Shown piece by piece: positions 1 through 64,000 of a stretch of 64,000 bases of DNA. The notes below the pieces were generated by a model. It saw nothing but the letters and a program-made list of their open reading frames with translations. It ran no database searches and had not been told where the DNA came from. The translations under genes and the position numbers were made by a program. Numbering within the stretch: the first letter of the stretch is position 1; each line of letters begins with the position of its first letter. Source of the DNA: Mangrovimonas sp. YM274 (GTDB lineage: Bacteria; Bacteroidota; Bacteroidia; Flavobacteriales; Flavobacteriaceae). The stretch spans positions 3,715,501 through 3,779,500 of the forward strand of contig NZ_CP133091.1 in the NCBI RefSeq assembly GCF_030908385.1. Reading direction: 5' to 3'.

Positions 1-372
1 TTGTTTGCCCATACTATTTGGGTCCACAGCCGGATCATTTGTATTTACATTAAAAGGCATCACAGCAATCTTGTTACGTTTATCGGCGGCAGTTTTCAAA
101 GGGTCTGCTGCAGCGACCTTTTGGTTAATCACCTCAACCCTACCACTAGAAAAAATAATTTTTTCAATCTCGGATTTCTTTAATGTATATTCCAAATCTT
201 CACCACTATGCACAAATTTTACGGTGCTATCATCCAGTCCTAAAATTTTACCAGTTTTTTCTTCCCCACTAAGCATAATTACCTTATCCTGGGCATATAC
301 TTGAGCCATAAATCCGAAAGTCAAAAATAAAAAGAGGATAAAAAAAGACCTCTTGGTGCATAGTGTTTTCAT
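1..372 (-). CDS. Secreted protein of unknown function, C-terminal part outside the window
   Basis: The frame opens at an ATG at 372 and runs off the left edge without a stop, so 124 N-terminal residues are visible. Residues 1-28 form a signal peptide (basic start, hydrophobic core, ending near VYAQ). The next 60 residues (KVIMLSGEEKTGKILGLDD and onward) look like the small beta-rich domain found in many secreted flavobacterial proteins that begin with a statement of the type 'gene product changes with X'. A later stretch, KIAVMPFNVN, is hydrophobic beta strand. I do not recognise the family well enough to assign a function. A promoter-like element lies upstream. Confidence 0.75.
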   Translation of the reverse strand, partial: MKTLCTKRSFFILFLFLTFGFMAQVYAQDKVIMLSGEEKTGKILGLDDSTVKFVHSGEDLEYTLKKSEIEKIIFSSGRVEVINQKVAAADPLKTAADKRNKIAVMPFNVNTNDPAVDPNSMGKQ

Positions 373-718
373 AGGTGTAGTTTTTATTGTTGGTTGTTAG
401 ACTTTTCAGATATTGCTCTCTAAATATAATTAAAAACAATCATCTGACAAACAAATAATTACAACACATCACACTCTTTTATATAAGCTTTACTCCATTC
501 TTTAAAAATGGTACAACACAAAGCTTCATAACTAAAAAGCATCTTTCTTAAATTATCCTTAAACTGATTTCTTATAACATCAAAACTAGAAACGATTTAC
601 TTATAATATATAATCACTCTAAACCAAAATTAAAGTATATTTAATGTTATAACTGACGGTTACAAAAACAACTCTTCACCTTTGCAAAAAACGTCCCAAC
701 AGCATTGATATTTTAATT
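373..718. other. AT-rich intergenic region between divergent genes
   Basis: This 346-base gap separates the minus-strand secreted protein from the metal ATPase. It holds the minus-strand promoter-like element at 421-451. On the plus strand I see only weak matches to the Bacteroidota -7 element (for example CACCTTTG near 677). No convincing small gene or RNA was found. Confidence 0.5.
421..451 (-). promoter_or_regulatory. Bacteroidota-type promoter for the secreted protein at 1-372
   Basis: Read on the minus strand, TTTG (451-448) is followed after 19 bases by TATATTTA (428-421). This is one base away from the TAnnTTTG consensus at the usual spacing. It lies about 50 bases before the start codon. 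Confidence 0.5.
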
Positions 719-2923
719 ATGCCAAAGCTACATATTGAAATAAAAGAAATTAGACATGCTAGAAAGGCTCGAAGAATTGAAGAAATTTTAAGAAACAAAA
801 TTGACGTCAATTTTGTTTCTGTTTCAGCTTCGGGAATGGTCCAATTAGAATGGGACAACAATAATGGCCAGACCAATCCATCCACCATCATCCAATCCAT
901 AGAGCAATTAGGGTTTAAAATCGGGCAGATTCATAGTGCACCCCAAAAAAATAAATCGACTGGGCATCACGAAATTTCCTCAAAACTCCTGTTTTTTGGA
1001 GAAAACACCGAATTATATTTTGCCATAATCAGTGGGGTATTTTGGCTATTTGGGTTGGTCATTTCCCTGTCTTTTAACACTGTCCAAAGTGTTCCCACCA
1101 CCCTTTTTGTTATCAGCTGTTTTTGGGGTGGATTTTTCACCTTCATTACGGCTGGTAAAGATTTGTTGAAAAGACAGTTTGAAATAGATTTTCTCATGCT
1201 ATTTGCTGCTGTAGGTGCTGCAGCCTTGGGCAAATGGGGAGAAGGGGCACTACTGCTATTTTTATTCAGTTTGGGCCATGCCTTGGAACATTACGCGATG
1301 AAAAAAGCGAGAAAATCGATCAGAGCACTCTCCGATTTAACACCTCCCGTAGCATTAGTCAAACGAGATAATGCTGTAACAGAGGTTAGGGTTGAGCAAT
1401 TAATGGTAGGAGATATTATCGTGGTTAAGCCCAACACTAAAATTGCAGCCGACGGGGTAATAATAAAAGGAACCAGCGCCGTTAACCAAGCGCCAATTAC
1501 AGGGGAAAGCCTTCCTATTGACAAACGTCCCAGCCTACAATGGAAAAATGAAAATGACATAAATAAGTTAACGCCTGAAAATCGCGTATTTGCAGGTACG
1601 ATAAATGGCAGCGGCGTTTTGGAAGTGAAAGTTTTAAAGCAAGCAAAAGACAGCACCCTCTCCAGATTGATCACTTTAGTAAAAGAAGCTGAAACCCAAA
1701 AATCCCCTACACAACACTTAACAGACAAGTTTGAAAAATACTATGTCCCCATAGTTTTGATTGTGGTGATATTACTGTTGTTTGCCTTTTTAATCATTAA
1801 CGAGACCTTTCAACAAAGTTTTTATAGGGCCATGTCAGTATTAATTGCTGCTTCGCCTTGTGCCCTAGCCATCTCCACACCAAGCGCAGTTTTGGCAGGA
1901 ATAGCAAGGGCTGCTCGACAAGGCGTTTTGATAAAAGGCGGGCGACCATTAGAAGACTTAGGTGCGCTTAGTGCCATTGCTTTTGATAAAACAGGAACGC
2001 TCACGGAAGGCAAACCTAAACTTACCAACGCCATTCCTTACGGAAAAACGACCAAGGAACACTTATTGAAAGCTGCGGTAGCGGTAGAGGCATTAAGCGA
2101 CCATCCATTGGCAGCAGCTATTGTGGAAGGTGGAAAGAAAGAATTGGGAGCAACAGACATTCCCGAAGCCGAAAATTTAGAAGCCTTGGTAGCAAGAGGC
2201 ATTAAAGCCTTTTGGCTGGATTCCGTTATTCACATAGGAAATAGGCGGCTCCTAACAGAAATAACAGGTGAAGAAATCCCACCTGAAATTGACCGAAACA
2301 TGTCAAAACTCGAGTCCGAGGGGCATACCGCCATGATTGTTCATCAAGACAAAGACTATTTGGGGGTCATCTCAGTGATGGACGTGGCCCGCCCAGAAGC
2401 CATAGAGACACTTTCAGCCTTAAAGGAACTTGGCATTAAAAGAATGATAATGTTAACAGGAGACCATCAAAAGGTTGCGGATGCCATTGCGAAAAACATA
2501 GGTATTACCGATCCTTTGGGCAGCCTGCTTCCAGAAGACAAAGTAACAGCCATTGAACAATTAAAAGCTACAGAAAAGGGCAGTGTCGCTATGGTGGGAG
2601 ACGGCGTTAACGATGCTCCTGCCATGGCAAAAAGCACGGTAGGAATCGCCATGGGAGCGGCTGGTTCAGACGTGGCCTTGGAAACTGCCGACATCGCTTT
2701 AATGGCAGATAAATTGAACAACCTCCCTTTCGCCATTGGACTTAGTCGAAAAGCGAAGAGAATTATAAAACAAAACCTGATCATCAGTTTAGGAATGGTT
2801 GCAATTCTTGTACCATTAACGATTTTGGGCATGGTGGACCTGGGCCCTGCCGTTATAGGTCATGAAGGCTCAACATTAGTGGTCGTTCTAAATGCCTTAC
2901 GGTTGTTGAAGTATAAACTGTAA
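719..2923 (+). CDS. P1B-type heavy-metal-translocating ATPase (P1B-4-like)
   Basis: This is an ATP-driven exporter of transition metals in the inner membrane. Visible motifs are TGES (actuator, about 261), SPC in the metal-binding helix (379-381), the phosphorylation site DKTGT (D423), GDGVND (627-632) and HEGST in the last helix pair (715-719). SPC together with HEG[GS]T is typical of subgroup P1B-4 (CoaT/CtpD type), which exports Co2+, Fe2+ or Zn2+, rather than the CPC copper and zinc pumps. The first 75 residues look like a ferredoxin-fold HMA domain, but the usual CxxC metal-binding pair is absent. It appears to be a single-gene unit. Length (734) is normal. The exact metal cannot be read from the sequence. 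Confidence 0.93.
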   Translation: MPKLHIEIKEIRHARKARRIEEILRNKIDVNFVSVSASGMVQLEWDNNNGQTNPSTIIQSIEQLGFKIGQIHSAPQKNKSTGHHEISSKLLFFGENTELYFAIISGVFWLFGLVISLSFNTVQSVPTTLFVISCFWGGFFTFITAGKDLLKRQFEIDFLMLFAAVGAAALGKWGEGALLLFLFSLGHALEHYAMKKARKSIRALSDLTPPVALVKRDNAVTEVRVEQLMVGDIIVVKPNTKIAADGVIIKGTSAVNQAPITGESLPIDKRPSLQWKNENDINKLTPENRVFAGTINGSGVLEVKVLKQAKDSTLSRLITLVKEAETQKSPTQHLTDKFEKYYVPIVLIVVILLLFAFLIINETFQQSFYRAMSVLIAASPCALAISTPSAVLAGIARAARQGVLIKGGRPLEDLGALSAIAFDKTGTLTEGKPKLTNAIPYGKTTKEHLLKAAVAVEALSDHPLAAAIVEGGKKELGATDIPEAENLEALVARGIKAFWLDSVIHIGNRRLLTEITGEEIPPEIDRNMSKLESEGHTAMIVHQDKDYLGVISVMDVARPEAIETLSALKELGIKRMIMLTGDHQKVADAIAKNIGITDPLGSLLPEDKVTAIEQLKATEKGSVAMVGDGVNDAPAMAKSTVGIAMGAAGSDVALETADIALMADKLNNLPFAIGLSRKAKRIIKQNLIISLGMVAILVPLTILGMVDLGPAVIGHEGSTLVVVLNALRLLKYKL

Positions 2924-2950
2924 AGTGGTTTAAACAAATAGAAGGCAACC

Positions 2951-2991
2951 CATAAAAACACAAAACCCGATTAATCTAGGATTAACCGGGT
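2951..2991 (-). terminator. Intrinsic terminator of tRNA-Leu
   Basis: On the minus strand a 12-base stem (ACCCGGTTAATC with GATTAATCGGGT, one G-U pair, loop CTA) is followed by a T-rich tract. It begins a few bases after the tRNA 3' end. Confidence 0.75.
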
Positions 2992-2996
2992 CTTTG

Positions 2997-3078
2997 TACC
3001 TTGGGTGGGAATCGAACCCACACTTCCGAAGAAACTGGATTTTGAATCCAGCGCGTCTACCAATTCCGCCACCAAGGC
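2997..3078 (-). tRNA. tRNA-Leu (anticodon CAA)
   Basis: The minus strand reads GCCTTGGTGGCGGAATTGGT at its 5' end and folds into a standard class II tRNA. The anticodon stem-loop is CTGGA-TTCAAAA-TCCAG, giving anticodon CAA at 3044-3042. A long variable arm and the T arm GTGGG-TTCGATT-CCCAC follow, and the acceptor strand CCAAGGT pairs with GCCTTGG (first pair G-U). Discriminator is A and CCA is not encoded. It decodes UUG leucine codons. Confidence 0.97.
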
Positions 3079-3166
3079 TTGAAATCGGATTGCAAAATTA
3101 TAAATTATTTTCGTTCTCGCAAGAAAAATTTAGAACTTTTATTCTTTTAGACTTAAAATAAATTCA

Positions 3167-3174
3167 TAAATTTG
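3167..3174 (+). promoter_or_regulatory. -7 element (TAAATTTG) for prs
   Basis: A perfect TAnnTTTG element lies 53 bases before the prs start. No clear TTG is seen at the -33 distance. It probably drives prs, and perhaps rplY by read-through. Confidence 0.55.
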
Positions 3175-3226
3175 CACCTCATTTAACAAACCGAATTTTA
3201 ATTCGTTACAAAACAAACATTTACCA

Positions 3227-4168
3227 ATGCCTAATGTAGCTACAGAAGCCAAAATTTTTACCTGTACACAAAGCAGGGAACTCGCTGAAAAAATAGCCGA
3301 GAACTTTGGTGTTAAATTGGGGAACGTGATTACCTCAACTTATAGCGACGGAGAGTTTCAACCTTCTTACGAGGAATCTATTAGAGGAACTCGCATTTTC
3401 ATTATTGGATCTACTCACCCTGGACCTCAAAACTTAATGGAAATGCTATTGATGATTGATGCCGCCAAGCGTGCTTCTGCTAGACACATTACTGCTGTAT
3501 TGCCATATTTTGGATGGGCCAGACAAGACCGTAAGGACAAACCTCGAGTGCCTATTGCTGCAAAATTGGTTGCCAAAATGCTGGAAGCCGCAGGGGCAAC
3601 CCGTATCATCACTATGGACTTGCACGCAGACCAAATTCAAGGATTCTTTGAAAAGCCGGTAGACCATCTCTTTGCATCTACTATCTTTTTACCGTATTTG
3701 GAAAGCTTAAACTTGGACAATTTAACCATTGCATCTCCTGACATGGGAGGTTCTAAAAGAGCTTATGCCTATTCCAAAGCATTGAGTAGTGATGTAGTTA
3801 TCTGTTACAAGCAACGCGCCAAAGCCAACTTAATTTCCCATATGGAGCTTATTGGTGATGTAACTGGCAAGAATGTGGTTTTGGTTGATGATATGGTGGA
3901 CACCGCTGGAACCTTAACAAAAGCAGCCGATTTGATGATGGAAAGAGGCGCCTTAAGCGTTCGCGCAATTTGTACCCACCCTATTCTTTCCGGTAGCGCC
4001 TACGAGCGTTTGGAGAATTCAAAATTGGAGGAATTGATTGTTACAGACTCTATTCCTTTAAAACAAGAAAGCAGCAAAATTCGCGTATTGACATGCGCCG
4101 AGCTGTTTGCCGATGTAATGCACAACGTGCACTACAACAAATCTATTAGTAATAAATTTTTAATTTAA
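3227..4168 (+). CDS. prs: Ribose-phosphate pyrophosphokinase (PRPP synthetase)
   Basis: This enzyme makes 5-phosphoribosyl-1-pyrophosphate from ribose 5-phosphate and ATP in the cytosol, feeding purine, pyrimidine, histidine and NAD synthesis. The 313-residue length is normal for class I enzymes. FGWARQDRKDKPRVP near residue 100 is the catalytic flexible-loop region, TMDLHADQIQGFF (about 128) is the metal and ATP segment, and VVLVDDMVDTAGTL (about 217-230) is the PRPP-binding loop. The start is the first ATG after the promoter. The rplY start lies 12 bases after the stop, and the pair is a common bacterial arrangement, suggesting cotranscription. Confidence 0.98.
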   Translation: MPNVATEAKIFTCTQSRELAEKIAENFGVKLGNVITSTYSDGEFQPSYEESIRGTRIFIIGSTHPGPQNLMEMLLMIDAAKRASARHITAVLPYFGWARQDRKDKPRVPIAAKLVAKMLEAAGATRIITMDLHADQIQGFFEKPVDHLFASTIFLPYLESLNLDNLTIASPDMGGSKRAYAYSKALSSDVVICYKQRAKANLISHMELIGDVTGKNVVLVDDMVDTAGTLTKAADLMMERGALSVRAICTHPILSGSAYERLENSKLEELIVTDSIPLKQESSKIRVLTCAELFADVMHNVHYNKSISNKFLI

Positions 4169-4180
4169 TATAAACAACAA

Positions 4181-4804
4181 ATGAAATCAATTACAATCAA
4201 TGGATCTCAAAGAGAAAGCGTGGGCAAAAAAGCAACGAAAGCCTTGCGTAATGCTGGACAGGTTCCTTGCGTATTATACGGAGGAGATAAGCCAGTACAT
4301 TTCTCAGCACCTGAATTAGCATTCTCCAAACTGGTTTATACGCCTGATGCGCATACAGTTGTGATTGCTTTGGAAAATGGCGATACTTACAACGCTGTTT
4401 TACAGGACATCCAATTTCACCCTGTAACTGACAGAATTCTTCACATCGATTTCTACCAGTTATTCGAGGACAAAGAAATTACTATGGATATCCCAGTTCA
4501 CATTATCGGTACTTCCAGAGGGGTATTAAATGGTGGTGTATTGCGTAAAAACAAGCGTAAACTTAGAGTGAAGGCACTTCCTGCTAACTTACCAGATTTT
4601 ATCGAGGCAGACATTACGCCTTTGAGAATTGGTAGCAAGCTTTACATTACAGCTTTAGAAAATGAAGCGTATAGATTCTTACACCCAGACAACACTGTAG
4701 TATGTCAAGTAAGACGTTCTAGAGCAGCCATGAACGTGTCTGATGACGATGAAGATCTAGATGACGATGCAGCTGAGACACCAGCAGCAGAAGCTCAAGA
4801 ATAG
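4181..4804 (+). CDS. rplY: 50S ribosomal protein L25/general stress protein Ctc
   Basis: Binds 5S rRNA in the large ribosomal subunit. The protein (207 residues) has the two-domain CTC/TL5 layout. The N-terminal L25 domain starts [20 protein letters not shown] and contains VPCVLYGG. The beta-rich C-terminal TL5 domain follows from about residue 95 to 185. An acidic tail ([12 protein letters not shown]) ends the protein, as in many Bacteroidota homologues. It lies directly after prs and is followed by a strong terminator. Confidence 0.97.
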
Positions 4805-4822
4805 ATTTAAAATCTTATATTC

Positions 4823-4860
4823 AAAAAGCATCTCCATTTGTGAGATGCTTTTTTATTTTT
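4823..4860 (+). terminator. Intrinsic terminator after rplY
   Basis: The stem AAAAGCATCTC/GAGATGCTTTT with a 7-base loop is followed by a T-rich run. It ends the prs-rplY unit. Confidence 0.85.
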
Positions 4861-4942
4861 ACACAAACAATCATGTATGTGTAGACTGTTTTTTAATTTC
4901 TTTAAAAGAAAAACTTCGGTTTTAGACAATGACATTCATTCC

Positions 4943-5509
4943 ATGAAAAAATTTCTAATAGTAGGCCTTGGTAACATTGGTGATAAATACACCGAAACCC
5001 GACATAACATAGGATTTAAGGTATTGGATTATTTAGCCGACAAGGAATCCCTCACTTTTGAAACCCAAAAATTAGGTGATATTGCCACTTACAAATTAAA
5101 AGGAAGGCAGTTTATTCTTCTGAAACCAAACACCTATATGAACTTGAGCGGAAAAGCCGTTCAATATTGGCTCACCAAGGAAAAGATTCCTATGGAAAAC
5201 CTTTTGGTAATCACGGATGATTTAAATCTTCCATTTGGGACCCTTCGCCTGAAAACCAAAGGCAGCGATGGTGGACATAATGGACTAAAAGACATACAGG
5301 ACAAATTGCAAACCACTAAATACAATCGTTTCCGGTTTGGTATTAGCGATGCTTTTGCCAAAGGCAGACAAGTGGATTATGTTCTAGGTGAATGGACTCC
5401 TGAAGAAACCGAAAAGCTTCCCGAGCGACTGACAAAATCCATCGAACTGATCAACTCATTCGGGTTGGCAGGCGTTACCAATACAATGAACACTTTTAAT
5501 GGAAAATAA
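4943..5509 (+). CDS. pth: Peptidyl-tRNA hydrolase
   Basis: Hydrolyses the ester bond of peptidyl-tRNAs released during abortive translation. The 188-residue protein begins MKKFLIVGLGNIG, and the family starts just so. The catalytic histidine is in TRHNIGF, LLKPNTYMNLSG holds the conserved asparagine, and DDLNLPFGTLRLKTKGSDGGHNG is the substrate-binding region. A longer frame opens at 4877, but its 22 extra residues are unlike the family and start close to the preceding terminator, so the ATG at 4943 is chosen. A bidirectional terminator follows. Confidence 0.96.
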   Translation: MKKFLIVGLGNIGDKYTETRHNIGFKVLDYLADKESLTFETQKLGDIATYKLKGRQFILLKPNTYMNLSGKAVQYWLTKEKIPMENLLVITDDLNLPFGTLRLKTKGSDGGHNGLKDIQDKLQTTKYNRFRFGISDAFAKGRQVDYVLGEWTPEETEKLPERLTKSIELINSFGLAGVTNTMNTFNGK

Positions 5510-5545
5510 AAAAGGAGCGATTAAATAATCGCTCCTTTTTATTTT
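5508..5545. terminator. Bidirectional terminator between pth and the M12B-like protease
   Basis: The stem GGAGCGATTA/TAATCGCTCC has a 2-base loop and is flanked by A-run and T-run on both sides, so it can stop transcription from either convergent gene. Confidence 0.85.
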
Positions 5546-5559
5546 ATTTCTTCTTCTCG

Positions 5560-8289
5560 CTATTCAACAATAATCTTTTTGGTCGCGCTGCGTTCACCAT
5601 CATTTACCGTAACCAAATACATTCCAGAATATACATTGCTCAAACTTATAGTTTGATTGAAATCCGATGAATTATCAAAAGCCTTTCCATATATCAAACG
5701 CCCTCTAATATCGTATACATCCACCTGAATATCATTCCCTGAATGAGAATTCAATTTAATAGTAAACTCTCCTTTATTAGGATTAGGAAATATATTGAAT
5801 TCGTTAGCTGCAAATTCATCAATTCCTAATGAACTATTGGTCAAAGCACATAATTCAATATACCAAGAGTTTAAAGTTCCTTGGTCCGAAGAATAAAAAT
5901 CAGTTATAGCCAATTGCCATTCTCCTTCTGCATTCAAATCTGAGAAGGTACTTAAAGGTGTTTCTGGTATAAATACTCCACTTACAGGATTGCTACAAGA
6001 AATGACACTTCCCTCATCATCAAAAACCACATCTAAATCATCTTGTCCATCATTGCAATTTCTATCATATAGCGTAACTACGGTCTCCCCATCTGGATGT
6101 CTCAATTCCAAAAACAAGTCCCCCGACCAATTATGCGAAATATCTGTGTATACTTTAATTGATTCAATCACCTGAGAATCTTCAATATTAATAGAACTTA
6201 ACAAAATGTCTCCAGGGCTGTTTGCTCCAACACCATCCGGAATTTCTAAATTTAGATCTCCAGAATCATACTGCACACAGGTATACCCCAAAGCAAACAC
6301 CTGAGAATTTACAGCATAATAAATATTATCTACCGCTTGCACCATTACCCGACAAAAAAACGATGGCAAAACATCCGGAATAACGATATCCTCTTGCCCA
6401 TCATTAGGGGTATTTTCCGCCAAGACAATATCAAAACTATCGCCGCCATTAGTTGACAACAAGATGTTGACATGGGAAGTATTGATATTGTTTGCTGTAG
6501 TCCCAGCAACATCCCAAGTCACAGTTTCCGTTTCACCACTATTCCAAACAATACCTTCTTCATTTTGAGAAGTCACTGCAAAGGGCCCTGCATCAGCATT
6601 CACTGTTACAGTCATTAAATCTGCGTCCGTTTGACCGATTCCATTTCCAACTCCACTCCCATTATCACGAACCAAAAAGGCAAAATTCAAATCTCTAGAC
6701 ACTGAAGGGGTCACCTCCCATGTTGGTGTTAAATTACCATTCAAAACATCTTCTAGTTTTGGAAGGTAGCGCTGAGGGGAATCTGTGGGCAATAAAGAGC
6801 GATACACAGGACCCGTTGTCCATGTTGACATAGGAGTTGAGTACTTACCTGTAGGAGATGCATCATTTTGAGACCAGTTATAAGTTAATGTTTCAATACC
6901 ATCAACATCGGTAGCCGAACCCGTCAAAACAAAAGCAGTACTAGCGGGAATTACATAATCGTTTCCAGCATTTGCTACTGGGGCTTGATTTACCAAATCT
7001 GTTTCTTCAGCACAATTATTTCCTACTCCCGTTTTAACATTATCCGTTATTTGTTTGACACTAATATAGTTGAAATGTGCATCACTATTACTTTGTACGT
7101 TTGGGTAACAAATACCAGCATATCCCATAATAGAACTACCACTACCTGGCTCAACTTCACTTTCACCATTTCCACTGAAACACTGTACACTTGATTGCGT
7201 ATGGTATGCGCCAAACTGATGCCCCATTTCATGAGCCACATAGTCTATATAAAAGGCATCCCCAACAGGATTTGGACTACCGGTAAAACCTCTTCCTTTA
7301 TGAAAACTATATTGAGAAGACGAAGCACAAACACAACCTATACAACCTGCATTCCCTCCCCCAGATGTATTAAAATTATGCCCAATGTCATAATTTGCCA
7401 CCCCTATAACATCATCCAAGGTTTCAGCTGTTTTAAAATTATATTCTCCCTGCCATGGGTCTGAAAAAGAACTTAAATAAATCACCTCATCATTGTTAGG
7501 TATAAATTCCATGGTAATGGCAAGATCACGTTCATAAATTTCATTTACACGATTCATTGTAATCACCATTTGCGCCTGAACATTTGCCTTTTGAGTAGCA
7601 ACATCTCCTGACCCAGCAAATAATGCACCGTACTCCCCTGTACAAGACAAGGCTAATCTATAGGTACGCAATTTTTCATCATCAGCAGCTACTCGCTGCG
7701 TAGTCACACCGTCATCAATTGAGTCTAAAGAAAGGCCATCTTCCTGTAAACAAGAAAAATCTTGTGTATTAAGACCCAAGTCAACTTTTTGATAGACCAT
7801 ATAATTTTTAAGATCCTCCGTATAAGGATCTATATATACAGTACTTTGTTTACCTGAAAGCACCAGAGCATGCAAACCAAACTGCGTCAAACTAAAACGC
7901 ATTGAAGCCGTTGGATCCTCAATACCAAAAGCCTTGTAAGTTTTAATCATAGGGTATTTTGCTGCTAATACAGGATCCATAATTGGAGATTCCAAGACTC
8001 TGAACGACTGGAATTCTCCATTGGCTGAAGGAAATTCGATAACAGTATTGGATTTTCCTGAAATACTACCTCGTAAGGGAGCATTTTCAAGAATCTCCTT
8101 CAATTTATCAAGATTTAAAGTAAAAACCTTGAATGTATTGGGTTGAGAAGCCCTTTGTATTTTTTTAGACGTTTCCAAACTTCTAACATCTGCCCTGACC
8201 CAATATGTGTTTCTAGACTGAGAAAACATTACTGAGCTACTTAGTGCAAATACCAAAAGCCAGAAAAATTTAAGGTAATTTAACATCAT
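5560..8289 (-). CDS. Secreted M12B (reprolysin)-like zinc metalloprotease with P domain and type IX secretion signal
   Basis: A 909-residue exported protease. It has an N-terminal signal peptide, a propeptide of about 190 residues, and a catalytic domain with the zinc site HEMGHQFGAYH near residue 353 (metzincin HExxHxxGxxH) followed by a Met-turn in SIMGYAGIC. Ig-like or cadherin-like segments follow (about 430-560). A proprotein-convertase P domain is at about 670-800 (NHNWSGDLFLELRHP-like core). A C-terminal sorting domain (FNIFPNPNKGEFTIKL, ending KKIIVE) targets it to the type IX secretion system. The likely role is extracellular protein degradation. It is divergent from another type IX protease. 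No maturation or secretion genes lie nearby. Confidence 0.92.
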   Translation of the reverse strand: MMLNYLKFFWLLVFALSSSVMFSQSRNTYWVRADVRSLETSKKIQRASQPNTFKVFTLNLDKLKEILENAPLRGSISGKSNTVIEFPSANGEFQSFRVLESPIMDPVLAAKYPMIKTYKAFGIEDPTASMRFSLTQFGLHALVLSGKQSTVYIDPYTEDLKNYMVYQKVDLGLNTQDFSCLQEDGLSLDSIDDGVTTQRVAADDEKLRTYRLALSCTGEYGALFAGSGDVATQKANVQAQMVITMNRVNEIYERDLAITMEFIPNNDEVIYLSSFSDPWQGEYNFKTAETLDDVIGVANYDIGHNFNTSGGGNAGCIGCVCASSSQYSFHKGRGFTGSPNPVGDAFYIDYVAHEMGHQFGAYHTQSSVQCFSGNGESEVEPGSGSSIMGYAGICYPNVQSNSDAHFNYISVKQITDNVKTGVGNNCAEETDLVNQAPVANAGNDYVIPASTAFVLTGSATDVDGIETLTYNWSQNDASPTGKYSTPMSTWTTGPVYRSLLPTDSPQRYLPKLEDVLNGNLTPTWEVTPSVSRDLNFAFLVRDNGSGVGNGIGQTDADLMTVTVNADAGPFAVTSQNEEGIVWNSGETETVTWDVAGTTANNINTSHVNILLSTNGGDSFDIVLAENTPNDGQEDIVIPDVLPSFFCRVMVQAVDNIYYAVNSQVFALGYTCVQYDSGDLNLEIPDGVGANSPGDILLSSINIEDSQVIESIKVYTDISHNWSGDLFLELRHPDGETVVTLYDRNCNDGQDDLDVVFDDEGSVISCSNPVSGVFIPETPLSTFSDLNAEGEWQLAITDFYSSDQGTLNSWYIELCALTNSSLGIDEFAANEFNIFPNPNKGEFTIKLNSHSGNDIQVDVYDIRGRLIYGKAFDNSSDFNQTISLSNVYSGMYLVTVNDGERSATKKIIVE

Positions 8290-8315
8290 TATTAATCAAT
8301 TTTTAGGAATTCCTG

Positions 8316-8344
8316 CGAATATATCATATAATCTCAAAAGCAAA
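8316..8344 (-). promoter_or_regulatory. Promoter for the M12B-like protease
   Basis: On the minus strand TTTG (8344-8341), 17 bases, then TATATTCG (8323-8316). The -7 element differs from TAnnTTTG by one base. It lies 27 bases before the start codon. The rest of the 297-base gap between the two proteases shows no other clear signal. Confidence 0.5.
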
Positions 8345-8586
8345 AAAAATACCCCGAATTAACCTTTAACTTTAACACTATTATTACTAGGACATTATAG
8401 CAATCAAACACTTTCACAACATTTCTATACCTATCATGAGATAACAAAAATAAAATTGCCAACAGCAAACAACCACCCATAACCTTTAGCTAACCAGAGA
8501 CTACATTCCTTCAACATTTAACACTTTTATCATCAATATTTTATATTTTGGCCCCTCAAAACATAACATTACACTTTTACAAAAAA

Positions 8587-10551
8587 ATGAAAAAAACTAC
8601 TTTTAACTTAATGCTTTGGGGCTGTATGGCACTATCGCCATTCCTAAAAGCACAAAATCCCGAAACTACCCAAATCCGGACTTGCTTAACTGACGAGCAC
8701 AACCAACAATTGCTAAACAAGCACCCAAATATGATGGGAAGCGAAACCTACGAAAATAGGTTAGCACCTAAAATTGAAACCTTAAAAACTCAAATCAAAA
8801 ATTCAAATGGACAACGTAGCCTTCAATACACCATACCTGTGGTGGTACACGTCATCCATAATGGAGAACCAATTGGAACGGGGGCCAATATCTCTGACGA
8901 ACAAGTACTGTCACAAATTCAAGTTTTAAATGAGGACTACAGAAGAATGGCTGGTACCAATGGATTTAACACGCACCCTGACGGAGCAGACGTGGAAATA
9001 GAATTCTGCCTAGCCTCAAGAACTCCAGATGGCTGTGTTACTACAGGAATAGATCGCATTGACATGTCGAACATAAACACAACATGGGCAAGCCCCAATA
9101 CCATCGATGCCGTTCTAAAGCCTGCTACCATATGGGACGCTTCTCAATATATGAACATGTGGTCTGTTAACTTTGGCAGCAATGGTTTATTGGGCTATGC
9201 TCAATTTCCTGGAGGGCCAGCAAACACAGATGGTGTTGTATCAGACTACCGCTTTTTTGGAAGTAATGATGCGGAGGGAGTAACTATACCTGGTGTATAC
9301 AATTTAGGAAGAACTATGACCCATGAAGTAGGGCACTATTTAGGTCTCTATCACACCTTCGAAAGTAATGGTGCAGGTAATGGTTGTAGTGGAAATGGAG
9401 ATTACTGCGATGACACACCTGCGGTTGCTTCCGGAAATTACGGATGCCCCTCAAATTTAGATTCTTGCCCCTTCCCAAGTGGAATGCCCGATATGGTAGA
9501 GAACTACATGGATTACACCAATGATGCTTGCATGAATGTCTTTACCAATGATCAAAAAGCGAGAATCTTGGCCACATTACAAAATTCTGCTAACAGACCG
9601 AATTCAACCTCTTCCGATGCCTGCACAGCCTTAGCTGCTGTTAATGACGATGCATCCATCGAGATAAGATCTATGGATACGGATGCCTGCACAGGAACGG
9701 TTTCTGCTAACGTAAGGATCACAAACTATGGTGAAAGCACCTTAACCTCTGCAGAAATCAATTGCGATATCGATGGTTCCGACTCTGAAGTTTACTCATG
9801 GACAGGATCATTGGGTTATGGCGAATTTGAAGATATAACCCTCCCTACATTGATAAATTCCGCGGCAGGAGATCACAATTATAATGCCGAGGTAACAACT
9901 GCCAACAACAACTTAGATCAGCGCGACTGTAACAATTTTGTATCCTACCAGTTCACAAGTGCAGAATCATACGCCTCAACCACACAAGTTCATTTAACTT
10001 TAGTCACTGACGATTATGGAGCTGATACTGAATGGGAGTTCAGAGATAGTGAAGGAACAATTCTATATTCAGAAAGCTATTCAAATTTTGATTCGAATAC
10101 GACATTCAATTACTCCTTTGATGTTATTGCTGATGAATGCTACACTTTTTTAATAACAGACTCTTGGGGAGATGGTTTAACAGACGAAGGAGGTTCCTAC
10201 ACTTTAACCACAGATGACGACACCGTGATCCATACAGGTAGTGATTTCGGTGATTCTGAAGAAACATTAATATCCACTTATACATTGAGTACAGAAGACT
10301 ATTTTAGAACAACTGCTATTTCTTTGTACCCAAATCCTGTTAGTTCGCAACTGAATATATCTTTGGGAAGCTCTAACAACCTTCCAGATTCGTATGAGAT
10401 ATTTAACATTCTTGGACAGTCTATTCTACAAAAATCAATTACAAATAGTTCTGACTTGTCAATTAATACTTCTGCGTTTAGTAACGGCATGTATTTTATA
10501 AAACTTACTAAAGAATCAAGTAGTACAACATTGCGATTTATCAAAAAATAA
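8587..10551 (+). CDS. Secreted M43 (pappalysin-like) zinc metalloprotease with type IX secretion signal
   Basis: A 654-residue exported protease. The ATG at 8587 gives a proper signal peptide (MKKTTFNLMLWGCMALSPF, cleavage after KAQ); the frame extends to 8548 but that extension spoils the signal. The catalytic domain covers about residues 80-335, with zinc motif HEVGHYLGLYH near 245 and Met-turn VENYMDYTND near 308, both diagnostic of M43B (ulilysin and pappalysin). Cysteines in the Ca-binding region (NGCSGNGDYCDDTP) are also family-like. A beta-rich region and then the C-terminal sorting domain (SLYPNPVSSQLNI, about 576-654) follow. A terminator lies downstream. The likely role is extracellular proteolysis. 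Confidence 0.93.
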   Translation: MKKTTFNLMLWGCMALSPFLKAQNPETTQIRTCLTDEHNQQLLNKHPNMMGSETYENRLAPKIETLKTQIKNSNGQRSLQYTIPVVVHVIHNGEPIGTGANISDEQVLSQIQVLNEDYRRMAGTNGFNTHPDGADVEIEFCLASRTPDGCVTTGIDRIDMSNINTTWASPNTIDAVLKPATIWDASQYMNMWSVNFGSNGLLGYAQFPGGPANTDGVVSDYRFFGSNDAEGVTIPGVYNLGRTMTHEVGHYLGLYHTFESNGAGNGCSGNGDYCDDTPAVASGNYGCPSNLDSCPFPSGMPDMVENYMDYTNDACMNVFTNDQKARILATLQNSANRPNSTSSDACTALAAVNDDASIEIRSMDTDACTGTVSANVRITNYGESTLTSAEINCDIDGSDSEVYSWTGSLGYGEFEDITLPTLINSAAGDHNYNAEVTTANNNLDQRDCNNFVSYQFTSAESYASTTQVHLTLVTDDYGADTEWEFRDSEGTILYSESYSNFDSNTTFNYSFDVIADECYTFLITDSWGDGLTDEGGSYTLTTDDDTVIHTGSDFGDSEETLISTYTLSTEDYFRTTAISLYPNPVSSQLNISLGSSNNLPDSYEIFNILGQSILQKSITNSSDLSINTSAFSNGMYFIKLTKESSSTTLRFIKK

Positions 10552-10613
10552 CCGCTTATATTAATCTTCTTTGGTAATTAAATTTGATTAAAGGGCTAAA
10601 GAAGTATATATCA

Positions 10614-10656
10614 TAAAAAAGGAGGATTGAAATTATCAATCCTCCTTTTTTATTTT
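10614..10656 (+). terminator. Terminator after the M43 protease
   Basis: The stem GGAGGATTGA/TCAATCCTCC with a 5-base loop is preceded by an A run and followed by six T. The symmetrical flanks would also allow termination on the other strand, but no minus-strand gene ends here. Confidence 0.85.
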
Positions 10657-10694
10657 AAGGCCTTTAATACCTATTTTTACACAAAAAAGTAGGC

Positions 10695-11627
10695 TTGAAA
10701 CTGCACAATTCTCCAACAACATATATAGATAAACCTTCTGTAATAACCATAGGCACTTTTGATGGTGTACATATTGGCCATCAAAAGATTATCAAACGCC
10801 TTATTACAACAGCTAAAAAGGAAGGATTGGAATCTGTTATACTCACTTTTTTTCCACACCCTAGAATGGTCCTTCAAAAAGATGCCAACATCAAACTCTT
10901 GAACACCATTTCAGAACGTCAGGAAATTTTAGAACAAACTGGCTTAAACCATTTAATTATAAAATCTTTCACCAAAGATTTTGCTAATTTATCAGCCCAT
11001 GATTATGTCAAAAACATTCTGGTAGATGAATTACATGCCAAACATATTATTATTGGTTACGACCACCGTTTTGGAAAAAACAGAAGCGCCAACATTGAAA
11101 ACCTAAAAACTTACGGCAAGGAGTTTGATTTTGAAGTTGAAGAAATCTCTGCGGAAGATATTGAAAATGTAGCCGTAAGCTCCACCAAAATAAGATCAGC
11201 TTTAAACAACGGAGATGTAGCCACAGCCAATTCTTATTTAGGCTATCATTATTTCTTAACAGGAACCATATCAAAAGGTAAAGGACTGGGCAAACAAATT
11301 GGTTTTCCAACTGCCAATATTCACATCGAGGAAGCGTATAAACTTATTCCAAAAAATGGAGTGTATGTTGTAAAATCACAATCAAACCAGCAAACGGTTT
11401 TTGGGATGATGAATATTGGCACCAACCCAACAGTAAATGGAAAACAACAATCCATCGAAGTTCATTTTTTCGATATCGATGAAAACCTTTACGGTAAAAC
11501 CGTTCGTGTTGAACTATTGCACCGTCTAAGGGATGAACAAAAATTTGGGTCGGTGGCTTTATTACAGGAGCAGTTAAAAATGGATCGGGAAAATTCCCTT
11601 AAATTCATTGCCAACATTAATGACTAA
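10695..11627 (+). CDS. ribF: Bifunctional riboflavin kinase/FAD synthetase
   Basis: Converts riboflavin to FMN and then FAD in the cytosol. The N-terminal nucleotidyltransferase domain carries ITIGTFDGVHIGHQ (about 16-29) and the second signature GYDHRFGKNRS (about 120). The C-terminal riboflavin kinase domain carries GKGLGKQIGFPTAN (about 196), the flavokinase signature. Length 310 is normal. The start is a TTG at 10695, since no ATG lies between the upstream terminator and the conserved GTFDGVH segment. The stop overlaps the start of the following HTTM gene by 8 bases, implying translational coupling. Confidence 0.97.
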   Translation: MKLHNSPTTYIDKPSVITIGTFDGVHIGHQKIIKRLITTAKKEGLESVILTFFPHPRMVLQKDANIKLLNTISERQEILEQTGLNHLIIKSFTKDFANLSAHDYVKNILVDELHAKHIIIGYDHRFGKNRSANIENLKTYGKEFDFEVEEISAEDIENVAVSSTKIRSALNNGDVATANSYLGYHYFLTGTISKGKGLGKQIGFPTANIHIEEAYKLIPKNGVYVVKSQSNQQTVFGMMNIGTNPTVNGKQQSIEVHFFDIDENLYGKTVRVELLHRLRDEQKFGSVALLQEQLKMDRENSLKFIANIND

Positions 11628-12933
11628 AACCTTATTCAAACATATAGACAATAGTGCCCTAGTAATATTTAGGGTTATCTTTGGATTTCTATTAGTTTGC
11701 GAAAGTATTGGTGCCATCTTCACGGGATGGATCAAGCGTACCCTTATAGACCCCGAATTCACATTCTCATTTATTGGTTTTGAATGGCTACAACCATTAC
11801 CCGGAAATGGCATGTATTTCTACTATGCTGTTATGGGGCTATTTGGTCTTTTCATTATGCTTGGCTACAAATACCGTTGGAGTATGTTGGCTTTTACCCT
11901 AATGTGGTCTGCAACTTATTTTATGCAAAAGTCATCCTATAACAACCATTATTACTTGTTGATACTTCTTAGTGCCATAATGGTCATCCAACCTGCCAAC
12001 AGATATGTTTCATTGGATGCCAAGCTACATCCCGAAATCAAAAGTACTTCGATGCCTCAATGGTGTAAATATATTTTCGTGGTGCAGCTATTCATTGTTT
12101 ACACCTATGCTTCTATTGCCAAAATATACCCAGACTGGCTCGATGGTTCTGCCATTGGGTTGATCTTAAAATCCAAACAGCATTATTTTTTGGTTGGCGA
12201 ACTTTTGCAACAAAAATGGGTTCACTACTGCCTAGCCTATGGAGGCATTTTGTTTGATGGTTTGGTAATTCCTCTTTTGCTCTGGAAACCAACCCGTAAA
12301 TATGCCTTTATTGCTTCCGTTTTTTTCCACTTATTTAACTCATTTGTATTTCAAGTTGGTATTTTTCCCTATTTATCCTTAGCCTTCAATCTCTTCTTTT
12401 TTGATCCAAGAACCATTCAAAAACTTTTCCTAAAAAACAAAAAGTTTTATGACAAAGGAGACATCATCATTCCAAAGTACCACAAAATTATTGTAGGTAT
12501 CTTTGTCCTGTACTTTTTGGTTCAAATTGCACTTCCGTTAAGGCATCATTTAATACAAGACGATGTACTATGGACCGAAGAAGGACACCGTTTATCTTGG
12601 CGAATGATGTTAAGAGCAAAAAGCGGCATGGCCAATTACAAAGTAATCGATAAAGCTACAGGCAAAGAATTACCCATTAGACTTACCGATTACCTCACTC
12701 AAAAACAAATTAGAGGAGCAAAAGCAAAACCCGACATAATATGGCAGTTTTCACAACGACTCAAAAAAGATTTTGCCGATAAGGGATTTGAAGTACAAGT
12801 ATTCGTTACCTGCTTTGTAAGTGTTAATGGAAAACCTCGCCAGCAACTTATAGACCCTAATGTAGATCTGGCCAATGTACCATGGGAACCCTTCAAACAT
12901 AGCTCGTGGATTTTGCCCTCAAAACAAGATTGA
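11620..12933 (+). CDS. HTTM-domain integral membrane protein
   Basis: A 437-residue polytopic membrane protein of the HTTM family, the membrane domain related to vitamin K-dependent gamma-carboxylase. About six hydrophobic helices occupy residues 10-300, and a soluble C-terminal region of about 140 residues (from DDVLWTEEGHRLSW to the end) carries RQQLIDPNVDLANVPW. Biochemical function in Bacteroidota is unknown; the eukaryotic carboxylase activity should not be assumed. The ATG at 11620 sits inside the ribF stop region (TAATGACTAA), so the two are probably translated together. A frame from TTG at 11608 is possible but adds only four residues. Confidence 0.85.
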   Translation: MTKTLFKHIDNSALVIFRVIFGFLLVCESIGAIFTGWIKRTLIDPEFTFSFIGFEWLQPLPGNGMYFYYAVMGLFGLFIMLGYKYRWSMLAFTLMWSATYFMQKSSYNNHYYLLILLSAIMVIQPANRYVSLDAKLHPEIKSTSMPQWCKYIFVVQLFIVYTYASIAKIYPDWLDGSAIGLILKSKQHYFLVGELLQQKWVHYCLAYGGILFDGLVIPLLLWKPTRKYAFIASVFFHLFNSFVFQVGIFPYLSLAFNLFFFDPRTIQKLFLKNKKFYDKGDIIIPKYHKIIVGIFVLYFLVQIALPLRHHLIQDDVLWTEEGHRLSWRMMLRAKSGMANYKVIDKATGKELPIRLTDYLTQKQIRGAKAKPDIIWQFSQRLKKDFADKGFEVQVFVTCFVSVNGKPRQQLIDPNVDLANVPWEPFKHSSWILPSKQD

Positions 12934-12958
12934 TTTTATAGCTAATTCCTTAAATTTG
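12930..12958 (+). promoter_or_regulatory. Promoter for serS
   Basis: TTG (12930-12932), 18 bases, then TAAATTTG (12951-12958), a full match to the Bacteroidota consensus. It lies 19 bases before the serS ATG, overlapping the end of the HTTM gene. Confidence 0.75.
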
Positions 12959-12976
12959 TTGCTTAAATTTTAAAGC

Positions 12977-14245
12977 ATGCTACAAGTACCTTTTATTAGA
13001 GACAACCAAGCCGATATTATTGAACGTTTGTCAAAACGAAATATCGATGCCACCGAAATGATAGAAAACGTCCTTAACCTTGATGAGGATAGAAGACGTT
13101 TCCAAACACAATTGGACAATATATTGGCTGAATCCAATAGTATCTCCAAAGAAATTGGAATGTTGTTCAAATCGGGAAAAGTAGCAGAGGCCAATGCCCT
13201 TAAGGAAAAAACAGGTCAGTTGAAAGAAGACTCAAAAACACTTTCTGACCAACTTAACGAAACCACAGAAGCTCTAAACCAGTTACTGTATAAAATACCT
13301 AACGTTCCTAACAAAATTGTTCCTGCTGGCAATACCGATGAGGACAATGAAGAAATATACCGTGAAGGAGAGGTTCCCGTTTTACCAGAAGGCGCCTTAC
13401 CCCATTGGGAATTGGCCAAGAAATATGACATCATAGATTTTGAATTAGGAAATAAAATAACCGGCGCAGGCTTTCCCGTGTATAAAGGGAAAGGAGCTCG
13501 ATTACAGCGTGCCCTTATTTCTTACTTCCTTGATAAAAATACCCAAGCAGGCTATACCGAATACCAATTACCGCATCTGGTAAATGAAGCCTCTGGATTT
13601 GGGACTGGTCAGTTGCCAGACAAAGAAGGCCAAATGTACCATGTTACGGAAGATAATTTGTATTTGATACCCACTGCGGAGGTCCCTGCAACAAACATTT
13701 TTAGAGATGAAATGTTGAATAAAACAGATCTACCTATAGCCCTAACAGGATATACACCCTGTTTCAGAAGGGAAGCAGGAAGTTATGGAGCACACGTAAG
13801 AGGTCTAAACCGTCTGCATCAATTTGATAAAGTTGAAATTTTACGCGTGGAGCATCCAGAAAGGTCGTACCAAGCTTTAGAGGAAATGGTTGAACACGTT
13901 AAAGGTATTCTTAAAGAATTGAAACTCCCATATCGTATCTTACGTTTATGTGGTGGCGATTTAGGATTCACCTCTGCCCTTACTTATGACTTTGAAGTTT
14001 TCTCAACAGCCCAAGACCGTTGGTTGGAAATTTCTTCGGTTTCCAATTTTGAAACCTTTCAAGCCAATCGTCTTAAATTAAGATTTAAAAATGCCGATGG
14101 CAAAAAACAGTTATGCCATACACTTAACGGTAGTTCACTAGCTTTGCCAAGGGTATTGGCAGGCATCTTGGAAAACTACCAAACCGAAGACGGTATAGAA
14201 ATTCCAGAAGCACTTATTCCATACACGGGATTTGACAAAATATAA
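12977..14245 (+). CDS. serS: Seryl-tRNA synthetase
   Basis: Charges tRNA-Ser (and tRNA-Sec where present) with serine. Residues 1-110 form the N-terminal antiparallel coiled-coil arm that grips the long variable arm of tRNA-Ser. The class II catalytic core follows, with motif 2 around CFRREAGSYGAHVRGL (about 261-276) and motif 3 around NGSSLALPRVLAGILE (about 382-397). The TAEVPATN segment (about 235) is the serine-binding TxE loop. Length 422 is standard. It has its own promoter. Confidence 0.98.
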   Translation: MLQVPFIRDNQADIIERLSKRNIDATEMIENVLNLDEDRRRFQTQLDNILAESNSISKEIGMLFKSGKVAEANALKEKTGQLKEDSKTLSDQLNETTEALNQLLYKIPNVPNKIVPAGNTDEDNEEIYREGEVPVLPEGALPHWELAKKYDIIDFELGNKITGAGFPVYKGKGARLQRALISYFLDKNTQAGYTEYQLPHLVNEASGFGTGQLPDKEGQMYHVTEDNLYLIPTAEVPATNIFRDEMLNKTDLPIALTGYTPCFRREAGSYGAHVRGLNRLHQFDKVEILRVEHPERSYQALEEMVEHVKGILKELKLPYRILRLCGGDLGFTSALTYDFEVFSTAQDRWLEISSVSNFETFQANRLKLRFKNADGKKQLCHTLNGSSLALPRVLAGILENYQTEDGIEIPEALIPYTGFDKI

Positions 14246-14375
14246 TCAGTAAGAAAAAACTGTAAAAAATCGATAAAAGGCAAAAAAAACATGTCATTCG
14301 TCGATTTTTTGTAGTTTTATTTTGATTTTTTGTAAATAAGTCTGAAGTTAGTACAGCGATTAAAATAACCTACTT

Positions 14376-14444
14376 ATGAAAAATCTTAAACGCATAATTA
14401 TACTTGTTTCACTTATTGTGTTGGTAAGTAAAATTTTCTTTTAA
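14376..14444 (+). CDS. Possible 22-residue hydrophobic peptide
   Basis: An ATG frame encodes MKNLKRIIILVSLIVLVSKI plus two Phe, then TAA. It has two or three basic residues followed by a single hydrophobic helix, the pattern of a small membrane peptide. There is no family match that I know, and 22 codons can occur by chance. In its favour are the good ATG, the compositional pattern and the terminator 107 bases downstream. Confidence 0.3.
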   Translation: MKNLKRIIILVSLIVLVSKIFF

Positions 14445-14550
14445 TAAAGGACTTCATAAAGCCCACATATAGCATTAAAAATTGCCACAGCAGAATAATT
14501 GAATCATTTTAAAAAATAATGATTAATAGCACATTTATTTTGGCTGGTAA

Positions 14551-14584
14551 TGCCCGAACCCTAGGGTTCGGGCATTTTTTTTAT
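14551..14584 (+). terminator. Strong intrinsic terminator
   Basis: The stem TGCCCGAACCC/GGGTTCGGGCA with a 2-base loop is followed by eight T. It is GC-rich compared with its surroundings. It stops read-through into the TPR gene 57 bases later. Confidence 0.88.
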
Positions 14585-14640
14585 CAAAACATTCACAACA
14601 AGTGGCAGCCTCATTGCTTATATTTACATAAATTAGCCTT

Positions 14641-16419
14641 ATGAAGAAGATAGTTTTACTTGTTATCACGCTATGGAGTACTTTGGTTTTATCCCAAAGC
14701 GAGCAACTTGCAGACAACTATTTTAAACAAGGTGACTTTGAAAAGGCGCTTATTATCTACCAACAATTAGACCAAGCGAAGCCGGGCTCAACCAAATACC
14801 TTTACAAAATTGTTGAGACCTATCAACAGTTGGAACAGTATGACAAGGCTGGCCAAATGTTATCCGACCGCATCAGTAAAAGCTCCTTTCCTACCCTACT
14901 TATTGAAATGGGCTACAATTACCAATTACAGGACAGCCTAACCCTAGCAGACCAATATTATGATGAGGCCATTCAAAAGATAGAGGAGCGTCCAATTTAT
15001 GTGAGTAGTATCGCCAGAAAGTTTGAGGAACATTCGCTACTGGACAAAGCTATTATTGTTTACAAGCGAGGCATCCAACTTAATCCAGACCATAACTACA
15101 ACATACAATTGGCCCGCATTTATGGCGAACAAGGTAATGTCGAGCAAATGTTCTCCAATTATATTGACTATATCGAAGATAAACCAGAGTTTATTAATAA
15201 TGCCAAAAGAGCATTTAGCGATTTTGTTTCTGAAAACAAGGACAACGAAAACAATGTCCACCTCAAAAAATTGCTGCTAAAAAAAATACAAACCAATCCA
15301 GAGGTCTATTGGTACGAGCTCCTAAGTTGGCTATATGTTCAAGAAAAAGATTATTCAAAATCCTTTACCCAAGAAAAAGCACTATATAAACGCAACCCAG
15401 AGAGCCTGGATCGTATCATGGAATTGGCCCTGGTAGCCATGAATGAAAAAGATTATGAAATAGCTACAGATATTTTTGAATACACTCTTCAAAATTCACA
15501 AGATATCTCCAGCATTTTGAAAGCCCATCAATTTCTTTTGGAGATCCAAACCATTAATGCCACTCCCAAGGATTACAAAAACATAGACGAACAATATCAA
15601 GCCATTTTTGGTGAATATGGTATTTATGAGCAAACCGTTCCGCTTCAGATTGCTTATGGAAATTTTCTGGCCTTTTACAAACATGATCCCGAAACCGCCA
15701 GTAAATTCCTAAAAAAATCACTTCAATTGGAGCTTTCAGATTTCCAAGAAGCTACTGTAAAATTAAAACTTGCCGATATTTTGGTGTATCAGGAAAAATT
15801 CAACGAGGCTTTGATTTTCTATTCCCAAATTCAGGCCAACCTAAAAAACAGTACTATCTCCCAAGAAGCTCGCTTTAATGTAGCCAAGACCAGTTATTAC
15901 AAGGGTGATTTTGAATGGGCCGAATCACAACTAAAAATCCTGAAATCCTCAACGTCACAACTTATAGCCAATGATGCGTTAGACCTTAAATTATTGATTT
16001 CAGACAATAAATACGAAGACTCCCTTCATGTTGCCCTTAAGCTTTACGCCAAAGCCGATTTGATGGCCTTTCAAAACAAAACAGACGAAGCCATAACATT
16101 ATTGGACAAAATACTTGCCGAACACAAAGGAGAAAGCATAGAAGACCAAGCCTTGTTCAAACAAGCGCAACTATTTGAAAAGAAAAAGCAATTTGAAAAA
16201 GCTGCCAACAATTACCAAGTGATCATTGCCAATTACCGCGACGACATTTTGGCAGATGATGCCTACTACTATTTAGCGGAACTCTACACCAACCAACTAG
16301 GACAACCGGAAAAGGCAAAAGAGCTTTACGAAAAAATCATTTTCAATCATGAAGACAGCATCTATTTTGTAGAAGCCAGAAAGAAATTTAGAATGCTTCG
16401 TGGAGATGCTATCAATTAA
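14641..16419 (+). CDS. Exported tetratricopeptide-repeat protein
   Basis: A 592-residue protein with a signal peptide (MKKIVLLVITLWSTLVLSQS) followed by TPR-type helical pairs throughout. Examples are the segments at about 22-90 (DNYFKQGDFEKALIIYQQL), 400-440 (LKLADILVYQEKFNEALIFY) and 510-585 (FEKKKQFEKAANNYQVIIANY). TPR arrays act as protein-binding scaffolds; a periplasmic or outer-membrane-associated role is inferred from the signal. The gene order TPR, DUF4286, rsmA, mgtE looks conserved in this family from memory. The end is at TAA 16417-16419, but the same frame stays open for 57 codons after the stop (see findings). Confidence 0.88.
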   Translation: MKKIVLLVITLWSTLVLSQSEQLADNYFKQGDFEKALIIYQQLDQAKPGSTKYLYKIVETYQQLEQYDKAGQMLSDRISKSSFPTLLIEMGYNYQLQDSLTLADQYYDEAIQKIEERPIYVSSIARKFEEHSLLDKAIIVYKRGIQLNPDHNYNIQLARIYGEQGNVEQMFSNYIDYIEDKPEFINNAKRAFSDFVSENKDNENNVHLKKLLLKKIQTNPEVYWYELLSWLYVQEKDYSKSFTQEKALYKRNPESLDRIMELALVAMNEKDYEIATDIFEYTLQNSQDISSILKAHQFLLEIQTINATPKDYKNIDEQYQAIFGEYGIYEQTVPLQIAYGNFLAFYKHDPETASKFLKKSLQLELSDFQEATVKLKLADILVYQEKFNEALIFYSQIQANLKNSTISQEARFNVAKTSYYKGDFEWAESQLKILKSSTSQLIANDALDLKLLISDNKYEDSLHVALKLYAKADLMAFQNKTDEAITLLDKILAEHKGESIEDQALFKQAQLFEKKKQFEKAANNYQVIIANYRDDILADDAYYYLAELYTNQLGQPEKAKELYEKIIFNHEDSIYFVEARKKFRMLRGDAIN

Positions 16420-16561
16420 TTACACCCACCTCCTTTTCCTACCAAACAATTCACAGATATCCGCTTAGAATTACAAAAATTAGGCTTATCTTATGAAAAA
16501 AGAACAAAAGCCTTTGAAGATGATAGGGAACTCCTGTTATTTGCAAAAAAATACCTAAACT

Positions 16562-16888
16562 ATGATTATCTACAACGTCACAACACATATTGATGAGACC
16601 ATACAAGAAGAATGGTTGGAATGGATAAAATCTGAACACATCCCACAGGTATTGGCCACAGGAAAATTTAAAGAAGCAAAACTAACCAGGGTTTTGGTCG
16701 AAGAGGAAAAAGGGGGCCTCACATTTTCCATTCAATATAGAGCTTTGTCCAGAAAGGCATTGGACGAATACTATGAAGTGTTTGCCATGCAGTTGCGCAA
16801 TGAAGGACTCAAAAGGTTTGCCGATAAAATGCTTGCCTTTAGAACCGAATTGGAAATCATTGATGAATATTCGGTAGATTTTAGTTAA
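16562..16888 (+). CDS. DUF4286 family protein
   Basis: A 108-residue cytosolic protein starting MIIYNVTTHIDETIQEEWLEW, with the compact alpha/beta ferredoxin-like pattern typical of DUF4286 (related in size and layout to dimeric alpha-beta barrel proteins). The function is not known. It lies 71 bases before rsmA and is probably cotranscribed with it. The start is the only ATG that gives the family N terminus. Confidence 0.82.
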   Translation: MIIYNVTTHIDETIQEEWLEWIKSEHIPQVLATGKFKEAKLTRVLVEEEKGGLTFSIQYRALSRKALDEYYEVFAMQLRNEGLKRFADKMLAFRTELEIIDEYSVDFS

Positions 16889-16959
16889 TTCCTGTTCCAA
16901 GCAAAGCTCCAATTAATTCATTACACCTCCGGTAAAATACTTATAAAACAATTGCGTTT

Positions 16960-17742
16960 ATGGCACATCAACATCAGGTAAAAGCAAAGAAACATTTAGG
17001 ACAGCACTTTTTAACCGACGAGTCCATAGCCGAAAAAATTGCAGACTCCTTATCATTGCAAGGGTACAAACACGTCCTTGAGATAGGTCCAGGTATGGGA
17101 GTGCTTACCAAGTACCTCTTAAAAAAAGACATCACCACACATGTTATTGAAATTGACACGGAATCTGTTGAATACCTAAAAAGCCACTATCTCCACCTTT
17201 CAGACCGTGTTATCGAACAGGACTTTTTAAAATATGATCTTACCAAGGTTTTTGGAAATGAGCCCTTCGCCATAATTGGTAATTATCCATACAATATTTC
17301 ATCGCAAATTGTGTTCAAAGCATTGAACATGCGAGACCAGATTCCTGAATTTTCGGGCATGTTCCAAAAAGAAGTAGCGCTGCGAATTTGCTCTAAAGAA
17401 GGCAGTAAAGTTTACGGCATCCTATCGGTACTTACACAAGCTTTTTACGATGCCGAATACTTATTTACTGTACCGCCCACAGTTTTCAATCCACCACCAA
17501 AAGTAGATTCTGGAGTATTGCTTCTAAAACGCAAGGAAAATTACACGCTACCTGTTGATGAAGCCCTCTTCTTTAAGGTCGTAAAAACCGCTTTCCAACA
17601 ACGCAGAAAAACACTGCGCAACAGTTTAAAAACACTCATTTCTTCAGATAATTTAAAAGCAAATGTTATATTTGGCAAGCGCCCCGAACAAATCAATGTT
17701 CAAGAGTTTATCGAACTCACATCCCTAATTGAAAACCAATAA
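16960..17742 (+). CDS. rsmA: 16S rRNA (adenine(1518)-N6/adenine(1519)-N6)-dimethyltransferase
   Basis: Dimethylates two adjacent adenines in the 3' hairpin of 16S rRNA during small-subunit assembly, using SAM. Residues [15 protein letters not shown] (about 11-25) are the family N terminus. [12 protein letters not shown] (about 40-51) is the SAM-binding motif I, and NYPYNISS (about 108-115) is the catalytic motif IV in place of NPPY-type sequences. [16 protein letters not shown] near the C terminus is also characteristic. Length 260 is normal. It ends 11 bases before mgtE. Confidence 0.97.
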
Positions 17743-17753
17743 CATAGATCGCG

Positions 17754-19127
17754 TTGTCCGAAGATAGAGAGCACATACAATTTGAACTGACAGATGAACT
17801 GATAGCACAGGTTGAGCAACTCATTGAAGACCAAAACAACAAGGAGCTGCGCAAACTATTAAAAGAGTTTCACTATGCTGATATTGCTGAAATTCTAGAT
17901 GAGTTAGATCTGGAAGAGGCTATATATATCATCAAATTGCTCGATTCTGAAACCACATCCGATGTGTTGATGGAATTGGATGAGGACAATAGGGAAAAAG
18001 TTTTAAAAAACCTTTCCGCCAAGGAAATTGCCGAAGAAATTGAAGAGCTCGACACCGATGATGCCGCCGATATTCTAGCAGAACTTTCCGAAGAACGTCA
18101 GCAAGAGGTAATATCCAACATTGAAGACGAAGAGCACAAAGCAGAAATCACTGAGCTTTTAGCATATGACGAAGATACTGCCGGTGGTTTAATGGCTAAA
18201 GAGCTCGTTAAGGTCTATGCCACCTGGACCGTTGCAGGGTGTTTACGACGTATCCGTGGTCAGGCCGAAAATGTCACTAGGGTGCATTCCATTTACGTAG
18301 TGGACAAACAGGAAAAACTCATTGGCCGTCTTTCGCTTAAAGATTTGATTACCGCCAAAAGCGATCAAAAAATTGCCGACATCTACATTAAAAACGTGGA
18401 TTATGTCCATGTTCAAGAAGACGTAGAAGAAGTGGCCAAAGTGATGCAAAAATACGATTTGGAGGCCATCCCAGTAGTCGATGACAACCAGATATTATTG
18501 GGACGTATTACCATTGATGACATTGTAGATGTCATCCGTGAAGAAGCCGATAAAGACTACCAGTTGGCGGCCGGTATCTCTCAAGACGTTGAAGCCGATG
18601 ATACCATCTTTGAATTGACCAAAGCACGTTTACCTTGGTTGTTAATAGGTATGTTTGGAGGATTGGGAGCAGCGACCATCATTTCAGGCTTCCAAACGGC
18701 CATGGAAAAATATACCATCCTGCTATCCTTTGTTCCGCTTATTCAAGCGACAGCAGGAAACGTTGGGGTGCAATCGTCAGCCATTGTGGTACAAGGATTG
18801 GCTAATGACACCGTAAAAGGAAAAATAGTAAGACGCCTCTTCAAAGAATTCCTATTGGGCTTGGTAAATGGTGTTGGTATTGCCATGATTGTTTTGCCAA
18901 TTAGCCATTTCTTTTTTGGAACCCCTTATTTGGTCTCCATTACCATTTGCGTAGCCTTGATTACCGTTATTGTAATTGCCGCGCTTGTAGGTACCTTCAT
19001 CCCAATATTTCTGGATAAACGTGGTATAGATCCCGCTGTAGCGACGGGACCATTTATCACCACTAGTAATGATATTTTTGGAATCTTAATTTACTTCCTA
19101 ATCGCTAAAATGATTTTAGGTTTTTAA
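17754..19127 (+). CDS. mgtE: Magnesium transporter MgtE
   Basis: A Mg2+-gated channel-type transporter of the inner membrane. The superhelical acidic N domain covers about residues 10-130. Two CBS domains (about 135-255) carry TAGGLMAKE and AIPVVDDNQILLGRITIDD. Five transmembrane helices (about 285-457) include PLIQATAGNVGVQSSAIVVQG, the pore-lining conserved segment. The start is TTG at 17754, since no ATG fits between rsmA and the N domain. Length 457 is normal. It is cotranscribed with rsmA, and the serA-like gene starts 8 bases later. Confidence 0.95.
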   Translation: MSEDREHIQFELTDELIAQVEQLIEDQNNKELRKLLKEFHYADIAEILDELDLEEAIYIIKLLDSETTSDVLMELDEDNREKVLKNLSAKEIAEEIEELDTDDAADILAELSEERQQEVISNIEDEEHKAEITELLAYDEDTAGGLMAKELVKVYATWTVAGCLRRIRGQAENVTRVHSIYVVDKQEKLIGRLSLKDLITAKSDQKIADIYIKNVDYVHVQEDVEEVAKVMQKYDLEAIPVVDDNQILLGRITIDDIVDVIREEADKDYQLAAGISQDVEADDTIFELTKARLPWLLIGMFGGLGAATIISGFQTAMEKYTILLSFVPLIQATAGNVGVQSSAIVVQGLANDTVKGKIVRRLFKEFLLGLVNGVGIAMIVLPISHFFFGTPYLVSITICVALITVIVIAALVGTFIPIFLDKRGIDPAVATGPFITTSNDIFGILIYFLIAKMILGF

Positions 19128-19135
19128 TACCCATT

Positions 19136-20071
19136 ATGAACATCCTTCACCTCGATACCAATCACCCCTTGTTAATTGAACAACTCAATGATTTAGGATT
19201 CATTAACCATGAAGATTACTCCTCTTCAAAAACCGAGATTGAATCCAAAATTAAGGACTATGAAGGTATCGTCATAAGAAGTAGATTTACCATTGACCAG
19301 CAATTTTTAGATACTGCAACAAACTTAAAGTTCATTGGTCGTGTTGGTGCTGGATTGGAGAATATAGATTGTGATTATGCCGAGCAAAAAGGCATTTCAT
19401 TAATTGCTGCACCTGAAGGCAACCGAAACGCTGTAGGTGAACAGGCCTTGGGGATGCTCCTTTCGCTATTCAACAACCTCAATAAAGCTGATGCTGAAGT
19501 GCGCCAAGGCAAATGGCTTCGCGAAGCCAATAGAGGCTTGGAACTTGACGGAAAAACCGTAGGCATTATTGGTTATGGCAACATGGGAAAAGCCTTCGCA
19601 AAAAAACTGAGAGGTTTTGAAGTAGATGTCTTGTGCTACGACATTCAAGCTGGTGTAGGCGACAACAATGCAGAACAAGTTCCTCTTGAAGTGTTCTGCA
19701 AACAAGTAGATGTGGTGAGTCTGCATACCCCACAAACACCACTCACTCTAGGCATGATTGACAAAGCATTCATTAAAAAATTCAAAAAGCCATTTTGGTT
19801 TATCAACACTGCCCGTGGCAAGAGTGTGGTAACCGAAGATTTGGTAGATGCCCTAAAAACAGGGAACATATTGGGTGCAGGTTTGGATGTTTTGGAATAT
19901 GAAAAAGCTTCTTTTGAAAATCTGTTTTTAGAAGAAATGCCCGAAGCCTTTAAATACTTGATACAGGCCCAAAACGTGCTACTTACGCCTCACATTGCTG
20001 GTTGGACCATTGAAAGTAAAGAGAAGTTGGCACAAACCATTGTTGACAAAATCAAAGCTGAATTTTACTAA
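19136..20071 (+). CDS. D-2-hydroxyacid dehydrogenase (phosphoglycerate dehydrogenase-like)
   Basis: An NAD-dependent D-isomer-specific hydroxyacid dehydrogenase of 311 residues. VGIIGYGNMGKAFAKKLRGFEV (nucleotide-binding GxGxxG, about 142) is the Rossmann motif. The catalytic Arg is in NTARGKSVV (about 225-233), the Glu follows near EYEKASFEN, and the catalytic His lies in LLTPHIAGWT (about 282-291). It lacks the ACT domain of long SerA enzymes. The closest role is 3-phosphoglycerate oxidation in serine synthesis, but other hydroxyacids are possible and no serC or serB is in the window. It follows mgtE by 8 bases. Confidence 0.88.
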   Translation: MNILHLDTNHPLLIEQLNDLGFINHEDYSSSKTEIESKIKDYEGIVIRSRFTIDQQFLDTATNLKFIGRVGAGLENIDCDYAEQKGISLIAAPEGNRNAVGEQALGMLLSLFNNLNKADAEVRQGKWLREANRGLELDGKTVGIIGYGNMGKAFAKKLRGFEVDVLCYDIQAGVGDNNAEQVPLEVFCKQVDVVSLHTPQTPLTLGMIDKAFIKKFKKPFWFINTARGKSVVTEDLVDALKTGNILGAGLDVLEYEKASFENLFLEEMPEAFKYLIQAQNVLLTPHIAGWTIESKEKLAQTIVDKIKAEFY

Positions 20072-20148
20072 ACCTCATTTCATTCCTCTGGTAGAATTAC
20101 TACTTTTTATACTATCTTTAGTTGCATATAACACGACAGAATTCCAAT

Positions 20149-20607
20149 ATGCAATATAAAGCTACCTCTCCCGAAGACTATATCAATCAAGTACCGGAAG
20201 AACGTAAGGACATTTTAAAAGCCTTACGACAGACCATCAAAGATAACCTTCCCAAAGGATTCGAGGAAGGCATCCAATACGGTATGATAGGTTATTATGT
20301 TCCTCATAGCATATATCCCAAAGGTTATCATTGCACCCCCGAGGAACCATTGCCATTTATGAGTGTCGCTTCTCAAAAAAATTCCATCAACCTATACCAT
20401 AGTGGCATTTATGCTGTCCCCGAAATTCACGAATGGTTTGTAAAAGAATATCCCAAATACAGCAAATACAAATTAGATATGGGTAAAAGCTGCATTCGGT
20501 TTAAGCGCATCAACGAAATTCCTCTCCAACTTATAGCCGAACTATGTCATAAAATGACTCCAGAAGAATGGATTTCGGTATATGAAAATGCCTTGAAGAA
20601 AAAATAA
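20149..20607 (+). CDS. DUF1801 family protein
   Basis: A 152-residue cytosolic protein with the DUF1801 (YdhG-like) pattern: YINQVPEERKDILKALRQTI at the start, EEGIQYGMIGYYVP in the centre and a C-terminal KSCIRFKRINEIPLQLIAEL segment. It is small and globular with no signal or membrane segment. The family fold resembles iron-chaperone-type proteins such as YdhG/Fra, but the function is not established. The ATG at 20149 is preferred over the TTG at 20122, which would add nine residues outside the conserved part. A VOC gene follows 18 bases later. Confidence 0.8.
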   Translation: MQYKATSPEDYINQVPEERKDILKALRQTIKDNLPKGFEEGIQYGMIGYYVPHSIYPKGYHCTPEEPLPFMSVASQKNSINLYHSGIYAVPEIHEWFVKEYPKYSKYKLDMGKSCIRFKRINEIPLQLIAELCHKMTPEEWISVYENALKKK

Positions 20608-20625
20608 TCACTCAACAATCAACAT

Positions 20626-21012
20626 ATGAAAAAAAGAGTAACAGGTATTGGCGGTTTATTTTTTAAAACCGACGATCCCAACGCCACCAAAGAATGGTAT
20701 AAAAAGCACCTTGGTTTCAATACCGATGATTACGGCTGTACTTTTTGGTGGAAAGACAAAGACGGCAATGATTGCTCTACCCAATGGAGCCCTTTCCCAA
20801 AAGATACCAAGTATTATGAACCTTCCCAAAAGGGTTTTATGTTCAATTATCGGGTTGAGGATTTGGAAGCTTTGTTGAAAGTTTTAAAGGAAGAAGGTGT
20901 CACCATTGTAGGGGATATGGAAACATACGACTATGGAAAATTTGCTTGGATTTTGGATAATGAAGGCAACAAAATTGAACTTTGGGAACCTATCGATCAA
21001 GCATTCCAATAA
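20626..21012 (+). CDS. VOC family (glyoxalase/bleomycin resistance-like) protein
   Basis: A 128-residue single-module VOC protein. It starts with VTGIGGLFFKTDDPNATKEW, the beta-alpha-beta pattern of the fold, and ends with the second half MFNYRVEDLEALLKVLKEEG then FAWILDNEGNKIELWEP. The terminal E in IELWEP is the usual metal ligand. Such proteins act on small molecules (glyoxalase, dioxygenase or antibiotic binding), and the substrate is not predictable. It is likely cotranscribed with the DUF1801 gene. Confidence 0.88.
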   Translation: MKKRVTGIGGLFFKTDDPNATKEWYKKHLGFNTDDYGCTFWWKDKDGNDCSTQWSPFPKDTKYYEPSQKGFMFNYRVEDLEALLKVLKEEGVTIVGDMETYDYGKFAWILDNEGNKIELWEPIDQAFQ

Positions 21013-21113
21013 CAAAACCTCATTCTCCTTTGAAACTCAAATCACACATAATCAACAAAAACGATGGTATTTTTTTAGTACTTTTAATATTCTAACCATT
21101 AATACACAAAGCT

Positions 21114-21566
21114 ATGTCTGATGAAAAAAGTCTAGGAGACGACCTTAACGACATGTTGGGCGACGCCAAAAAAACAGCCAAAAAAGCGGCTGGCAAAGCC
21201 GAAGAATTTGGTAAAGAAGCCCAAGGTAGTGCTAAAGAATTTGGCAAAGAAGCCGAAGAAGCTACTAGGGAATTTAGAGAAAGTGCCAAAGAAGCTTTTG
21301 AAAAAACAACAGGTTCTAACAAGAAAGTGCTCGCTGGAGTATTAGCCATTTTATTAGGCGGCTTTGGTATTCATAAATTTGTGCTAAACTACACTAAAGA
21401 AGGGCTTATACTATTGTTAACAACTGTAGTTTTATCCTTATTTAGTTTTGGATTCTTAGGCTTTTTGGTTTGGGTTTTCACGGTTATAGAAGGGATCATT
21501 TACCTTACGAAAACCGACGGAGAATTCTATAAAACCTACCAATTAGGGAAAAAACCTTGGTTTTAA
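21114..21566 (+). CDS. TM2 domain protein with a charged amphipathic N-terminal repeat region
   Basis: A 150-residue membrane protein. Residues 68-150 are a TM2 domain: LAGVLAILLGGFGIHKFVLN, then a second hydrophobic helix FGFLGFLVWVFTVIEGIIYL. Residues 10-62 are a run of short K/A/E/G repeats (for example AAGKAEEFGKEAQG and SAKEFGKEAEEATR) that would form an amphipathic helix, similar in style to LEA-type proteins. The function is unknown. It has no partner: the VOC gene is 101 bases upstream and the next gene is convergent. Confidence 0.85.
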   Translation: MSDEKSLGDDLNDMLGDAKKTAKKAAGKAEEFGKEAQGSAKEFGKEAEEATREFRESAKEAFEKTTGSNKKVLAGVLAILLGGFGIHKFVLNYTKEGLILLLTTVVLSLFSFGFLGFLVWVFTVIEGIIYLTKTDGEFYKTYQLGKKPWF

Positions 21567-21591
21567 TTGCCTAGTAAAGTTCACAATGCTA

Positions 21592-23433
21592 TTACCCAGC
21601 ACTCTCTACGTCGTTTTGTTCAGAGAGTTTTTGCTCCAACTCAGCTTGGAACTCTTCCATAACAGGGCGTACGGTACTTTCTGGCAAGTCGGCAATTTTA
21701 ATGTACATCAAGCCATCCACAGCATTGTTGAAGAGAGGATCCACGTTAAAGGCCACCAACTTGGCATTTTGCTTAATGTATTTTTTCAACAATACGGGTA
21801 AACGCAAAGCCCCTGGCTCCACTTCGTCGATAATCTTGTCGAACTTGTTCAAGTCAGCTTCGGTTTCATCAAAGACAAAATCCTTGTCCGCATCCTTTAG
21901 CTTTACCTTAAACTCCTTTTTGGGGCGTACATATTGGGCTACATAAGGATCGTAGTAATGCGATTTCATAAACTCGATCATCAAGGACTTAGAGAAATTG
22001 GAAAACTGATTACTAATACTCACGCCACCAATTAAGTATTTGTGTTCAGGGAATCGCAGTGTAGTATGTACAATGCCTTTCCACAACAGGAATAATGGCA
22101 TCGGTTTTTGTTGATATTCCTTAATGATGAAAGCACGTCCCATTTCTATGGACTGGCTCATCATTTTATACAATTCCGGTTCAAAACGGAACAAATCCTG
22201 TAGATAAAATCCATCTATCCCATACTTCTCAAATATAGCCGCTCCCAAGCCCATTCGATAGGCACCAACAATCAACTGACGATCATTGTCCCAAAGAAAC
22301 ATGTGGTGATAATAGGTATCAAAAGTATCTAAATCGATGGCCTCGTTGGTTCCCTCACCTACTTCCCTAAAGGTTATTTCACGCAGTCTTCCTATTTCAC
22401 GCAAACTATTGGGAATGGCATTGGCAGGAGCTAAAAACACCTCATAATTCTTACTCTGCAGTAACCTCATGTCATTTTCACGCAAGGCATCTACTTCCGC
22501 AACCATAATGTCCCGAGCTATTGGCGTTACAATGCGTTTAGGTGGTTTGGTTGCTTTTAACGTTGTAGAAAAATTGCTAAGAAACTTCCCTTTTTCATCA
22601 AATGAATTTGAGAGTATATAGGTCTTTCTTCTCAGAAATTCCGAATAGCTTTCCAGAGTCAAGTGCTCCTTTTGCTCACTAACAGGAATAGGTCGACCAA
22701 TTCTAACCTTAATCACCCGACGTTTTTGCGTCAACAGCTCTGATGGCAGTTTTGCAGTCCTAAACGTATCGTTGATTTTAGACAGTTCGTAAAACAACTT
22801 ACTGTTTTTGGCATGAAAATAAATTGGAACTACGGGAACCTCTGCTTTTTTAACCAATTTCATAGCAGCCGCTTCCCATGGTTTATCTACCACCAGTTTA
22901 CCGTCTCTATAGGTAGATACTTCTCCAGCCGGGAAAATCCCGAGAGGATGCCCATCCTTTAAATGTTTGATAGCTGTTTTAAATCCTGCCAAACTTGACT
23001 TTACATCCTTACGATCTTCAAAAGGATTTACCGGTAAAATATAGTTTTTAAGGGGTTCTATTCTATGTAAAAGGAAATTGGCGATGATCTTAAAATCCTG
23101 ACGTTGCTCCAACATCAACTTCAACAACAAGATCCCATCTATTCCGCCTAAGGGGTGATTGGATACCGTGATATAGGCCCCATCCTTGGGCAAACGCTTT
23201 AAATCTTCCTCTGGAATTTCAAATTTAATCTGAAATTCCTCAAGAATTCTATCCAAAAATTCAAGTTCACTAAAGTGCTTATTTCGATTGTAAATTTTAT
23301 TCAACTTGGAGATTTTGAGCATCTTCATCAATACCCAACCCGAAAAAGTCCCTACAAATCCGTACTTGTCCATTTGTATGGCCTTGGCTACTTCCTTAGC
23401 ACTTACCAAACCAGAATTTTGTTGTTTAGTCAT
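21592..23433 (-). CDS. olsF: Two-domain acyltransferase: PlsC-like N terminus fused to OlsB/hemolysin-like C terminus
   Basis: A 613-residue fusion. The N-terminal half is a PlsC-type lysophospholipid acyltransferase with the catalytic box NHPLGGIDG (about 93-101) and FPAGEVSTYRDG (about 167). The C-terminal half (about 310-560) resembles the OlsB/GlsB acyl-ACP N-acyltransferases, with EIGRLREITFREVGEGTN and QSIEMGRAFI. This architecture matches OlsF of Flavobacterium johnsoniae and Serratia, and the GlsF fusions of Bacteroidota. These make ornithine or glycine lipids by N- and then O-acylation. It is the last gene of a GNAT, aspartate kinase, acyltransferase group. The amino acid substrate is uncertain. 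Confidence 0.85.
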   Translation of the reverse strand: MTKQQNSGLVSAKEVAKAIQMDKYGFVGTFSGWVLMKMLKISKLNKIYNRNKHFSELEFLDRILEEFQIKFEIPEEDLKRLPKDGAYITVSNHPLGGIDGILLLKLMLEQRQDFKIIANFLLHRIEPLKNYILPVNPFEDRKDVKSSLAGFKTAIKHLKDGHPLGIFPAGEVSTYRDGKLVVDKPWEAAAMKLVKKAEVPVVPIYFHAKNSKLFYELSKINDTFRTAKLPSELLTQKRRVIKVRIGRPIPVSEQKEHLTLESYSEFLRRKTYILSNSFDEKGKFLSNFSTTLKATKPPKRIVTPIARDIMVAEVDALRENDMRLLQSKNYEVFLAPANAIPNSLREIGRLREITFREVGEGTNEAIDLDTFDTYYHHMFLWDNDRQLIVGAYRMGLGAAIFEKYGIDGFYLQDLFRFEPELYKMMSQSIEMGRAFIIKEYQQKPMPLFLLWKGIVHTTLRFPEHKYLIGGVSISNQFSNFSKSLMIEFMKSHYYDPYVAQYVRPKKEFKVKLKDADKDFVFDETEADLNKFDKIIDEVEPGALRLPVLLKKYIKQNAKLVAFNVDPLFNNAVDGLMYIKIADLPESTVRPVMEEFQAELEQKLSEQNDVESAG

Positions 23434-23455
23434 AATGACAAATGTACTAAATAGT

Positions 23456-24706
23456 TCAATTGGTTACCATCTGCACCGTATCTTGGGTTAATTGTTTCAA
23501 GAGCAGTGTTTTGCCCTCCTCCAAGGCCTTGATTGCCGCATCATTATAGTGCCTAACCGTGTACAAAGAGACGTTTTTATGGCAAGTAACCTTAAAATTC
23601 GCCTTCAAATCCTGTAACAGCTTGTCCAAATTGTCATATAAATTATCCACGCAAACGGAAAAGCTGATAGCAGAGTTTTGAATAACGTCTACCTTCATTT
23701 TGTAAGTATGTAACAAGTTGAAAATGGCGCTGATATTGTCTTCTACGATGTATGAAAAATCTAATGAAGACAGGGAGATCAACACTTGATTTTTCTTTAC
23801 TATAAAGCATGGTACCTTTGGCTCAATATCGACACCCTTGCAAACTGTGGTCCCTTGCTCTTTTGGATTCAAAAAAGATTTTACTTTTAGCGGGATTTCC
23901 TTTCGTTGCAAAGGTTGTAACGTTTTGGGATGAATTACCGAAGCCCCATAAAAAGCCAATTCTATCGCTTCACTATAGGAAATCCTATTTAATAATTGTG
24001 CGTGTTCAAAATATCTAGGATCGGCATTTAAAACCCCTGCCACATCTTTCCAAATGGTAACACTTTCAGCATTTAAACAGTAGGCAAAAATAGCAGCCGT
24101 ATAATCGCTCCCTTCACGCCCCAAAGTAGTGGTAAAATTATTGGCATCGCTACCTAAAAACCCTTGCGTAATATTTAAAACATCTGGCTTTACTTGCTTA
24201 GTAATATTGGTTTGAGTGTCTTCCCAATTTACATTTGCCTTACGATAGTAATTATCTGTTTTGATACAGTTTCGAACATCCAACCAGGTATTTGCCAAAC
24301 CAATAGTAATGAGATATTCACTAACAATGGTTGTGGACACCAACTCCCCATAACAAATGGATTGATCATACACATAGTTATAATCTGGTGACTTGTTCCT
24401 ATCGAAAAACTCTGAAAGTTCATTAAATAGCAATGTTACCTTTTGAAAAACAGGATGCTGTTCTTGCTCAAATAGCTCCAGTAAAATTTCATTATGATAT
24501 TTTTTAACCTCTTGAAGAGAGGATTGCAATTCTGTTGGTTTATGAAAGTAATTGTGTACCACAGTCTCTAAAGCATTGGTAGTTTTGCCCATAGCGGACA
24601 CCACAATCAAAGTATTTTCAACACCAACCTGCTGCAACACCGACACAAGATTTTTAACACCTTTAGCATCTTTAACCGATGCACCTCCAAACTTAAATAT
24701 CTGCAT
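23456..24706 (-). CDS. lysC: Aspartate kinase (monofunctional)
   Basis: Phosphorylates aspartate, the first step of lysine, threonine, methionine and diaminopimelate synthesis. MQIFKFGGASVKDAKGVKNL holds the KFGGxS signature. The kinase core continues to about 270, and the C-terminal region (about 300-416) has the size and strand pattern of paired ACT regulatory domains. Only the kinase part is present, with no homoserine dehydrogenase fusion. Length 416 is normal for this type. The stop of the GNAT gene lies one base upstream, so the two are cotranscribed, and the acyltransferase follows 22 bases later. Confidence 0.95.
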   Translation of the reverse strand: MQIFKFGGASVKDAKGVKNLVSVLQQVGVENTLIVVSAMGKTTNALETVVHNYFHKPTELQSSLQEVKKYHNEILLELFEQEQHPVFQKVTLLFNELSEFFDRNKSPDYNYVYDQSICYGELVSTTIVSEYLITIGLANTWLDVRNCIKTDNYYRKANVNWEDTQTNITKQVKPDVLNITQGFLGSDANNFTTTLGREGSDYTAAIFAYCLNAESVTIWKDVAGVLNADPRYFEHAQLLNRISYSEAIELAFYGASVIHPKTLQPLQRKEIPLKVKSFLNPKEQGTTVCKGVDIEPKVPCFIVKKNQVLISLSSLDFSYIVEDNISAIFNLLHTYKMKVDVIQNSAISFSVCVDNLYDNLDKLLQDLKANFKVTCHKNVSLYTVRHYNDAAIKALEEGKTLLLKQLTQDTVQMVTN

Positions 24707-24707
24707 C

Positions 24708-25187
24708 CTACAATCTTGAAATATAATTTGCTATTCCTTGTTCATCCAAATGCACCACATCCCAATCGCGTTTTACATCGGCACCTTTGCTCTCATAAAA
24801 GTCTATGGCAGGTGTATTCCAATCCAACACTTCCCAACAAATCCGTTTTACTCCCAAGTCATTACCATACTTAATAACTTCATCCAAAAGTTTGGTTCCC
24901 AATCCATGCCCACGCATGCTTTGTCTCACAATAAGGTCTTCTAGATGCAGCACGACACCTTTCCACGTAGAAAAACGTGTGTATACCAAGGCAATCCCTT
25001 CTACAGCGCCATCAACTTCGGCCACAAAACAATGAAAATTGGGGTTAGTACCAAACCCTTTATGTTCCAATTCTTCTACGGTAACTTCCACAGCATCGGG
25101 TTCTTTCTCAAAAACTGCCAATTCATGAATGAGCTCAAGAACCTTGGGCATATCTGATTTAACGGCTTCTCTAATTGTACAATTCAT
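24708..25187 (-). CDS. GNAT family N-acetyltransferase
   Basis: A 159-residue acetyl-CoA-dependent N-acyltransferase. It contains the GNAT acetyl-CoA loop RGHGLGTKLLDEVI (about 94-107) after the beta bulge VVLHLEDLIVRQSMRG. CWEVLDWNTPAIDFYESKGAD is the usual C-terminal motif. The fold resembles the spermidine/diamine acetyltransferase branch (SAT1-like), but the substrate is not certain. It leads a minus-strand operon and has a TATATTTG element upstream. Confidence 0.9.
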   Translation of the reverse strand: MNCTIREAVKSDMPKVLELIHELAVFEKEPDAVEVTVEELEHKGFGTNPNFHCFVAEVDGAVEGIALVYTRFSTWKGVVLHLEDLIVRQSMRGHGLGTKLLDEVIKYGNDLGVKRICWEVLDWNTPAIDFYESKGADVKRDWDVVHLDEQGIANYISRL

Positions 25188-25206
25188 AATATTCGATATC
25201 TAAATT

Positions 25207-25214
25207 CAAATATA
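25207..25214 (-). promoter_or_regulatory. -7 element (TATATTTG) for the GNAT-lysC-acyltransferase group
   Basis: A perfect TAnnTTTG on the minus strand, 20 bases before the GNAT start. The nearest TTTG upstream is at 25 bases, slightly long for a standard -33 element. Confidence 0.5.
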
Positions 25215-25258
25215 ATTTAAAGTTAAGGATATGCTGGGACAAATTGTCCACGAAAACG

Positions 25259-25288
25259 TTGTAGTTGCGTAAAATTCTACGATATTTG
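25259..25288 (+). promoter_or_regulatory. Promoter for fbp
   Basis: TTG (25259-25261), 19 bases, then GATATTTG (25281-25288), one base from TAnnTTTG. It lies 23 bases before the fbp ATG. Confidence 0.6.
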
Positions 25289-25311
25289 CACAAACAAAAG
25301 GATCAACTTTC

Positions 25312-26325
25312 ATGTCTCACAAACATCAAACTCTTGGAGAGTTTATCATAGAAAATCAAGCCGCATTTAAATATTCATCAGGAGAGCTATCAAGACTTAT
25401 CAATTCCATCCGATTGGCCGCCAAAGTTGTTAACCACGAGGTAAACAAAGCAGGACTGGTAGATATTATTGGCGCTGCAGGCGAAACCAACATTCAAGGA
25501 GAAGACCAACAAAAACTGGATGTTTTAGCCAACGAAAAGTTTATACAAACACTTACCAACCGTAATATTGTTTGTGGTATTGCCAGTGAAGAAGAAGACG
25601 ATTTCATCTCCATCAACTCACAGGACGAAAACAACCAAAACAAATACGTTGTGCTTATAGACCCTTTGGACGGATCGTCCAATATTGATGTAAACGTGTC
25701 TGTAGGAACCATTTTTTCGGTTTACAGACGTGTAACACCAGTTGGCACACCAGTAACCATTGAGGATTTTCTTCAGAAAGGAAATCAACAAGTTGCAGCT
25801 GGTTATGTGGTTTATGGTACTTCTACCATGCTCGTTTATACAACGGGAGCAGGAGTAAACGGATTCACTTTAAACCCAGCTATTGGCACCTTCTACCTCT
25901 CTCATCCAAATATGCAATTTCCATTGGATGGAAACATCTATTCGGTAAACGAAGGGAATTATATCCACTTCCCTCAAGGCATCAAGGATTATATAAAATA
26001 TTGCCAGAAGGAAGAGGGAGACAGACCTTACACTTCTAGGTATATAGGATCATTGGTATCCGATTTCCATAGAAACATGATTAAAGGCGGTATTTATATG
26101 TATCCTAAATGCTCACCTAAAACCAATGGAAAGTTGCGTTTGCTATATGAATGTAACCCTATGGCATTTTTAGCAGAACAAGCCAACGGCAAGGCCAGTG
26201 ATGGTTATACCAGAATAATGGACATACAACCTACCGAATTGCACGAACGTGTTCCATTTATTTGCGGCAGTAGGAACATGGTAGAAAAAGCAGAAGAATT
26301 TATTCAACTAGCCGACCCTAAATAA
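25312..26325 (+). CDS. fbp: Fructose-1,6-bisphosphatase, class I
   Basis: Hydrolyses fructose 1,6-bisphosphate to fructose 6-phosphate, the control step of gluconeogenesis. The metal-binding signature [20 protein letters not shown] starts near residue 117. The upstream [10 protein letters not shown] motif gives further metal ligands. The C-terminal segment [22 protein letters not shown] (about 278-300) is the class I active-site region. Length 337 is normal. Its own promoter and a shared terminator make it monocistronic. Confidence 0.97.
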
Positions 26326-26326
26326 A

Positions 26327-26360
26327 AAAAGCGAACCAAATTGGTTCGCTTTTCTTTTTG
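26327..26360. terminator. Bidirectional terminator between fbp and the TerB gene
   Basis: The stem AAAAGCGAACCAA/TTGGTTCGCTTTT is nearly a perfect palindrome with A and T flanks on either side, serving both convergent genes. Confidence 0.85.
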
Positions 26361-26374
26361 ATATGTTGAAGCAA

Positions 26375-26806
26375 TTATTTGTTCATTGCTTTCATTTCAT
26401 CCTTAAAGATTTCAATATCTACACCTTCCTTTACCAAATGTAAAGCTTTATCTGTGATGTATTTGGCATTGTCCGGTCTAAAACCAAGACCTACACAAAA
26501 TTTCTCTAACATGTTCACTTGGTCATCAGATTGGATATGGTCAACCCACACCATTCTAGCCAAATCAAACAAACGCTCCAAACGTAATTCATAAGAAGTT
26601 GGAGGATTAATTGGATGTGTTTTATAGTCCTTTAGTATTGTAGCATATTCATGGTCATCAATACCTAAGTTTCTTGCCAATCTATCTAAAAACGCACGTT
26701 CTTCTTCATTAATAATTCCGTCACTCATAGCAACCCTTACAATCGCTGCAAAATGATCTTCATTACGTTTTTTAAATCCACTGTCAAATAAATCTGAAAT
26801 CGACAT
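26375..26806 (-). CDS. TerB-like protein
   Basis: A 143-residue soluble all-alpha protein with the TerB fold. HFAAIVRVAMSDGIINEEERAFLDRL contains the typical acidic DGxxxxEE metal-binding segment (about 28-38), and FDLARMVWVDHIQSDDQVNMLEKF is the second half with a further acidic loop. TerB homologues bind Ca2+ and are linked to tellurite resistance and membrane stress, but a single TerB without other ter genes, as here, has no assigned role. It has a TATATTTG element 25 bases upstream. Confidence 0.85.
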   Translation of the reverse strand: MSISDLFDSGFKKRNEDHFAAIVRVAMSDGIINEEERAFLDRLARNLGIDDHEYATILKDYKTHPINPPTSYELRLERLFDLARMVWVDHIQSDDQVNMLEKFCVGLGFRPDNAKYITDKALHLVKEGVDIEIFKDEMKAMNK

Positions 26807-27145
26807 ATATTCTCTTTTTTAAAAGTCGTGCAAATATAGTTAAACTTGTAGGCTTTTAAAACATAATTTTTGCTTTTTTGAAAGCTCACATCCAAAGCAC
26901 TTCACTACAACCAATAAACCACTCAAAACACTATAAAACAACCAAATAAAAACACTCCAAACCAATAAAAAACAACAACTCAAAAAGACCTAGCAATCCT
27001 TAACAGCAAAATTCACCCACCCATTTTGCCATCCTTTTTGGAATAAAACCAACATATAAAAGACAACATTTTCAAAACATATAGCCTTTTGAAGCCTAAA
27101 GCATAATTCAAATCTAAACTTTATATTTGCATAAAATATTCTGCC
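26807..27145. other. Divergent promoter region between TerB and mfd
   Basis: This A-rich 339-base gap contains a perfect minus-strand -7 element (TATATTTG at 26838-26831) for the TerB gene and a perfect plus-strand -7 element (TATATTTG at 27122-27129) for mfd. A stretch around 26890-26990 is rich in CAAA and AACAC-type motifs without clear symmetry. I saw no convincing small gene. Confidence 0.55.
27122..27129 (+). promoter_or_regulatory. -7 element (TATATTTG) for mfd
   Basis: A perfect TAnnTTTG, 16 bases before the TTG start of mfd. No TTG lies at the usual -33 distance. Confidence 0.5.
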
Positions 27146-30100
27146 TTGAGTAAAACTGTTCTCTCGCAAACCTATGCACAGATGTTGCAAACGCAAAATC
27201 TGCAGACTGCTATTGCCAAAAATCAACAAACAGACGCCTTAAACACCTCTCCCAAAACACACGTGAAGGGATTAGTAGGCTCGTCTTTTTCTTTTGTAGT
27301 TGCTGAAACCTTTCAGCAAACAGACCAACCCTTTTTATTGGTTTTTAACGACAAGGAAGAAGCTGCCTTTTACCTCAACGATTTAGAATTATTATTGGGA
27401 GACAAGGATGTACTGTTCTATCCTGGTAGCTATAGACGCCCTTACCAAATCGAAGAAACAGACAATGCCAATGTATTGTTGAGAGCAGAGGTTTTAAACC
27501 GAATCAATTCCAGAAAAAAACCTGCCGTAATTGTCACCTATCCAGATGCCCTCTTTGAAAAGGTAGTAACTAGGAAAGAACTAGAGAAAAACACGCTTAA
27601 AATTTCGGTGAACGATAAACTTTCCATCGATTTTGTAAACGAGGTGCTATTTGAGTACAAATTTAAACGTGTAGATTTTGTAACCGAGCCGGGAGAATTT
27701 TCGGTGAGAGGAGGAATTGTGGACGTCTTTTCATTTTCGCATGATGAACCTTATCGCATTGAGTTTTTTGGTGATGAAGTAGACAGTATAAGGACCTTTG
27801 ATGTCGAGAGCCAACTATCGACAGAACAGATCAAGAAAATAACCATAATCCCTAACGTTGCCAACAAACTCCTTGAAGAAAGCCGTCAGAGTTTTTTCAA
27901 CTATATCTCTAAGAAATCGGTCGTTTTTATCAAAAATGCCGACATGCTTTTTGGCCGTATTGATGAGTTTTTTAAAAAGGCGGAAGAGGCCTTTGAAAAA
28001 TTAGGTACAGAAATAAAGCATGCCACACCTGAAGAATTGTTTTGCCATTCACAACTGTTTAAAAAGCAACTTTTAGACTTTTCAATTGTTGAATTTGGAG
28101 CGTCTTCATTCTTCACTGCAGGATCTGCTAACAAAGAAGTGGTTTACAATACCACCCCTCAGCCGTCTTTCAACAAACAATTTGAATTATTAATAGACGA
28201 TTTAAACAATAACCATAATAAAGGTTACACCAATTATATTGCCTGTGTAAGTGAGCAACAGGCCAAACGTTTCCATGATATTTTTGACGACATGGATCAA
28301 GAGGTACATTACGAAACCATTGTACTTTCCTTATATCAAGGGTTTGTAGATCACGACAACAAAATCACCTGCTATACCGACCATCAAATTTTTGAGCGCT
28401 ATCATAAATTCCAACTTAAAAATGGCTACGCCAAAAAGCAGGCCATTACCCTTAAGGAACTTACCAATTTGGATATTGGCGACTATGTCACCCACATTGA
28501 CCATGGCATTGGAAAATTTGGGGGGCTTCAAAAAATTGAAGTTGAAGGCAAAAAACAGGAAGCCATCAAGCTCATTTATGGCGAGCGTGATGTTCTGTAC
28601 CTTAGCATTCATTCCCTACATAAAATTACCAAGTTTAACGGCAAGGACGGGAAACCTCCAAAAGTATACAAGCTAGGAAGCAAGGCTTGGAAAACCCTCA
28701 AACAAAAAACAAAGTCTAGGGTTAAGGAAATAGCCTTTAATTTAATTCAACTTTATGCCAAGCGAAAACTAGAAAAAGGATTTCAATACAATCCAGACAG
28801 TTATCTACAGCATGAGCTGGAGGCCTCTTTCCTCTACGAAGATACTCCAGATCAAAGTACCGCTACGGCCGATATTAAATCCGATATGGAAAGTGAGCGC
28901 CCAATGGACCGCTTGGTTTGTGGGGATGTTGGTTTTGGAAAAACCGAGGTGGCCATCCGGGCCGCTTTTAAAGCTGTTGACAATGGAAAACAGGTGGCCG
29001 TTTTGGTACCAACCACTATTTTGGCTTACCAACACTACCGTACTTTTCGGGAACGATTAAAGGATTTCCCTGTTACGGTTGATTATGTTAACCGTTTTAG
29101 AACAACCAAAGAAAAACGCACAACTTTGGAGAGTTTAGCCAGTGGCGGTGTTGATATCATTATTGGGACACATCAATTGGCTAACAAAACGGTGAAGTTT
29201 AAAAATCTTGGTTTGCTCATTGTCGATGAGGAACAAAAATTTGGAGTTGCGGTTAAAGAACGTCTTAAAACCCTTAAAGACAATGTAGACGTGCTTACCC
29301 TTACTGCTACACCAATTCCCAGAACCTTGCAGTTTAGCTTGATGGCCGCCAGAGACCTTTCGGTAATTACCACGCCACCACCTAACAGGTACCCAATTGA
29401 GAGCCATGTAATCCGTTTTAGTGAGGAAACTATTCGTGATGCCGTTACGTATGAAATTCAACGGGGTGGGCAGATTTTCTTCATCCACAACCGTATTGAA
29501 AACATCAAGGAAGTAGCCGGGCTAATCCAACGCTTGGTACCTGATGCCAAAGTTGCCATTGGCCACGGCCAAATGGATGGTAAAAAATTGGAAGAACTGA
29601 TGTTGTCCTTCATTAATGGTGAATTTGACGTGCTTGTAAGTACAACCATTATTGAAAGTGGTTTGGACGTACCAAATGCCAATACCATTTTTATCAACAA
29701 TGCCAATAATTTTGGATTGAGCGACCTTCACCAAATGCGGGGGCGTGTAGGCCGAAGCAACAAAAAGGCCTTTTGTTATTTTATAACCCCTGAATACTCT
29801 GCCATGACTCCGGATGCCAGAAAGCGTATTACAGCTTTGGAGCAATTCTCCGAATTAGGTAGTGGTTTCAACATCGCCATGAAAGATTTGGAAATCCGTG
29901 GGGCCGGTGATTTGTTGGGTGGTGAACAAAGTGGATTTATCAATGATATTGGTTTTGATACTTACCAAAAAATATTGAACGAGGCTATTGAAGAACTTAA
30001 GGAAAATGAATTTAAGGATCTTTATCCGGACGATGGTAAGGAAAAAGAATATGTAAAAGATATTACCATCGACACCGATTTTGAATTGCTATTCCCCGAT

Positions 30101-30511
30101 GATTACATCAATAATATTACAGAACGCCTCAATCTTTACACGCAACTAAATGATATAAAAACTGAAGACGCCCTTCAAAAATTTGAATCGGAATTAGTTG
30201 ATCGTTTTGGCGAAATGCCATTCCAAGTGGTGGATCTTTTGGACAGTGTACGCATTAAATGGATTGCAGCCAAAATGGGCCTTGAAAAAGTAATTATGAA
30301 AAAAGGCAAACTTATTGGCTATTTCATAAGCGACCAACAAAGTAGTTTTTACCAAAGTCAAGGCTTCACCAAAGTCTTACAATACGTACAATCTAATCCT
30401 CAAGCCTGCAAGATGAAAGAAAAAGAAACCCGTACAGGCCTTAGACTTCTACTAACATTTGACCATATAAAAACAGTAAAACAAGCCTTAAGTAGACTAA
30501 AAGATATATGA
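27146..30511 (+). CDS. mfd: Transcription-repair coupling factor Mfd
   Basis: An ATP-dependent translocase that removes RNA polymerase stalled at DNA lesions and recruits UvrA. The protein (1121 residues) shows the standard layout: a UvrB-like N-terminal module (KGLVGSSFSFVVAE and YPDALFEKV), an RNA-polymerase-interacting domain (HIDHGIGKFGGL, about 450), Walker A CGDVGFGKTEVAIRAA (about 591), DEEQ in LIVDEEQKFGV (about 693), TATPIPRTLQF and the C-terminal D7 domain. The start is TTG at 27146, and the ATG 12 codons later is possible. It overlaps the EamA gene by 4 bases (ATGA). Confidence 0.97.
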   Translation: MSKTVLSQTYAQMLQTQNLQTAIAKNQQTDALNTSPKTHVKGLVGSSFSFVVAETFQQTDQPFLLVFNDKEEAAFYLNDLELLLGDKDVLFYPGSYRRPYQIEETDNANVLLRAEVLNRINSRKKPAVIVTYPDALFEKVVTRKELEKNTLKISVNDKLSIDFVNEVLFEYKFKRVDFVTEPGEFSVRGGIVDVFSFSHDEPYRIEFFGDEVDSIRTFDVESQLSTEQIKKITIIPNVANKLLEESRQSFFNYISKKSVVFIKNADMLFGRIDEFFKKAEEAFEKLGTEIKHATPEELFCHSQLFKKQLLDFSIVEFGASSFFTAGSANKEVVYNTTPQPSFNKQFELLIDDLNNNHNKGYTNYIACVSEQQAKRFHDIFDDMDQEVHYETIVLSLYQGFVDHDNKITCYTDHQIFERYHKFQLKNGYAKKQAITLKELTNLDIGDYVTHIDHGIGKFGGLQKIEVEGKKQEAIKLIYGERDVLYLSIHSLHKITKFNGKDGKPPKVYKLGSKAWKTLKQKTKSRVKEIAFNLIQLYAKRKLEKGFQYNPDSYLQHELEASFLYEDTPDQSTATADIKSDMESERPMDRLVCGDVGFGKTEVAIRAAFKAVDNGKQVAVLVPTTILAYQHYRTFRERLKDFPVTVDYVNRFRTTKEKRTTLESLASGGVDIIIGTHQLANKTVKFKNLGLLIVDEEQKFGVAVKERLKTLKDNVDVLTLTATPIPRTLQFSLMAARDLSVITTPPPNRYPIESHVIRFSEETIRDAVTYEIQRGGQIFFIHNRIENIKEVAGLIQRLVPDAKVAIGHGQMDGKKLEELMLSFINGEFDVLVSTTIIESGLDVPNANTIFINNANNFGLSDLHQMRGRVGRSNKKAFCYFITPEYSAMTPDARKRITALEQFSELGSGFNIAMKDLEIRGAGDLLGGEQSGFINDIGFDTYQKILNEAIEELKENEFKDLYPDDGKEKEYVKDITIDTDFELLFPDDYINNITERLNLYTQLNDIKTEDALQKFESELVDRFGEMPFQVVDLLDSVRIKWIAAKMGLEKVIMKKGKLIGYFISDQQSSFYQSQGFTKVLQYVQSNPQACKMKEKETRTGLRLLLTFDHIKTVKQALSRLKDI

Positions 30512-31377
30512 AAGGAAGCCATCTAAGCCATGTCTTTTGGCTAACTCTTGCCACCATTTTCATTAGCACTTCGGGAGCTTTGGGCAAATACATCGATATG
30601 CCCACAACGGTAATCATATGGTGGCGGTCCATTTTGGCTGCTGTATTCTTGTTTCTCTACTGTCATTTTAAAAAGATTCCTCTGGAAATTCATTCCAAAG
30701 ACCGCTTTACTTTTTTGATAAGCGGATTACTTATGGGAGGCCATTGGATCACCTATTTTTACGCCTTAAAACTTTCCAATGTTGCTATTGGCATGCTATC
30801 CCTATTTACATTTCCCGTAATTACGGCATTATTGGAACCCCTATTTTCAAAAGTAAAATTCGATCCCATTCACCTTTTGTTGGGAGCCCTGGTTGGCTTT
30901 GGCATTTATATGTTAGCACCTGAATTCAGTTTGGAAAGCGGCCAATTTAAAGGTGCTTTGTTTGGTATTGCATCTGCCCTGTGTTATTCCGCTCGCATCT
31001 TGATTTTGAAACAGCATGTGGCCCGCTATAACGGCATTATGCTCATGTTCTATCAGGTGGCCATTCTATCCTTCGTTTTACTCCCATTCATTTTTCTTTT
31101 CGGTTTTGGAAAGGTTTCAGAACAATTTCCCTATGTTTTGATGCTTGCATTAGTAACCACAGCTATTGGCCACACTTTATTCATACAAAGCCTACGCTTT
31201 TTTGAGGCTAGTACGGCCAGTATTATAAGTAGTACCCAACCCATTTTTGGGATTATAATCGCTTATCTATTTTTAAATGAAAGGCCTACATGGAATACGT
31301 TTATTGGAGGAACATTAATTATATTTACTGTTATGATCGAAAGTTTTCGATCTTACAAAAAAAACGCCTCAGTCTAA
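30508..31377 (+). CDS. EamA/DMT-family transporter
   Basis: A 289-residue inner-membrane protein with ten predicted helices arranged as two EamA repeats (about 8-140 and 150-285). The second repeat contains FFEASTASIISSTQPIFGIIIAYLFLNE, a typical EamA segment. The family exports amino acids and other metabolites. The start ATG overlaps the mfd stop, so it may be translationally coupled. The substrate cannot be predicted. Confidence 0.9.
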   Translation: MKGSHLSHVFWLTLATIFISTSGALGKYIDMPTTVIIWWRSILAAVFLFLYCHFKKIPLEIHSKDRFTFLISGLLMGGHWITYFYALKLSNVAIGMLSLFTFPVITALLEPLFSKVKFDPIHLLLGALVGFGIYMLAPEFSLESGQFKGALFGIASALCYSARILILKQHVARYNGIMLMFYQVAILSFVLLPFIFLFGFGKVSEQFPYVLMLALVTTAIGHTLFIQSLRFFEASTASIISSTQPIFGIIIAYLFLNERPTWNTFIGGTLIIFTVMIESFRSYKKNASV

Positions 31378-31429
31378 ATTTGGCTTAGTTATTGAGCATA
31401 CAACCAACCATAGTCCTAATAAAAACCAC

Positions 31430-32734
31430 ATGAAAACACTTGCACATCTTTTATTGTTCCTACCCACGGTATTGATAGCCCAACATAAGGTTTCCGGCAA
31501 ATTTACGCCCGCAAAAGATTACACCTATGCGCTGCTATACGAAGCCACTCCAACAGGGACCAATTTTGTGGATAAGAGCGAAATTGAAGAAGATGGCAGC
31601 TTTCATATTCAATTGGAGAGTTCTGTAAAACCGGGTATTTATAAAATTGTATATGCCCTACCCCCAGAAGAATACAATTTTGATTTAATCTATAACGGCA
31701 AAGAAGATGTAGCCCTCAATTTCAGCATTGAAAAGGGATTGGAATTCACAGCTTCCAACGAAAACAAACTTTGGTCTTCATATACCAAGAGTATGGAGCT
31801 GGTAAATATGGCTATTAGTAATTTTTATTCCCAAGAAAGTGCGGACCATGAAGCCTACAAAGATATTTTTAAAACCTTGGAAGACACTCAAAAAGGTTTT
31901 GAAGACGCTTCAAAAGGCACCATGGCCCATACGTTTATTACTGCCAATGCTCCCTACATCCCTCAAAGCTTTGAAGACCTCTCCACCTACTCCAATAATT
32001 TAAAACGTACCTATTTTAAACATGTAAATTTTTCCAATCCGCTATTGTTGAGCTCCGATTTTTTGAACGACCGAGTGCTGGCCTATGTATTTGGGATGGC
32101 TGCAGGGAGCGACAACGCAATTTACAAAGCCAATGTAGATGCCTTAATGGATACTATGAAAGAGGCCGACCCCATGGTACGAACTTCTTTGTTGCAAACC
32201 GTTTGGGACCGTTTTACTATAATGGAAAATACAGAAGTGGCCAATTACATAATTGATACTTACCTAGAAGACCTAGCCAAGAAAACCAACAATGGCGAAC
32301 TGAGTAGAGCAATTATCAACTACAAGAAAAATGCGGTTGGAAATAAAGCCCAAAACTTTGATATGACCATACAAAAAGATGGCAAAGAGGTATCGACCAC
32401 TCTATACGATTTGGATATAGCCGACCGTTATCTGGTAATTTTTTGGAGCAGCACCTGTTCCCATTGTCTGGCTGAATTACCACAGGTAAAAACTATTATT
32501 CCAAATGATATGCAGGTGATAGCAATTGGTCTAGAAAACAACAGCAAAACATGGGATTCTGAAAAATTGAAATACCCAAACTTTATCCATGTACTGGCTT
32601 TGGGAAAATGGGACAACAAATTAGCCGAGGACTATAATGTAACCGGCACACCTTCTTACTTTCTATTGGATAAAAACAAGATCATCACTTCAAAACCCTA
32701 CGATATTGAAGAACTGAAAGAAGGTTTAAAGTAA
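31430..32734 (+). CDS. Exported TlpA-like thioredoxin-fold protein with DUF4369-like N terminus
   Basis: A 434-residue protein with a signal peptide (MKTLAHLLLFLPTVLIAQ). Residues 20-110 are a beta domain of the type found before TlpA domains in Bacteroidota (DUF4369-like). Residues 115-300 are helical. The C-terminal domain from about 310 is thioredoxin-like, with the redox pair CSHC at 343-346 (IFWSSTCSHCLAELP). It probably handles disulfides or thiols in the periplasm. It may be cotranscribed with mfd and the EamA gene (53-base gap). The partner is not known. Confidence 0.85.
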   Translation: MKTLAHLLLFLPTVLIAQHKVSGKFTPAKDYTYALLYEATPTGTNFVDKSEIEEDGSFHIQLESSVKPGIYKIVYALPPEEYNFDLIYNGKEDVALNFSIEKGLEFTASNENKLWSSYTKSMELVNMAISNFYSQESADHEAYKDIFKTLEDTQKGFEDASKGTMAHTFITANAPYIPQSFEDLSTYSNNLKRTYFKHVNFSNPLLLSSDFLNDRVLAYVFGMAAGSDNAIYKANVDALMDTMKEADPMVRTSLLQTVWDRFTIMENTEVANYIIDTYLEDLAKKTNNGELSRAIINYKKNAVGNKAQNFDMTIQKDGKEVSTTLYDLDIADRYLVIFWSSTCSHCLAELPQVKTIIPNDMQVIAIGLENNSKTWDSEKLKYPNFIHVLALGKWDNKLAEDYNVTGTPSYFLLDKNKIITSKPYDIEELKEGLK

Positions 32735-32775
32735 ACCCCTCATTTTCCATTGGGCCTGTTGATACTTTAACACTC

Positions 32776-33261
32776 TTAAAGCAAGTGCGGAATACGCAAT
32801 ACCTGTCCTGGATATATTTTATCGGGGTCTTTAAGCATGGGCTTATTGGCATCAAAGATAATGGGGTATTTCATGGCATTGCCGTAGTATTGTTTGGCAA
32901 CCTTGCCTAGGGTATCTCCACTTTTAACCGTATAAAACTGGGCTTCAGGCTCCTTGTGCTCAACAGTCATCTGATCGTCAACCGTAGCAATCCCATTGGT
33001 GTTTCCAACAACTAAAACAACTTTTTCTTTGGTAGATTGATTGTAAGCCATTCCTGAAACCGTGGCCATATCTCCAGAAATTTCCACTTTTAACCCCTTT
33101 ACCTTCAAGTCTAGATCGGCAATGGTTTCTTCTAAATTTTTAGCTGCTACTGCTTCGGCTTCCATTTTTACAGCAGTTGCTTCTGCCGCTTCTTCAGCCT
33201 CTGTTTTTCCTATGCCAAACACACTGGCTCCTGCGTCTTTAATAAACGAAAATAACCCCAT
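32776..33261 (-). CDS. kbp: Kbp-like BON and LysM domain protein
   Basis: A 161-residue protein starting MGLFSFIKDAGASVFG. The N-terminal region is helical, the central BON domain covers about 50-100 (LKVEISGDMATVSG), and the C-terminal LysM domain (about 110-161) carries YTVKSGDTLGKVAKQYYGNA and ANKPMLKDPDKIYPGQVLRI. The N terminus and LysM part closely match E. coli Kbp (YgaU), a cytosolic potassium-binding protein. It has no signal peptide, so a cytosolic role is plausible. The ATG at 33261 is chosen because the family begins MGLF; an extension to 33288 exists. It is convergent with the TlpA-like gene. Confidence 0.87.
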   Translation of the reverse strand: MGLFSFIKDAGASVFGIGKTEAEEAAEATAVKMEAEAVAAKNLEETIADLDLKVKGLKVEISGDMATVSGMAYNQSTKEKVVLVVGNTNGIATVDDQMTVEHKEPEAQFYTVKSGDTLGKVAKQYYGNAMKYPIIFDANKPMLKDPDKIYPGQVLRIPHLL

Positions 33262-33344
33262 AACTATCTGATTTTTAAATATTAACAATTCAATATTGTA
33301 AAATTCAAAAAATAATAGTTCAAATCCAATTAAAGTTACTAACT

Positions 33345-33653
33345 AAAAAAGTAAGAAAAGAAGAAACGCTCACTCGAAGAAATCGAAGTGAGCGTTTTAG
33401 GAAACTAAATAACCAACCAAAATTTAGTTTCTATCGTTATATTTTGTTTCTAACTAACGTAGAATTTTAATTTGCAATCTATTTTGAAAGCACTTTTCAA
33501 TCATTCTATTTTTGAGCAGCACCCTCTTTCTTAAGAACGCCCAAAGAAACAAAATCTTGACCTAACAAATCATAATCTAATGTTAAAGTTTTAAGTTACG
33601 AATTATCCCCCACATTTACAACACTTTAACCGTTAAATAACGCGGTAAATATA
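33345..33653 (-). ncRNA. Possible unannotated minus-strand small RNA or small-peptide transcript
   Basis: In the 615-base gap between kbp and gpsA the minus strand shows three linked signs. One is a near-consensus -7 element (TATATTTA, 33653-33646). The second is a hairpin GAAACTAAAT/ATTTAGTTTC (33402-33431) next to another, AAACGCTCACT/AGTGAGCGTTT (33365-33398), followed by a T-rich tract to about 33345. The third is a 29-codon open frame (33595-33506) whose last 20 residues read LLGQDFVSLGVLKKEGAAQK. The second hairpin looks like a terminator for the minus strand. The product is unknown. The peptide frame has no ATG but contains a TTG. Confidence 0.35.
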
Positions 33654-33846
33654 GGAAAGATAACTGCAACACACCTTTGTTTCCAAGAAAAATATTTTCA
33701 TTAAAATATCCTGTCTAACATATCGCATATTCAACCCATCAAAAGTTATACAAATTGTAAAAGGTTTAGGCTAGATAATTCTCACATGTAAAGCATTTCC
33801 ACAACGGACTTCAACCTTTAGTAACATTTAAGATTTATATTTTATG

Positions 33847-33854
33847 TATTTTTG
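33847..33854 (+). promoter_or_regulatory. -7 element (TATTTTTG) for gpsA
   Basis: A perfect TAnnTTTG match 22 bases before the gpsA ATG. No clear -33 element. Confidence 0.5.
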
Positions 33855-33876
33855 GCCTACAAAATTGTGACAACAA

Positions 33877-34878
33877 ATGAGCACCCCCTTAAAATATGCT
33901 GTTTTTGGAGCCGGAAGTTGGGCTACTGCCATAGTAAAAATGCTATGCGAAAACTTAAATGAAGTTGGTTGGTATATGCGCAGCAGTTACATCAAGGGCC
34001 ACCTTGAAAAAGAACAGCATAACCCAAGTTATCTTAGCTCTGTTGAGTTCCATTTGGAACAATTAAAATTGAGTAACGACATCAATGAAACGGCAGCGTA
34101 TGCAGATGTATTGATATTTGCCATCCCATCGGCATTTATGCACTCTGAGCTTGAAAAATTAACTGCCGATATCTCCCAGAAAATAGTGGTTTCGGCTGTA
34201 AAGGGAATCATTCCAGAATCGGGACTGTTGGTTGGAGAGCACTTCCATGACATCTATAATATTCCTTTTGAAAATATTGCCGTCATTGCAGGGCCTTGCC
34301 ACGCCGAAGAGGTTGCTCTGGAACGCTTGTCGTACCTAACCATATCCTGCGCCGATTCCAGCAAAGCCAAAGCAATAGGCAAAACCTTATCTAGCGATTA
34401 TATCCGCACCAAGATCAGCGATGATATCATTGGGGTAGAATATGCCGTAATGTTGAAAAACATCTATGCCATTGCTGCGGGAATTGCCCACGGCTTAGGT
34501 TATGGAGACAACTTTCAAAGTGTCTTAATGAGTAATGCCATTCGTGAAATGAAACGCTTTATTAAAAAGATGCACAAAATGAAACGTAACATCAATAATT
34601 CGGCGTATTTGGGTGATTTACTAGTAACAGGATATTCGGTTTTTTCACGTAACCGCATGTTTGGAAACATGATCGGCAAAGGCTATACCGTTAAATCTGC
34701 ACAAATGGAAATGAGCATGGTGGCAGAAGGTTATTATGCTACTAAAAGTGCCTATTTACTCAATGAGAAAAATAAGAAGAAAACCAATCTGCCTATCATT
34801 AATGCAGTTTACGATATCCTGTATGATGGTAAGGAACCAAAAAAGGTTTTTAAAAAATTGACTGAAAAACTGGACTAA
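33877..34878 (+). CDS. gpsA: Glycerol-3-phosphate dehydrogenase [NAD(P)+]
   Basis: Reduces dihydroxyacetone phosphate to sn-glycerol 3-phosphate, the backbone for phospholipids. YAVFGAGSWATAIVKMLCEN (about 7-26) is the nucleotide-binding GxGxWG-type motif. VIAGPCHAEEVA (about 134-145) is the catalytic-domain signature, VMLKNIYAIAAGIAHGLGYGDNF (about 190) includes the catalytic Lys, and the C-terminal helical domain follows. Length 333 is normal. The gene is convergent with the next one. Confidence 0.96.
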   Translation: MSTPLKYAVFGAGSWATAIVKMLCENLNEVGWYMRSSYIKGHLEKEQHNPSYLSSVEFHLEQLKLSNDINETAAYADVLIFAIPSAFMHSELEKLTADISQKIVVSAVKGIIPESGLLVGEHFHDIYNIPFENIAVIAGPCHAEEVALERLSYLTISCADSSKAKAIGKTLSSDYIRTKISDDIIGVEYAVMLKNIYAIAAGIAHGLGYGDNFQSVLMSNAIREMKRFIKKMHKMKRNINNSAYLGDLLVTGYSVFSRNRMFGNMIGKGYTVKSAQMEMSMVAEGYYATKSAYLLNEKNKKKTNLPIINAVYDILYDGKEPKKVFKKLTEKLD

Positions 34879-34884
34879 ACCTAA

Positions 34885-35280
34885 TTATTTTACCAAAACA
34901 CCTTTTTCCTGCATTAGCGGAACGGTTTGTAGCGCCTTTTTGTTGATGGTATTTTTTCTAAACAAATAGGTTTTATCAAACATTGTGTTGCCCTCAAAAA
35001 AGGTAATCTTAAACTCATTGTTTAGGCTCAGTAGTTCATCGGGCATGAATTCAATTTTAGCAAAACTACGTGCTGGCAACATTTTTAAAGTATGACGCAT
35101 TATGGGGGTTTCCTTACTTTCGCTATACCCTTTGGACACAATTAACACGGTATCCAAATCCACATCCTTATTGTTGATAATGTAAGCGTTCCAATCCTGG
35201 GTTCGGTGTACTTTATTAAATTCATTGACTACTGCAACGTATACATCTTCTACCTTTGGAATTTGAATATCTTTCTTCAT
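34885..35280 (-). CDS. Conserved flavobacterial protein of unknown function
   Basis: A 131-residue soluble protein starting MKKDIQIPKVEDVYVAVV. It contains DWNAYIINNKDVDLDTVLIV and PARSFAKIEFMPDEL, and has an alpha/beta pattern with no signal peptide. I recall similar flavobacterial proteins being labelled as phenylalanyl-tRNA synthetase subunits in databases; it shows no aminoacyl-tRNA synthetase motif, so that label looks wrong. No function is assigned. It has its own promoter, which overlaps the 3' end of the TetR gene. Confidence 0.75.
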   Translation of the reverse strand: MKKDIQIPKVEDVYVAVVNEFNKVHRTQDWNAYIINNKDVDLDTVLIVSKGYSESKETPIMRHTLKMLPARSFAKIEFMPDELLSLNNEFKITFFEGNTMFDKTYLFRKNTINKKALQTVPLMQEKGVLVK

Positions 35281-35317
35281 AATGCTTGTATCTACTTTTT
35301 AGGCTTGATAATTTTTG

Positions 35318-35346
35318 CAAAATTAGTCAAAAACGGTTTAATCAAA
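35318..35346 (-). promoter_or_regulatory. Promoter for the gene at 34885-35280
   Basis: On the minus strand TTTG (35346-35343), 17 bases, then TAATTTTG (35325-35318), a full consensus match. It lies inside the last codons of the TetR gene and 38 bases before the next start. Confidence 0.65.
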
Positions 35347-35931
35347 ATAGGCATTTGAATAATTTGCTTCTGTAAAACCGCGAAGGTTATAGACTATTAA
35401 GTGGTTTAAAATTTCTCTTTTATTGTAAACTTCAAAGAGGTTGTTATTCCTGAAAGCAATTGCATCAATTCTTAAAAAGTAAAGTTCACACACCAATTTT
35501 AGATTCACACCAGGCTTGATATTGCCCTTTTCCTTAGCTTTTTCGAGCAATTGATATACAATATCAAACACAAAAACCTCCGAAAAATCATTAAACACTT
35601 TGTCTGCCTTAGGGTAATACTTTTTGATGCCAAATAAAAAAGAGGGCTTAAAATACCTCAAGTATTCAAACCCTCTTTCATAAATTAAAATGATACTCAA
35701 AATGGGATCTTCAATATTATCTTGAATAACCTCATTAATTTCTTCTTTGTACTCTTTAACTAAAACTGCTAAGCTCTCGGTTACCAGTTCTTCTTTATTC
35801 TTAAAATATTTATAAATGGTCTTTTTGGAAATACCCATGACCTCTGCAAGTTCATCAAGTGTAAAACGCTTACTTCCAAATTTCGTGAAATTTGTAATCG
35901 AACACTGTAAGATGTCACTTTTAAGGCTCAT
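35338..35931 (-). CDS. TetR/AcrR family transcriptional regulator
   Basis: A 197-residue repressor-type protein. The N-terminal helix-turn-helix covers about 15-50 (FTLDELAEVMGISKKTIYKYFKNKEEL), the standard TetR DNA-binding signature. Residues 60-197 form the helical ligand and dimer domain, which differs from the best-known drug sensors, so the ligand is not predictable. It is the last gene of the efflux operon, 18 bases after the outer-membrane channel gene. Confidence 0.92.
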   Translation of the reverse strand: MSLKSDILQCSITNFTKFGSKRFTLDELAEVMGISKKTIYKYFKNKEELVTESLAVLVKEYKEEINEVIQDNIEDPILSIILIYERGFEYLRYFKPSFLFGIKKYYPKADKVFNDFSEVFVFDIVYQLLEKAKEKGNIKPGVNLKLVCELYFLRIDAIAFRNNNLFEVYNKREILNHLIVYNLRGFTEANYSNAYFD

Positions 35932-35949
35932 GATAATTTCCTTTTCACA

Positions 35950-37377
35950 TTATTTCCATCCTCCTCCAAGAGCTTCATACAAGGTTACCACTGTTTGAAG
36001 CTGTTGTAACTTACTATCAATAACATTCAACTCGGCGCTTAAAGCACTTTGTCTAGCCGTCAATAAATCCAAATATGTTCCAAATCCATTGTTCAACAAT
36101 TCTTCAGAGTTGCTTTCGGCTTGTCGCAACGCTTCAACCTCATTTTGTCTAAATTCATACTTCTTAGTTTCGGCATTGTAGGCATACAAGGCATTGGATA
36201 CTTCTCCTCCCGCTACCAACAATGTCTTTTTAAAACTCAATAAAGCTTGCTCCTGTTGGGCCAACGCTACCTCTTGCTGGGTTTTAATTTTACGCTGATT
36301 GAAAATAGGCTGGGTTAACCCTCCTACAATATTAGCAAATAAGGATCCTGTATCAAACCAGTTGTTAAACTCCAAACTTTGAAATCCTCCCGCTGCGGTT
36401 AGGGTTAAGGATGGGTAGAAATTGGTTCTAGCTACATTGGTCATCTCAAAGGCTTGCACCAAACTATACTCCGCTGCCATAACATCTGGCCTGTTTCGCA
36501 ACAATAGTGTAGGTACTCCCAACTTCATTTCCGTATCGATACTTTGGCCGTCCAATTGACTTCTTTCAAATTGTTGTGGCTGTTTGCCCAATAAAAGTGC
36601 CAAAGTGTTTTCTGAAGTAAAGATGGCTCTTTCAATATCTACTTGTAAGGCTTTGGCATTATTAAGCTGCGCAATGTTTTGATCTACCGCTACCTGGGTT
36701 ACCTGTCCTGCATCCTTCAATGCTTTTATGGTTTCTACGCTGCGCTCTCTGTTTTCAATGGTCGCTTTGGTAACCTCCAATTGCGCATCCAATGCCAATA
36801 ATTGATAATAGACTCCGGCAATACTGGAAACCAATTGTGTTTTCACAGCTTGGTGCGCTGCAACACTTTGTAAGAAGCTAGCTTGCGAAGCCCGCTTTTG
36901 ACTTCTAATCTTTCCCCAAATATCGGCTTCCCAAGAAAGGTTTGCCGATAATTGGTACTGTTGTAACGAACCATTAAAAAAAGATCCAAACTGACTGTTT
37001 TTTGCCAGTTCTTGATGTGTTAAGGAAGCATCTGCCCCTATTGTTGGCCAAAATCCAGCCTTAGCCTGCCTAACATAGGACTCCGCCGCGGCCATTTGTT
37101 GAATGGCAATTCGGATGTCCAAATTGTTATTGAGTCCCTCCTCAATGTACTGTTGCAAATAAGCATCTGTAAACAATTCTTTCCAGGACACATCTGCCAT
37201 AGAAACGCTATCCTGTGGTAAATTGTCTGTCCTGTACAAGTGCTCCGTTTCTTCCAACTCAGGACGTTCATAATTTTTGGCAACAAAACAACTTTGTAGC
37301 GTAGCTGCAACCAAAATTAATACTACAAATTTTAGATTTTGCGGTTTTATTATTGATCTCATATTATACTTCTTCAT
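35950..37377 (-). CDS. RND efflux outer-membrane channel lipoprotein (TolC/NodT family)
   Basis: The outer-membrane duct of a tripartite exporter. After a signal peptide with lipobox LQSC (Cys about 30), two OEP repeats form the alpha-barrel coiled coils (about 70-260 and 280-470), with SWEADIWGKIRSQKRA and TAAGGFQSLEFNNW typical of the NodT branch. The start at 37377 overlaps the pump gene by 14 bases, and an ATG at 37362, just after the pump stop, is equally plausible. Both keep the lipobox. Confidence 0.93.
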   Translation of the reverse strand: MKKYNMRSIIKPQNLKFVVLILVAATLQSCFVAKNYERPELEETEHLYRTDNLPQDSVSMADVSWKELFTDAYLQQYIEEGLNNNLDIRIAIQQMAAAESYVRQAKAGFWPTIGADASLTHQELAKNSQFGSFFNGSLQQYQLSANLSWEADIWGKIRSQKRASQASFLQSVAAHQAVKTQLVSSIAGVYYQLLALDAQLEVTKATIENRERSVETIKALKDAGQVTQVAVDQNIAQLNNAKALQVDIERAIFTSENTLALLLGKQPQQFERSQLDGQSIDTEMKLGVPTLLLRNRPDVMAAEYSLVQAFEMTNVARTNFYPSLTLTAAGGFQSLEFNNWFDTGSLFANIVGGLTQPIFNQRKIKTQQEVALAQQEQALLSFKKTLLVAGGEVSNALYAYNAETKKYEFRQNEVEALRQAESNSEELLNNGFGTYLDLLTARQSALSAELNVIDSKLQQLQTVVTLYEALGGGWK

Positions 37378-40300
37378 TGTGTTGTTGTATTACTGCTGGT
37401 TTACTAGATACTTTTTCTTGCAACCATTGGAATAAAATAAATAGAATTGGTATTACAAAAATCCCCAATATCGTTCCTATCAACATTCCCCCGGCAGCAC
37501 CACTACCAATCGAATTGTTTCCTTCTGCACCTACACCTTTGGCCAACACCAAGGGCATTAAACCTAAAATGAAGGCAAAGGAAGTCATCAAAATTGGTCG
37601 CAAACGGGCCTGGGCTCCGTGTATGGCTGCATCTGCTATACTTTCTCCTTGGCGTCTTCGTTGCACGGCAAATTCCACAATTAAAATGGCATTCTTGGCC
37701 AATAACCCAACCAACATGATTAATGCAATCTGGAAGTAAATGTTATTCTGTAGTCCCATCATTTTTGTAGTAAAAAACGCTCCAAACACTCCCAAAGGAA
37801 GCGACAGAATTACAGCCAACGGCAACAAATAGCTCTCGTACTGTGCCGCCAAAAGGAAGTATACAAATACCACACAAAGCATAAAGATGAGCACAGTTTG
37901 ATTTCCTGCATTTACTTCCTCCCGTGTTAAGCCTGAGTAAGCCACATCATACTGAGTTGGTAAACTTTTAAGTTCTTCTTCAATAATATCAATGGCATCT
38001 CCAGTACTAAATCCAGGATTGGAAGCTCCGGAAATTTTGGTGGAGTTATACAGGTTAAAACGAGTTACCGATTGTGGGCCATATACTCGTTTAAGCTTAA
38101 CAAATTGAGTAATTGGAGTCATCTCCCCACTAGCTGTCTTGATGTACAACTCGTTGAGCGACTCCTTTTGGGAGCGATCTTCTGGTGCGGCTTGTACATA
38201 CACCCGGTATTGCTTTCCAAATCTAGAGAAATCAGCTGCATAAATTCCTCCAATATAGCCTTGCATGGTTCCGAAAATAGAACTGATAGGCACCCCATAT
38301 CTTTTAGCCAGAGGCACATCAATATCCATTTCATACTGTGGATATTTGGTATTGAACGACGATTGCCCATATTGAATTGCAGGATGCTGCATTAATCCGC
38401 CAATAAAGTCTTGGGTGGCAGCTTCAAGGTCGGCAAAATTACCTCCGGACTTGTCCAATAGGTTCACTTCAAAACCTGACGAGAGTCCAAATCCAGGAAT
38501 ACTTGGAGGCGCAAAGAAAATGATTTTGGCCTCAGGAATACTGGCAGCAATGCCAAATAGTTTACCAATAATGGCAGAAGCGGTTTCGTCCTCGTTTTCC
38601 CGTTCTTCCCATTTGTTAAGTTTTATAAACCCTAAACCATAGTTGGAACCGGTTCCGCTTATTAAACTCCTACCGTTAATTACCGTCACTCCTCTAACAC
38701 CCGGCAAATCTTTTGCTTTATGGTACATGTCCTGCATCACCATATTGGTGCGGTCCATGGAAGATCCTGCAGGCAATTCTACATTCATAAATATAATCCC
38801 ACGGTCTTCATCTGGCACAAATCCAGTTGGTGTAGTAGTGGCGGTCCACCAAATACCAACGGAAGCAAGAATTAAAATAACAGCGGATATCCATTTGTTT
38901 TTGTAAAGGAATCTTAAAGATTTTCCATAACGCGCTGTCGAGGCATTGAACCCTTTATTGAAACGGTCGTAAAAACCTTGCAAGAAACTTTTCTTTTCGT
39001 GGTCTTTTTCATCATGTCCTTTAAGAAACAAAGCACATAAGGCCGGACTTAAAGTCAATGCGTTGACGGCCGAAATCAAAATGGCCACAATCAAGGTAAC
39101 TCCAAATTGCTCATAAAAGACACCCGTTGGCCCTTGTATAAAGGTTACAGGAATAAATACGGCAGCCATTACCAAAGTAATGGAAATAATAGCCCCAGAG
39201 ATTTCGTGCATGGCATTCAAAGTTGCCTTTTTGGCACTGTGTTCGCCTTCATCCAATTTGGCGTGAACCGCCTCTACCACCACAATGGCATCATCTACCA
39301 CAATACCAATGGCCAATACCAAGGCGAACAAGGTCAATAAATTGATAGAATATCCAAAAACACCAAGGAAAAAGAACGTACCAATAATAGCTACAGGTAC
39401 CGCAATGGCCGGAATTAAGGTCGATCTAAAATCCTGCAAAAAGATAAACACCACGATGAATACCAAAATAAACGCTTCAATAAGCGTATGCTTTACTTTG
39501 TTCATAGAGGCTGTAAGGAATTCGTTGGTATCGTAATTGATTACGTAATGAACTCCTTCCGGGAACTCTTGGGACAAGCGCTCTAATTCCGATTGAATCT
39601 GTTGAATGATTTCCTGGGCATTTGATCCTGCCGTTTGGTAAATCCCCATGTTAATACTAGGGTTCCCATCGGTAAACCCAAAGGAATCGTATGATTGTGC
39701 ATCCAATTGAATATCGGCAACATCTTTCAAACGTAAATATTCACCATTATCCAGTGCTTTAATAATAATGTTGCTATACTGGTCTTCCGACTTAAAACGT
39801 CCGCTATACGTAATGGTATAGGTAAACGCCTGTCCGTCATTTTGCCCCAAAGCACCAGCCGAAGCTTCCAAACTCTGTTCTCGTAATGCTGCAGTAACAT
39901 CGGCAGGCAACAAATTAAAAGCGGCTAATTTTTCAGGTTTCAACCAAATACGCATCGCATAATCCTGGCTACCAAAAACGTTTACATTTCCAACACCTTT
40001 AACCCTTTGTAGCGAAGGAATAACATTAATTTTTAAATAATTCTGAAGATACGTCGCATTGTAATCTTCATTTTCGGAATACACCGACATAAACATCAAA
40101 GCACTGGTTTGTTGTTTTTGGGTTAAAACCCCCGTTTGAATTACCTCTTGAGGCAATAAGGGGTTAGCTCTAGCCACACGGTTTTGTACGTTTACCGCGG
40201 CAATATCCGGATCTGTTTCCTGATCGAAATATACAGTAATGGAAGCTGTACCTGCATTGGAAGCTGTAGAGGTAATATAGGTCATCCCTTCAACCCCATT

Positions 40301-40507
40301 GATCTGTTCTTCAATAGGAATGATTACACTCTCCATAATGGTTTCGGCACTGGCCCCAGGATACGTGGCATTTACCGTAATGGTTGGTGGCGCAATATCG
40401 GGGTATTGCTCTACAGGAAGCGTGGTAAAGCCCAGCACCCCTAAAATGACTATAATGATGGAGATTACGGTAGACAGTACCGGTCTCTCTATAAATGTTT
40501 TTAACAT
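37364..40507 (-). CDS. RND multidrug efflux pump, HAE1 family (AcrB-like)
   Basis: A proton-driven inner-membrane pump of 1047 residues. There are 12 transmembrane helices in the RND order, with large periplasmic loops after TM1 and TM7. Helix 4 includes the proton-relay region FALVLAIGIVVDDAIVVVEA (Asp pair about 400), and the second half contains LVGLLAKNAILIVEFA (about 950). The N terminus MLKTFIERPVLSTVISIIIV is typical of AcrB-type pumps. Substrates are probably hydrophobic drugs, detergents or bile-like compounds. It lies 23 bases after the adaptor gene. Confidence 0.96.
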   Translation of the reverse strand: MLKTFIERPVLSTVISIIIVILGVLGFTTLPVEQYPDIAPPTITVNATYPGASAETIMESVIIPIEEQINGVEGMTYITSTASNAGTASITVYFDQETDPDIAAVNVQNRVARANPLLPQEVIQTGVLTQKQQTSALMFMSVYSENEDYNATYLQNYLKINVIPSLQRVKGVGNVNVFGSQDYAMRIWLKPEKLAAFNLLPADVTAALREQSLEASAGALGQNDGQAFTYTITYSGRFKSEDQYSNIIIKALDNGEYLRLKDVADIQLDAQSYDSFGFTDGNPSINMGIYQTAGSNAQEIIQQIQSELERLSQEFPEGVHYVINYDTNEFLTASMNKVKHTLIEAFILVFIVVFIFLQDFRSTLIPAIAVPVAIIGTFFFLGVFGYSINLLTLFALVLAIGIVVDDAIVVVEAVHAKLDEGEHSAKKATLNAMHEISGAIISITLVMAAVFIPVTFIQGPTGVFYEQFGVTLIVAILISAVNALTLSPALCALFLKGHDEKDHEKKSFLQGFYDRFNKGFNASTARYGKSLRFLYKNKWISAVILILASVGIWWTATTTPTGFVPDEDRGIIFMNVELPAGSSMDRTNMVMQDMYHKAKDLPGVRGVTVINGRSLISGTGSNYGLGFIKLNKWEERENEDETASAIIGKLFGIAASIPEAKIIFFAPPSIPGFGLSSGFEVNLLDKSGGNFADLEAATQDFIGGLMQHPAIQYGQSSFNTKYPQYEMDIDVPLAKRYGVPISSIFGTMQGYIGGIYAADFSRFGKQYRVYVQAAPEDRSQKESLNELYIKTASGEMTPITQFVKLKRVYGPQSVTRFNLYNSTKISGASNPGFSTGDAIDIIEEELKSLPTQYDVAYSGLTREEVNAGNQTVLIFMLCVVFVYFLLAAQYESYLLPLAVILSLPLGVFGAFFTTKMMGLQNNIYFQIALIMLVGLLAKNAILIVEFAVQRRRQGESIADAAIHGAQARLRPILMTSFAFILGLMPLVLAKGVGAEGNNSIGSGAAGGMLIGTILGIFVIPILFILFQWLQEKVSSKPAVIQQHNEEV

Positions 40508-40530
40508 ATGTCTTTAATTTCTATTTAGAA

Positions 40531-41658
40531 TTATTGAAATAAAGGTTGGATGGGCTTTGCAACACTGTCAAAAGGGACTTCCTGAGGTTGTATAACAGTT
40601 TTGTTTCTTAATTTTCCTGTTCCACTAGCCACAATTTTATCACCAGACTTAACACCTGAACCCACCAAATACAAGTAACTGTTCTTGTCCTTTACGGTAA
40701 TAGGTGTTGCAACCGTTTGGTTTTGCTCATTCACTTTGTAAACAAATATTTGTCCCTGTTGCTCAAAAGTTGCCGATTGCGGAATTACTGGTGCGTTTTG
40801 GTATACACTAGGAATTTTAATAATACCGCTGTTACCATTGGTAACCAAGCCATTTGGATTATCAAAAACAGCCCTAAAACTTACCGTTCCAGTAGTAGCA
40901 TCTATTTGGCCTGTTACGGTTTGTATGGTTCCTTTTTGATCATAGTCCTGACCATTAGCCAATACCAAGGTTACTTTTGGAAAATTATTCACCTTGTCCT
41001 GAATTGTTTTTCCTTCGGTACTTTGCAAGAAATTTAAATACTCCGATTCACTCATTGAAAAGAAGGCATACACCTGGGCAATATCGGATACTGTAGTCAG
41101 GGCAGGGCTTGTGGCACTTACCAAAGACCCTTCACGATATGGAATAGCCCCAACATACCCATTCACTGGGCTTTTAACAGTGGCATAACCAATATTGGCA
41201 ACCACACTGTTATAATTGCTCTTGGCTTGGGCCAATTGAGCTTTGGCTGTTTCCAATTGTACATTACTAATGATACCCTTTTTAACCAAGGGCTCCAGCT
41301 TTTCAACTTCTACCTGAGCCACATTTACAGAAGCTTGGGCTGCTTGAGCATCTTGACTTAAGGATTCTGTTTCCAACTTAAACAAAGCTTGTCCCTTACT
41401 TACCTTTTGTCCTTCGTCTACCAATACTTTTTGGATATATCCGCTTACTTTGGCTCTTACTTCACTAGATACAACACCCTGAATACTGGTTGGATAAGTT
41501 TTATATGCCGTCATTTCCTTATTAGGAACTGTCGTAACAGGAAATGGCTTGGGTTGCTGCTGTTGCTGCGCCGCTTGTTGCTTATTGTCTTGTCCACAAC
41601 TTAATATAAACATCGCCGACACTGCGAACGACAGTATGGTCATTTTTCTTTTTCTCAT
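40531..41658 (-). CDS. RND efflux periplasmic adaptor lipoprotein (AcrA/MexA-like)
   Basis: The membrane fusion protein linking pump and channel. A lipobox (ILSC, Cys about 21) follows the signal peptide. A low-complexity QQAAQQQQQ linker precedes the lipoyl-like half VSSEVRAKVSGYIQKVLVDEGQ (about 62-83). A coiled-coil hairpin (about 105-155), the second lipoyl half YATVKSPVNGYVGA and a beta-barrel domain follow. Length 375 is usual. It is 22 bases after the GbsR-type regulator and belongs to the same operon. Confidence 0.94.
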   Translation of the reverse strand: MRKRKMTILSFAVSAMFILSCGQDNKQQAAQQQQQPKPFPVTTVPNKEMTAYKTYPTSIQGVVSSEVRAKVSGYIQKVLVDEGQKVSKGQALFKLETESLSQDAQAAQASVNVAQVEVEKLEPLVKKGIISNVQLETAKAQLAQAKSNYNSVVANIGYATVKSPVNGYVGAIPYREGSLVSATSPALTTVSDIAQVYAFFSMSESEYLNFLQSTEGKTIQDKVNNFPKVTLVLANGQDYDQKGTIQTVTGQIDATTGTVSFRAVFDNPNGLVTNGNSGIIKIPSVYQNAPVIPQSATFEQQGQIFVYKVNEQNQTVATPITVKDKNSYLYLVGSGVKSGDKIVASGTGKLRNKTVIQPQEVPFDSVAKPIQPLFQ

Positions 41659-41679
41659 ATTATGCTAAATTATATAGTG

Positions 41680-42180
41680 CTACTCGTTTGATTGTTTATC
41701 TATGATTTTCTTTTTAAGCATACTAACTGCTCCTATAACCTCATCTAGAAATCCAATATAGTTGTCATGAAATTCCAGGTCGAACTTTGCAGTTCCATCT
41801 TCAGAAATAGTGTTTGCTCTTTCTTTATATGATTTTATTTCAAGATGTAGATTTCGTTGGGAAGACCACATTTCAATGAGCGCATTGATATGCTGAAAAA
41901 TACTATCGCTATTGACGATGTAATACTTTTTACGGTCTCCAACTTTTGTGAAGTAGGTAAGTCTTTTTAAATCCAATAAATGGTTTAAATGTGTAGAAAT
42001 AGTGCTTTTGCTGGCGCATAAATCGGTTACAAGATCATCAAAGGTCAAACCGGATTTTCCCGTGAGAATGGCGTAGGATACTATTCGCGCAGCTACTGGG
42101 GCCAACTTCTCGGTATTTTCAATAAGTACCCCTAGTTTTTCGACCAATCGTTGCTTTTCTGTTAACATATCATTCTCCAT
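41680..42180 (-). CDS. GbsR/MarR family transcriptional regulator
   Basis: A 166-residue winged-helix repressor of the GbsR type. Residues about 30-90 give the HTH and wing (TFDDLVTDLCASKSTISTHLNHLLDLKRLTYFTKVGDRKKYY). The C-terminal half is a helical dimer region. The frame extends to 42198, but the -7 element TATTTTTG lies at 42205-42198, so transcription would begin downstream of that ATG; the ATG at 42180 is used. It leads the efflux operon and probably represses it and itself, and a palindrome lies in the promoter. Confidence 0.88.
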   Translation of the reverse strand: MENDMLTEKQRLVEKLGVLIENTEKLAPVAARIVSYAILTGKSGLTFDDLVTDLCASKSTISTHLNHLLDLKRLTYFTKVGDRKKYYIVNSDSIFQHINALIEMWSSQRNLHLEIKSYKERANTISEDGTAKFDLEFHDNYIGFLDEVIGAVSMLKKKIIDKQSNE

Positions 42181-42197
42181 AACCAAAAATATTTCCA

Positions 42198-42229
42198 CAA
42201 AAATACGTTTGGTTCGGGAATAACCGAAC
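42198..42229 (-). promoter_or_regulatory. Promoter with palindromic operator before the efflux operon
   Basis: On the minus strand TATTTTTG (42205-42198) is a perfect -7 element. Immediately upstream, within the spacer and -33 zone, lies a perfect inverted repeat GTTCGG-6 bases-CCGAAC (42212-42229). Its position over the RNA polymerase footprint suits a repressor site. The likely ligand-responsive protein is the GbsR-type regulator encoded by the first gene. Confidence 0.6.
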
Positions 42230-42249
42230 TAACTGGCCGTTAAAAAATT

Positions 42250-42282
42250 GTTAAATAAAAAAGCCGGTCTAAACCGGCTTCT
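42250..42282 (-). terminator. Terminator after pheS
   Basis: On the minus strand the stem AAGCCGGT/ACCGGCTT with loop TTAG is followed by TTTTATTTAAC. It begins about 20 bases after the pheS stop. Confidence 0.85.
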
Positions 42283-42301
42283 TACATATATAAGGTATCT
42301 C

Positions 42302-43321
42302 TTAAAGTGCTGATTTGAACTGCTCTAAAAATCTCACATCATTCTCACTCAACAATCTAATATCATTGATTTGATGCAATAACATTGCGATACGATCAAT
42401 CCCTACTCCAAAGGCAAATCCGGAATATACTTTTGGATCGATATTGCAGTTGGTTAAAACATTTGGATCTACCATTCCGCAACCTCCAATCTCCAACCAA
42501 CCGGTCCCTTTGGTAATTCTGTAATCCGATTCTGTTTCCAATCCCCAGTACACATCAATCTCGGCACTTGGTTCGGTAAATGGGAAGTACGATGGTCTTA
42601 ATCTAATTTTAGATTTCCCAAACATCTCCGTAGTAAAATATTGCAAGGTCTGTTTTAAGTCCGCAAAACTTACATCCTTATCAATATACAATCCCTCTAC
42701 TTGGTGGAAAAAACAGTGTGAACGCGCCGAAATAGCCTCGTTTCTATACACTCTTCCCGGAGAAATTGTTCTAATAGGCGGTTTGTTATCTTCCATATAA
42801 CGTACCTGTACAGAACTAGTATGGGTACGCAATAAAATATCAGGAATGGTTTGGATAAAGAAGGTGTCCTGCATGTCTCTTGCCGGATGGTACTCTGGAA
42901 GATTCAAAGCGGTAAAGTTGTGCCAATCGTCTTCAATTTCTGGCCCTTCGCTTACGTTAAAGCCAATACGTGAAAAAATATCAATAACCTGATTTTTAAC
43001 AATCGACACGGGATGTCTCGCGCCCAATTCAATGGGTTCTCCCGGACGGGATAAATCGCCATAAATGCCTTTTACCTCCTCCTTAGCTTCCAACTCTTCC
43101 TTTAATGCATTGACTTTTTCTTCGGCTGTCTTTTTAAGGGCATTGATTACCTGACCAAATTCTTTCTTTTGGTCGTTGGCTACATTTTTGAATTCTGCAA
43201 AATACTCCTTCAACAAGCCTTTAGACCCCAAATATTTAATTCGGAACGCTTCAACTTCCTCTTTGGATTGTGCCTTAAATTCTTCTGCTTCAGCAATTAA
43301 TTCTTTAATCTTTTCTATCAT
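42302..43321 (-). CDS. pheS: Phenylalanyl-tRNA synthetase alpha subunit
   Basis: Catalytic subunit that, with PheT, charges tRNA-Phe. Residues 1-85 form the N-terminal coiled-coil arm. Motif 2 is around RVYRNEAISARSHCFFHQVEGLYID (about 190-214). Motif 3 is near FAFGVGIDRIAMLLHQI (about 301-317). Length 339 is normal. pheT is not adjacent in the window, which is common in Bacteroidota. A TAAATTTG element lies upstream. Confidence 0.98.
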   Translation of the reverse strand: MIEKIKELIAEAEEFKAQSKEEVEAFRIKYLGSKGLLKEYFAEFKNVANDQKKEFGQVINALKKTAEEKVNALKEELEAKEEVKGIYGDLSRPGEPIELGARHPVSIVKNQVIDIFSRIGFNVSEGPEIEDDWHNFTALNLPEYHPARDMQDTFFIQTIPDILLRTHTSSVQVRYMEDNKPPIRTISPGRVYRNEAISARSHCFFHQVEGLYIDKDVSFADLKQTLQYFTTEMFGKSKIRLRPSYFPFTEPSAEIDVYWGLETESDYRITKGTGWLEIGGCGMVDPNVLTNCNIDPKVYSGFAFGVGIDRIAMLLHQINDIRLLSENDVRFLEQFKSAL

Positions 43322-43341
43322 GATATCCTTTGAAATGACTG

Positions 43342-43349
43342 CAAATTTA
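43342..43349 (-). promoter_or_regulatory. -7 element (TAAATTTG) for pheS
   Basis: A perfect TAnnTTTG on the minus strand, 21 bases before the pheS start. No clear TTG at the -33 distance. Confidence 0.5.
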
Positions 43350-43356
43350 ATAAATC

Positions 43357-43713
43357 TTATTCTATATATTCTGCTTCCACAAAATAGTTAACAATGGCTT
43401 CTTTCATCAACACCGATTGCTCTCCAGCCTTTAAAAACGGTAAGGCTTCCTTCACCTTATAATGAGGCCATTTGTCTTCATCATAATAATCAAATTCATA
43501 GTAACCATAGGGTTCTAACAAACGGCAAATAGCAATGTGCATCAAATCCACTTTATGGTCCTTTTTAAAGCGGCGGCCCAATTGGCCCAATTCCTGCACC
43601 CCAATAAGATAAATTATAGCATCAAGGTCCAACGTATCCCCATCAGCAAATTGTTGGGACAGCTTTTGCACCACCAAATCCCATCGTTCTTTTAATTGTT
43701 CGTCTCTTGACAT
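43357..43713 (-). CDS. Conserved small protein of unknown function
   Basis: A 118-residue soluble protein. It starts MSRDEQLKERWDLVVQKLSQ and contains LDAIIYLIGVQELGQLGRRFKKD, LLEPYGYYEFDYYDEDKWPHY and a short acidic tail. The pattern is helical, with an aromatic-rich centre. I do not recognise the family. It ends close to the pheS promoter and has a TAACTTTG element before it. The gene is preceded divergently by CvpA. Confidence 0.75.
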   Translation of the reverse strand: MSRDEQLKERWDLVVQKLSQQFADGDTLDLDAIIYLIGVQELGQLGRRFKKDHKVDLMHIAICRLLEPYGYYEFDYYDEDKWPHYKVKEALPFLKAGEQSVLMKEAIVNYFVEAEYIE

Positions 43714-43729
43714 AGCATTTTTAAAAGGG

Positions 43730-43737
43730 CAAAGTTA
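43730..43737 (-). promoter_or_regulatory. -7 element (TAACTTTG) for the small gene at 43357-43713
   Basis: A perfect TAnnTTTG on the minus strand, 17 bases before the start codon. The -33 part is not obvious. Confidence 0.45.
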
Positions 43738-43799
43738 CTAAACATCATTGTACCTAAGGACATCTCTTCCAAAAAAAGACGATAAGTGCCCGTAATGTG

Positions 43800-43807
43800 T
43801 ATATTTG
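43800..43807 (+). promoter_or_regulatory. -7 element (TATATTTG) for cvpA
   Basis: A perfect TAnnTTTG on the plus strand, 18 bases before the ATG at 43825. The longer frame that starts at 43786 would lie upstream of this element, which supports the shorter start. Confidence 0.5.
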
Positions 43808-43824
43808 TTGAAATTATTGACCCC

Positions 43825-44364
43825 ATGAGTGTAATTGACATTGTATTAGGAGCCCTACTGCTTTTTGGAATAGTTAGAGGTTTTTTAAAAGGTCTTTTTG
43901 TAGAAGTAGCTTCTTTGATTGCTTTGGTTGCAGGTGTTTTCGGCGCCATGCATTTTAGTAACTATGCCGCCAATTTTCTTGAAAGCAAAGTAGATTGGGA
44001 TGAAAACACCATAACTATTACCGCCTTTGCCATAACCTTTGTGATCATTGTACTGCTGATTGCCCTTGCGGGAAAAGCACTTACCAAATTAGCCGATTTT
44101 GCAGCCTTGGGAATCATTAACAAATTATTAGGTGCCCTTTTTGGAGGTTTGAAAATTGGACTGATTTTAAGTGTCATCCTAATTGTTTATGAACGCATGA
44201 ATAACTCCATGCCTTTCTCTAATGAAAAGCAATTTGAAGATTCCATTCTCTATACCCCTGTAAAATCTTTGGCTCCTATGATATTTCCGGCCTTTTTAAA
44301 TCCGGAACAAATGGAAGGCTTGCTTGACGGAGATTCTAAAACCGAAGACGACAGCAAGAGTTAA
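43825..44364 (+). CDS. cvpA: CvpA family inner-membrane protein
   Basis: A 179-residue protein with four hydrophobic helices in its first 135 residues (SVIDIVLGALLLFGIVRGFL, then VASLIALVAGVFG, TAFAITFVIIVLLIAL and LGALFGGLKIGLILS) and a soluble acidic tail. CvpA proteins are known from colicin V production and bile or envelope stress tolerance. The ATG at 43825 gives the standard MSVIDIVLG start. It ends 4 bases into the tail of the PepSY reductase gene (tail to tail). Confidence 0.9.
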   Translation: MSVIDIVLGALLLFGIVRGFLKGLFVEVASLIALVAGVFGAMHFSNYAANFLESKVDWDENTITITAFAITFVIIVLLIALAGKALTKLADFAALGIINKLLGALFGGLKIGLILSVILIVYERMNNSMPFSNEKQFEDSILYTPVKSLAPMIFPAFLNPEQMEGLLDGDSKTEDDSKS

Positions 44365-46553
44365 TAACAATCCATTTTCAGTTGCCCTTGTGCTTGATAA
44401 AAGCTTAAGGGTTTATGGGTAAACTCGACACAAATAGATTCCAAAACTCCCAACACTCCTTTTTGCATTGCCAAGGAGCCGCAGAGCATAATGACGCCGC
44501 CATTATAAAGGGTTTGTGCTATTTCGCTAGCATTGTCATGCAGTTTGTCCTGCACATAGCATTGTTCAGCTTCACGGGAAAGTACCAACTCAAAATCATT
44601 CAATTTTTTCTGAAGTAACAAGGCATCTATTTGCGGTTGATATAAATTGAAGGACGCCTGAGTTCGCAAACCTAGATAAAGTTTGGTTTCCCTATGCTTT
44701 TTATTTTGATGGAGCATTCCCAAAAAAGGCGCCACTCCGGTACCATTGGCAATAAGAATGACCTTTGGAGCTTTAACTGGAAAATGAAATGACGTATTTT
44801 TGATGATTTTAGCCTTGAATTTATCTCCTACCAACAAATCATTTAGGTAATTGGAGCCCAAACCGTGCTCGTAGAATTTAATGCTCAATTGAATGTTTCC
44901 ATCAACCTTCCCAATCGAATACAACCGCTCCCGATAGTCATTCTTTGGATAGATAGCCAACAAATCCCCAGAGGTAAACTTCTGTGTTTTTTTTGGTTTT
45001 AATTTGAGTAGAAAGGTACTATCTAGATTATCGCTAACCGATGTCTTAGCCACAACCTTGATTTTTTTAGTTTGCTTTCGGTTAGGTACTAAATCTCCCT
45101 CTGGAATTTCCACAGTTAAACCTACATTGGCACTCCATGAACCTACAAACTGATGGAAGGCTTCTAGAGATTTATCGTTAATAGTGGTAACTTCCATGGC
45201 TCTTTCAAAATACACCTCCATAGCTTTATCTATATCATAAGCGAATTGACAAAAATCGGGATAAGCTAAAGAACCAAAACCAACTACTGCATACCTACAT
45301 TTATTAGGTTGTTTGATGATTTTTAATTGTTCCAAAAACTTATCCGCGTTGGTAGGCGCTTCTCCCTGCCCGTAGGTAGCTGTAAAAGCAATAAGATGTT
45401 CAGCTTTTGGAAATTGAGTATAATCGTTCAACTCCGTAATAAATACCTTTTCTCCAGCCTCAATTAACTGTTTATAAAACGCATTGGCATATTGCATGGT
45501 CGAACCATTTTCGGAGCCTACCAAAATGATGTATTGACATTCCTCTCTTCGGAATTTATTCTTTAATCCCGACGCACGACGCTTCAAGGTCATATCAAAA
45601 CCGGAATAAATAAAAAACAAGATATTGATACTAGCCAAACCCAAAATAAAAGCCCAAATTGTATTGCCCCTTCCTGTATGCAACACCATGCTTAGATTGG
45701 TAACCACTTCCACCATGGGTGCTTTCAAGCTACTTAACACTTCTCCCGTATATTGGTTCACTACCAACTCTTCCTGTTTTAGCTTTAAGGTAAAATAATC
45801 CTCTACATCGTCAGAAAAGGGAAATTCCAATGTTTCAACTTCAGAAAGTGGTGTGTTTTGGAACAATTCAAATTCAGAAACATCACGTTTTGGAATCTCT
45901 GAAATTGTATTAAAATCAATCTTGTGCTTTTCCTTGCTTTCTGGCAACAGATTGAATTTTTCCAAAGACAGGTATACCCCAGTAAGGGTAATAATGATGA
46001 TAGGAATTAAGGACAGACGCCCCAAGACCACATGCCAATACTGACTAAAATTCTCATTGACAATCTTAGCAAAAAACTGTTGGATGCCTCTTTGTCGTTT
46101 CACTATTAGAATGGTCCCGGTAATAGCAATCACAAACAGTAAAAAAGAGCACAGTCCCACAAAAAAACGACCGACACTCTTTAAAAATAAAGACCTATGA
46201 AAATTGGTAACCCATTGAAAAAATTTGGAAGGCTGCAGTTTTGCTCCCAAAAACTCAGCCGTAACTGGATTAAAATACCCTTCCAAGTTGTCGCCATTCT
46301 CTGTGAATACAGAGGCTATTACAAAATGATTGGCATCAACCTTGATGTCGATAACTTCCGGGTAGGTTTCCTTAAATACCTCAACAGTTTTGGCCACAGA
46401 CACCTCATCCAAATTGGCAACTTTGTAAGGTGCCAATTGTTCAGAAATAGGCTGAAATGCCAAAATGGCCCCAGTTATGGAAGCCAAAAGGATAAAAACA
46501 ACAGAAGATACAGCCAATGCAAGGTGACTGTATCTCCAAATTGAAATGGTCAT
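44361..46553 (-). CDS. PepSY membrane protein fused to a flavodoxin-NADPH reductase (ferric reductase-type)
   Basis: A 730-residue single-chain electron pump. Residues 1-330 form the PepSY_TM part, with four helices, a periplasmic PepSY loop (about 45-110) and His residues in RYSHLALA, NFHRSLFL, YWHVVLG and VLHTGRG that could bind heme b. Residues 340-480 form a flavodoxin domain (LVGSENGSTMQYANAF). FAD and NADPH domains follow, with RERLYSIGK (RxYS), NGTGVAPFLG and a C-terminal aromatic ending KMDCY, as in sulfite reductase flavoproteins. It should carry NADPH electrons across the inner membrane to a periplasmic acceptor. It is the last gene of the heme-locus operon, 11 bases after the DUF2271 gene. 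Confidence 0.93.
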   Translation of the reverse strand: MTISIWRYSHLALAVSSVVFILLASITGAILAFQPISEQLAPYKVANLDEVSVAKTVEVFKETYPEVIDIKVDANHFVIASVFTENGDNLEGYFNPVTAEFLGAKLQPSKFFQWVTNFHRSLFLKSVGRFFVGLCSFLLFVIAITGTILIVKRQRGIQQFFAKIVNENFSQYWHVVLGRLSLIPIIIITLTGVYLSLEKFNLLPESKEKHKIDFNTISEIPKRDVSEFELFQNTPLSEVETLEFPFSDDVEDYFTLKLKQEELVVNQYTGEVLSSLKAPMVEVVTNLSMVLHTGRGNTIWAFILGLASINILFFIYSGFDMTLKRRASGLKNKFRREECQYIILVGSENGSTMQYANAFYKQLIEAGEKVFITELNDYTQFPKAEHLIAFTATYGQGEAPTNADKFLEQLKIIKQPNKCRYAVVGFGSLAYPDFCQFAYDIDKAMEVYFERAMEVTTINDKSLEAFHQFVGSWSANVGLTVEIPEGDLVPNRKQTKKIKVVAKTSVSDNLDSTFLLKLKPKKTQKFTSGDLLAIYPKNDYRERLYSIGKVDGNIQLSIKFYEHGLGSNYLNDLLVGDKFKAKIIKNTSFHFPVKAPKVILIANGTGVAPFLGMLHQNKKHRETKLYLGLRTQASFNLYQPQIDALLLQKKLNDFELVLSREAEQCYVQDKLHDNASEIAQTLYNGGVIMLCGSLAMQKGVLGVLESICVEFTHKPLSFYQAQGQLKMDCY

Positions 46554-46564
46554 ATTACGATTGT

Positions 46565-47050
46565 TTAATTGGGCATCATGCGGACATACCGAATAAACCC
46601 AGTGCCTTCCACTTTACTTTTTATGCTTTCTGATGTCAATGGAAATTCAACATCCTGGGTATAATACCCTTGGTCTTCCACAGCTGTTTCAAAACGAATG
46701 CTGTAGCCTGCATCAATTTTGGAATCTTCGATTTCGATAACATTAATACTGCGCTCTCCCCCTGAGATTGTAGCCCCAGTAATAGCATCGATATTGTTTC
46801 GTTTTTTACCGTAAAATTGCCACCAAGATTCCAAGGTATTGTACCACTCATTATCATCTCCCTGCACAAACAGTGTTTGCTCATAGTCACCATCAGGATT
46901 GATCAATGAAATGACTACATAAGCCCCTTCCCCTGTATAATTGGTCAATTGGATCATGCATTTATATTTGGTTGATGGTCCTTGATTGGTAAATGACGCC
47001 AATCCAAAAACCATAGTCAATCCAAGTATTATTAAACGTATATTTTTCAT
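46565..47050 (-). CDS. DUF2271 periplasmic protein with predicted FMN-attachment motif
   Basis: A 161-residue exported protein with a signal peptide (residues 1-22). The mature part is beta-rich, like DUF2271 proteins. At residues 88-94 it reads DAITGAT, matching the D-x-x-[ST]-G-A-T motif in which ApbE attaches FMN to the last Thr in NqrC, RnfG and related carriers; the candidate residue is Thr94. DUF2271 genes often sit beside PepSY and ApbE genes, from memory. Here it lies between the ankyrin and PepSY reductase genes. No apbE is in the window. Confidence 0.88.
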   Translation of the reverse strand: MKNIRLIILGLTMVFGLASFTNQGPSTKYKCMIQLTNYTGEGAYVVISLINPDGDYEQTLFVQGDDNEWYNTLESWWQFYGKKRNNIDAITGATISGGERSINVIEIEDSKIDAGYSIRFETAVEDQGYYTQDVEFPLTSESIKSKVEGTGFIRYVRMMPN

Positions 47051-47062
47051 TCTGTAAATGTC

Positions 47063-48544
47063 TTATTTTAAAAATTCTATTGAAATGTTATTGCTTTTCA
47101 ACAATTCATTTTCCTGGGCCAAGTCGTAGGCCGTCTCCTCAAATTCGGTCATAAGGGTTTTGTTCGCACCTTGTGCCACCAAGTATTTCATAATGCCATC
47201 ATCGGAAGCTTTCATGGCTGCCAAATGCAAAGCAGTGTTCCCGTCTCCATTTTTAGCATTCACATCAATTTTCATTTCCGAAGCCATTTTCAACAACTCC
47301 AAACTTCCTTTTTCAACAGCCATATGATACCATGTATTGCCATTTTTTTGGGTTTGTCCCAACAGTAATCCATGTTTCTCTAGGCTGCTTAATTTTTCGG
47401 AAAACTCCTTAGGGTTTCTAGTTGAATAAGAATTTACCAAAGCATAAACCAAACTATTTCCCTCAGTATCTACAACATCTATTTTCGCTCCTCTCTTCAT
47501 CAAGAATTCAACCACTTCAACAGAATTTCCTTCCACAGCATAAAACAAAGCTGTTTGTCCTTTTTTGTTGGCATGATTGATATCCTTAAGGGTTTTGGAC
47601 ATTAGTTTTACCATGTCTAAATTATTTCTGTAAGCGGCATTCATAAAAGGTGTATTTCCATCATGATCTTCTTCATTCACGTCCAAACCTTTCTCCAAGA
47701 GATAGCGTATCAATTCTTCATCCTTACTTCTTGAAGCCAAAATATGTAAAGGTGTCTGCCCTTCTCTATTGATGACATTAGGATTGAGGCCTTGTTCCTC
47801 CAAAAATTTATAGACTTCAATACCGTTAGTCTTTCCTCTGGTTCCATAGGCTGCAAACATAAAAGCTTGGTTATTCCCATTTACACCTCTTCCTTCTAGA
47901 ACTTTCAAGGCTTCCAAATTACCAGTCCTTGCCACGTAGTTAAAAATCCCATTGCCGTCTGAATCCACGCTATTGATATCCAATCCCTTTTTCTGAAAGT
48001 ATTCTACCAATTGAAAATCCTCATCATTTGGTGCTACCAACAGCAAAGCATTTGCTCCATTAGGCGTGAGATCTTTTTTTAAATTCGCACCATTGGCCAA
48101 ACAAAGGTCGTACACATCAGTGTTCTTCTGACCTGAAGAGGCTGCAAAATTTAAGATGGTATTGCCTTTATCATCTGTAATATCGGTTTTGGCACCGTGC
48201 TGCAACAAATACTCCATGACTTGGGTATTGCCCTTATACGCTGCCCAGAAAATGTAGGTACGTCCGTCGTGGGTTAGTTTGTTAACATCATTGCCTTCTT
48301 GGGATATCAAATAGGTAATGCTGTTAAATGGAGCATCTTGTAAAATGGCATATACCACGCCATCAAAATTATTACCATTAGCTTGAGCAGGGTCATTCCC
48401 TTCTGCAATTTTCGCTTTAATCGCCGCTACATTTGGTTGCGATTTCCAAAAGTCTCGGTTTAAAAAAACGTTATCCTGTGCAAACGATTGTATCCCCAGT
48501 AGCAACATAGCACCGAGGATACAGGATTTAAAACAACTATTCAT
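47063..48544 (-). CDS. Secreted ankyrin-repeat protein
   Basis: A 493-residue protein with a signal peptide (ending SFAQ) followed by about a dozen ankyrin repeats. Examples are DKGNTILNFAASSGQ, REGQTPLHILASRSKDEELI, DHDGNTPFMNAAYRNNLDMV and NGDGNTALHLAAMK. Ankyrin repeats bind proteins. A periplasmic adaptor or scaffold role in the heme and electron-transfer locus is inferred from position. It lies 4 bases after the DUF6607 gene and 12 bases before the DUF2271 gene. Confidence 0.9.
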   Translation of the reverse strand: MNSCFKSCILGAMLLLGIQSFAQDNVFLNRDFWKSQPNVAAIKAKIAEGNDPAQANGNNFDGVVYAILQDAPFNSITYLISQEGNDVNKLTHDGRTYIFWAAYKGNTQVMEYLLQHGAKTDITDDKGNTILNFAASSGQKNTDVYDLCLANGANLKKDLTPNGANALLLVAPNDEDFQLVEYFQKKGLDINSVDSDGNGIFNYVARTGNLEALKVLEGRGVNGNNQAFMFAAYGTRGKTNGIEVYKFLEEQGLNPNVINREGQTPLHILASRSKDEELIRYLLEKGLDVNEEDHDGNTPFMNAAYRNNLDMVKLMSKTLKDINHANKKGQTALFYAVEGNSVEVVEFLMKRGAKIDVVDTEGNSLVYALVNSYSTRNPKEFSEKLSSLEKHGLLLGQTQKNGNTWYHMAVEKGSLELLKMASEMKIDVNAKNGDGNTALHLAAMKASDDGIMKYLVAQGANKTLMTEFEETAYDLAQENELLKSNNISIEFLK

Positions 48545-48548
48545 AAGC

Positions 48549-49454
48549 TTATTTTACAAACGATTCAATTAACGGATTGATTTCCTCCGCTGTTTGGTAT
48601 TTTTCAGCATCAAACAAATATTTGAACAACACCTTGTTATCCACTTTTTCCTGCAAATATAAATCTTTATGTCTTGCAAACACGTCATCCCACTTAGCTC
48701 TTACCAAAGCCCATTTTGCCTGATTGGTATTCCAGTAATCTTGAGCCGCTTTACACATGCTATCGACTACTTTTACATAGGTATTGTATCCTTTTTCCTG
48801 AGCCAAGACCTTATCTTCCTTTCCTTCCTCACGCACTAACTTATCATTGTCTTGATTGTGAATCCAACCGCTAGCTGTAATCTCGTGACGATTTCTTCTT
48901 ACCGTCACATTATAATCACTACGTTGGGTATACTCGCGTCTTGGTAGTGGCGCAGTTGTAGTATTTTCCCAATAGCTTTTGCCATCTACATGTACCCAAG
49001 TCGCAGTCCCTTCATATCTTGGGCTGTCGTCCACTTGAAATACTTTTTGCGTCCACTGTCCTTTTACTTCACTTTTCGGCAAACTTTGGTAGCTCCATTT
49101 ATTATCATGGTCGTACACATACAAATCGGTGTTTTCAAATTCCCAATCCTGTCTCCAATGCTTCACAATATGAGGCGCCTCCGATGGTCCTACAATCAAT
49201 AAATGCTGCATGGAAATTTTATCCTTGCTATCCTCTACCAACTGTACCCACTCCAAACCTCTATCGTGTTTTGTTTTGGAAGGCACATATGTTGAATCTC
49301 CCGAATACTCAAAGGTTTCAGCAAAATTGAAATTTACCTTATAACAGCCACACATATCTTTAATGGCTTGTTGATCTTGTTTCTTTTTGTTTTGGGCATG
49401 TAGGTTCACACTTAAAAATAATGCCGCTGCAACTAATGGAAAAATACGTTTCAT
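48549..49454 (-). CDS. DUF6607 family exported protein
   Basis: A 301-residue protein with a signal peptide (1-20, ending LHAQ). The mature chain starts with a CGC-containing segment (KDMCGCYKVNFNFAETFEY) and is rich in Trp, Tyr and His, for example APHIVKHWRQDWEFENTDLY and GTATWVHVDGKSYWENT. The beta-rich centre and helical C terminus are consistent with a DUF6607 domain. The function is unknown. It is the first gene of the operon, facing the TonB receptor across a short regulatory gap. His and Trp content makes heme binding conceivable but unproven. Confidence 0.85.
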   Translation of the reverse strand: MKRIFPLVAAALFLSVNLHAQNKKKQDQQAIKDMCGCYKVNFNFAETFEYSGDSTYVPSKTKHDRGLEWVQLVEDSKDKISMQHLLIVGPSEAPHIVKHWRQDWEFENTDLYVYDHDNKWSYQSLPKSEVKGQWTQKVFQVDDSPRYEGTATWVHVDGKSYWENTTTAPLPRREYTQRSDYNVTVRRNRHEITASGWIHNQDNDKLVREEGKEDKVLAQEKGYNTYVKVVDSMCKAAQDYWNTNQAKWALVRAKWDDVFARHKDLYLQEKVDNKVLFKYLFDAEKYQTAEEINPLIESFVK

Positions 49455-49469
49455 TGAAAAAAATTATTC

Positions 49470-49519
49470 TTATTTAGATTGATTTAAAATAACATTGATA
49501 TATTTGCAACGCAAAACTA
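49470..49519. promoter_or_regulatory. Divergent promoters and inverted repeat controlling the heme locus
   Basis: For the plus strand, TTG (49479-49481), 17 bases, TATATTTG (49499-49506) is a full promoter for the receptor gene. For the minus strand, TAGTTTTG (49519-49512) is a perfect -7 element for the DUF6607 operon. Between them lies a 23-base imperfect inverted repeat with arms TTATTTAGA and TTAAAATAA (49470-49492). It covers the plus -33 element. An iron-dependent repressor such as Fur is a plausible binder, but the site does not match a consensus that I can vouch for. Confidence 0.6.
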
Positions 49520-49526
49520 ATCAAGA

Positions 49527-51602
49527 ATGAGTCTAAATAAAAATAAAATTATCGTTTATTTTTTACTTTTTTTAAGCCGCTTCGCCTTTTCGCAGGAAGT
49601 AACACAGGACTCTACCCAAATTGAAGAACTCCAAGAGGTCATGGTTACGGCCACTCGAACCGAAAGACAGCTATCGTCTTTACCGCTGCCTGCCCAGTTG
49701 ATTTCGAAAAAAGAAATTCAACAAATCAACTCCATGAGATTAAGCGATTTAATCAATGAACAAACTGGTTTAATTACTATACCCGACTTTGGAGGTGGGG
49801 AAGGCATACAAATGCAGGGCTTAGATTCGCAGTATACTTTAATCATGATTGATGGCGTCCCTTTAATTGGACGCTCGGCAGGAACTTTGGATATCAGTAG
49901 AATTTCCGTTGGAAATATTAAACAAATAGAAATTATTAAAGGGGCCTCCTCCAGTCTTTATGGAAGTGAAGCTCTTGGAGGCGTAATCAATATTATTACC
50001 GAAGACCCTAATGCCGGAATCCAAGGACAAGTAAGTTCCAGATATGGTTCTTTCCAGACTTATGACACATCGCTTTCCTTAGGCTACAAAAAAGAGGCCT
50101 TTGCCATAAGTGGATTTTACAACCGTTTTAGCAGTGAAGGTTACGATTTAAACAAAACTGATGCTCTAAATACGGTAGAGCCATTTGCTAACCATACTGT
50201 AAACACTCAAATTACCTACAATTTCTCAGAGCAAACAAACCTGTCTTTATCAGGAAGATATTATACCCAAAATCAAGATTATGTAGCTTCTGAAAACCTA
50301 AAGGGAAAAAGTGATATAAATGAATGGAATACCCATTTAAAACTCAACCACACATACAACCCAAAATGGAACAGCTATTTTGAATTGTATGCCACGCAAT
50401 ACAAAGCAGAGGAATACCTTAATAATATAGACTATTCTAGATATAGCGATGCCTATTTTGACCAACTCATGATGAGGCCAGAAATGCGTGCACTTTTTGA
50501 ACCCAATGACAAGCATAATGCGATAGTTGGAATTGGCTGGACACATGAACGCTTAAATAGAACTGACTTTAGCACCAATCCCGAATTTAACTCCCCTTAC
50601 ATTTATGCACAATATGATGCTAACCCAACGGACAAACTTAACCTTATAATTGGAGCCAGATTTGACCACCACAGTGAATACAATTCACAATTCAGTCCAA
50701 AGGCAGCTTTACGTTATAAATTAAACACAAAGATTGCAGTTAAAGCATCTGTTGGTTATGGCTTTAAAGCTCCAGATTTTAGGCAACTCTATTTTGATTT
50801 CTCCAATTCCGCCGTCGGATATACGGTCTTAGGATATAACGCGGTTACCACAGCAATTCCTCAAATGGAAGCCAATGGTGAAATAGCCAACATTGTAGTA
50901 CCAATTTCAGAATTCGAAGCCCATTTAAAGGCCGAAAATTCCATAGCCTATAATCTAGGGGTCGATTACAAGCCTTTTTCATCTTTAAAACTTAACCTAA
51001 ACTTGTTCCGAAACACTATTAATGATTTAATAGATACCCGAGTTGTTGCAAATAAAACAAATGGTCAAAATGTATTTAGCTATTACAATGTAAACAACGT
51101 CTTTACTCAAGGCTTAGAACTCAATACAAGTTGGAAACCCAATAACAATCTAACTATATCGGGAGGGTATCAATTACTATATGCAAAGGATAAAGCGGCT
51201 CAAGACAACTTTGAAAACGGAACTGTTTATGCTAGGCTTACTCCAAGCTCCCCATCGTTTCAACTCAACAAAAAAGACTATTTCGGCCTTTATAATCGTT
51301 CAAGGCATATGGCTAATTTCAAGGTCTTCTACGTGTTCCCAAAATGGAAATTGGATGCGAACCTTAGAGGTACCTACCGAAGTAAATATGGTCTGTATGA
51401 TACCAATGGCAACACCTATCTAGATGCCTATGATGAGTTTGTTGACGGATATTCAATTTGGGACATTGCCTTTAACAAAACGGTTTTTAAACATTACAAA
51501 ATAGGTTTTGGCATTGACAATCTGTTTGGCTTTACCGATACGCAACATATCAGCAACATATCAGGTCGCAATATTTACGGAAAACTTAATATTCAAATTT
51601 AA
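49527..51602 (+). CDS. TonB-dependent outer-membrane receptor, probably for heme
   Basis: A 691-residue outer-membrane transporter. Signal peptide (to about FSQE), then TonB box-like region and plug domain (about 38-165, VMVTATRTERQLSS, LYGSEALGGVINIIT), then a 22-strand barrel ending in a terminal aromatic-alternating strand. FKAPDFRQLYFD (about 413) resembles the FRAP motif of heme receptors, while the NPNL element is not clear. With the HmuY-like lipoprotein downstream, this is the HmuR-type pair. It has its own promoter; hmuY follows 25 bases after. Confidence 0.9.
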   Translation: MSLNKNKIIVYFLLFLSRFAFSQEVTQDSTQIEELQEVMVTATRTERQLSSLPLPAQLISKKEIQQINSMRLSDLINEQTGLITIPDFGGGEGIQMQGLDSQYTLIMIDGVPLIGRSAGTLDISRISVGNIKQIEIIKGASSSLYGSEALGGVINIITEDPNAGIQGQVSSRYGSFQTYDTSLSLGYKKEAFAISGFYNRFSSEGYDLNKTDALNTVEPFANHTVNTQITYNFSEQTNLSLSGRYYTQNQDYVASENLKGKSDINEWNTHLKLNHTYNPKWNSYFELYATQYKAEEYLNNIDYSRYSDAYFDQLMMRPEMRALFEPNDKHNAIVGIGWTHERLNRTDFSTNPEFNSPYIYAQYDANPTDKLNLIIGARFDHHSEYNSQFSPKAALRYKLNTKIAVKASVGYGFKAPDFRQLYFDFSNSAVGYTVLGYNAVTTAIPQMEANGEIANIVVPISEFEAHLKAENSIAYNLGVDYKPFSSLKLNLNLFRNTINDLIDTRVVANKTNGQNVFSYYNVNNVFTQGLELNTSWKPNNNLTISGGYQLLYAKDKAAQDNFENGTVYARLTPSSPSFQLNKKDYFGLYNRSRHMANFKVFYVFPKWKLDANLRGTYRSKYGLYDTNGNTYLDAYDEFVDGYSIWDIAFNKTVFKHYKIGFGIDNLFGFTDTQHISNISGRNIYGKLNIQI

Positions 51603-51627
51603 ATAAACATCAAAAACACTTACTTTT

Positions 51628-52254
51628 ATGAAAACAATTAAACATTTAACACTAGCACTACTTTTTATAGGTTTTACTTCTTGTAGCAATGATGATGATA
51701 ACTCGAGTGCTTTAATGGAGATTGAAGCAGAAACAATCACGAATCTTCAAGCCACCCAATCGGCAGACTATTCCACCACACCGCCAACAATAACCGGAGA
51801 TTACATAAAATTTTCCTTTGACGCTGGCGCCATTACTACCGGAGACGAATGGGATATCGCGTTTAGAGGCTCTACAATTATTATAAATGGAGGAGAAGCC
51901 ACAGCAGAAGACCAACCAGAAAGAACAGGTGAAGGCGGAGCCTATATTGCTTCAGGGACATTTGCTAGCGTAACAACTGTGGACCCTTCATTATTCAATG
52001 CAGACAGCACTACCAACGGACTAGCAATTCCAACAGGTTCTGACAACGGATGGTATAATTACAACCCAACAAACCACCTAATCACTCCTCTTGCGGGTAA
52101 AATTATTGTTGTGAAAACACATGATGGGCGCTTTGCCAAAATAGAAATTTTAAGCTATTATGAAAACAGTACTCCTAATGAGGATTTAACCAATTCGCAA
52201 TTCTACACATTCAATTATGTGTACCAACCAAACCAAGGAGAGAGCACATTTTAA
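51628..52254 (+). CDS. hmuY: HmuY-family heme-binding lipoprotein
   Basis: A 208-residue lipoprotein; the lipobox is FTSC (Cys19), followed by SNDDD, an acidic run of the kind linked to surface export in Bacteroidota. The mature chain shows the HmuY pattern: YIKFSFDAGAITTGDEWDIAFRG, then TIIINGG and GEGGAYIA, and a C-terminal KIVVVKTHDG-type strand region (here IIVVKTHDGRFAKIEIL). HmuY of Porphyromonas gingivalis captures heme from host proteins and hands it to HmuR. Heme-ligating residues vary and are not identified here. A terminator follows. Confidence 0.88.
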   Translation: MKTIKHLTLALLFIGFTSCSNDDDNSSALMEIEAETITNLQATQSADYSTTPPTITGDYIKFSFDAGAITTGDEWDIAFRGSTIIINGGEATAEDQPERTGEGGAYIASGTFASVTTVDPSLFNADSTTNGLAIPTGSDNGWYNYNPTNHLITPLAGKIIVVKTHDGRFAKIEILSYYENSTPNEDLTNSQFYTFNYVYQPNQGESTF

Positions 52255-52289
52255 TTGTCTCTTTTAAGATTAGCTGCATTAGTCAAACT

Positions 52290-52323
52290 AAAAGGCCACT
52301 CAATTTGAGTGGCTTTTTTTTGT
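52290..52323. terminator. Bidirectional terminator between hmuY and the carbonic anhydrase gene
   Basis: The stem GCCACTCAA/TTGAGTGGC with a short loop has A-rich left and T-rich right flanks and lies directly beside the stop of the minus-strand carbonic anhydrase. Good for hmuY; for the minus strand the T run also exists. Confidence 0.8.
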
Positions 52324-52950
52324 TTAGTCCAAATGATAAATCTGTCGAATTTTTTCCAATATGGATTCAAAGTCTATTTTCAAGTCAATGAGTTTGCCAG
52401 AATGCACATCAAACACCCAACCATGGACTTTTAAGCCGCGTTCCCGAACGGCTTTTTGGATGGCAGCTGTTTTGATTAGATTGACACATTGCTCCTGAAC
52501 GTTCAATTCTATTAAACGATCATATCTTTTATTTTGGTTGTCAATGGCATTAAGCTCTTCGGCGTGCAAACGATACACATCCCTAATGCTTCGCAACCAA
52601 GGGTTCAACAATCCCAAATCTTCCGAGAGCATAGCTGCCTTAACACCTCCGCAGGCGTAATGTCCACATACCACCACATCGGCAACCTTCAAATGGTTCA
52701 CGGCATAGTCCACTACGGACATTGCATTTAAATCGGTAGCGATAACCATGTTTGCAATGTTACGATGAACAAAAGCCTCCCCGGGCTCCAAACCCATAAG
52801 ACCTTCCACATCTACACGACTATCGGAACAACCGATATATAAAAATTGAGGGCTTTGACCCTTCCCCAACTTATTAAAGTAGTTTTCATCCTTGGTCAAT
52901 TTCTCCTGAATCCACTTTTCGTTGTTCTCAAAAACTCTATTTAAATCCAT
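52324..52950 (-). CDS. Beta-class carbonic anhydrase (partner of the second SulP)
   Basis: Interconverts CO2 and bicarbonate in the cytosol. Zinc ligands are in CSDSRV (about 41) and GHYACGG (His about 98, Cys about 101). Length 208 is usual for the beta class. It lies 12 bases after the SulP gene and is cotranscribed with it. The set of bicarbonate transporter plus anhydrase suggests assimilation of inorganic carbon for anaplerotic reactions. Confidence 0.93.
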   Translation of the reverse strand: MDLNRVFENNEKWIQEKLTKDENYFNKLGKGQSPQFLYIGCSDSRVDVEGLMGLEPGEAFVHRNIANMVIATDLNAMSVVDYAVNHLKVADVVVCGHYACGGVKAAMLSEDLGLLNPWLRSIRDVYRLHAEELNAIDNQNKRYDRLIELNVQEQCVNLIKTAAIQKAVRERGLKVHGWVFDVHSGKLIDLKIDFESILEKIRQIYHLD

Positions 52951-52962
52951 TTTGTAATCTAA

Positions 52963-54819
52963 CTATATCACATTATTTTTTATCCAATTTGTAGACGCTT
53001 TAAAAGTATCAAAAATACGATCTTCTGATATCAATTCCGGAATAATTCCGATGCGTTCCATCATGTACCTAGGTTGCCTTAACAGGCCAACAAACAGAAC
53101 TGTCACTCCATTTTTAGCCAACTCTTGCAGGACATCCTCAAAAGCATATAATCCTGACTGATCCATATACTGCATGCGCCCCAACCGAACCACCACCGTT
53201 TTGGCCGTAGAAGGTATCTGGGCCGCCAAACTTTGAAATTCGCTGGTAGAACCAAAAAACAACGGGCCTTTTACATGTTTAATAAACACTTCTTCTTTTA
53301 ACTTTTCAGAAAAATTGGAGGCATTGTCCCAGGCCTTTTCTTTAGCCAAAGGTTTTACGTCTGATCTTTCGGCTGTCAAATCTCCAATTTTTTTCATAAA
53401 CATGAGCGATGCAATAACAAGTCCTATTCCCACAGCATATACCAAATTCCAAATGGTGGAAAGCACCAATACCACGATCATGATCATAACCTCCGAGCTT
53501 AGTTTGACAGGTCCAATGCCGATATCTTTTGGAAGGCTTGGAATGGCCTTCAACCCTTTGTAATCCATCACACCTATCCCCACAGTAATTAATATGCCTG
53601 CCAAAACAGCTGCAGGAATTTTGGATGCCACTGGCCCCAATAATAACAGAATGATCAGCAATACTAAACCTGCAATCATTCCCGAAAGTCGGGTCGTCCC
53701 CCCCGATTGAATATTCACAACTGTCCTAATGGTTGCACCTGCACCAGGAATACCACCAAAAATAGCCCCAATACTGTTTCCGATACCCTGGCCAACCAAT
53801 TCCTTATTTGGCTGGTGTTTGGTTTTGGTCATATTGTCTGCCACAATACTCGTGAGCAAAGAATCTATAGCCCCTAAAAGGGCCAACGTAAGTGCCGTGA
53901 AAATATAAGGGCTTACTTGTTGCAACCTAAAATCGGTAAACATATTTAAATTGGGCAATGGAAACCCACTTGGGATTTGTTGGATTGGTTTATAGTTTAA
54001 ATTGAAAACTATGGCAATGGTAGACATCACCAATAAAGCCACCAAAGTACTAGGCACAGCTTTGGTAATCTTCTTAAACCCATAAATAATGATAATAGTC
54101 CCTAGTGCCAATACCAATTCCAACCAATTAATATTCATAAGTGCTCTAGGAAATACTTTAATTGCCCCAACAACACCTGAAGCGTTATTAGCTGCCATCG
54201 TTTCTGATTTTTCGAGAATTTCCTCTTCAGAAATATGTTCCGCCCGATCGATCGTTTCCCTAAAGTCTTCCAATACCAAAATACCTTCCCCTGCTTCCTC
54301 CTTCAAAATATTTTCAAGAATGGCCTCCTCGGCCATTGGTTTAAACTTTGCCACATACTCCTCGTCCTCCTTTGGATAATATCCCAAGGATGGCAAAATT
54401 TGTGTCACAATAATAATCACACCTATCGCCGACATAAATCCAGATACCACGGGGTAAGGAATATACCTTATGTACCTTCCCAAACCTAAAACTCCCAACC
54501 CTATCTGCATAAGCCCAGAAAGCAAAAACACGATTAAAATGGTAGGGAGTGCCTTTTGAACATCACCGTCATTGGCCGCAATAATACCGGCAATAACTAC
54601 CATACTTACGGCTGTCATGGGAGCCGTAGGACCGGAAATTTGAGTATTGGTACCTCCTAAGAGGGCTGCAAAAAAACTTAAAAAAATGGCGCCATAAAGC
54701 CCTGCGCTGGGTCCCAACCCAGAACTTACTCCAAAAGCAAGAGCTAACGGCAATGCCACAATCCCTGCTGTAACACCTCCAAAAAGATCACCCTTAACAT
54801 TGGAGAATAATTTGTGCAA
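52963..54819 (-). CDS. SulP family anion transporter with STAS domain (probable bicarbonate transporter)
   Basis: An integral membrane transporter of about 618 residues (TTG start at 54819) or 651 residues (ATG at 54918). The transporter core starts KGDLFGGVTAGIVALPLALAFG with the family motif PTAPMTAVSMVVIAG; a charged loop is inserted near 205-235 of the longer form. The STAS domain follows about residue 520 (FGSTSEFQSLAAQIPSTAK). The terminator of the upstream gene ends at 54919, next to the ATG, which makes the ATG a poor start; the TTG matches the family start. It is paired with a carbonic anhydrase, so bicarbonate is the likeliest substrate. Confidence 0.85.
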   Translation of the reverse strand: MHKLFSNVKGDLFGGVTAGIVALPLALAFGVSSGLGPSAGLYGAIFLSFFAALLGGTNTQISGPTAPMTAVSMVVIAGIIAANDGDVQKALPTILIVFLLSGLMQIGLGVLGLGRYIRYIPYPVVSGFMSAIGVIIIVTQILPSLGYYPKEDEEYVAKFKPMAEEAILENILKEEAGEGILVLEDFRETIDRAEHISEEEILEKSETMAANNASGVVGAIKVFPRALMNINWLELVLALGTIIIIYGFKKITKAVPSTLVALLVMSTIAIVFNLNYKPIQQIPSGFPLPNLNMFTDFRLQQVSPYIFTALTLALLGAIDSLLTSIVADNMTKTKHQPNKELVGQGIGNSIGAIFGGIPGAGATIRTVVNIQSGGTTRLSGMIAGLVLLIILLLLGPVASKIPAAVLAGILITVGIGVMDYKGLKAIPSLPKDIGIGPVKLSSEVMIMIVVLVLSTIWNLVYAVGIGLVIASLMFMKKIGDLTAERSDVKPLAKEKAWDNASNFSEKLKEEVFIKHVKGPLFFGSTSEFQSLAAQIPSTAKTVVVRLGRMQYMDQSGLYAFEDVLQELAKNGVTVLFVGLLRQPRYMMERIGIIPELISEDRIFDTFKASTNWIKNNVI

Positions 54820-54918
54820 TTTTATCTTTTTTAACGGTCTCCCTAATTTAACCTTTATCTTGTAAAGAAAAAAGTGAACACGAGACTCTTTCTCATTACA
54901 AACCAGTCCATTGCACAT

Positions 54919-54958
54919 AAAAAAGAAGCATTAACAATATTGTTAATGCTTCTTTTTT
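54919..54958 (-). terminator. Perfect 40-base palindrome acting as terminator
   Basis: A perfect palindrome centred at 54938/54939 (half site AAAAAAGAAGCATTAACAAT) is followed on the minus strand by its own T run. It lies 25 bases after the stop of the second carbonic anhydrase and would end the SulP-Usp-anhydrase unit. It also could function on the plus strand. Confidence 0.85.
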
Positions 54959-54983
54959 GAATACTATTATTTAGGAATAGCTT

Positions 54984-55613
54984 CTATTCATAAAAAGTTA
55001 CGGCGCCAGTATTAACATCATACATAGCTCCTATAATTTTAATATCCCCACTCCTTTCCATGTCATCTAAAATAGGACTTTCTTTACGAATTCGATCAAT
55101 AGTTAAATGCACGTTCTTTTCTGATACAGCATCCACAAACTCCAAATTCTTTGAGTTTCTTAAGCTTTCATCAGCGGGTTCGGTAACACTGTTTACGGCT
55201 GGCGTAATTTTTTCGATCAACTTGGTTAGATTGCCCATTTCGGCATGATCGCAAGCTCCCTTTACAGCTCCGCAACTCGTGTGCCCCAAGACTACAATTA
55301 GTTTGGTTCCTGCCAATTTACAGGCAAATTCCATGCTTCCAAGGATATCCTCGTTAACAAAATTTCCTGCAATTCGTACACTAAAGATATCTCCCAATCC
55401 CTGGTCAAAAACCAACTCCGCAGAAACTCGAGAATCGATACAGCTTAAAATAGTCGCAAAAGGAAACTGTCCTTCACTAGTATCATTTACCTGCTCCAAT
55501 AAATTTCTGTTGGCTTTTAGATTATTTTGAAACCTTAAATTTCCTTCCTTTAAAAATGTCAATGACTTTTCTGGCGTCATTGTTGCCTGTGTCTCCTTGG
55601 TATGTGCTTTCAT
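54984..55613 (-). CDS. Beta-class carbonic anhydrase (partner of the first SulP)
   Basis: A 209-residue enzyme. The zinc ligands are the Cys of SCIDSRVSAEL (about 58) and the His and Cys of VLGHTSCGAVKGAC (about 110-123). It is the last gene of the group with Usp and the first SulP (35-base gap). The two anhydrases of the window are clearly different paralogues. Confidence 0.93.
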   Translation of the reverse strand: MKAHTKETQATMTPEKSLTFLKEGNLRFQNNLKANRNLLEQVNDTSEGQFPFATILSCIDSRVSAELVFDQGLGDIFSVRIAGNFVNEDILGSMEFACKLAGTKLIVVLGHTSCGAVKGACDHAEMGNLTKLIEKITPAVNSVTEPADESLRNSKNLEFVDAVSEKNVHLTIDRIRKESPILDDMERSGDIKIIGAMYDVNTGAVTFYE

Positions 55614-55648
55614 AATTTTATTTGTTTGATAACTCTCTTTAAATGCCC

Positions 55649-56440
55649 TTATTGAGCCGATACTAAAAGAGAGATATTAATAGTGTTTGCTATATTTAGT
55701 ATATCTGTATGTTTGGTCTTTATATGATTTTCGGTTTTAGAGTGTCCTCTTTCTACACAAAACAAATTTACGCTGCTTTTGGATAGATAATTGGACAGGT
55801 TTTTAATACTTTCATCGCCCTCTTCAAAAACATATTCTATTGTGTCTACTTCCTGTTGTTGTTCAATTGAATTATCTTTTACATAGGCTATTTTAAAAGA
55901 CTTCAAAGGTTGGTTACTAAGTACCTTTAAACTTCTGGCCAGGCCAAAATTGGCACCGTTAAAAACACCCAATGAAAAGGGTTGATTGGGTTCTAGAGCA
56001 TGCTCGGTACCCACAATCATCATCACACCCTGGTGTGTATCCATCACAAATTGGGTTAAACCATCGCTTCCCAAATTAAACAGTTTGGGTTGCTTTTTTC
56101 CCATAACAATAATATCGGGGCGTCGGTTTTTGATATAAGTATCTATTTCATTTTTAACATTTCCAAACGAAAAGCTATAATCAATAGGAACCCCATAAGT
56201 AGCTACAGTAGTCTTGATCCTTTCTTGAATGAGCTTATTGGTGCTATTTTTTTCTTCATTAATGCTCCTAATAGCAGACAACTGATTTTCCTTTTGAACA
56301 ATGTCTCCCGGCTTTTTCACATAAAACAAGTCAATCGTACCATTGACCATCTTCGCCAAGCTCACTGCACTTCGCAAGGTGATATCGGTTGTGCTTCCCA
56401 AATCTGAAAGTACCAATATGCGTAAGGCTTTTGGTTCCAT
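55649..56440 (-). CDS. Universal stress protein (tandem Usp domains)
   Basis: A 263-residue cytosolic protein with two Usp-like alpha/beta halves. The first (about 7-140) has ILVLSDLGSTTDITLRSAVS and ends near VMGKKQPKLFNLG. The second (about 150-260) ends INISLLVSA. ATP-binding glycine motifs are only partly present. It sits between a SulP transporter and carbonic anhydrase with 6- and 35-base gaps, so it belongs to the same unit. A regulatory role is inferred. Confidence 0.85.
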   Translation of the reverse strand: MEPKALRILVLSDLGSTTDITLRSAVSLAKMVNGTIDLFYVKKPGDIVQKENQLSAIRSINEEKNSTNKLIQERIKTTVATYGVPIDYSFSFGNVKNEIDTYIKNRRPDIIVMGKKQPKLFNLGSDGLTQFVMDTHQGVMMIVGTEHALEPNQPFSLGVFNGANFGLARSLKVLSNQPLKSFKIAYVKDNSIEQQQEVDTIEYVFEEGDESIKNLSNYLSKSSVNLFCVERGHSKTENHIKTKHTDILNIANTINISLLVSAQ

Positions 56441-56446
56441 GTTGTT

Positions 56447-58039
56447 TTAGCTCAAACTTAGTTTAGATTTTGGACGCTCCTTGAAAAACTTCACAAAGCT
56501 AGGAGGGTTTTCTACGATTCCACGTTTAGAAACTAATTTCACATCAATATTTCGTTCTTTCGCCTTATGGGTAAAATCTTCTAAAATCTCAATAATATCA
56601 TGATCCAAATATCGGGTCTTCATAAGGTTAAGTTCTAAATACGTATCACGAGGCAGACTGTCCAATTCCTTAAGGATAGCACCTTTGTTAAAAAAGGTCA
56701 CTTCCTCAGCAAGGGTCATTTTTATCTGGTGTTTCCCATTGCTTTTATCTTCTATGTGCAAGAAGTGAGAATTTTGGTAGCTTTTTAGAAGGATTACAAT
56801 GATTCCTGCCAAAAGGCCTAAGCTAATTCCAACTAGCAAATCGGTGAATACAATCCCCACTACAGTTACTAAAAATGGTAACCACTGTTTCCACCCCAAC
56901 TTGTACATTTCAATAAACAATTTTGGTTTTGCCAACTTATACCCTACAACTAAGAGAATGGCGGCCAAAACAGATAGCGGAATCATGTTCAGTAATTTTG
57001 GAATTAAAATCACCGAAACCAATAAAAACAAACCGTGAATGATTGCTGATAACTTCGTACGTCCTCCCGATTGAATATTAGCGGAACTCCTTACAATTAC
57101 CTGAGTAATTGGCAAGCCCCCAATTAAACCTGAAAAGATGTTTCCAGTTCCTTGAGCCAACAACTCTCTATTGGTTGGCGTTACATTTTTATGCGGATCA
57201 ATTTTATCCGTAGCTTCCACACACAATAAGGTTTCCAAACTTGCAACCAAAGCTATGGTAAAAGCAGTTACCCAAATTTCATGATTGGTAATTGCTCCAA
57301 AATTTGGAAAAGTAAACTGCCCTAAAAATGAATTGAAATCATCTGGAATTGGTACGCTCACCAGATGGGTTGTTGATATGTTTAAAGCATCATTTGATTT
57401 GGTGATAACATAAAACACAATACCCAATACCACAGCTACCAAAGGCCCTTGAATGATCTTAAAGAATTTTGCCTTTTTGGCCAGAATATTATCCCAGATA
57501 AGAATCACTGCCAGCCCTATGATACCAATAACCATAGATCCAAGGATAAGATTATCAAAAATGTGAAATATGGAAGAAAATGTATTCTCTCCTGAAAGTT
57601 CAAGGAAACTATCAGCTCCCTCCGGTTCGGCATCGTAACCAAAGAAGTGTGGAATTTGCTTTAAAATGATGATGATTCCAATCCCTGTCAACATTCCTTT
57701 AATAACCGATGACGGAAAATAATATCCAATCACACCGGCTCTTAAAACACCCAACACCAATTGAATCACTCCACCTAACACCACGGCGACAAGGAAATTT
57801 TCATATCCTCCCAAGGTACCAATTGCCGTCAATACAATAGCTGCTAAACCTGCTGCAGGGCCACTAACTCCAATATTGGACCCACTTAAGGAACCTACTA
57901 CAATACCACCAACAATTCCTGCAATGACCCCTGAAAACAATGGAGCTCCACTTGCCAAGGCAATACCCAAACACAGGGGCAATGCCACAAAAAACACGAC
58001 TATACTAGCCGGTAAATCTTGTTTAATATATTTAAACAT
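56447..58039 (-). CDS. SulP family anion transporter (probable bicarbonate transporter)
   Basis: A 530-residue inner-membrane transporter with about 12 helices and a short STAS-like C terminus (about 435-520, VTFFNKGAILKELDSLPRDTY). The N terminus MFKYIKQDLPASIVVFFVAL is typical. The transport core includes GVSGPAAGLAAIVLTAIGTL. With the following Usp and carbonic anhydrase genes it looks like a bicarbonate uptake module, similar to BicA/SulP modules in marine flavobacteria. Sulfate transport cannot be excluded. Confidence 0.9.
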   Translation of the reverse strand: MFKYIKQDLPASIVVFFVALPLCLGIALASGAPLFSGVIAGIVGGIVVGSLSGSNIGVSGPAAGLAAIVLTAIGTLGGYENFLVAVVLGGVIQLVLGVLRAGVIGYYFPSSVIKGMLTGIGIIIILKQIPHFFGYDAEPEGADSFLELSGENTFSSIFHIFDNLILGSMVIGIIGLAVILIWDNILAKKAKFFKIIQGPLVAVVLGIVFYVITKSNDALNISTTHLVSVPIPDDFNSFLGQFTFPNFGAITNHEIWVTAFTIALVASLETLLCVEATDKIDPHKNVTPTNRELLAQGTGNIFSGLIGGLPITQVIVRSSANIQSGGRTKLSAIIHGLFLLVSVILIPKLLNMIPLSVLAAILLVVGYKLAKPKLFIEMYKLGWKQWLPFLVTVVGIVFTDLLVGISLGLLAGIIVILLKSYQNSHFLHIEDKSNGKHQIKMTLAEEVTFFNKGAILKELDSLPRDTYLELNLMKTRYLDHDIIEILEDFTHKAKERNIDVKLVSKRGIVENPPSFVKFFKERPKSKLSLS

Positions 58040-58121
58040 ACGCTAATTTTTTTCACCTTTAAAAGGCTATAGTTAAACTGAAAATATATGCCCAGAGAAC
58101 ACCTCTGAGTAAGGTCTGTGT

Positions 58122-58424
58122 TTAAGCTATCGTATGTTCTGGGGGAGGGGAAATGATTTTAAAAAACTTCTTGGAGTAATGGTTCAAAGGCAGTACAGTA
58201 ATCCTTTTCTTTTTGGACACATCAAATACCAATTCACTCTTTCCAAATTCAAAAAACTTGATTTCAGTATCCTTAATTTTTTCAACAGATTTTTCTTCTT
58301 CTTCATTGATACTGAAAAACGCTGCGGTATCAAAATCGTTATCAAGGACAGCCACAACAGTTGGAGCCGCAATAAAAGCGACAAACACTGAAAAAAAGAA
58401 AATTGTAATGGCCTTTTGAATCAT
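58122..58424 (-). CDS. Small exported protein heading the SulP operon
   Basis: A 100-residue protein with a signal peptide or anchor at 1-25 (ITIFFFSVFVAFIAAPTVVA). The rest is charged, with SINEEEEKSVEKIKDTEI and a C-terminal ISPPPEHTIA. I do not recognise a family. It has a good promoter and lies 82 bases before the first SulP gene, so it may be cotranscribed with it. Confidence 0.7.
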   Translation of the reverse strand: MIQKAITIFFFSVFVAFIAAPTVVAVLDNDFDTAAFFSINEEEEKSVEKIKDTEIKFFEFGKSELVFDVSKKKRITVLPLNHYSKKFFKIISPPPEHTIA

Positions 58425-58440
58425 TTATTTCTATAAATAA

Positions 58441-58474
58441 CAAATATAAGACGTGTTCTTAAGAAATATACAAA
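58441..58474 (-). promoter_or_regulatory. Promoter for the small exported protein and SulP group
   Basis: On the minus strand CAAA-complement TTTG (58474-58471), 22 bases, then TATATTTG (58448-58441), a perfect -7 element. It starts just after the stop of batE, so the SulP group is a separate transcription unit from the bat operon. Confidence 0.65.
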
Positions 58475-58479
58475 ATAAT

Positions 58480-59238
58480 TCAAAAAGTCTTCAACATCCT
58501 GATGTCGTTACCGCTTATCCAACCTGTTTTTCCGTCGGTAAGTTTAATTTTTTTCCAATCGTTAAGGGTGTCCAAAACTTGAACCTTTGTACCCTCGTGT
58601 AACCTAAAGGCTTCCTCGCTTCGTAAATTTGGTTCGCTCTTCACCTGACTTTCCTCTGCAAACACAATTGCCGGTTGATCTTTTCTTTGCAATTCATACC
58701 TGTGAAAAGCAAGTGTCGTGGTAATTAAAGTAATACCCAAAAAAGCAAAACTTGCCACAAAGGTGAGGCGTTTTGTAACGGTTGCATAACTAAAGTAATA
58801 AACCAGATAAAGGACCACAAAAAATAACATTCCTATAACGGCAACATAAGCCCAACCATCAAATCCCAAGGCTCGTGTAAAACCATTTACAATTTTGGAA
58901 AGCCCAACCTCAGGAATTACATCTATAGCATCTATGGTCATATTCTTGGCAAAGGCAATATTGTTTTGGATCTCTTTATCATTTGGTGCCAATTGCAAGG
59001 CTTTTTCGTAATAGTAAATACTTGGCGCAATATTATTGAGCTTATAATTAGCGTTTCCGAGATTAAAATACAACTCTGCCGAATGTTTGCCATTATTCAA
59101 GATGGCTTCATATTTCTCTATGGCTTCTGCATAGTCGCCATCATTGTAAAGCTTATTTCCCTGCTCAAACAACGAATCGTTTTGGGCAAAACCAATAGCA
59201 GAAAACAGCACAGAAAGGAATAGGAATAGCTTTTTCAT
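58480..59238 (-). CDS. batE: BatE: TPR and SH3 domain protein
   Basis: A 252-residue protein of the Bat operon. After the signal peptide (MKKLFLFLSVLFSAIGFAQ), two TPR units (about 22-100) are seen, then two membrane helices (about 130-185) and a C-terminal SH3 domain (about 195-250, IVFAEESQVKSEPNLRSEEA). The ATG at 59238 follows the batD stop by one base; a longer frame from 59259 would overlap batD. Bat proteins support aerotolerance and envelope functions in Bacteroides, but the exact mechanism is unclear. Confidence 0.88.
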   Translation of the reverse strand: MKKLFLFLSVLFSAIGFAQNDSLFEQGNKLYNDGDYAEAIEKYEAILNNGKHSAELYFNLGNANYKLNNIAPSIYYYEKALQLAPNDKEIQNNIAFAKNMTIDAIDVIPEVGLSKIVNGFTRALGFDGWAYVAVIGMLFFVVLYLVYYFSYATVTKRLTFVASFAFLGITLITTTLAFHRYELQRKDQPAIVFAEESQVKSEPNLRSEEAFRLHEGTKVQVLDTLNDWKKIKLTDGKTGWISGNDIRMLKTF

Positions 59239-59239
59239 C

Positions 59240-61015
59240 TTAACTAATTTGCTTATCAATTAATGAAATTGTTTTTGCAGATTTATCATAATCCTGCTGC
59301 ATTTCTACATTCGTAATAGGTGTATAGCGCGCCAATTCACAATTCTTTAAAATCCCTACAAACTCTTCCACAACGGAAGTTTCCACATTTTTGGAAGTAA
59401 GAAGTTCCTCTATCTTGTCTTTACTGAATTCACTGGTTTCTATATGCAAAGTTGCTTTTAAATAATTGTGAAGTGCCTTTTCAAGCGCCACGTAAAAGGC
59501 CTCCTTCTGACCTAAATTACGCTTTGCTTCACTCAGATATTTCTTAGCCAATTTATCGGCCTTACGAATTTTATTTCCGAAAACATCTGCTGCTCGTTTG
59601 TCGCGCTCTTTTCTGTAAACCATAGCTAACGGTATGGCCAATAAAGGCAACAACAAGGAACTCCAAAACCAAGTAGACTTAAAGAAGTAATTGGGCTTAA
59701 TAGTAGTTAAATTGGCATCGGTTTTTATGAAGGCAAATTGGTCGTTGCTCAAAATAACCTTTTGTTTATTTCCCGCCACAGTTGTAATGCTGTTATCCGA
59801 AGTAGCCGTATTGGTTGGCCCCTCCAACACATCTATAATCAATTCATCCGAAGTAATACGTTTGTAGGTTTCAGTTTTTAAATCGAAATAAGAAAAGGAC
59901 ACCTTTGGAATAGGATATTTTCCCTTAAACTGGGGCACCACAGTATAGCTGTCGGAAATGCTTCCTTGCATTCCTGACAAGTTTGTTCTTACATTCTCAG
60001 TGTACTCTGGCTCATAAATTTCCAAAGAACTTGGAACCGTTAACTTGGGAAGTTTGAACAATTTCAAGTTTCCATTTCCAGTAACTTCTACTTTCAATTG
60101 TAAGGATTCTGTAGCGTTCAAGGATTTCTTGGAACCCGCCACTTTAAAATTGAATGCTCCAACGGCACCCGTAAAATCCGATGGTTTATTGTCTTCTGGC
60201 AAAGGTTTCACATTAATTGTCCTTGCTCCCGCAGACACTGTGCGGTGTACTTTGGTCATTAATCGACCTCCAAATATGTCTCGTCTATTGGTAGGTACAT
60301 CCACCGTTACATCCAAACTTAAAGGCTCTATTTCCAATTTTCCAGTCTTCTGAGGGTACAGCACTGTTTTGCGCAAAACTACATAACGATATTCCTCACC
60401 CTTATAGGTACCATTCTGCACTTTTAGACCTTTAATATCAATATTCTGACTCCAGAAATCACTAAACTTGGGATTGTCTATCTCCCGCCAATTACTCACT
60501 CCAGTATTGGCAGACACATATAATTTATACTCAACAGAAATAGCTTCGTTAAGATAGGGATCGGTTTTGGAAACCTCAGCAACCAAATGAATATTGTCTT
60601 CTGCAATATTATCGGCATTGTAAGGGTCATTTGGACGCTTTACCGCTGCCGTAACCTCTACAGCAACCGTTTGGGTTTTATAGATTTCGCCTTCAATTTC
60701 TATAGTAGCCTGATTGATGGTGATTTTCCCTCTTTTTTTGGGCGCTAAAAAATAACTGTACGTTTTTGAAAAGGATCGCTCTCCATTAAGCCAAGAATGA
60801 CTCACCGAGGTATTGGGCCCTCCCACTACGGTAAAACCATTAAAATCTGGAGGGGTAAAATTGTCCCCATCTTTATTCATTTCAAAATCAATACGCAAGC
60901 GCTCATTAATCCCAAGTTTGGTCTTGCTTACTTTAGCTTCAAACTTAACCTGAGCTACCCCTATTGTGGTGCTTAAAACAAATAACAATAATGTGATATG
61001 TTTGATCAATTTCAT
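59240..61015 (-). CDS. batD: BatD family protein
   Basis: A 591-residue exported protein with a signal peptide (ending GVAQ). Several beta-sandwich domains follow (about 20-430), with GPNTSVSHSWLNGERSFSKT and PSDFTGAVGAFNFKV as characteristic BatD segments. A single membrane helix lies near 455-475 (WFWSSLLLPLLAIPLAMVY), then a cytosolic helical tail. It is flanked by batE and batC homologues with gaps of 1 and 36 bases. Precise role unknown; a membrane complex with the VWA proteins is assumed. Confidence 0.92.
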   Translation of the reverse strand: MKLIKHITLLLFVLSTTIGVAQVKFEAKVSKTKLGINERLRIDFEMNKDGDNFTPPDFNGFTVVGGPNTSVSHSWLNGERSFSKTYSYFLAPKKRGKITINQATIEIEGEIYKTQTVAVEVTAAVKRPNDPYNADNIAEDNIHLVAEVSKTDPYLNEAISVEYKLYVSANTGVSNWREIDNPKFSDFWSQNIDIKGLKVQNGTYKGEEYRYVVLRKTVLYPQKTGKLEIEPLSLDVTVDVPTNRRDIFGGRLMTKVHRTVSAGARTINVKPLPEDNKPSDFTGAVGAFNFKVAGSKKSLNATESLQLKVEVTGNGNLKLFKLPKLTVPSSLEIYEPEYTENVRTNLSGMQGSISDSYTVVPQFKGKYPIPKVSFSYFDLKTETYKRITSDELIIDVLEGPTNTATSDNSITTVAGNKQKVILSNDQFAFIKTDANLTTIKPNYFFKSTWFWSSLLLPLLAIPLAMVYRKERDKRAADVFGNKIRKADKLAKKYLSEAKRNLGQKEAFYVALEKALHNYLKATLHIETSEFSKDKIEELLTSKNVETSVVEEFVGILKNCELARYTPITNVEMQQDYDKSAKTISLIDKQIS

Positions 61016-61051
61016 GTGTCTATCTGCAACTATAAATCTTGTAAATTTGTT

Positions 61052-61897
61052 CTACCAATCCTTATCCGTTTTCACAGGAGTCCCTTTTTGTTTTTCAGCA
61101 TTCATCTTTTCCTGAACTTTTTGTTCTTGATTGTTCATGGCCTCCAATAAATTCTTTATCTGTTGTGGCGACAATTGTCCAGGCTGTGGCTGCGGCTTTT
61201 GCTGCTCCTTGTCCTTCTCGTCACCTCCCTGATTGTCTTTCTTGTCGTCCTTAGGCTTTCCTTTCTCATCCTCTTGATCATCACCATCTTTTTCATCTTG
61301 ATCACCTTGATCCTTTTGATCTTGGTTTTGCTGATCCTGATTTTGTTGATCTTCTTTCTCCTGATCCTGGTTATCCTCTTTATTCTCGTCTTCGTCCTTT
61401 TTGTCCTTATTGTTTTCCTGCTGACGCTCTGCACACTCTTTGGCCATGGCTAAATTATACCTTGTTTCATCGTCCGTCGGGTCATTACGCAAGGCATTTT
61501 TAAAAGCTTCCACAGCTTCCTGGCACTTTTCATTTTTCATCAGGATATTTCCAATGTTGTGGAAAGCTTTGTGTTTTCCGGCTCTGTCTGTAGCATTTTT
61601 GGCTGCCTGTTGGTGACGATAAAGAGCTTCCTCGTAATTGCCCTTTTGGTAATAGGAATTTCCCAAATTGTAGGTTCCAGATACGGTTGTAGGCTGTTCG
61701 GAAATGGCCTTTCTATACTCCATTTCGGCAGCTACATAATCATCTTTATCCACCAGTTCATTTGCATCATACACATATGAATTGGCCTTTTGAATTGCCT
61801 TTAACTGTTCCTTTTCCTTGGTATCGTCCTGTGCAAAGGAAAACCAAGAGGTAACCATTAAGAGTATTAAAACCAATTGTTTCATTTGTGACTTCAT
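61052..61897 (-). CDS. batC: BatC-like TPR protein with long charged low-complexity tail
   Basis: A 281-residue exported protein. TPR repeats are at about 30-155 (ANSYVYDANELVDKDDYVAA, GTYNLGNSYYQKGNYEEALY, DETRYNLAMAKECAER). From about 160 to 230 there is a run of D, E, K, Q and N residues (for example QDQEKEDQQNQDQQNQDQ), followed by QLSPQQIKNLLEAMNNQEQK. The tail is probably disordered. The ATG at 61897 or at 61885 gives a signal peptide. Part of the Bat operon. Confidence 0.85.
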   Translation of the reverse strand: MKSQMKQLVLILLMVTSWFSFAQDDTKEKEQLKAIQKANSYVYDANELVDKDDYVAAEMEYRKAISEQPTTVSGTYNLGNSYYQKGNYEEALYRHQQAAKNATDRAGKHKAFHNIGNILMKNEKCQEAVEAFKNALRNDPTDDETRYNLAMAKECAERQQENNKDKKDEDENKEDNQDQEKEDQQNQDQQNQDQKDQGDQDEKDGDDQEDEKGKPKDDKKDNQGGDEKDKEQQKPQPQPGQLSPQQIKNLLEAMNNQEQKVQEKMNAEKQKGTPVKTDKDW

Positions 61898-62032
61898 TGT
61901 TATTATTCAAAAGGGCATACCCTTTGTTTAAAACCATTGGACATACCAAGATATAAAACCCTGTTTTTTATGTCCGTTAAAAAATTTATAAAATTGTCGT
62001 AATGCCGACAAGCTACATAAATAGTAGGGAAC

Positions 62033-63070
62033 CTACAGGTTTTCGTTGAACAAATTCAACTTTTTCAACCAAGCAGTCTTGCGTTCCAACAAGAAAATAT
62101 CAATGAACAAAAAGAAAATCCCAAAGCCCAAAAACCATTGGAACTGATCCTTGAAATCGGCAAATTCCTTGGCTTCAAACTCTGTTTTATCCATCTTGTT
62201 CAAAATCTCTCTAATGGTTTCAACAACCGTAGCTGTATTGCTCCCGTTAATATATTCTCCGTTGGCTTCCTCTGCAATACTCTTTAAAGTTTCCTCTTGC
62301 AATTTGGTAATAACCGTTTCACCCTTGCTATCCTTTTTATAGTTAAGGACTACCCCATTTTTCTTAATGGGAATAGGACCTCCTTTGGTATCTCCCACTC
62401 CAATAGTAAAAATGCGAATACCTTCTTTGTTTGCTTCTTCTGCAACACTTGTGGACATTTCGCTGTGATCTTCCCCGTCTGAAATGATGACCAATACCCT
62501 ATTGGTTTGTTCTTCATCATCAAAATAGGTTTTGGCCAATTCAATGGCTTCATCAATGGCCGTTCCCTGGGAGGACAACATGTCCGTATTCATATTTTGA
62601 AGGAACATTTTGGCCGAAGCATAGTCTGTGGTAATTGGCAATTGCGGAAAGGCTTTCCCTGCATAAGCAATAATCCCTACACGGTCGCTGGCTAAATTAT
62701 TGATAATTTGTGTTACCAACTGCTTAGCTTTTTCCAAACGGTTAGGCGCAATATCCTCGGCCAACATACTTTTGGACACATCTACCGCAAACACCACATC
62801 AACCCCTTCTCGTTTTACAGTTTCCAGCTTGGTCCCTATTTTAGGATTTACCAAGGCCAAGGCCAAACAAGCAAAGGCTAAACACAATACCACAATTTTC
62901 AGTATGGATTTAAATAGGGACTGATTGGGACTCAAGCGCTGCAACAATTCCTTATTGGCAAACTTCTTTTGGGCTCTGTATTTCCAAACCTGGAGCATCA
63001 AAAAGAGCAGGATAATTATTGGAATGACCAACAATCCCCAGAACCATACTTTTTCATCTAATTGATACAT
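62033..63070 (-). CDS. batB: VWA-domain protein BatB
   Basis: A 345-residue membrane protein with one or two helices at the N terminus, a von Willebrand factor A domain (about 85-290) with MIDAS motif DVSKSM (about 96-101), and a C-terminal helix (FLGFGIFFLFIDIFLLE). VWA domains bind metal and partner proteins. It pairs with BatA encoded next to it. Confidence 0.92.
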   Translation of the reverse strand: MYQLDEKVWFWGLLVIPIIILLFLMLQVWKYRAQKKFANKELLQRLSPNQSLFKSILKIVVLCLAFACLALALVNPKIGTKLETVKREGVDVVFAVDVSKSMLAEDIAPNRLEKAKQLVTQIINNLASDRVGIIAYAGKAFPQLPITTDYASAKMFLQNMNTDMLSSQGTAIDEAIELAKTYFDDEEQTNRVLVIISDGEDHSEMSTSVAEEANKEGIRIFTIGVGDTKGGPIPIKKNGVVLNYKKDSKGETVITKLQEETLKSIAEEANGEYINGSNTATVVETIREILNKMDKTEFEAKEFADFKDQFQWFLGFGIFFLFIDIFLLERKTAWLKKLNLFNENL

Positions 63071-63120
63071 ATTCTATTGTTATTGACAATCAGCATTAGG
63101 ATTGTCCATTTTAAATCTTA

Positions 63121-64000
63121 TTATACAAAACTTCTAAACACGGTAGACCGCAACAATACTTCCACGAGTAGCAATATACTAGCCAATAGCACCAATGGAC
63201 GAAATTTCTCTTCATAATTATAGAATTTGAATTCCTCAATTTCCGTCTTCTCCAGTTTATTGATTTCTGCGTAAATTTCTTCCAACTTTTTATTGTTGGT
63301 TGCTCTAAAGTACTTTCCTCCTGTGACCTCCGCGATTTCCTTGAGCAGAGCTTCGTCTATTTCTACCTGCACGCGGCCATATTGGAACTTTCCATTCGGC
63401 ATAATGGCAATTGGTGATAAGGCCATTCCGTTTGTTCCCAAACCAATGGTATACACTTTAATACCGTATTCCAATGCCAGTTCACTTGCAATCTTAGGAT
63501 CGATAAACCCTGAATTGTTAACCCCATCGGTTAACAAAATGATGATTTTACTTTTAGCTTTACTGTCTTTTAACCGGTTTACAGAAGTCGCCAATCCCAT
63601 ACCAATAGCCGTACCACCTTCAATGATGGTGTTGTATTTTATATCGTCCAAAGAGCGCAATACAATGGCCTTATCACTGGTGATTGGTGTTTTTGTGTAG
63701 CTTTCTCCAGCATACTCTACCAAACCAATTCTATCGTTGGGACGCCCCTTAATAAACTCTGCCGCCACATCCTTTAGGGCCTCCAAACGGTTAGGCTGCA
63801 AATCTTTTGCCAACATACTGGCCGAGACATCTATGGCCATAACAATGTCAATCCCTCTCGTGGTTTTGGTTTTAGTAGAAACATCCACAGTTCTAGGTCT
63901 GGCTAGAGCTGTAATAAGTAATCCCAAAGCCAAAAGCCTTAAAACAAATAATAAATGCTTCAATGTTGGCAACCAAGTATTGGTTAGTTTAAAACCTTTT
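63121..64000 (-). CDS. batA: VWA-domain protein BatA, N-terminal part outside the window
   Basis: The frame reaches the right edge of the window: the last visible bases read KGFKLTNTWLPTLKHLLF, so the start lies outside. About 293 residues are seen. The VWA domain carries DVSASM (MIDAS) and a C-terminal helix (PLVLLASILLLVEVLLRST). A TTG at about 63972 could look like a start but it is internal to the conserved N-terminal part. The upstream moxR and related genes would be expected beyond the window. Confidence 0.92.
   Translation of the reverse strand, partial: KGFKLTNTWLPTLKHLLFVLRLLALGLLITALARPRTVDVSTKTKTTRGIDIVMAIDVSASMLAKDLQPNRLEALKDVAAEFIKGRPNDRIGLVEYAGESYTKTPITSDKAIVLRSLDDIKYNTIIEGGTAIGMGLATSVNRLKDSKAKSKIIILLTDGVNNSGFIDPKIASELALEYGIKVYTIGLGTNGMALSPIAIMPNGKFQYGRVQVEIDEALLKEIAEVTGGKYFRATNNKKLEEIYAEINKLEKTEIEEFKFYNYEEKFRPLVLLASILLLVEVLLRSTVFRSFV

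Follow-up and report, generated by a model that had tools for sequence, protein, structure and literature searches.

The six-gene haem locus of Mangrovimonas sp. YM274 appears to place two modules under one Fur switch: a haem-capture unit and a general periplasmic iron reductase, a reading to which we assign a probability of roughly 60%. The locus lies in a 64,000-nucleotide stretch (the window; Table 1) of a 3.82-Mb genome consisting of a single contig. One Fur-controlled divergent promoter would drive both modules. The first would be haem capture of the RhuH/RhuR/RhuA type, with a surface HmuY-fold lipoprotein, a TonB receptor and the DUF6607 haemophore, while the second would be a separable electron-transfer cassette, co-transcribed behind the haemophore and used here alongside haem uptake. 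Within this explanation, the gene content and order, the operator, the motifs and the predicted fold of DUF6607 are the parts supported by sequence.

Table 1. Features of the haem locus, in window coordinates (strand "." denotes a feature assigned to neither strand).
Feature	Position	Strand	Basis
PepSY_TM, flavodoxin and FAD/NAD(P) (FNR-like) reductase fusion	44361-46553	-	Pfam, His conservation
DUF2271, predicted ApbE-flavinylated periplasmic electron carrier	46565-47050	-	PF10029, 143 bits
Ankyrin-repeat protein, secreted; first cassette gene	47063-48544	-	Ank_2, 208 bits
DUF6607, RhuH-family haemophore with Sec signal peptide	48549-49454	-	PF20311, 331 bits
Fur-like operator TTATTTAGATTGATTTAAAATAA, common divergent promoter	49470-49492	.	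Promoter comparison, genome pattern search
TATATTTG, candidate Bacteroidota -7 element (TAnnTTTG), receptor transcript	49499-49506	+	Sequence reading
TonB-dependent receptor, RhuR/HfpR counterpart	49527-51602	+	Pfam; adjoins DUF6607 in 80/81 loci
HmuY-fold surface lipoprotein, RhuA/HfpY counterpart	51628-52254	+	PF14064, relatives, fold
Bidirectional terminator hairpin ending the receptor-lipoprotein unit	52290-52318	.	Both orientations in L090

Re-reading the sequence returned all six open reading frames on exactly the strands and at the coordinates given in the preliminary description, with the same minus-strand gaps of 4, 12 and 11 bp (DUF6607, ankyrin, DUF2271 and reductase genes in transcription order), and Pfam backs every gene name assigned at the locus. 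The signal peptides claimed for DUF6607, the ankyrin protein and DUF2271 were likewise recognized on inspection as Sec-type N-termini. The gap between the DUF6607 and ankyrin genes has a median of 3-4 bp across 98 other loci; the linkage is thus tight where it is present, and because so short a gap recurs, the arrangement is not due to chance. Among named relatives, a Mangrovimonas stands closest, with a DUF6607 that is 96% identical. On the 3' side of the haem locus (window positions 52324-58039) come two genes each for carbonic anhydrase and SulP-type transporters, which several relatives retain as neighbours.

By sequence and modelled fold, the window DUF6607 is a member of the RhuH haemophore family. 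A sequence search of the PDB yielded a single match, 8XJC, entitled 'haemophore' (E 2.2e-90, residues 5-298), and an AlphaFold model (pLDDT 87), built with 63 relatives alongside the window protein, aligned to the same structure in Foldseek with TM values of 0.83/0.90. The haem ligand of RhuH, His96, corresponds to H99 of the window protein and is kept in 161/161 relatives. On the strength of the 8XJC match and the fold, the label of a protein of unknown function was dropped. An initial hunch, a likeness to the phycobilin lyase CpcT, found no support. The next plausible solved fold after RhuH was nitrobindin (E 2e-3, TMt 0.54), which is also a haem beta-barrel; we take this as a weak hint of common origin and claim no kinship. 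In Riemerella, RhuH binds haem with a Kd of 3.4e-11 M, for which His96 is required, takes haem from haemoglobin, and is needed for iron-limited growth on haemoglobin or haemin; across the family, high-affinity haem binding and haemoglobin extraction have been demonstrated in four other species (PMC11967795). The Riemerella protein B739_0174 was rejected as a DUF6607 member, being a hypothetical protein beside another receptor; the DUF6607 protein of that organism is B739_1415 (RhuH).

Together with the TonB receptor and the HmuY-fold lipoprotein, the RhuH assignment sustains the earlier description of the locus as one for heme capture. In our family and class samples, DUF6607 adjoins a TonB receptor gene in 80/81 loci and an HmuY-family gene in 79/81, the latter checked by running Pfam on samples of loci. 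The window lipoprotein, which begins with a lipobox and an acidic SNDDD stretch, matches the HmuY profile only weakly by sequence (36 bits, cut-off 27). Nevertheless, PF14064 is matched by 28/28 of its close relatives, and Foldseek placed its predicted structure with HmuY and BfrB of the PDB (3h8t, 8b6a) at a probability of 1.00, in agreement with the original HmuY-like call. HmuY binds haem through two His and its relatives through two Met, whereas neither residue is invariant in the alignment of the window protein's 28 close relatives, and its haem ligands may be of other kinds. Neighbouring proteins of 360-470 aa in relatives without a match to the window HmuY-like protein were considered as unrelated, a view that was rejected since the sampled ones belong to the HmuY family by Pfam, some of them with two domains or T9SS tails.

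Comparison with two loci of the same genus (L090 and L084) showed that their DNA identity of 87-89% to the window ends at position 49626, just past the receptor signal peptide, and returns at 52290, just beyond the lipoprotein. In between, the receptor and HmuY pair has been exchanged for another receptor and an HmuY-family protein of greater length; neither the promoter nor the four-gene operon was lost in the swap.

The divergent promoter common to both units spans 72 bp, from 49455 to 49526, and holds a Fur-like operator, TTATTTTnAATCAnTCTAAATAA, with the 9-mer TCTAAATAA as its core. This core occurs on either strand in 122/127 divergent DUF6607/receptor promoter regions, and in 98/127 the exact TCTAAATAA closes a conserved TTATTTT...TCTAAATAA arrangement; GCAAATATA, which forms part of the evidence for the -7 element, was found in 95/127. 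Genome-wide, one pattern search with both strands counted gave 13 matches against 3 for the control. Besides the haem locus, the operator pattern precedes feoAB, a TonB receptor-DUF4374 pair and an imelysin gene, which is the pattern expected of Fur, for which this genome has one gene. The shared promoter looks Fur-controlled, with Fur binding predicted from the operator. In Riemerella, both rhuH (PMC11967795) and the receptor gene B739_0173 (PMC7976709) have been shown to be under Fur control.

The same pattern with 2 mismatches is located 5' of nqrA (G000:C1:3356538, L219:14538), and the nqr operon is followed by one of the two ApbE genes of the genome, suggesting that iron may control the sodium pump. 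A second iron-type cluster of this genome (L215:5817-13748) comprises DUF4856, imelysin, an HTTM/gamma-carboxylase-like protein, a TonB receptor, a thioredoxin-like protein and ApbE, and has the operator immediately upstream of imelysin.

Judged by their motifs, the three genes behind DUF6607 belong to the known PepSY/DUF2271 flavinylation system, in a variant with an ankyrin gene. The reductase contains exactly four conserved histidines, H10, H119, H174 and H292 (117/117 relatives), which lie by inspection in or near predicted membrane helices and fit the two-haem, four-His PepSY structure of PMC11334425; haem binding is predicted. In its flavodoxin and FNR-like domains, the protein is similar to NADPH diflavin reductases. 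DUF2271 carries the flavinylation motif DAITGAT (D88 to T94), which fits [S/T]GA[S/T] and in which G92 and T94 are conserved in 99% and 98% of 124 sequences, and a DUF2271 protein has been experimentally shown to be flavinylated as an ApbE substrate (PMC8238504). The two ApbE genes of this genome are both away from the cluster, one behind the nqr operon and the other within the imelysin/TonB-receptor cluster; an ApbE gene occupies C1:1478854-1479693. At two loci without linked DUF6607 (L237, L243), the cassette is directly followed by ApbE, and the ankyrin gene is immediately 5' of DUF2271 in 19/20 such loci. One relative has the ankyrin-DUF2271 pair without the reductase, beside ferrochelatase and a Flavodoxin_5 protein (L226:4759-8387).

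The anatomy of the transmembrane electron path put forward in the preliminary description is present, in the four histidines of the reductase and the ApbE motif of DUF2271. Electrons from NAD(P)H would enter the cytosolic flavodoxin and FNR domains of the reductase, cross the membrane via two haems on the four histidines, and reach the covalent FMN of periplasmic DUF2271, whose flavin would reduce periplasmic iron for FeoB, a protein encoded in this genome, with the ankyrin protein probably acting in the docking of partners. We infer this course of the electrons, the choice of iron as substrate and the part played by the ankyrin protein.

Two lines of evidence bear on how closely the modules belong together. 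In a family sample of 301 genomes, used for both counts, DUF6607 was present in 102, DUF2271 in 83 and both in 63, an odds ratio of 14 (Fisher p 8e-21, phylogeny ignored) that exceeds what a reductase of purely general use would give. On the other hand, 32/86 DUF2271 loci have no haem genes nearby and about half of the 102 DUF6607 genomes have no linked DUF2271, so that the cassette cannot be called 'dedicated' to haem, as it first had been. In the 20 unlinked loci that we read, 18 retain all three cassette genes or their ankyrin-DUF2271-reductase order. A tree of 54 reductases requires at least 5-6 switches between loci with and without a linked DUF6607 gene. Furthermore, at the chromosomal spot of the window (SulP/carbonic anhydrase to CvpA), the haem genes are missing beside the cassette in L231, and the cassette is missing beside the haem genes in L047, L055, L069 and L078. 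The linkage has therefore been repeatedly made or lost. Of the neighbourhood conservation that the preliminary description proposed to survey, the DUF6607-receptor-HmuY grouping does extend beyond the family, and the linkage of the cassette has been gained or lost at least 5 times.

Unlinked cassettes often follow another TonB receptor and a lipoprotein of ~430-460 aa (four were compared with Pfam, none matching), and in L100 a CarboxypepD_reg-type receptor is inserted between the DUF6607 and ankyrin genes, with a similar order in L103 and L176. Such loci would suit a cassette that acts on ferric siderophores or free Fe(III) taken up by other receptors and has nothing but its Fur promoter in common with the haem genes. 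This reading expects the cassette with about equal frequency beside other Fur-regulated receptors, whereas 54/86 DUF2271 loci have DUF6607 no more than 8 kb away, and we regard it as unlikely.

The opposite possibility is that the DUF2271 flavin reduces imported haem iron itself, possibly on periplasmic DUF6607, which would loosen the haem or release its iron. DUF6607 is Sec-exported, with a lipobox in 1/161 relatives and no T9SS tail by Pfam, and its plain Sec signal would allow an encounter with DUF2271 in the periplasm. Loss of rhuH also harms growth on free haemin (PMC11967795), so RhuH may act after capture, and it is found in outer-membrane vesicles, the lumen of which is periplasm-derived. 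Moreover, the coupling of DUF6607 to the ankyrin gene is kept through different gene arrangements, an FMN_bind protein takes the place of the cassette behind DUF6607 at some loci, and the whole genome, in a search that covered CobN/HmuS (PF02514) and PF01126 haem oxygenase, has a match to neither. The separate occurrence of both modules speaks against this function, and the in vitro extraction of haem from haemoglobin by RhuH suits a role outside the cell. Direct haem reduction by the cassette is possible, but we doubt that it is what the cassette is dedicated to. Still more speculative is a specific form of the idea, in which DUF6607/RhuH would be at least partly periplasmic, the reduced DUF2271 flavin would reduce its ferric haem and release haem or iron, the ankyrin protein would dock both, and FMN_bind would replace DUF2271 elsewhere. 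If true, bacteria that have neither HmuS nor PF01126 haem oxygenase would thereby process haem reductively.

Loci without the cassette were informative about such replacements. A DoxX-like membrane gene (L051:11705-12154 and 24 similar loci) stands by the HmuY gene in 25/81 loci and the cassette is present in 37/81, with an overlap of 0 (Fisher p 3e-9, phylogeny ignored). An FMN_bind protein is encoded behind DUF6607 in 11/81 loci, none with the cassette (p 7e-4, phylogeny ignored); in L060:8858-9409, for example, it carries a flavinylation motif and follows DUF6607 directly. In a second set of 80 identity-ranked loci, an FMN_bind match and the cassette were both present in two, not adjacent to each other. 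Strict replacement of the cassette was not upheld: because only 6/15 profile matches keep the motif, as searched by regular expression, the replacement is a hint and not proof.

Periplasmic ankyrin proteins are known beside catalase genes, which would agree with a function in redox protection or in repair within the periplasm, either MsrQ-like or AnkB-like, that limits oxidative damage by haem or iron during import. PepSY-like and MsrQ-like proteins also have a common membrane core (PMC11334425). However, genes for MsrP, catalase and peroxidase are absent from the six-gene set, and PepSY/DUF2271 clusters elsewhere go with iron uptake, making a protective role very improbable.

The haemophore and electron-transfer cassette, co-transcribed in dozens of genera, provide a concrete gene set with which to test how Flavobacteriaceae release iron from imported haem. 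The locus also prompts one to ask if RhuH is confined to a role outside the cell. Because relatives with the haem genes, with the cassette or with both occur at a single syntenic spot, as if by natural 'deletion', the matter is directly testable.

Each half of the locus is known separately; their union, frequent and rearranged time and again, seems to be undescribed. In the open-access literature, we found no description of the DUF6607-cassette union with its constant secreted ankyrin partner, no paper on the pairing of DUF2271 with ankyrin, no experiment in which the cassette was given haem or iron, and no paper using the name 'DUF6607'. The earlier statement that no described system with the full gene set was known hence appears to hold for the union; for the parts it does not, as RhuH/RhuR-RhuA with a Fur box and PepSY/DUF2271 have been published. 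The preliminary description had also missed that DUF6607 is a crystallised haemophore, that a divergent Fur-box locus was published and that an orthologous-looking cassette of Riemerella is induced when iron is limiting.

The haem genes of the window are, by sequence, a published RhuH/RhuR/RhuA-type locus. In Riemerella anatipestifer (B739_1415-1417), the haemophore likewise diverges from a TonB receptor and a haem-binding lipoprotein, with a Fur box in the promoter between them, the same haem-ligand His and the same fold; unlike in the window, electron-transfer genes behind rhuH are not described (PMC11967795). What is apparently the same cassette, annotated as ankyrin, predicted periplasmic and 'nitric oxide synthase' proteins, is found there at a separate locus, B739_0173-0177, which has the order of unlinked cassettes (matched by annotation and gene order, not sequence) and whose genes are all induced by iron limitation (PMC5429918).

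The PepSY-like flavinylation system (Meheust et al. 2021, PMC8238504) joins PepSY_TM to DUF2271 with [S/T]GA[S/T], as here, with NAD-binding domains in a subset, TonB-type genes near some clusters and a proposed role in iron reduction; the window differs in lacking DUF4198, in its constant secreted ankyrin protein, in having ApbE elsewhere and in being joined to a haemophore. FoxB-like PepSY haem reductases form two haem sites from four membrane His, to which the four His of the window reductase would correspond. The Hmu system of Porphyromonas/Bacteroides has the TonB receptor and HmuY-fold lipoprotein in common with the window and differs by its CobN/HmuS. Finally, the Hfp system of Flavobacterium psychrophilum consists of an iron-regulated TonB receptor and an HmuY-like haem-binding protein, as here, within a 19-kb region that includes iron-responsive putative transmembrane electron-transfer genes; it differs in having DoxX between receptor and lipoprotein, and no haemophore-cassette operon is described (PMC9331221). 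Haem binding has been shown by others in these relatives for RhuH, RhuA and HfpY (PMC11967795, PMC9331221).
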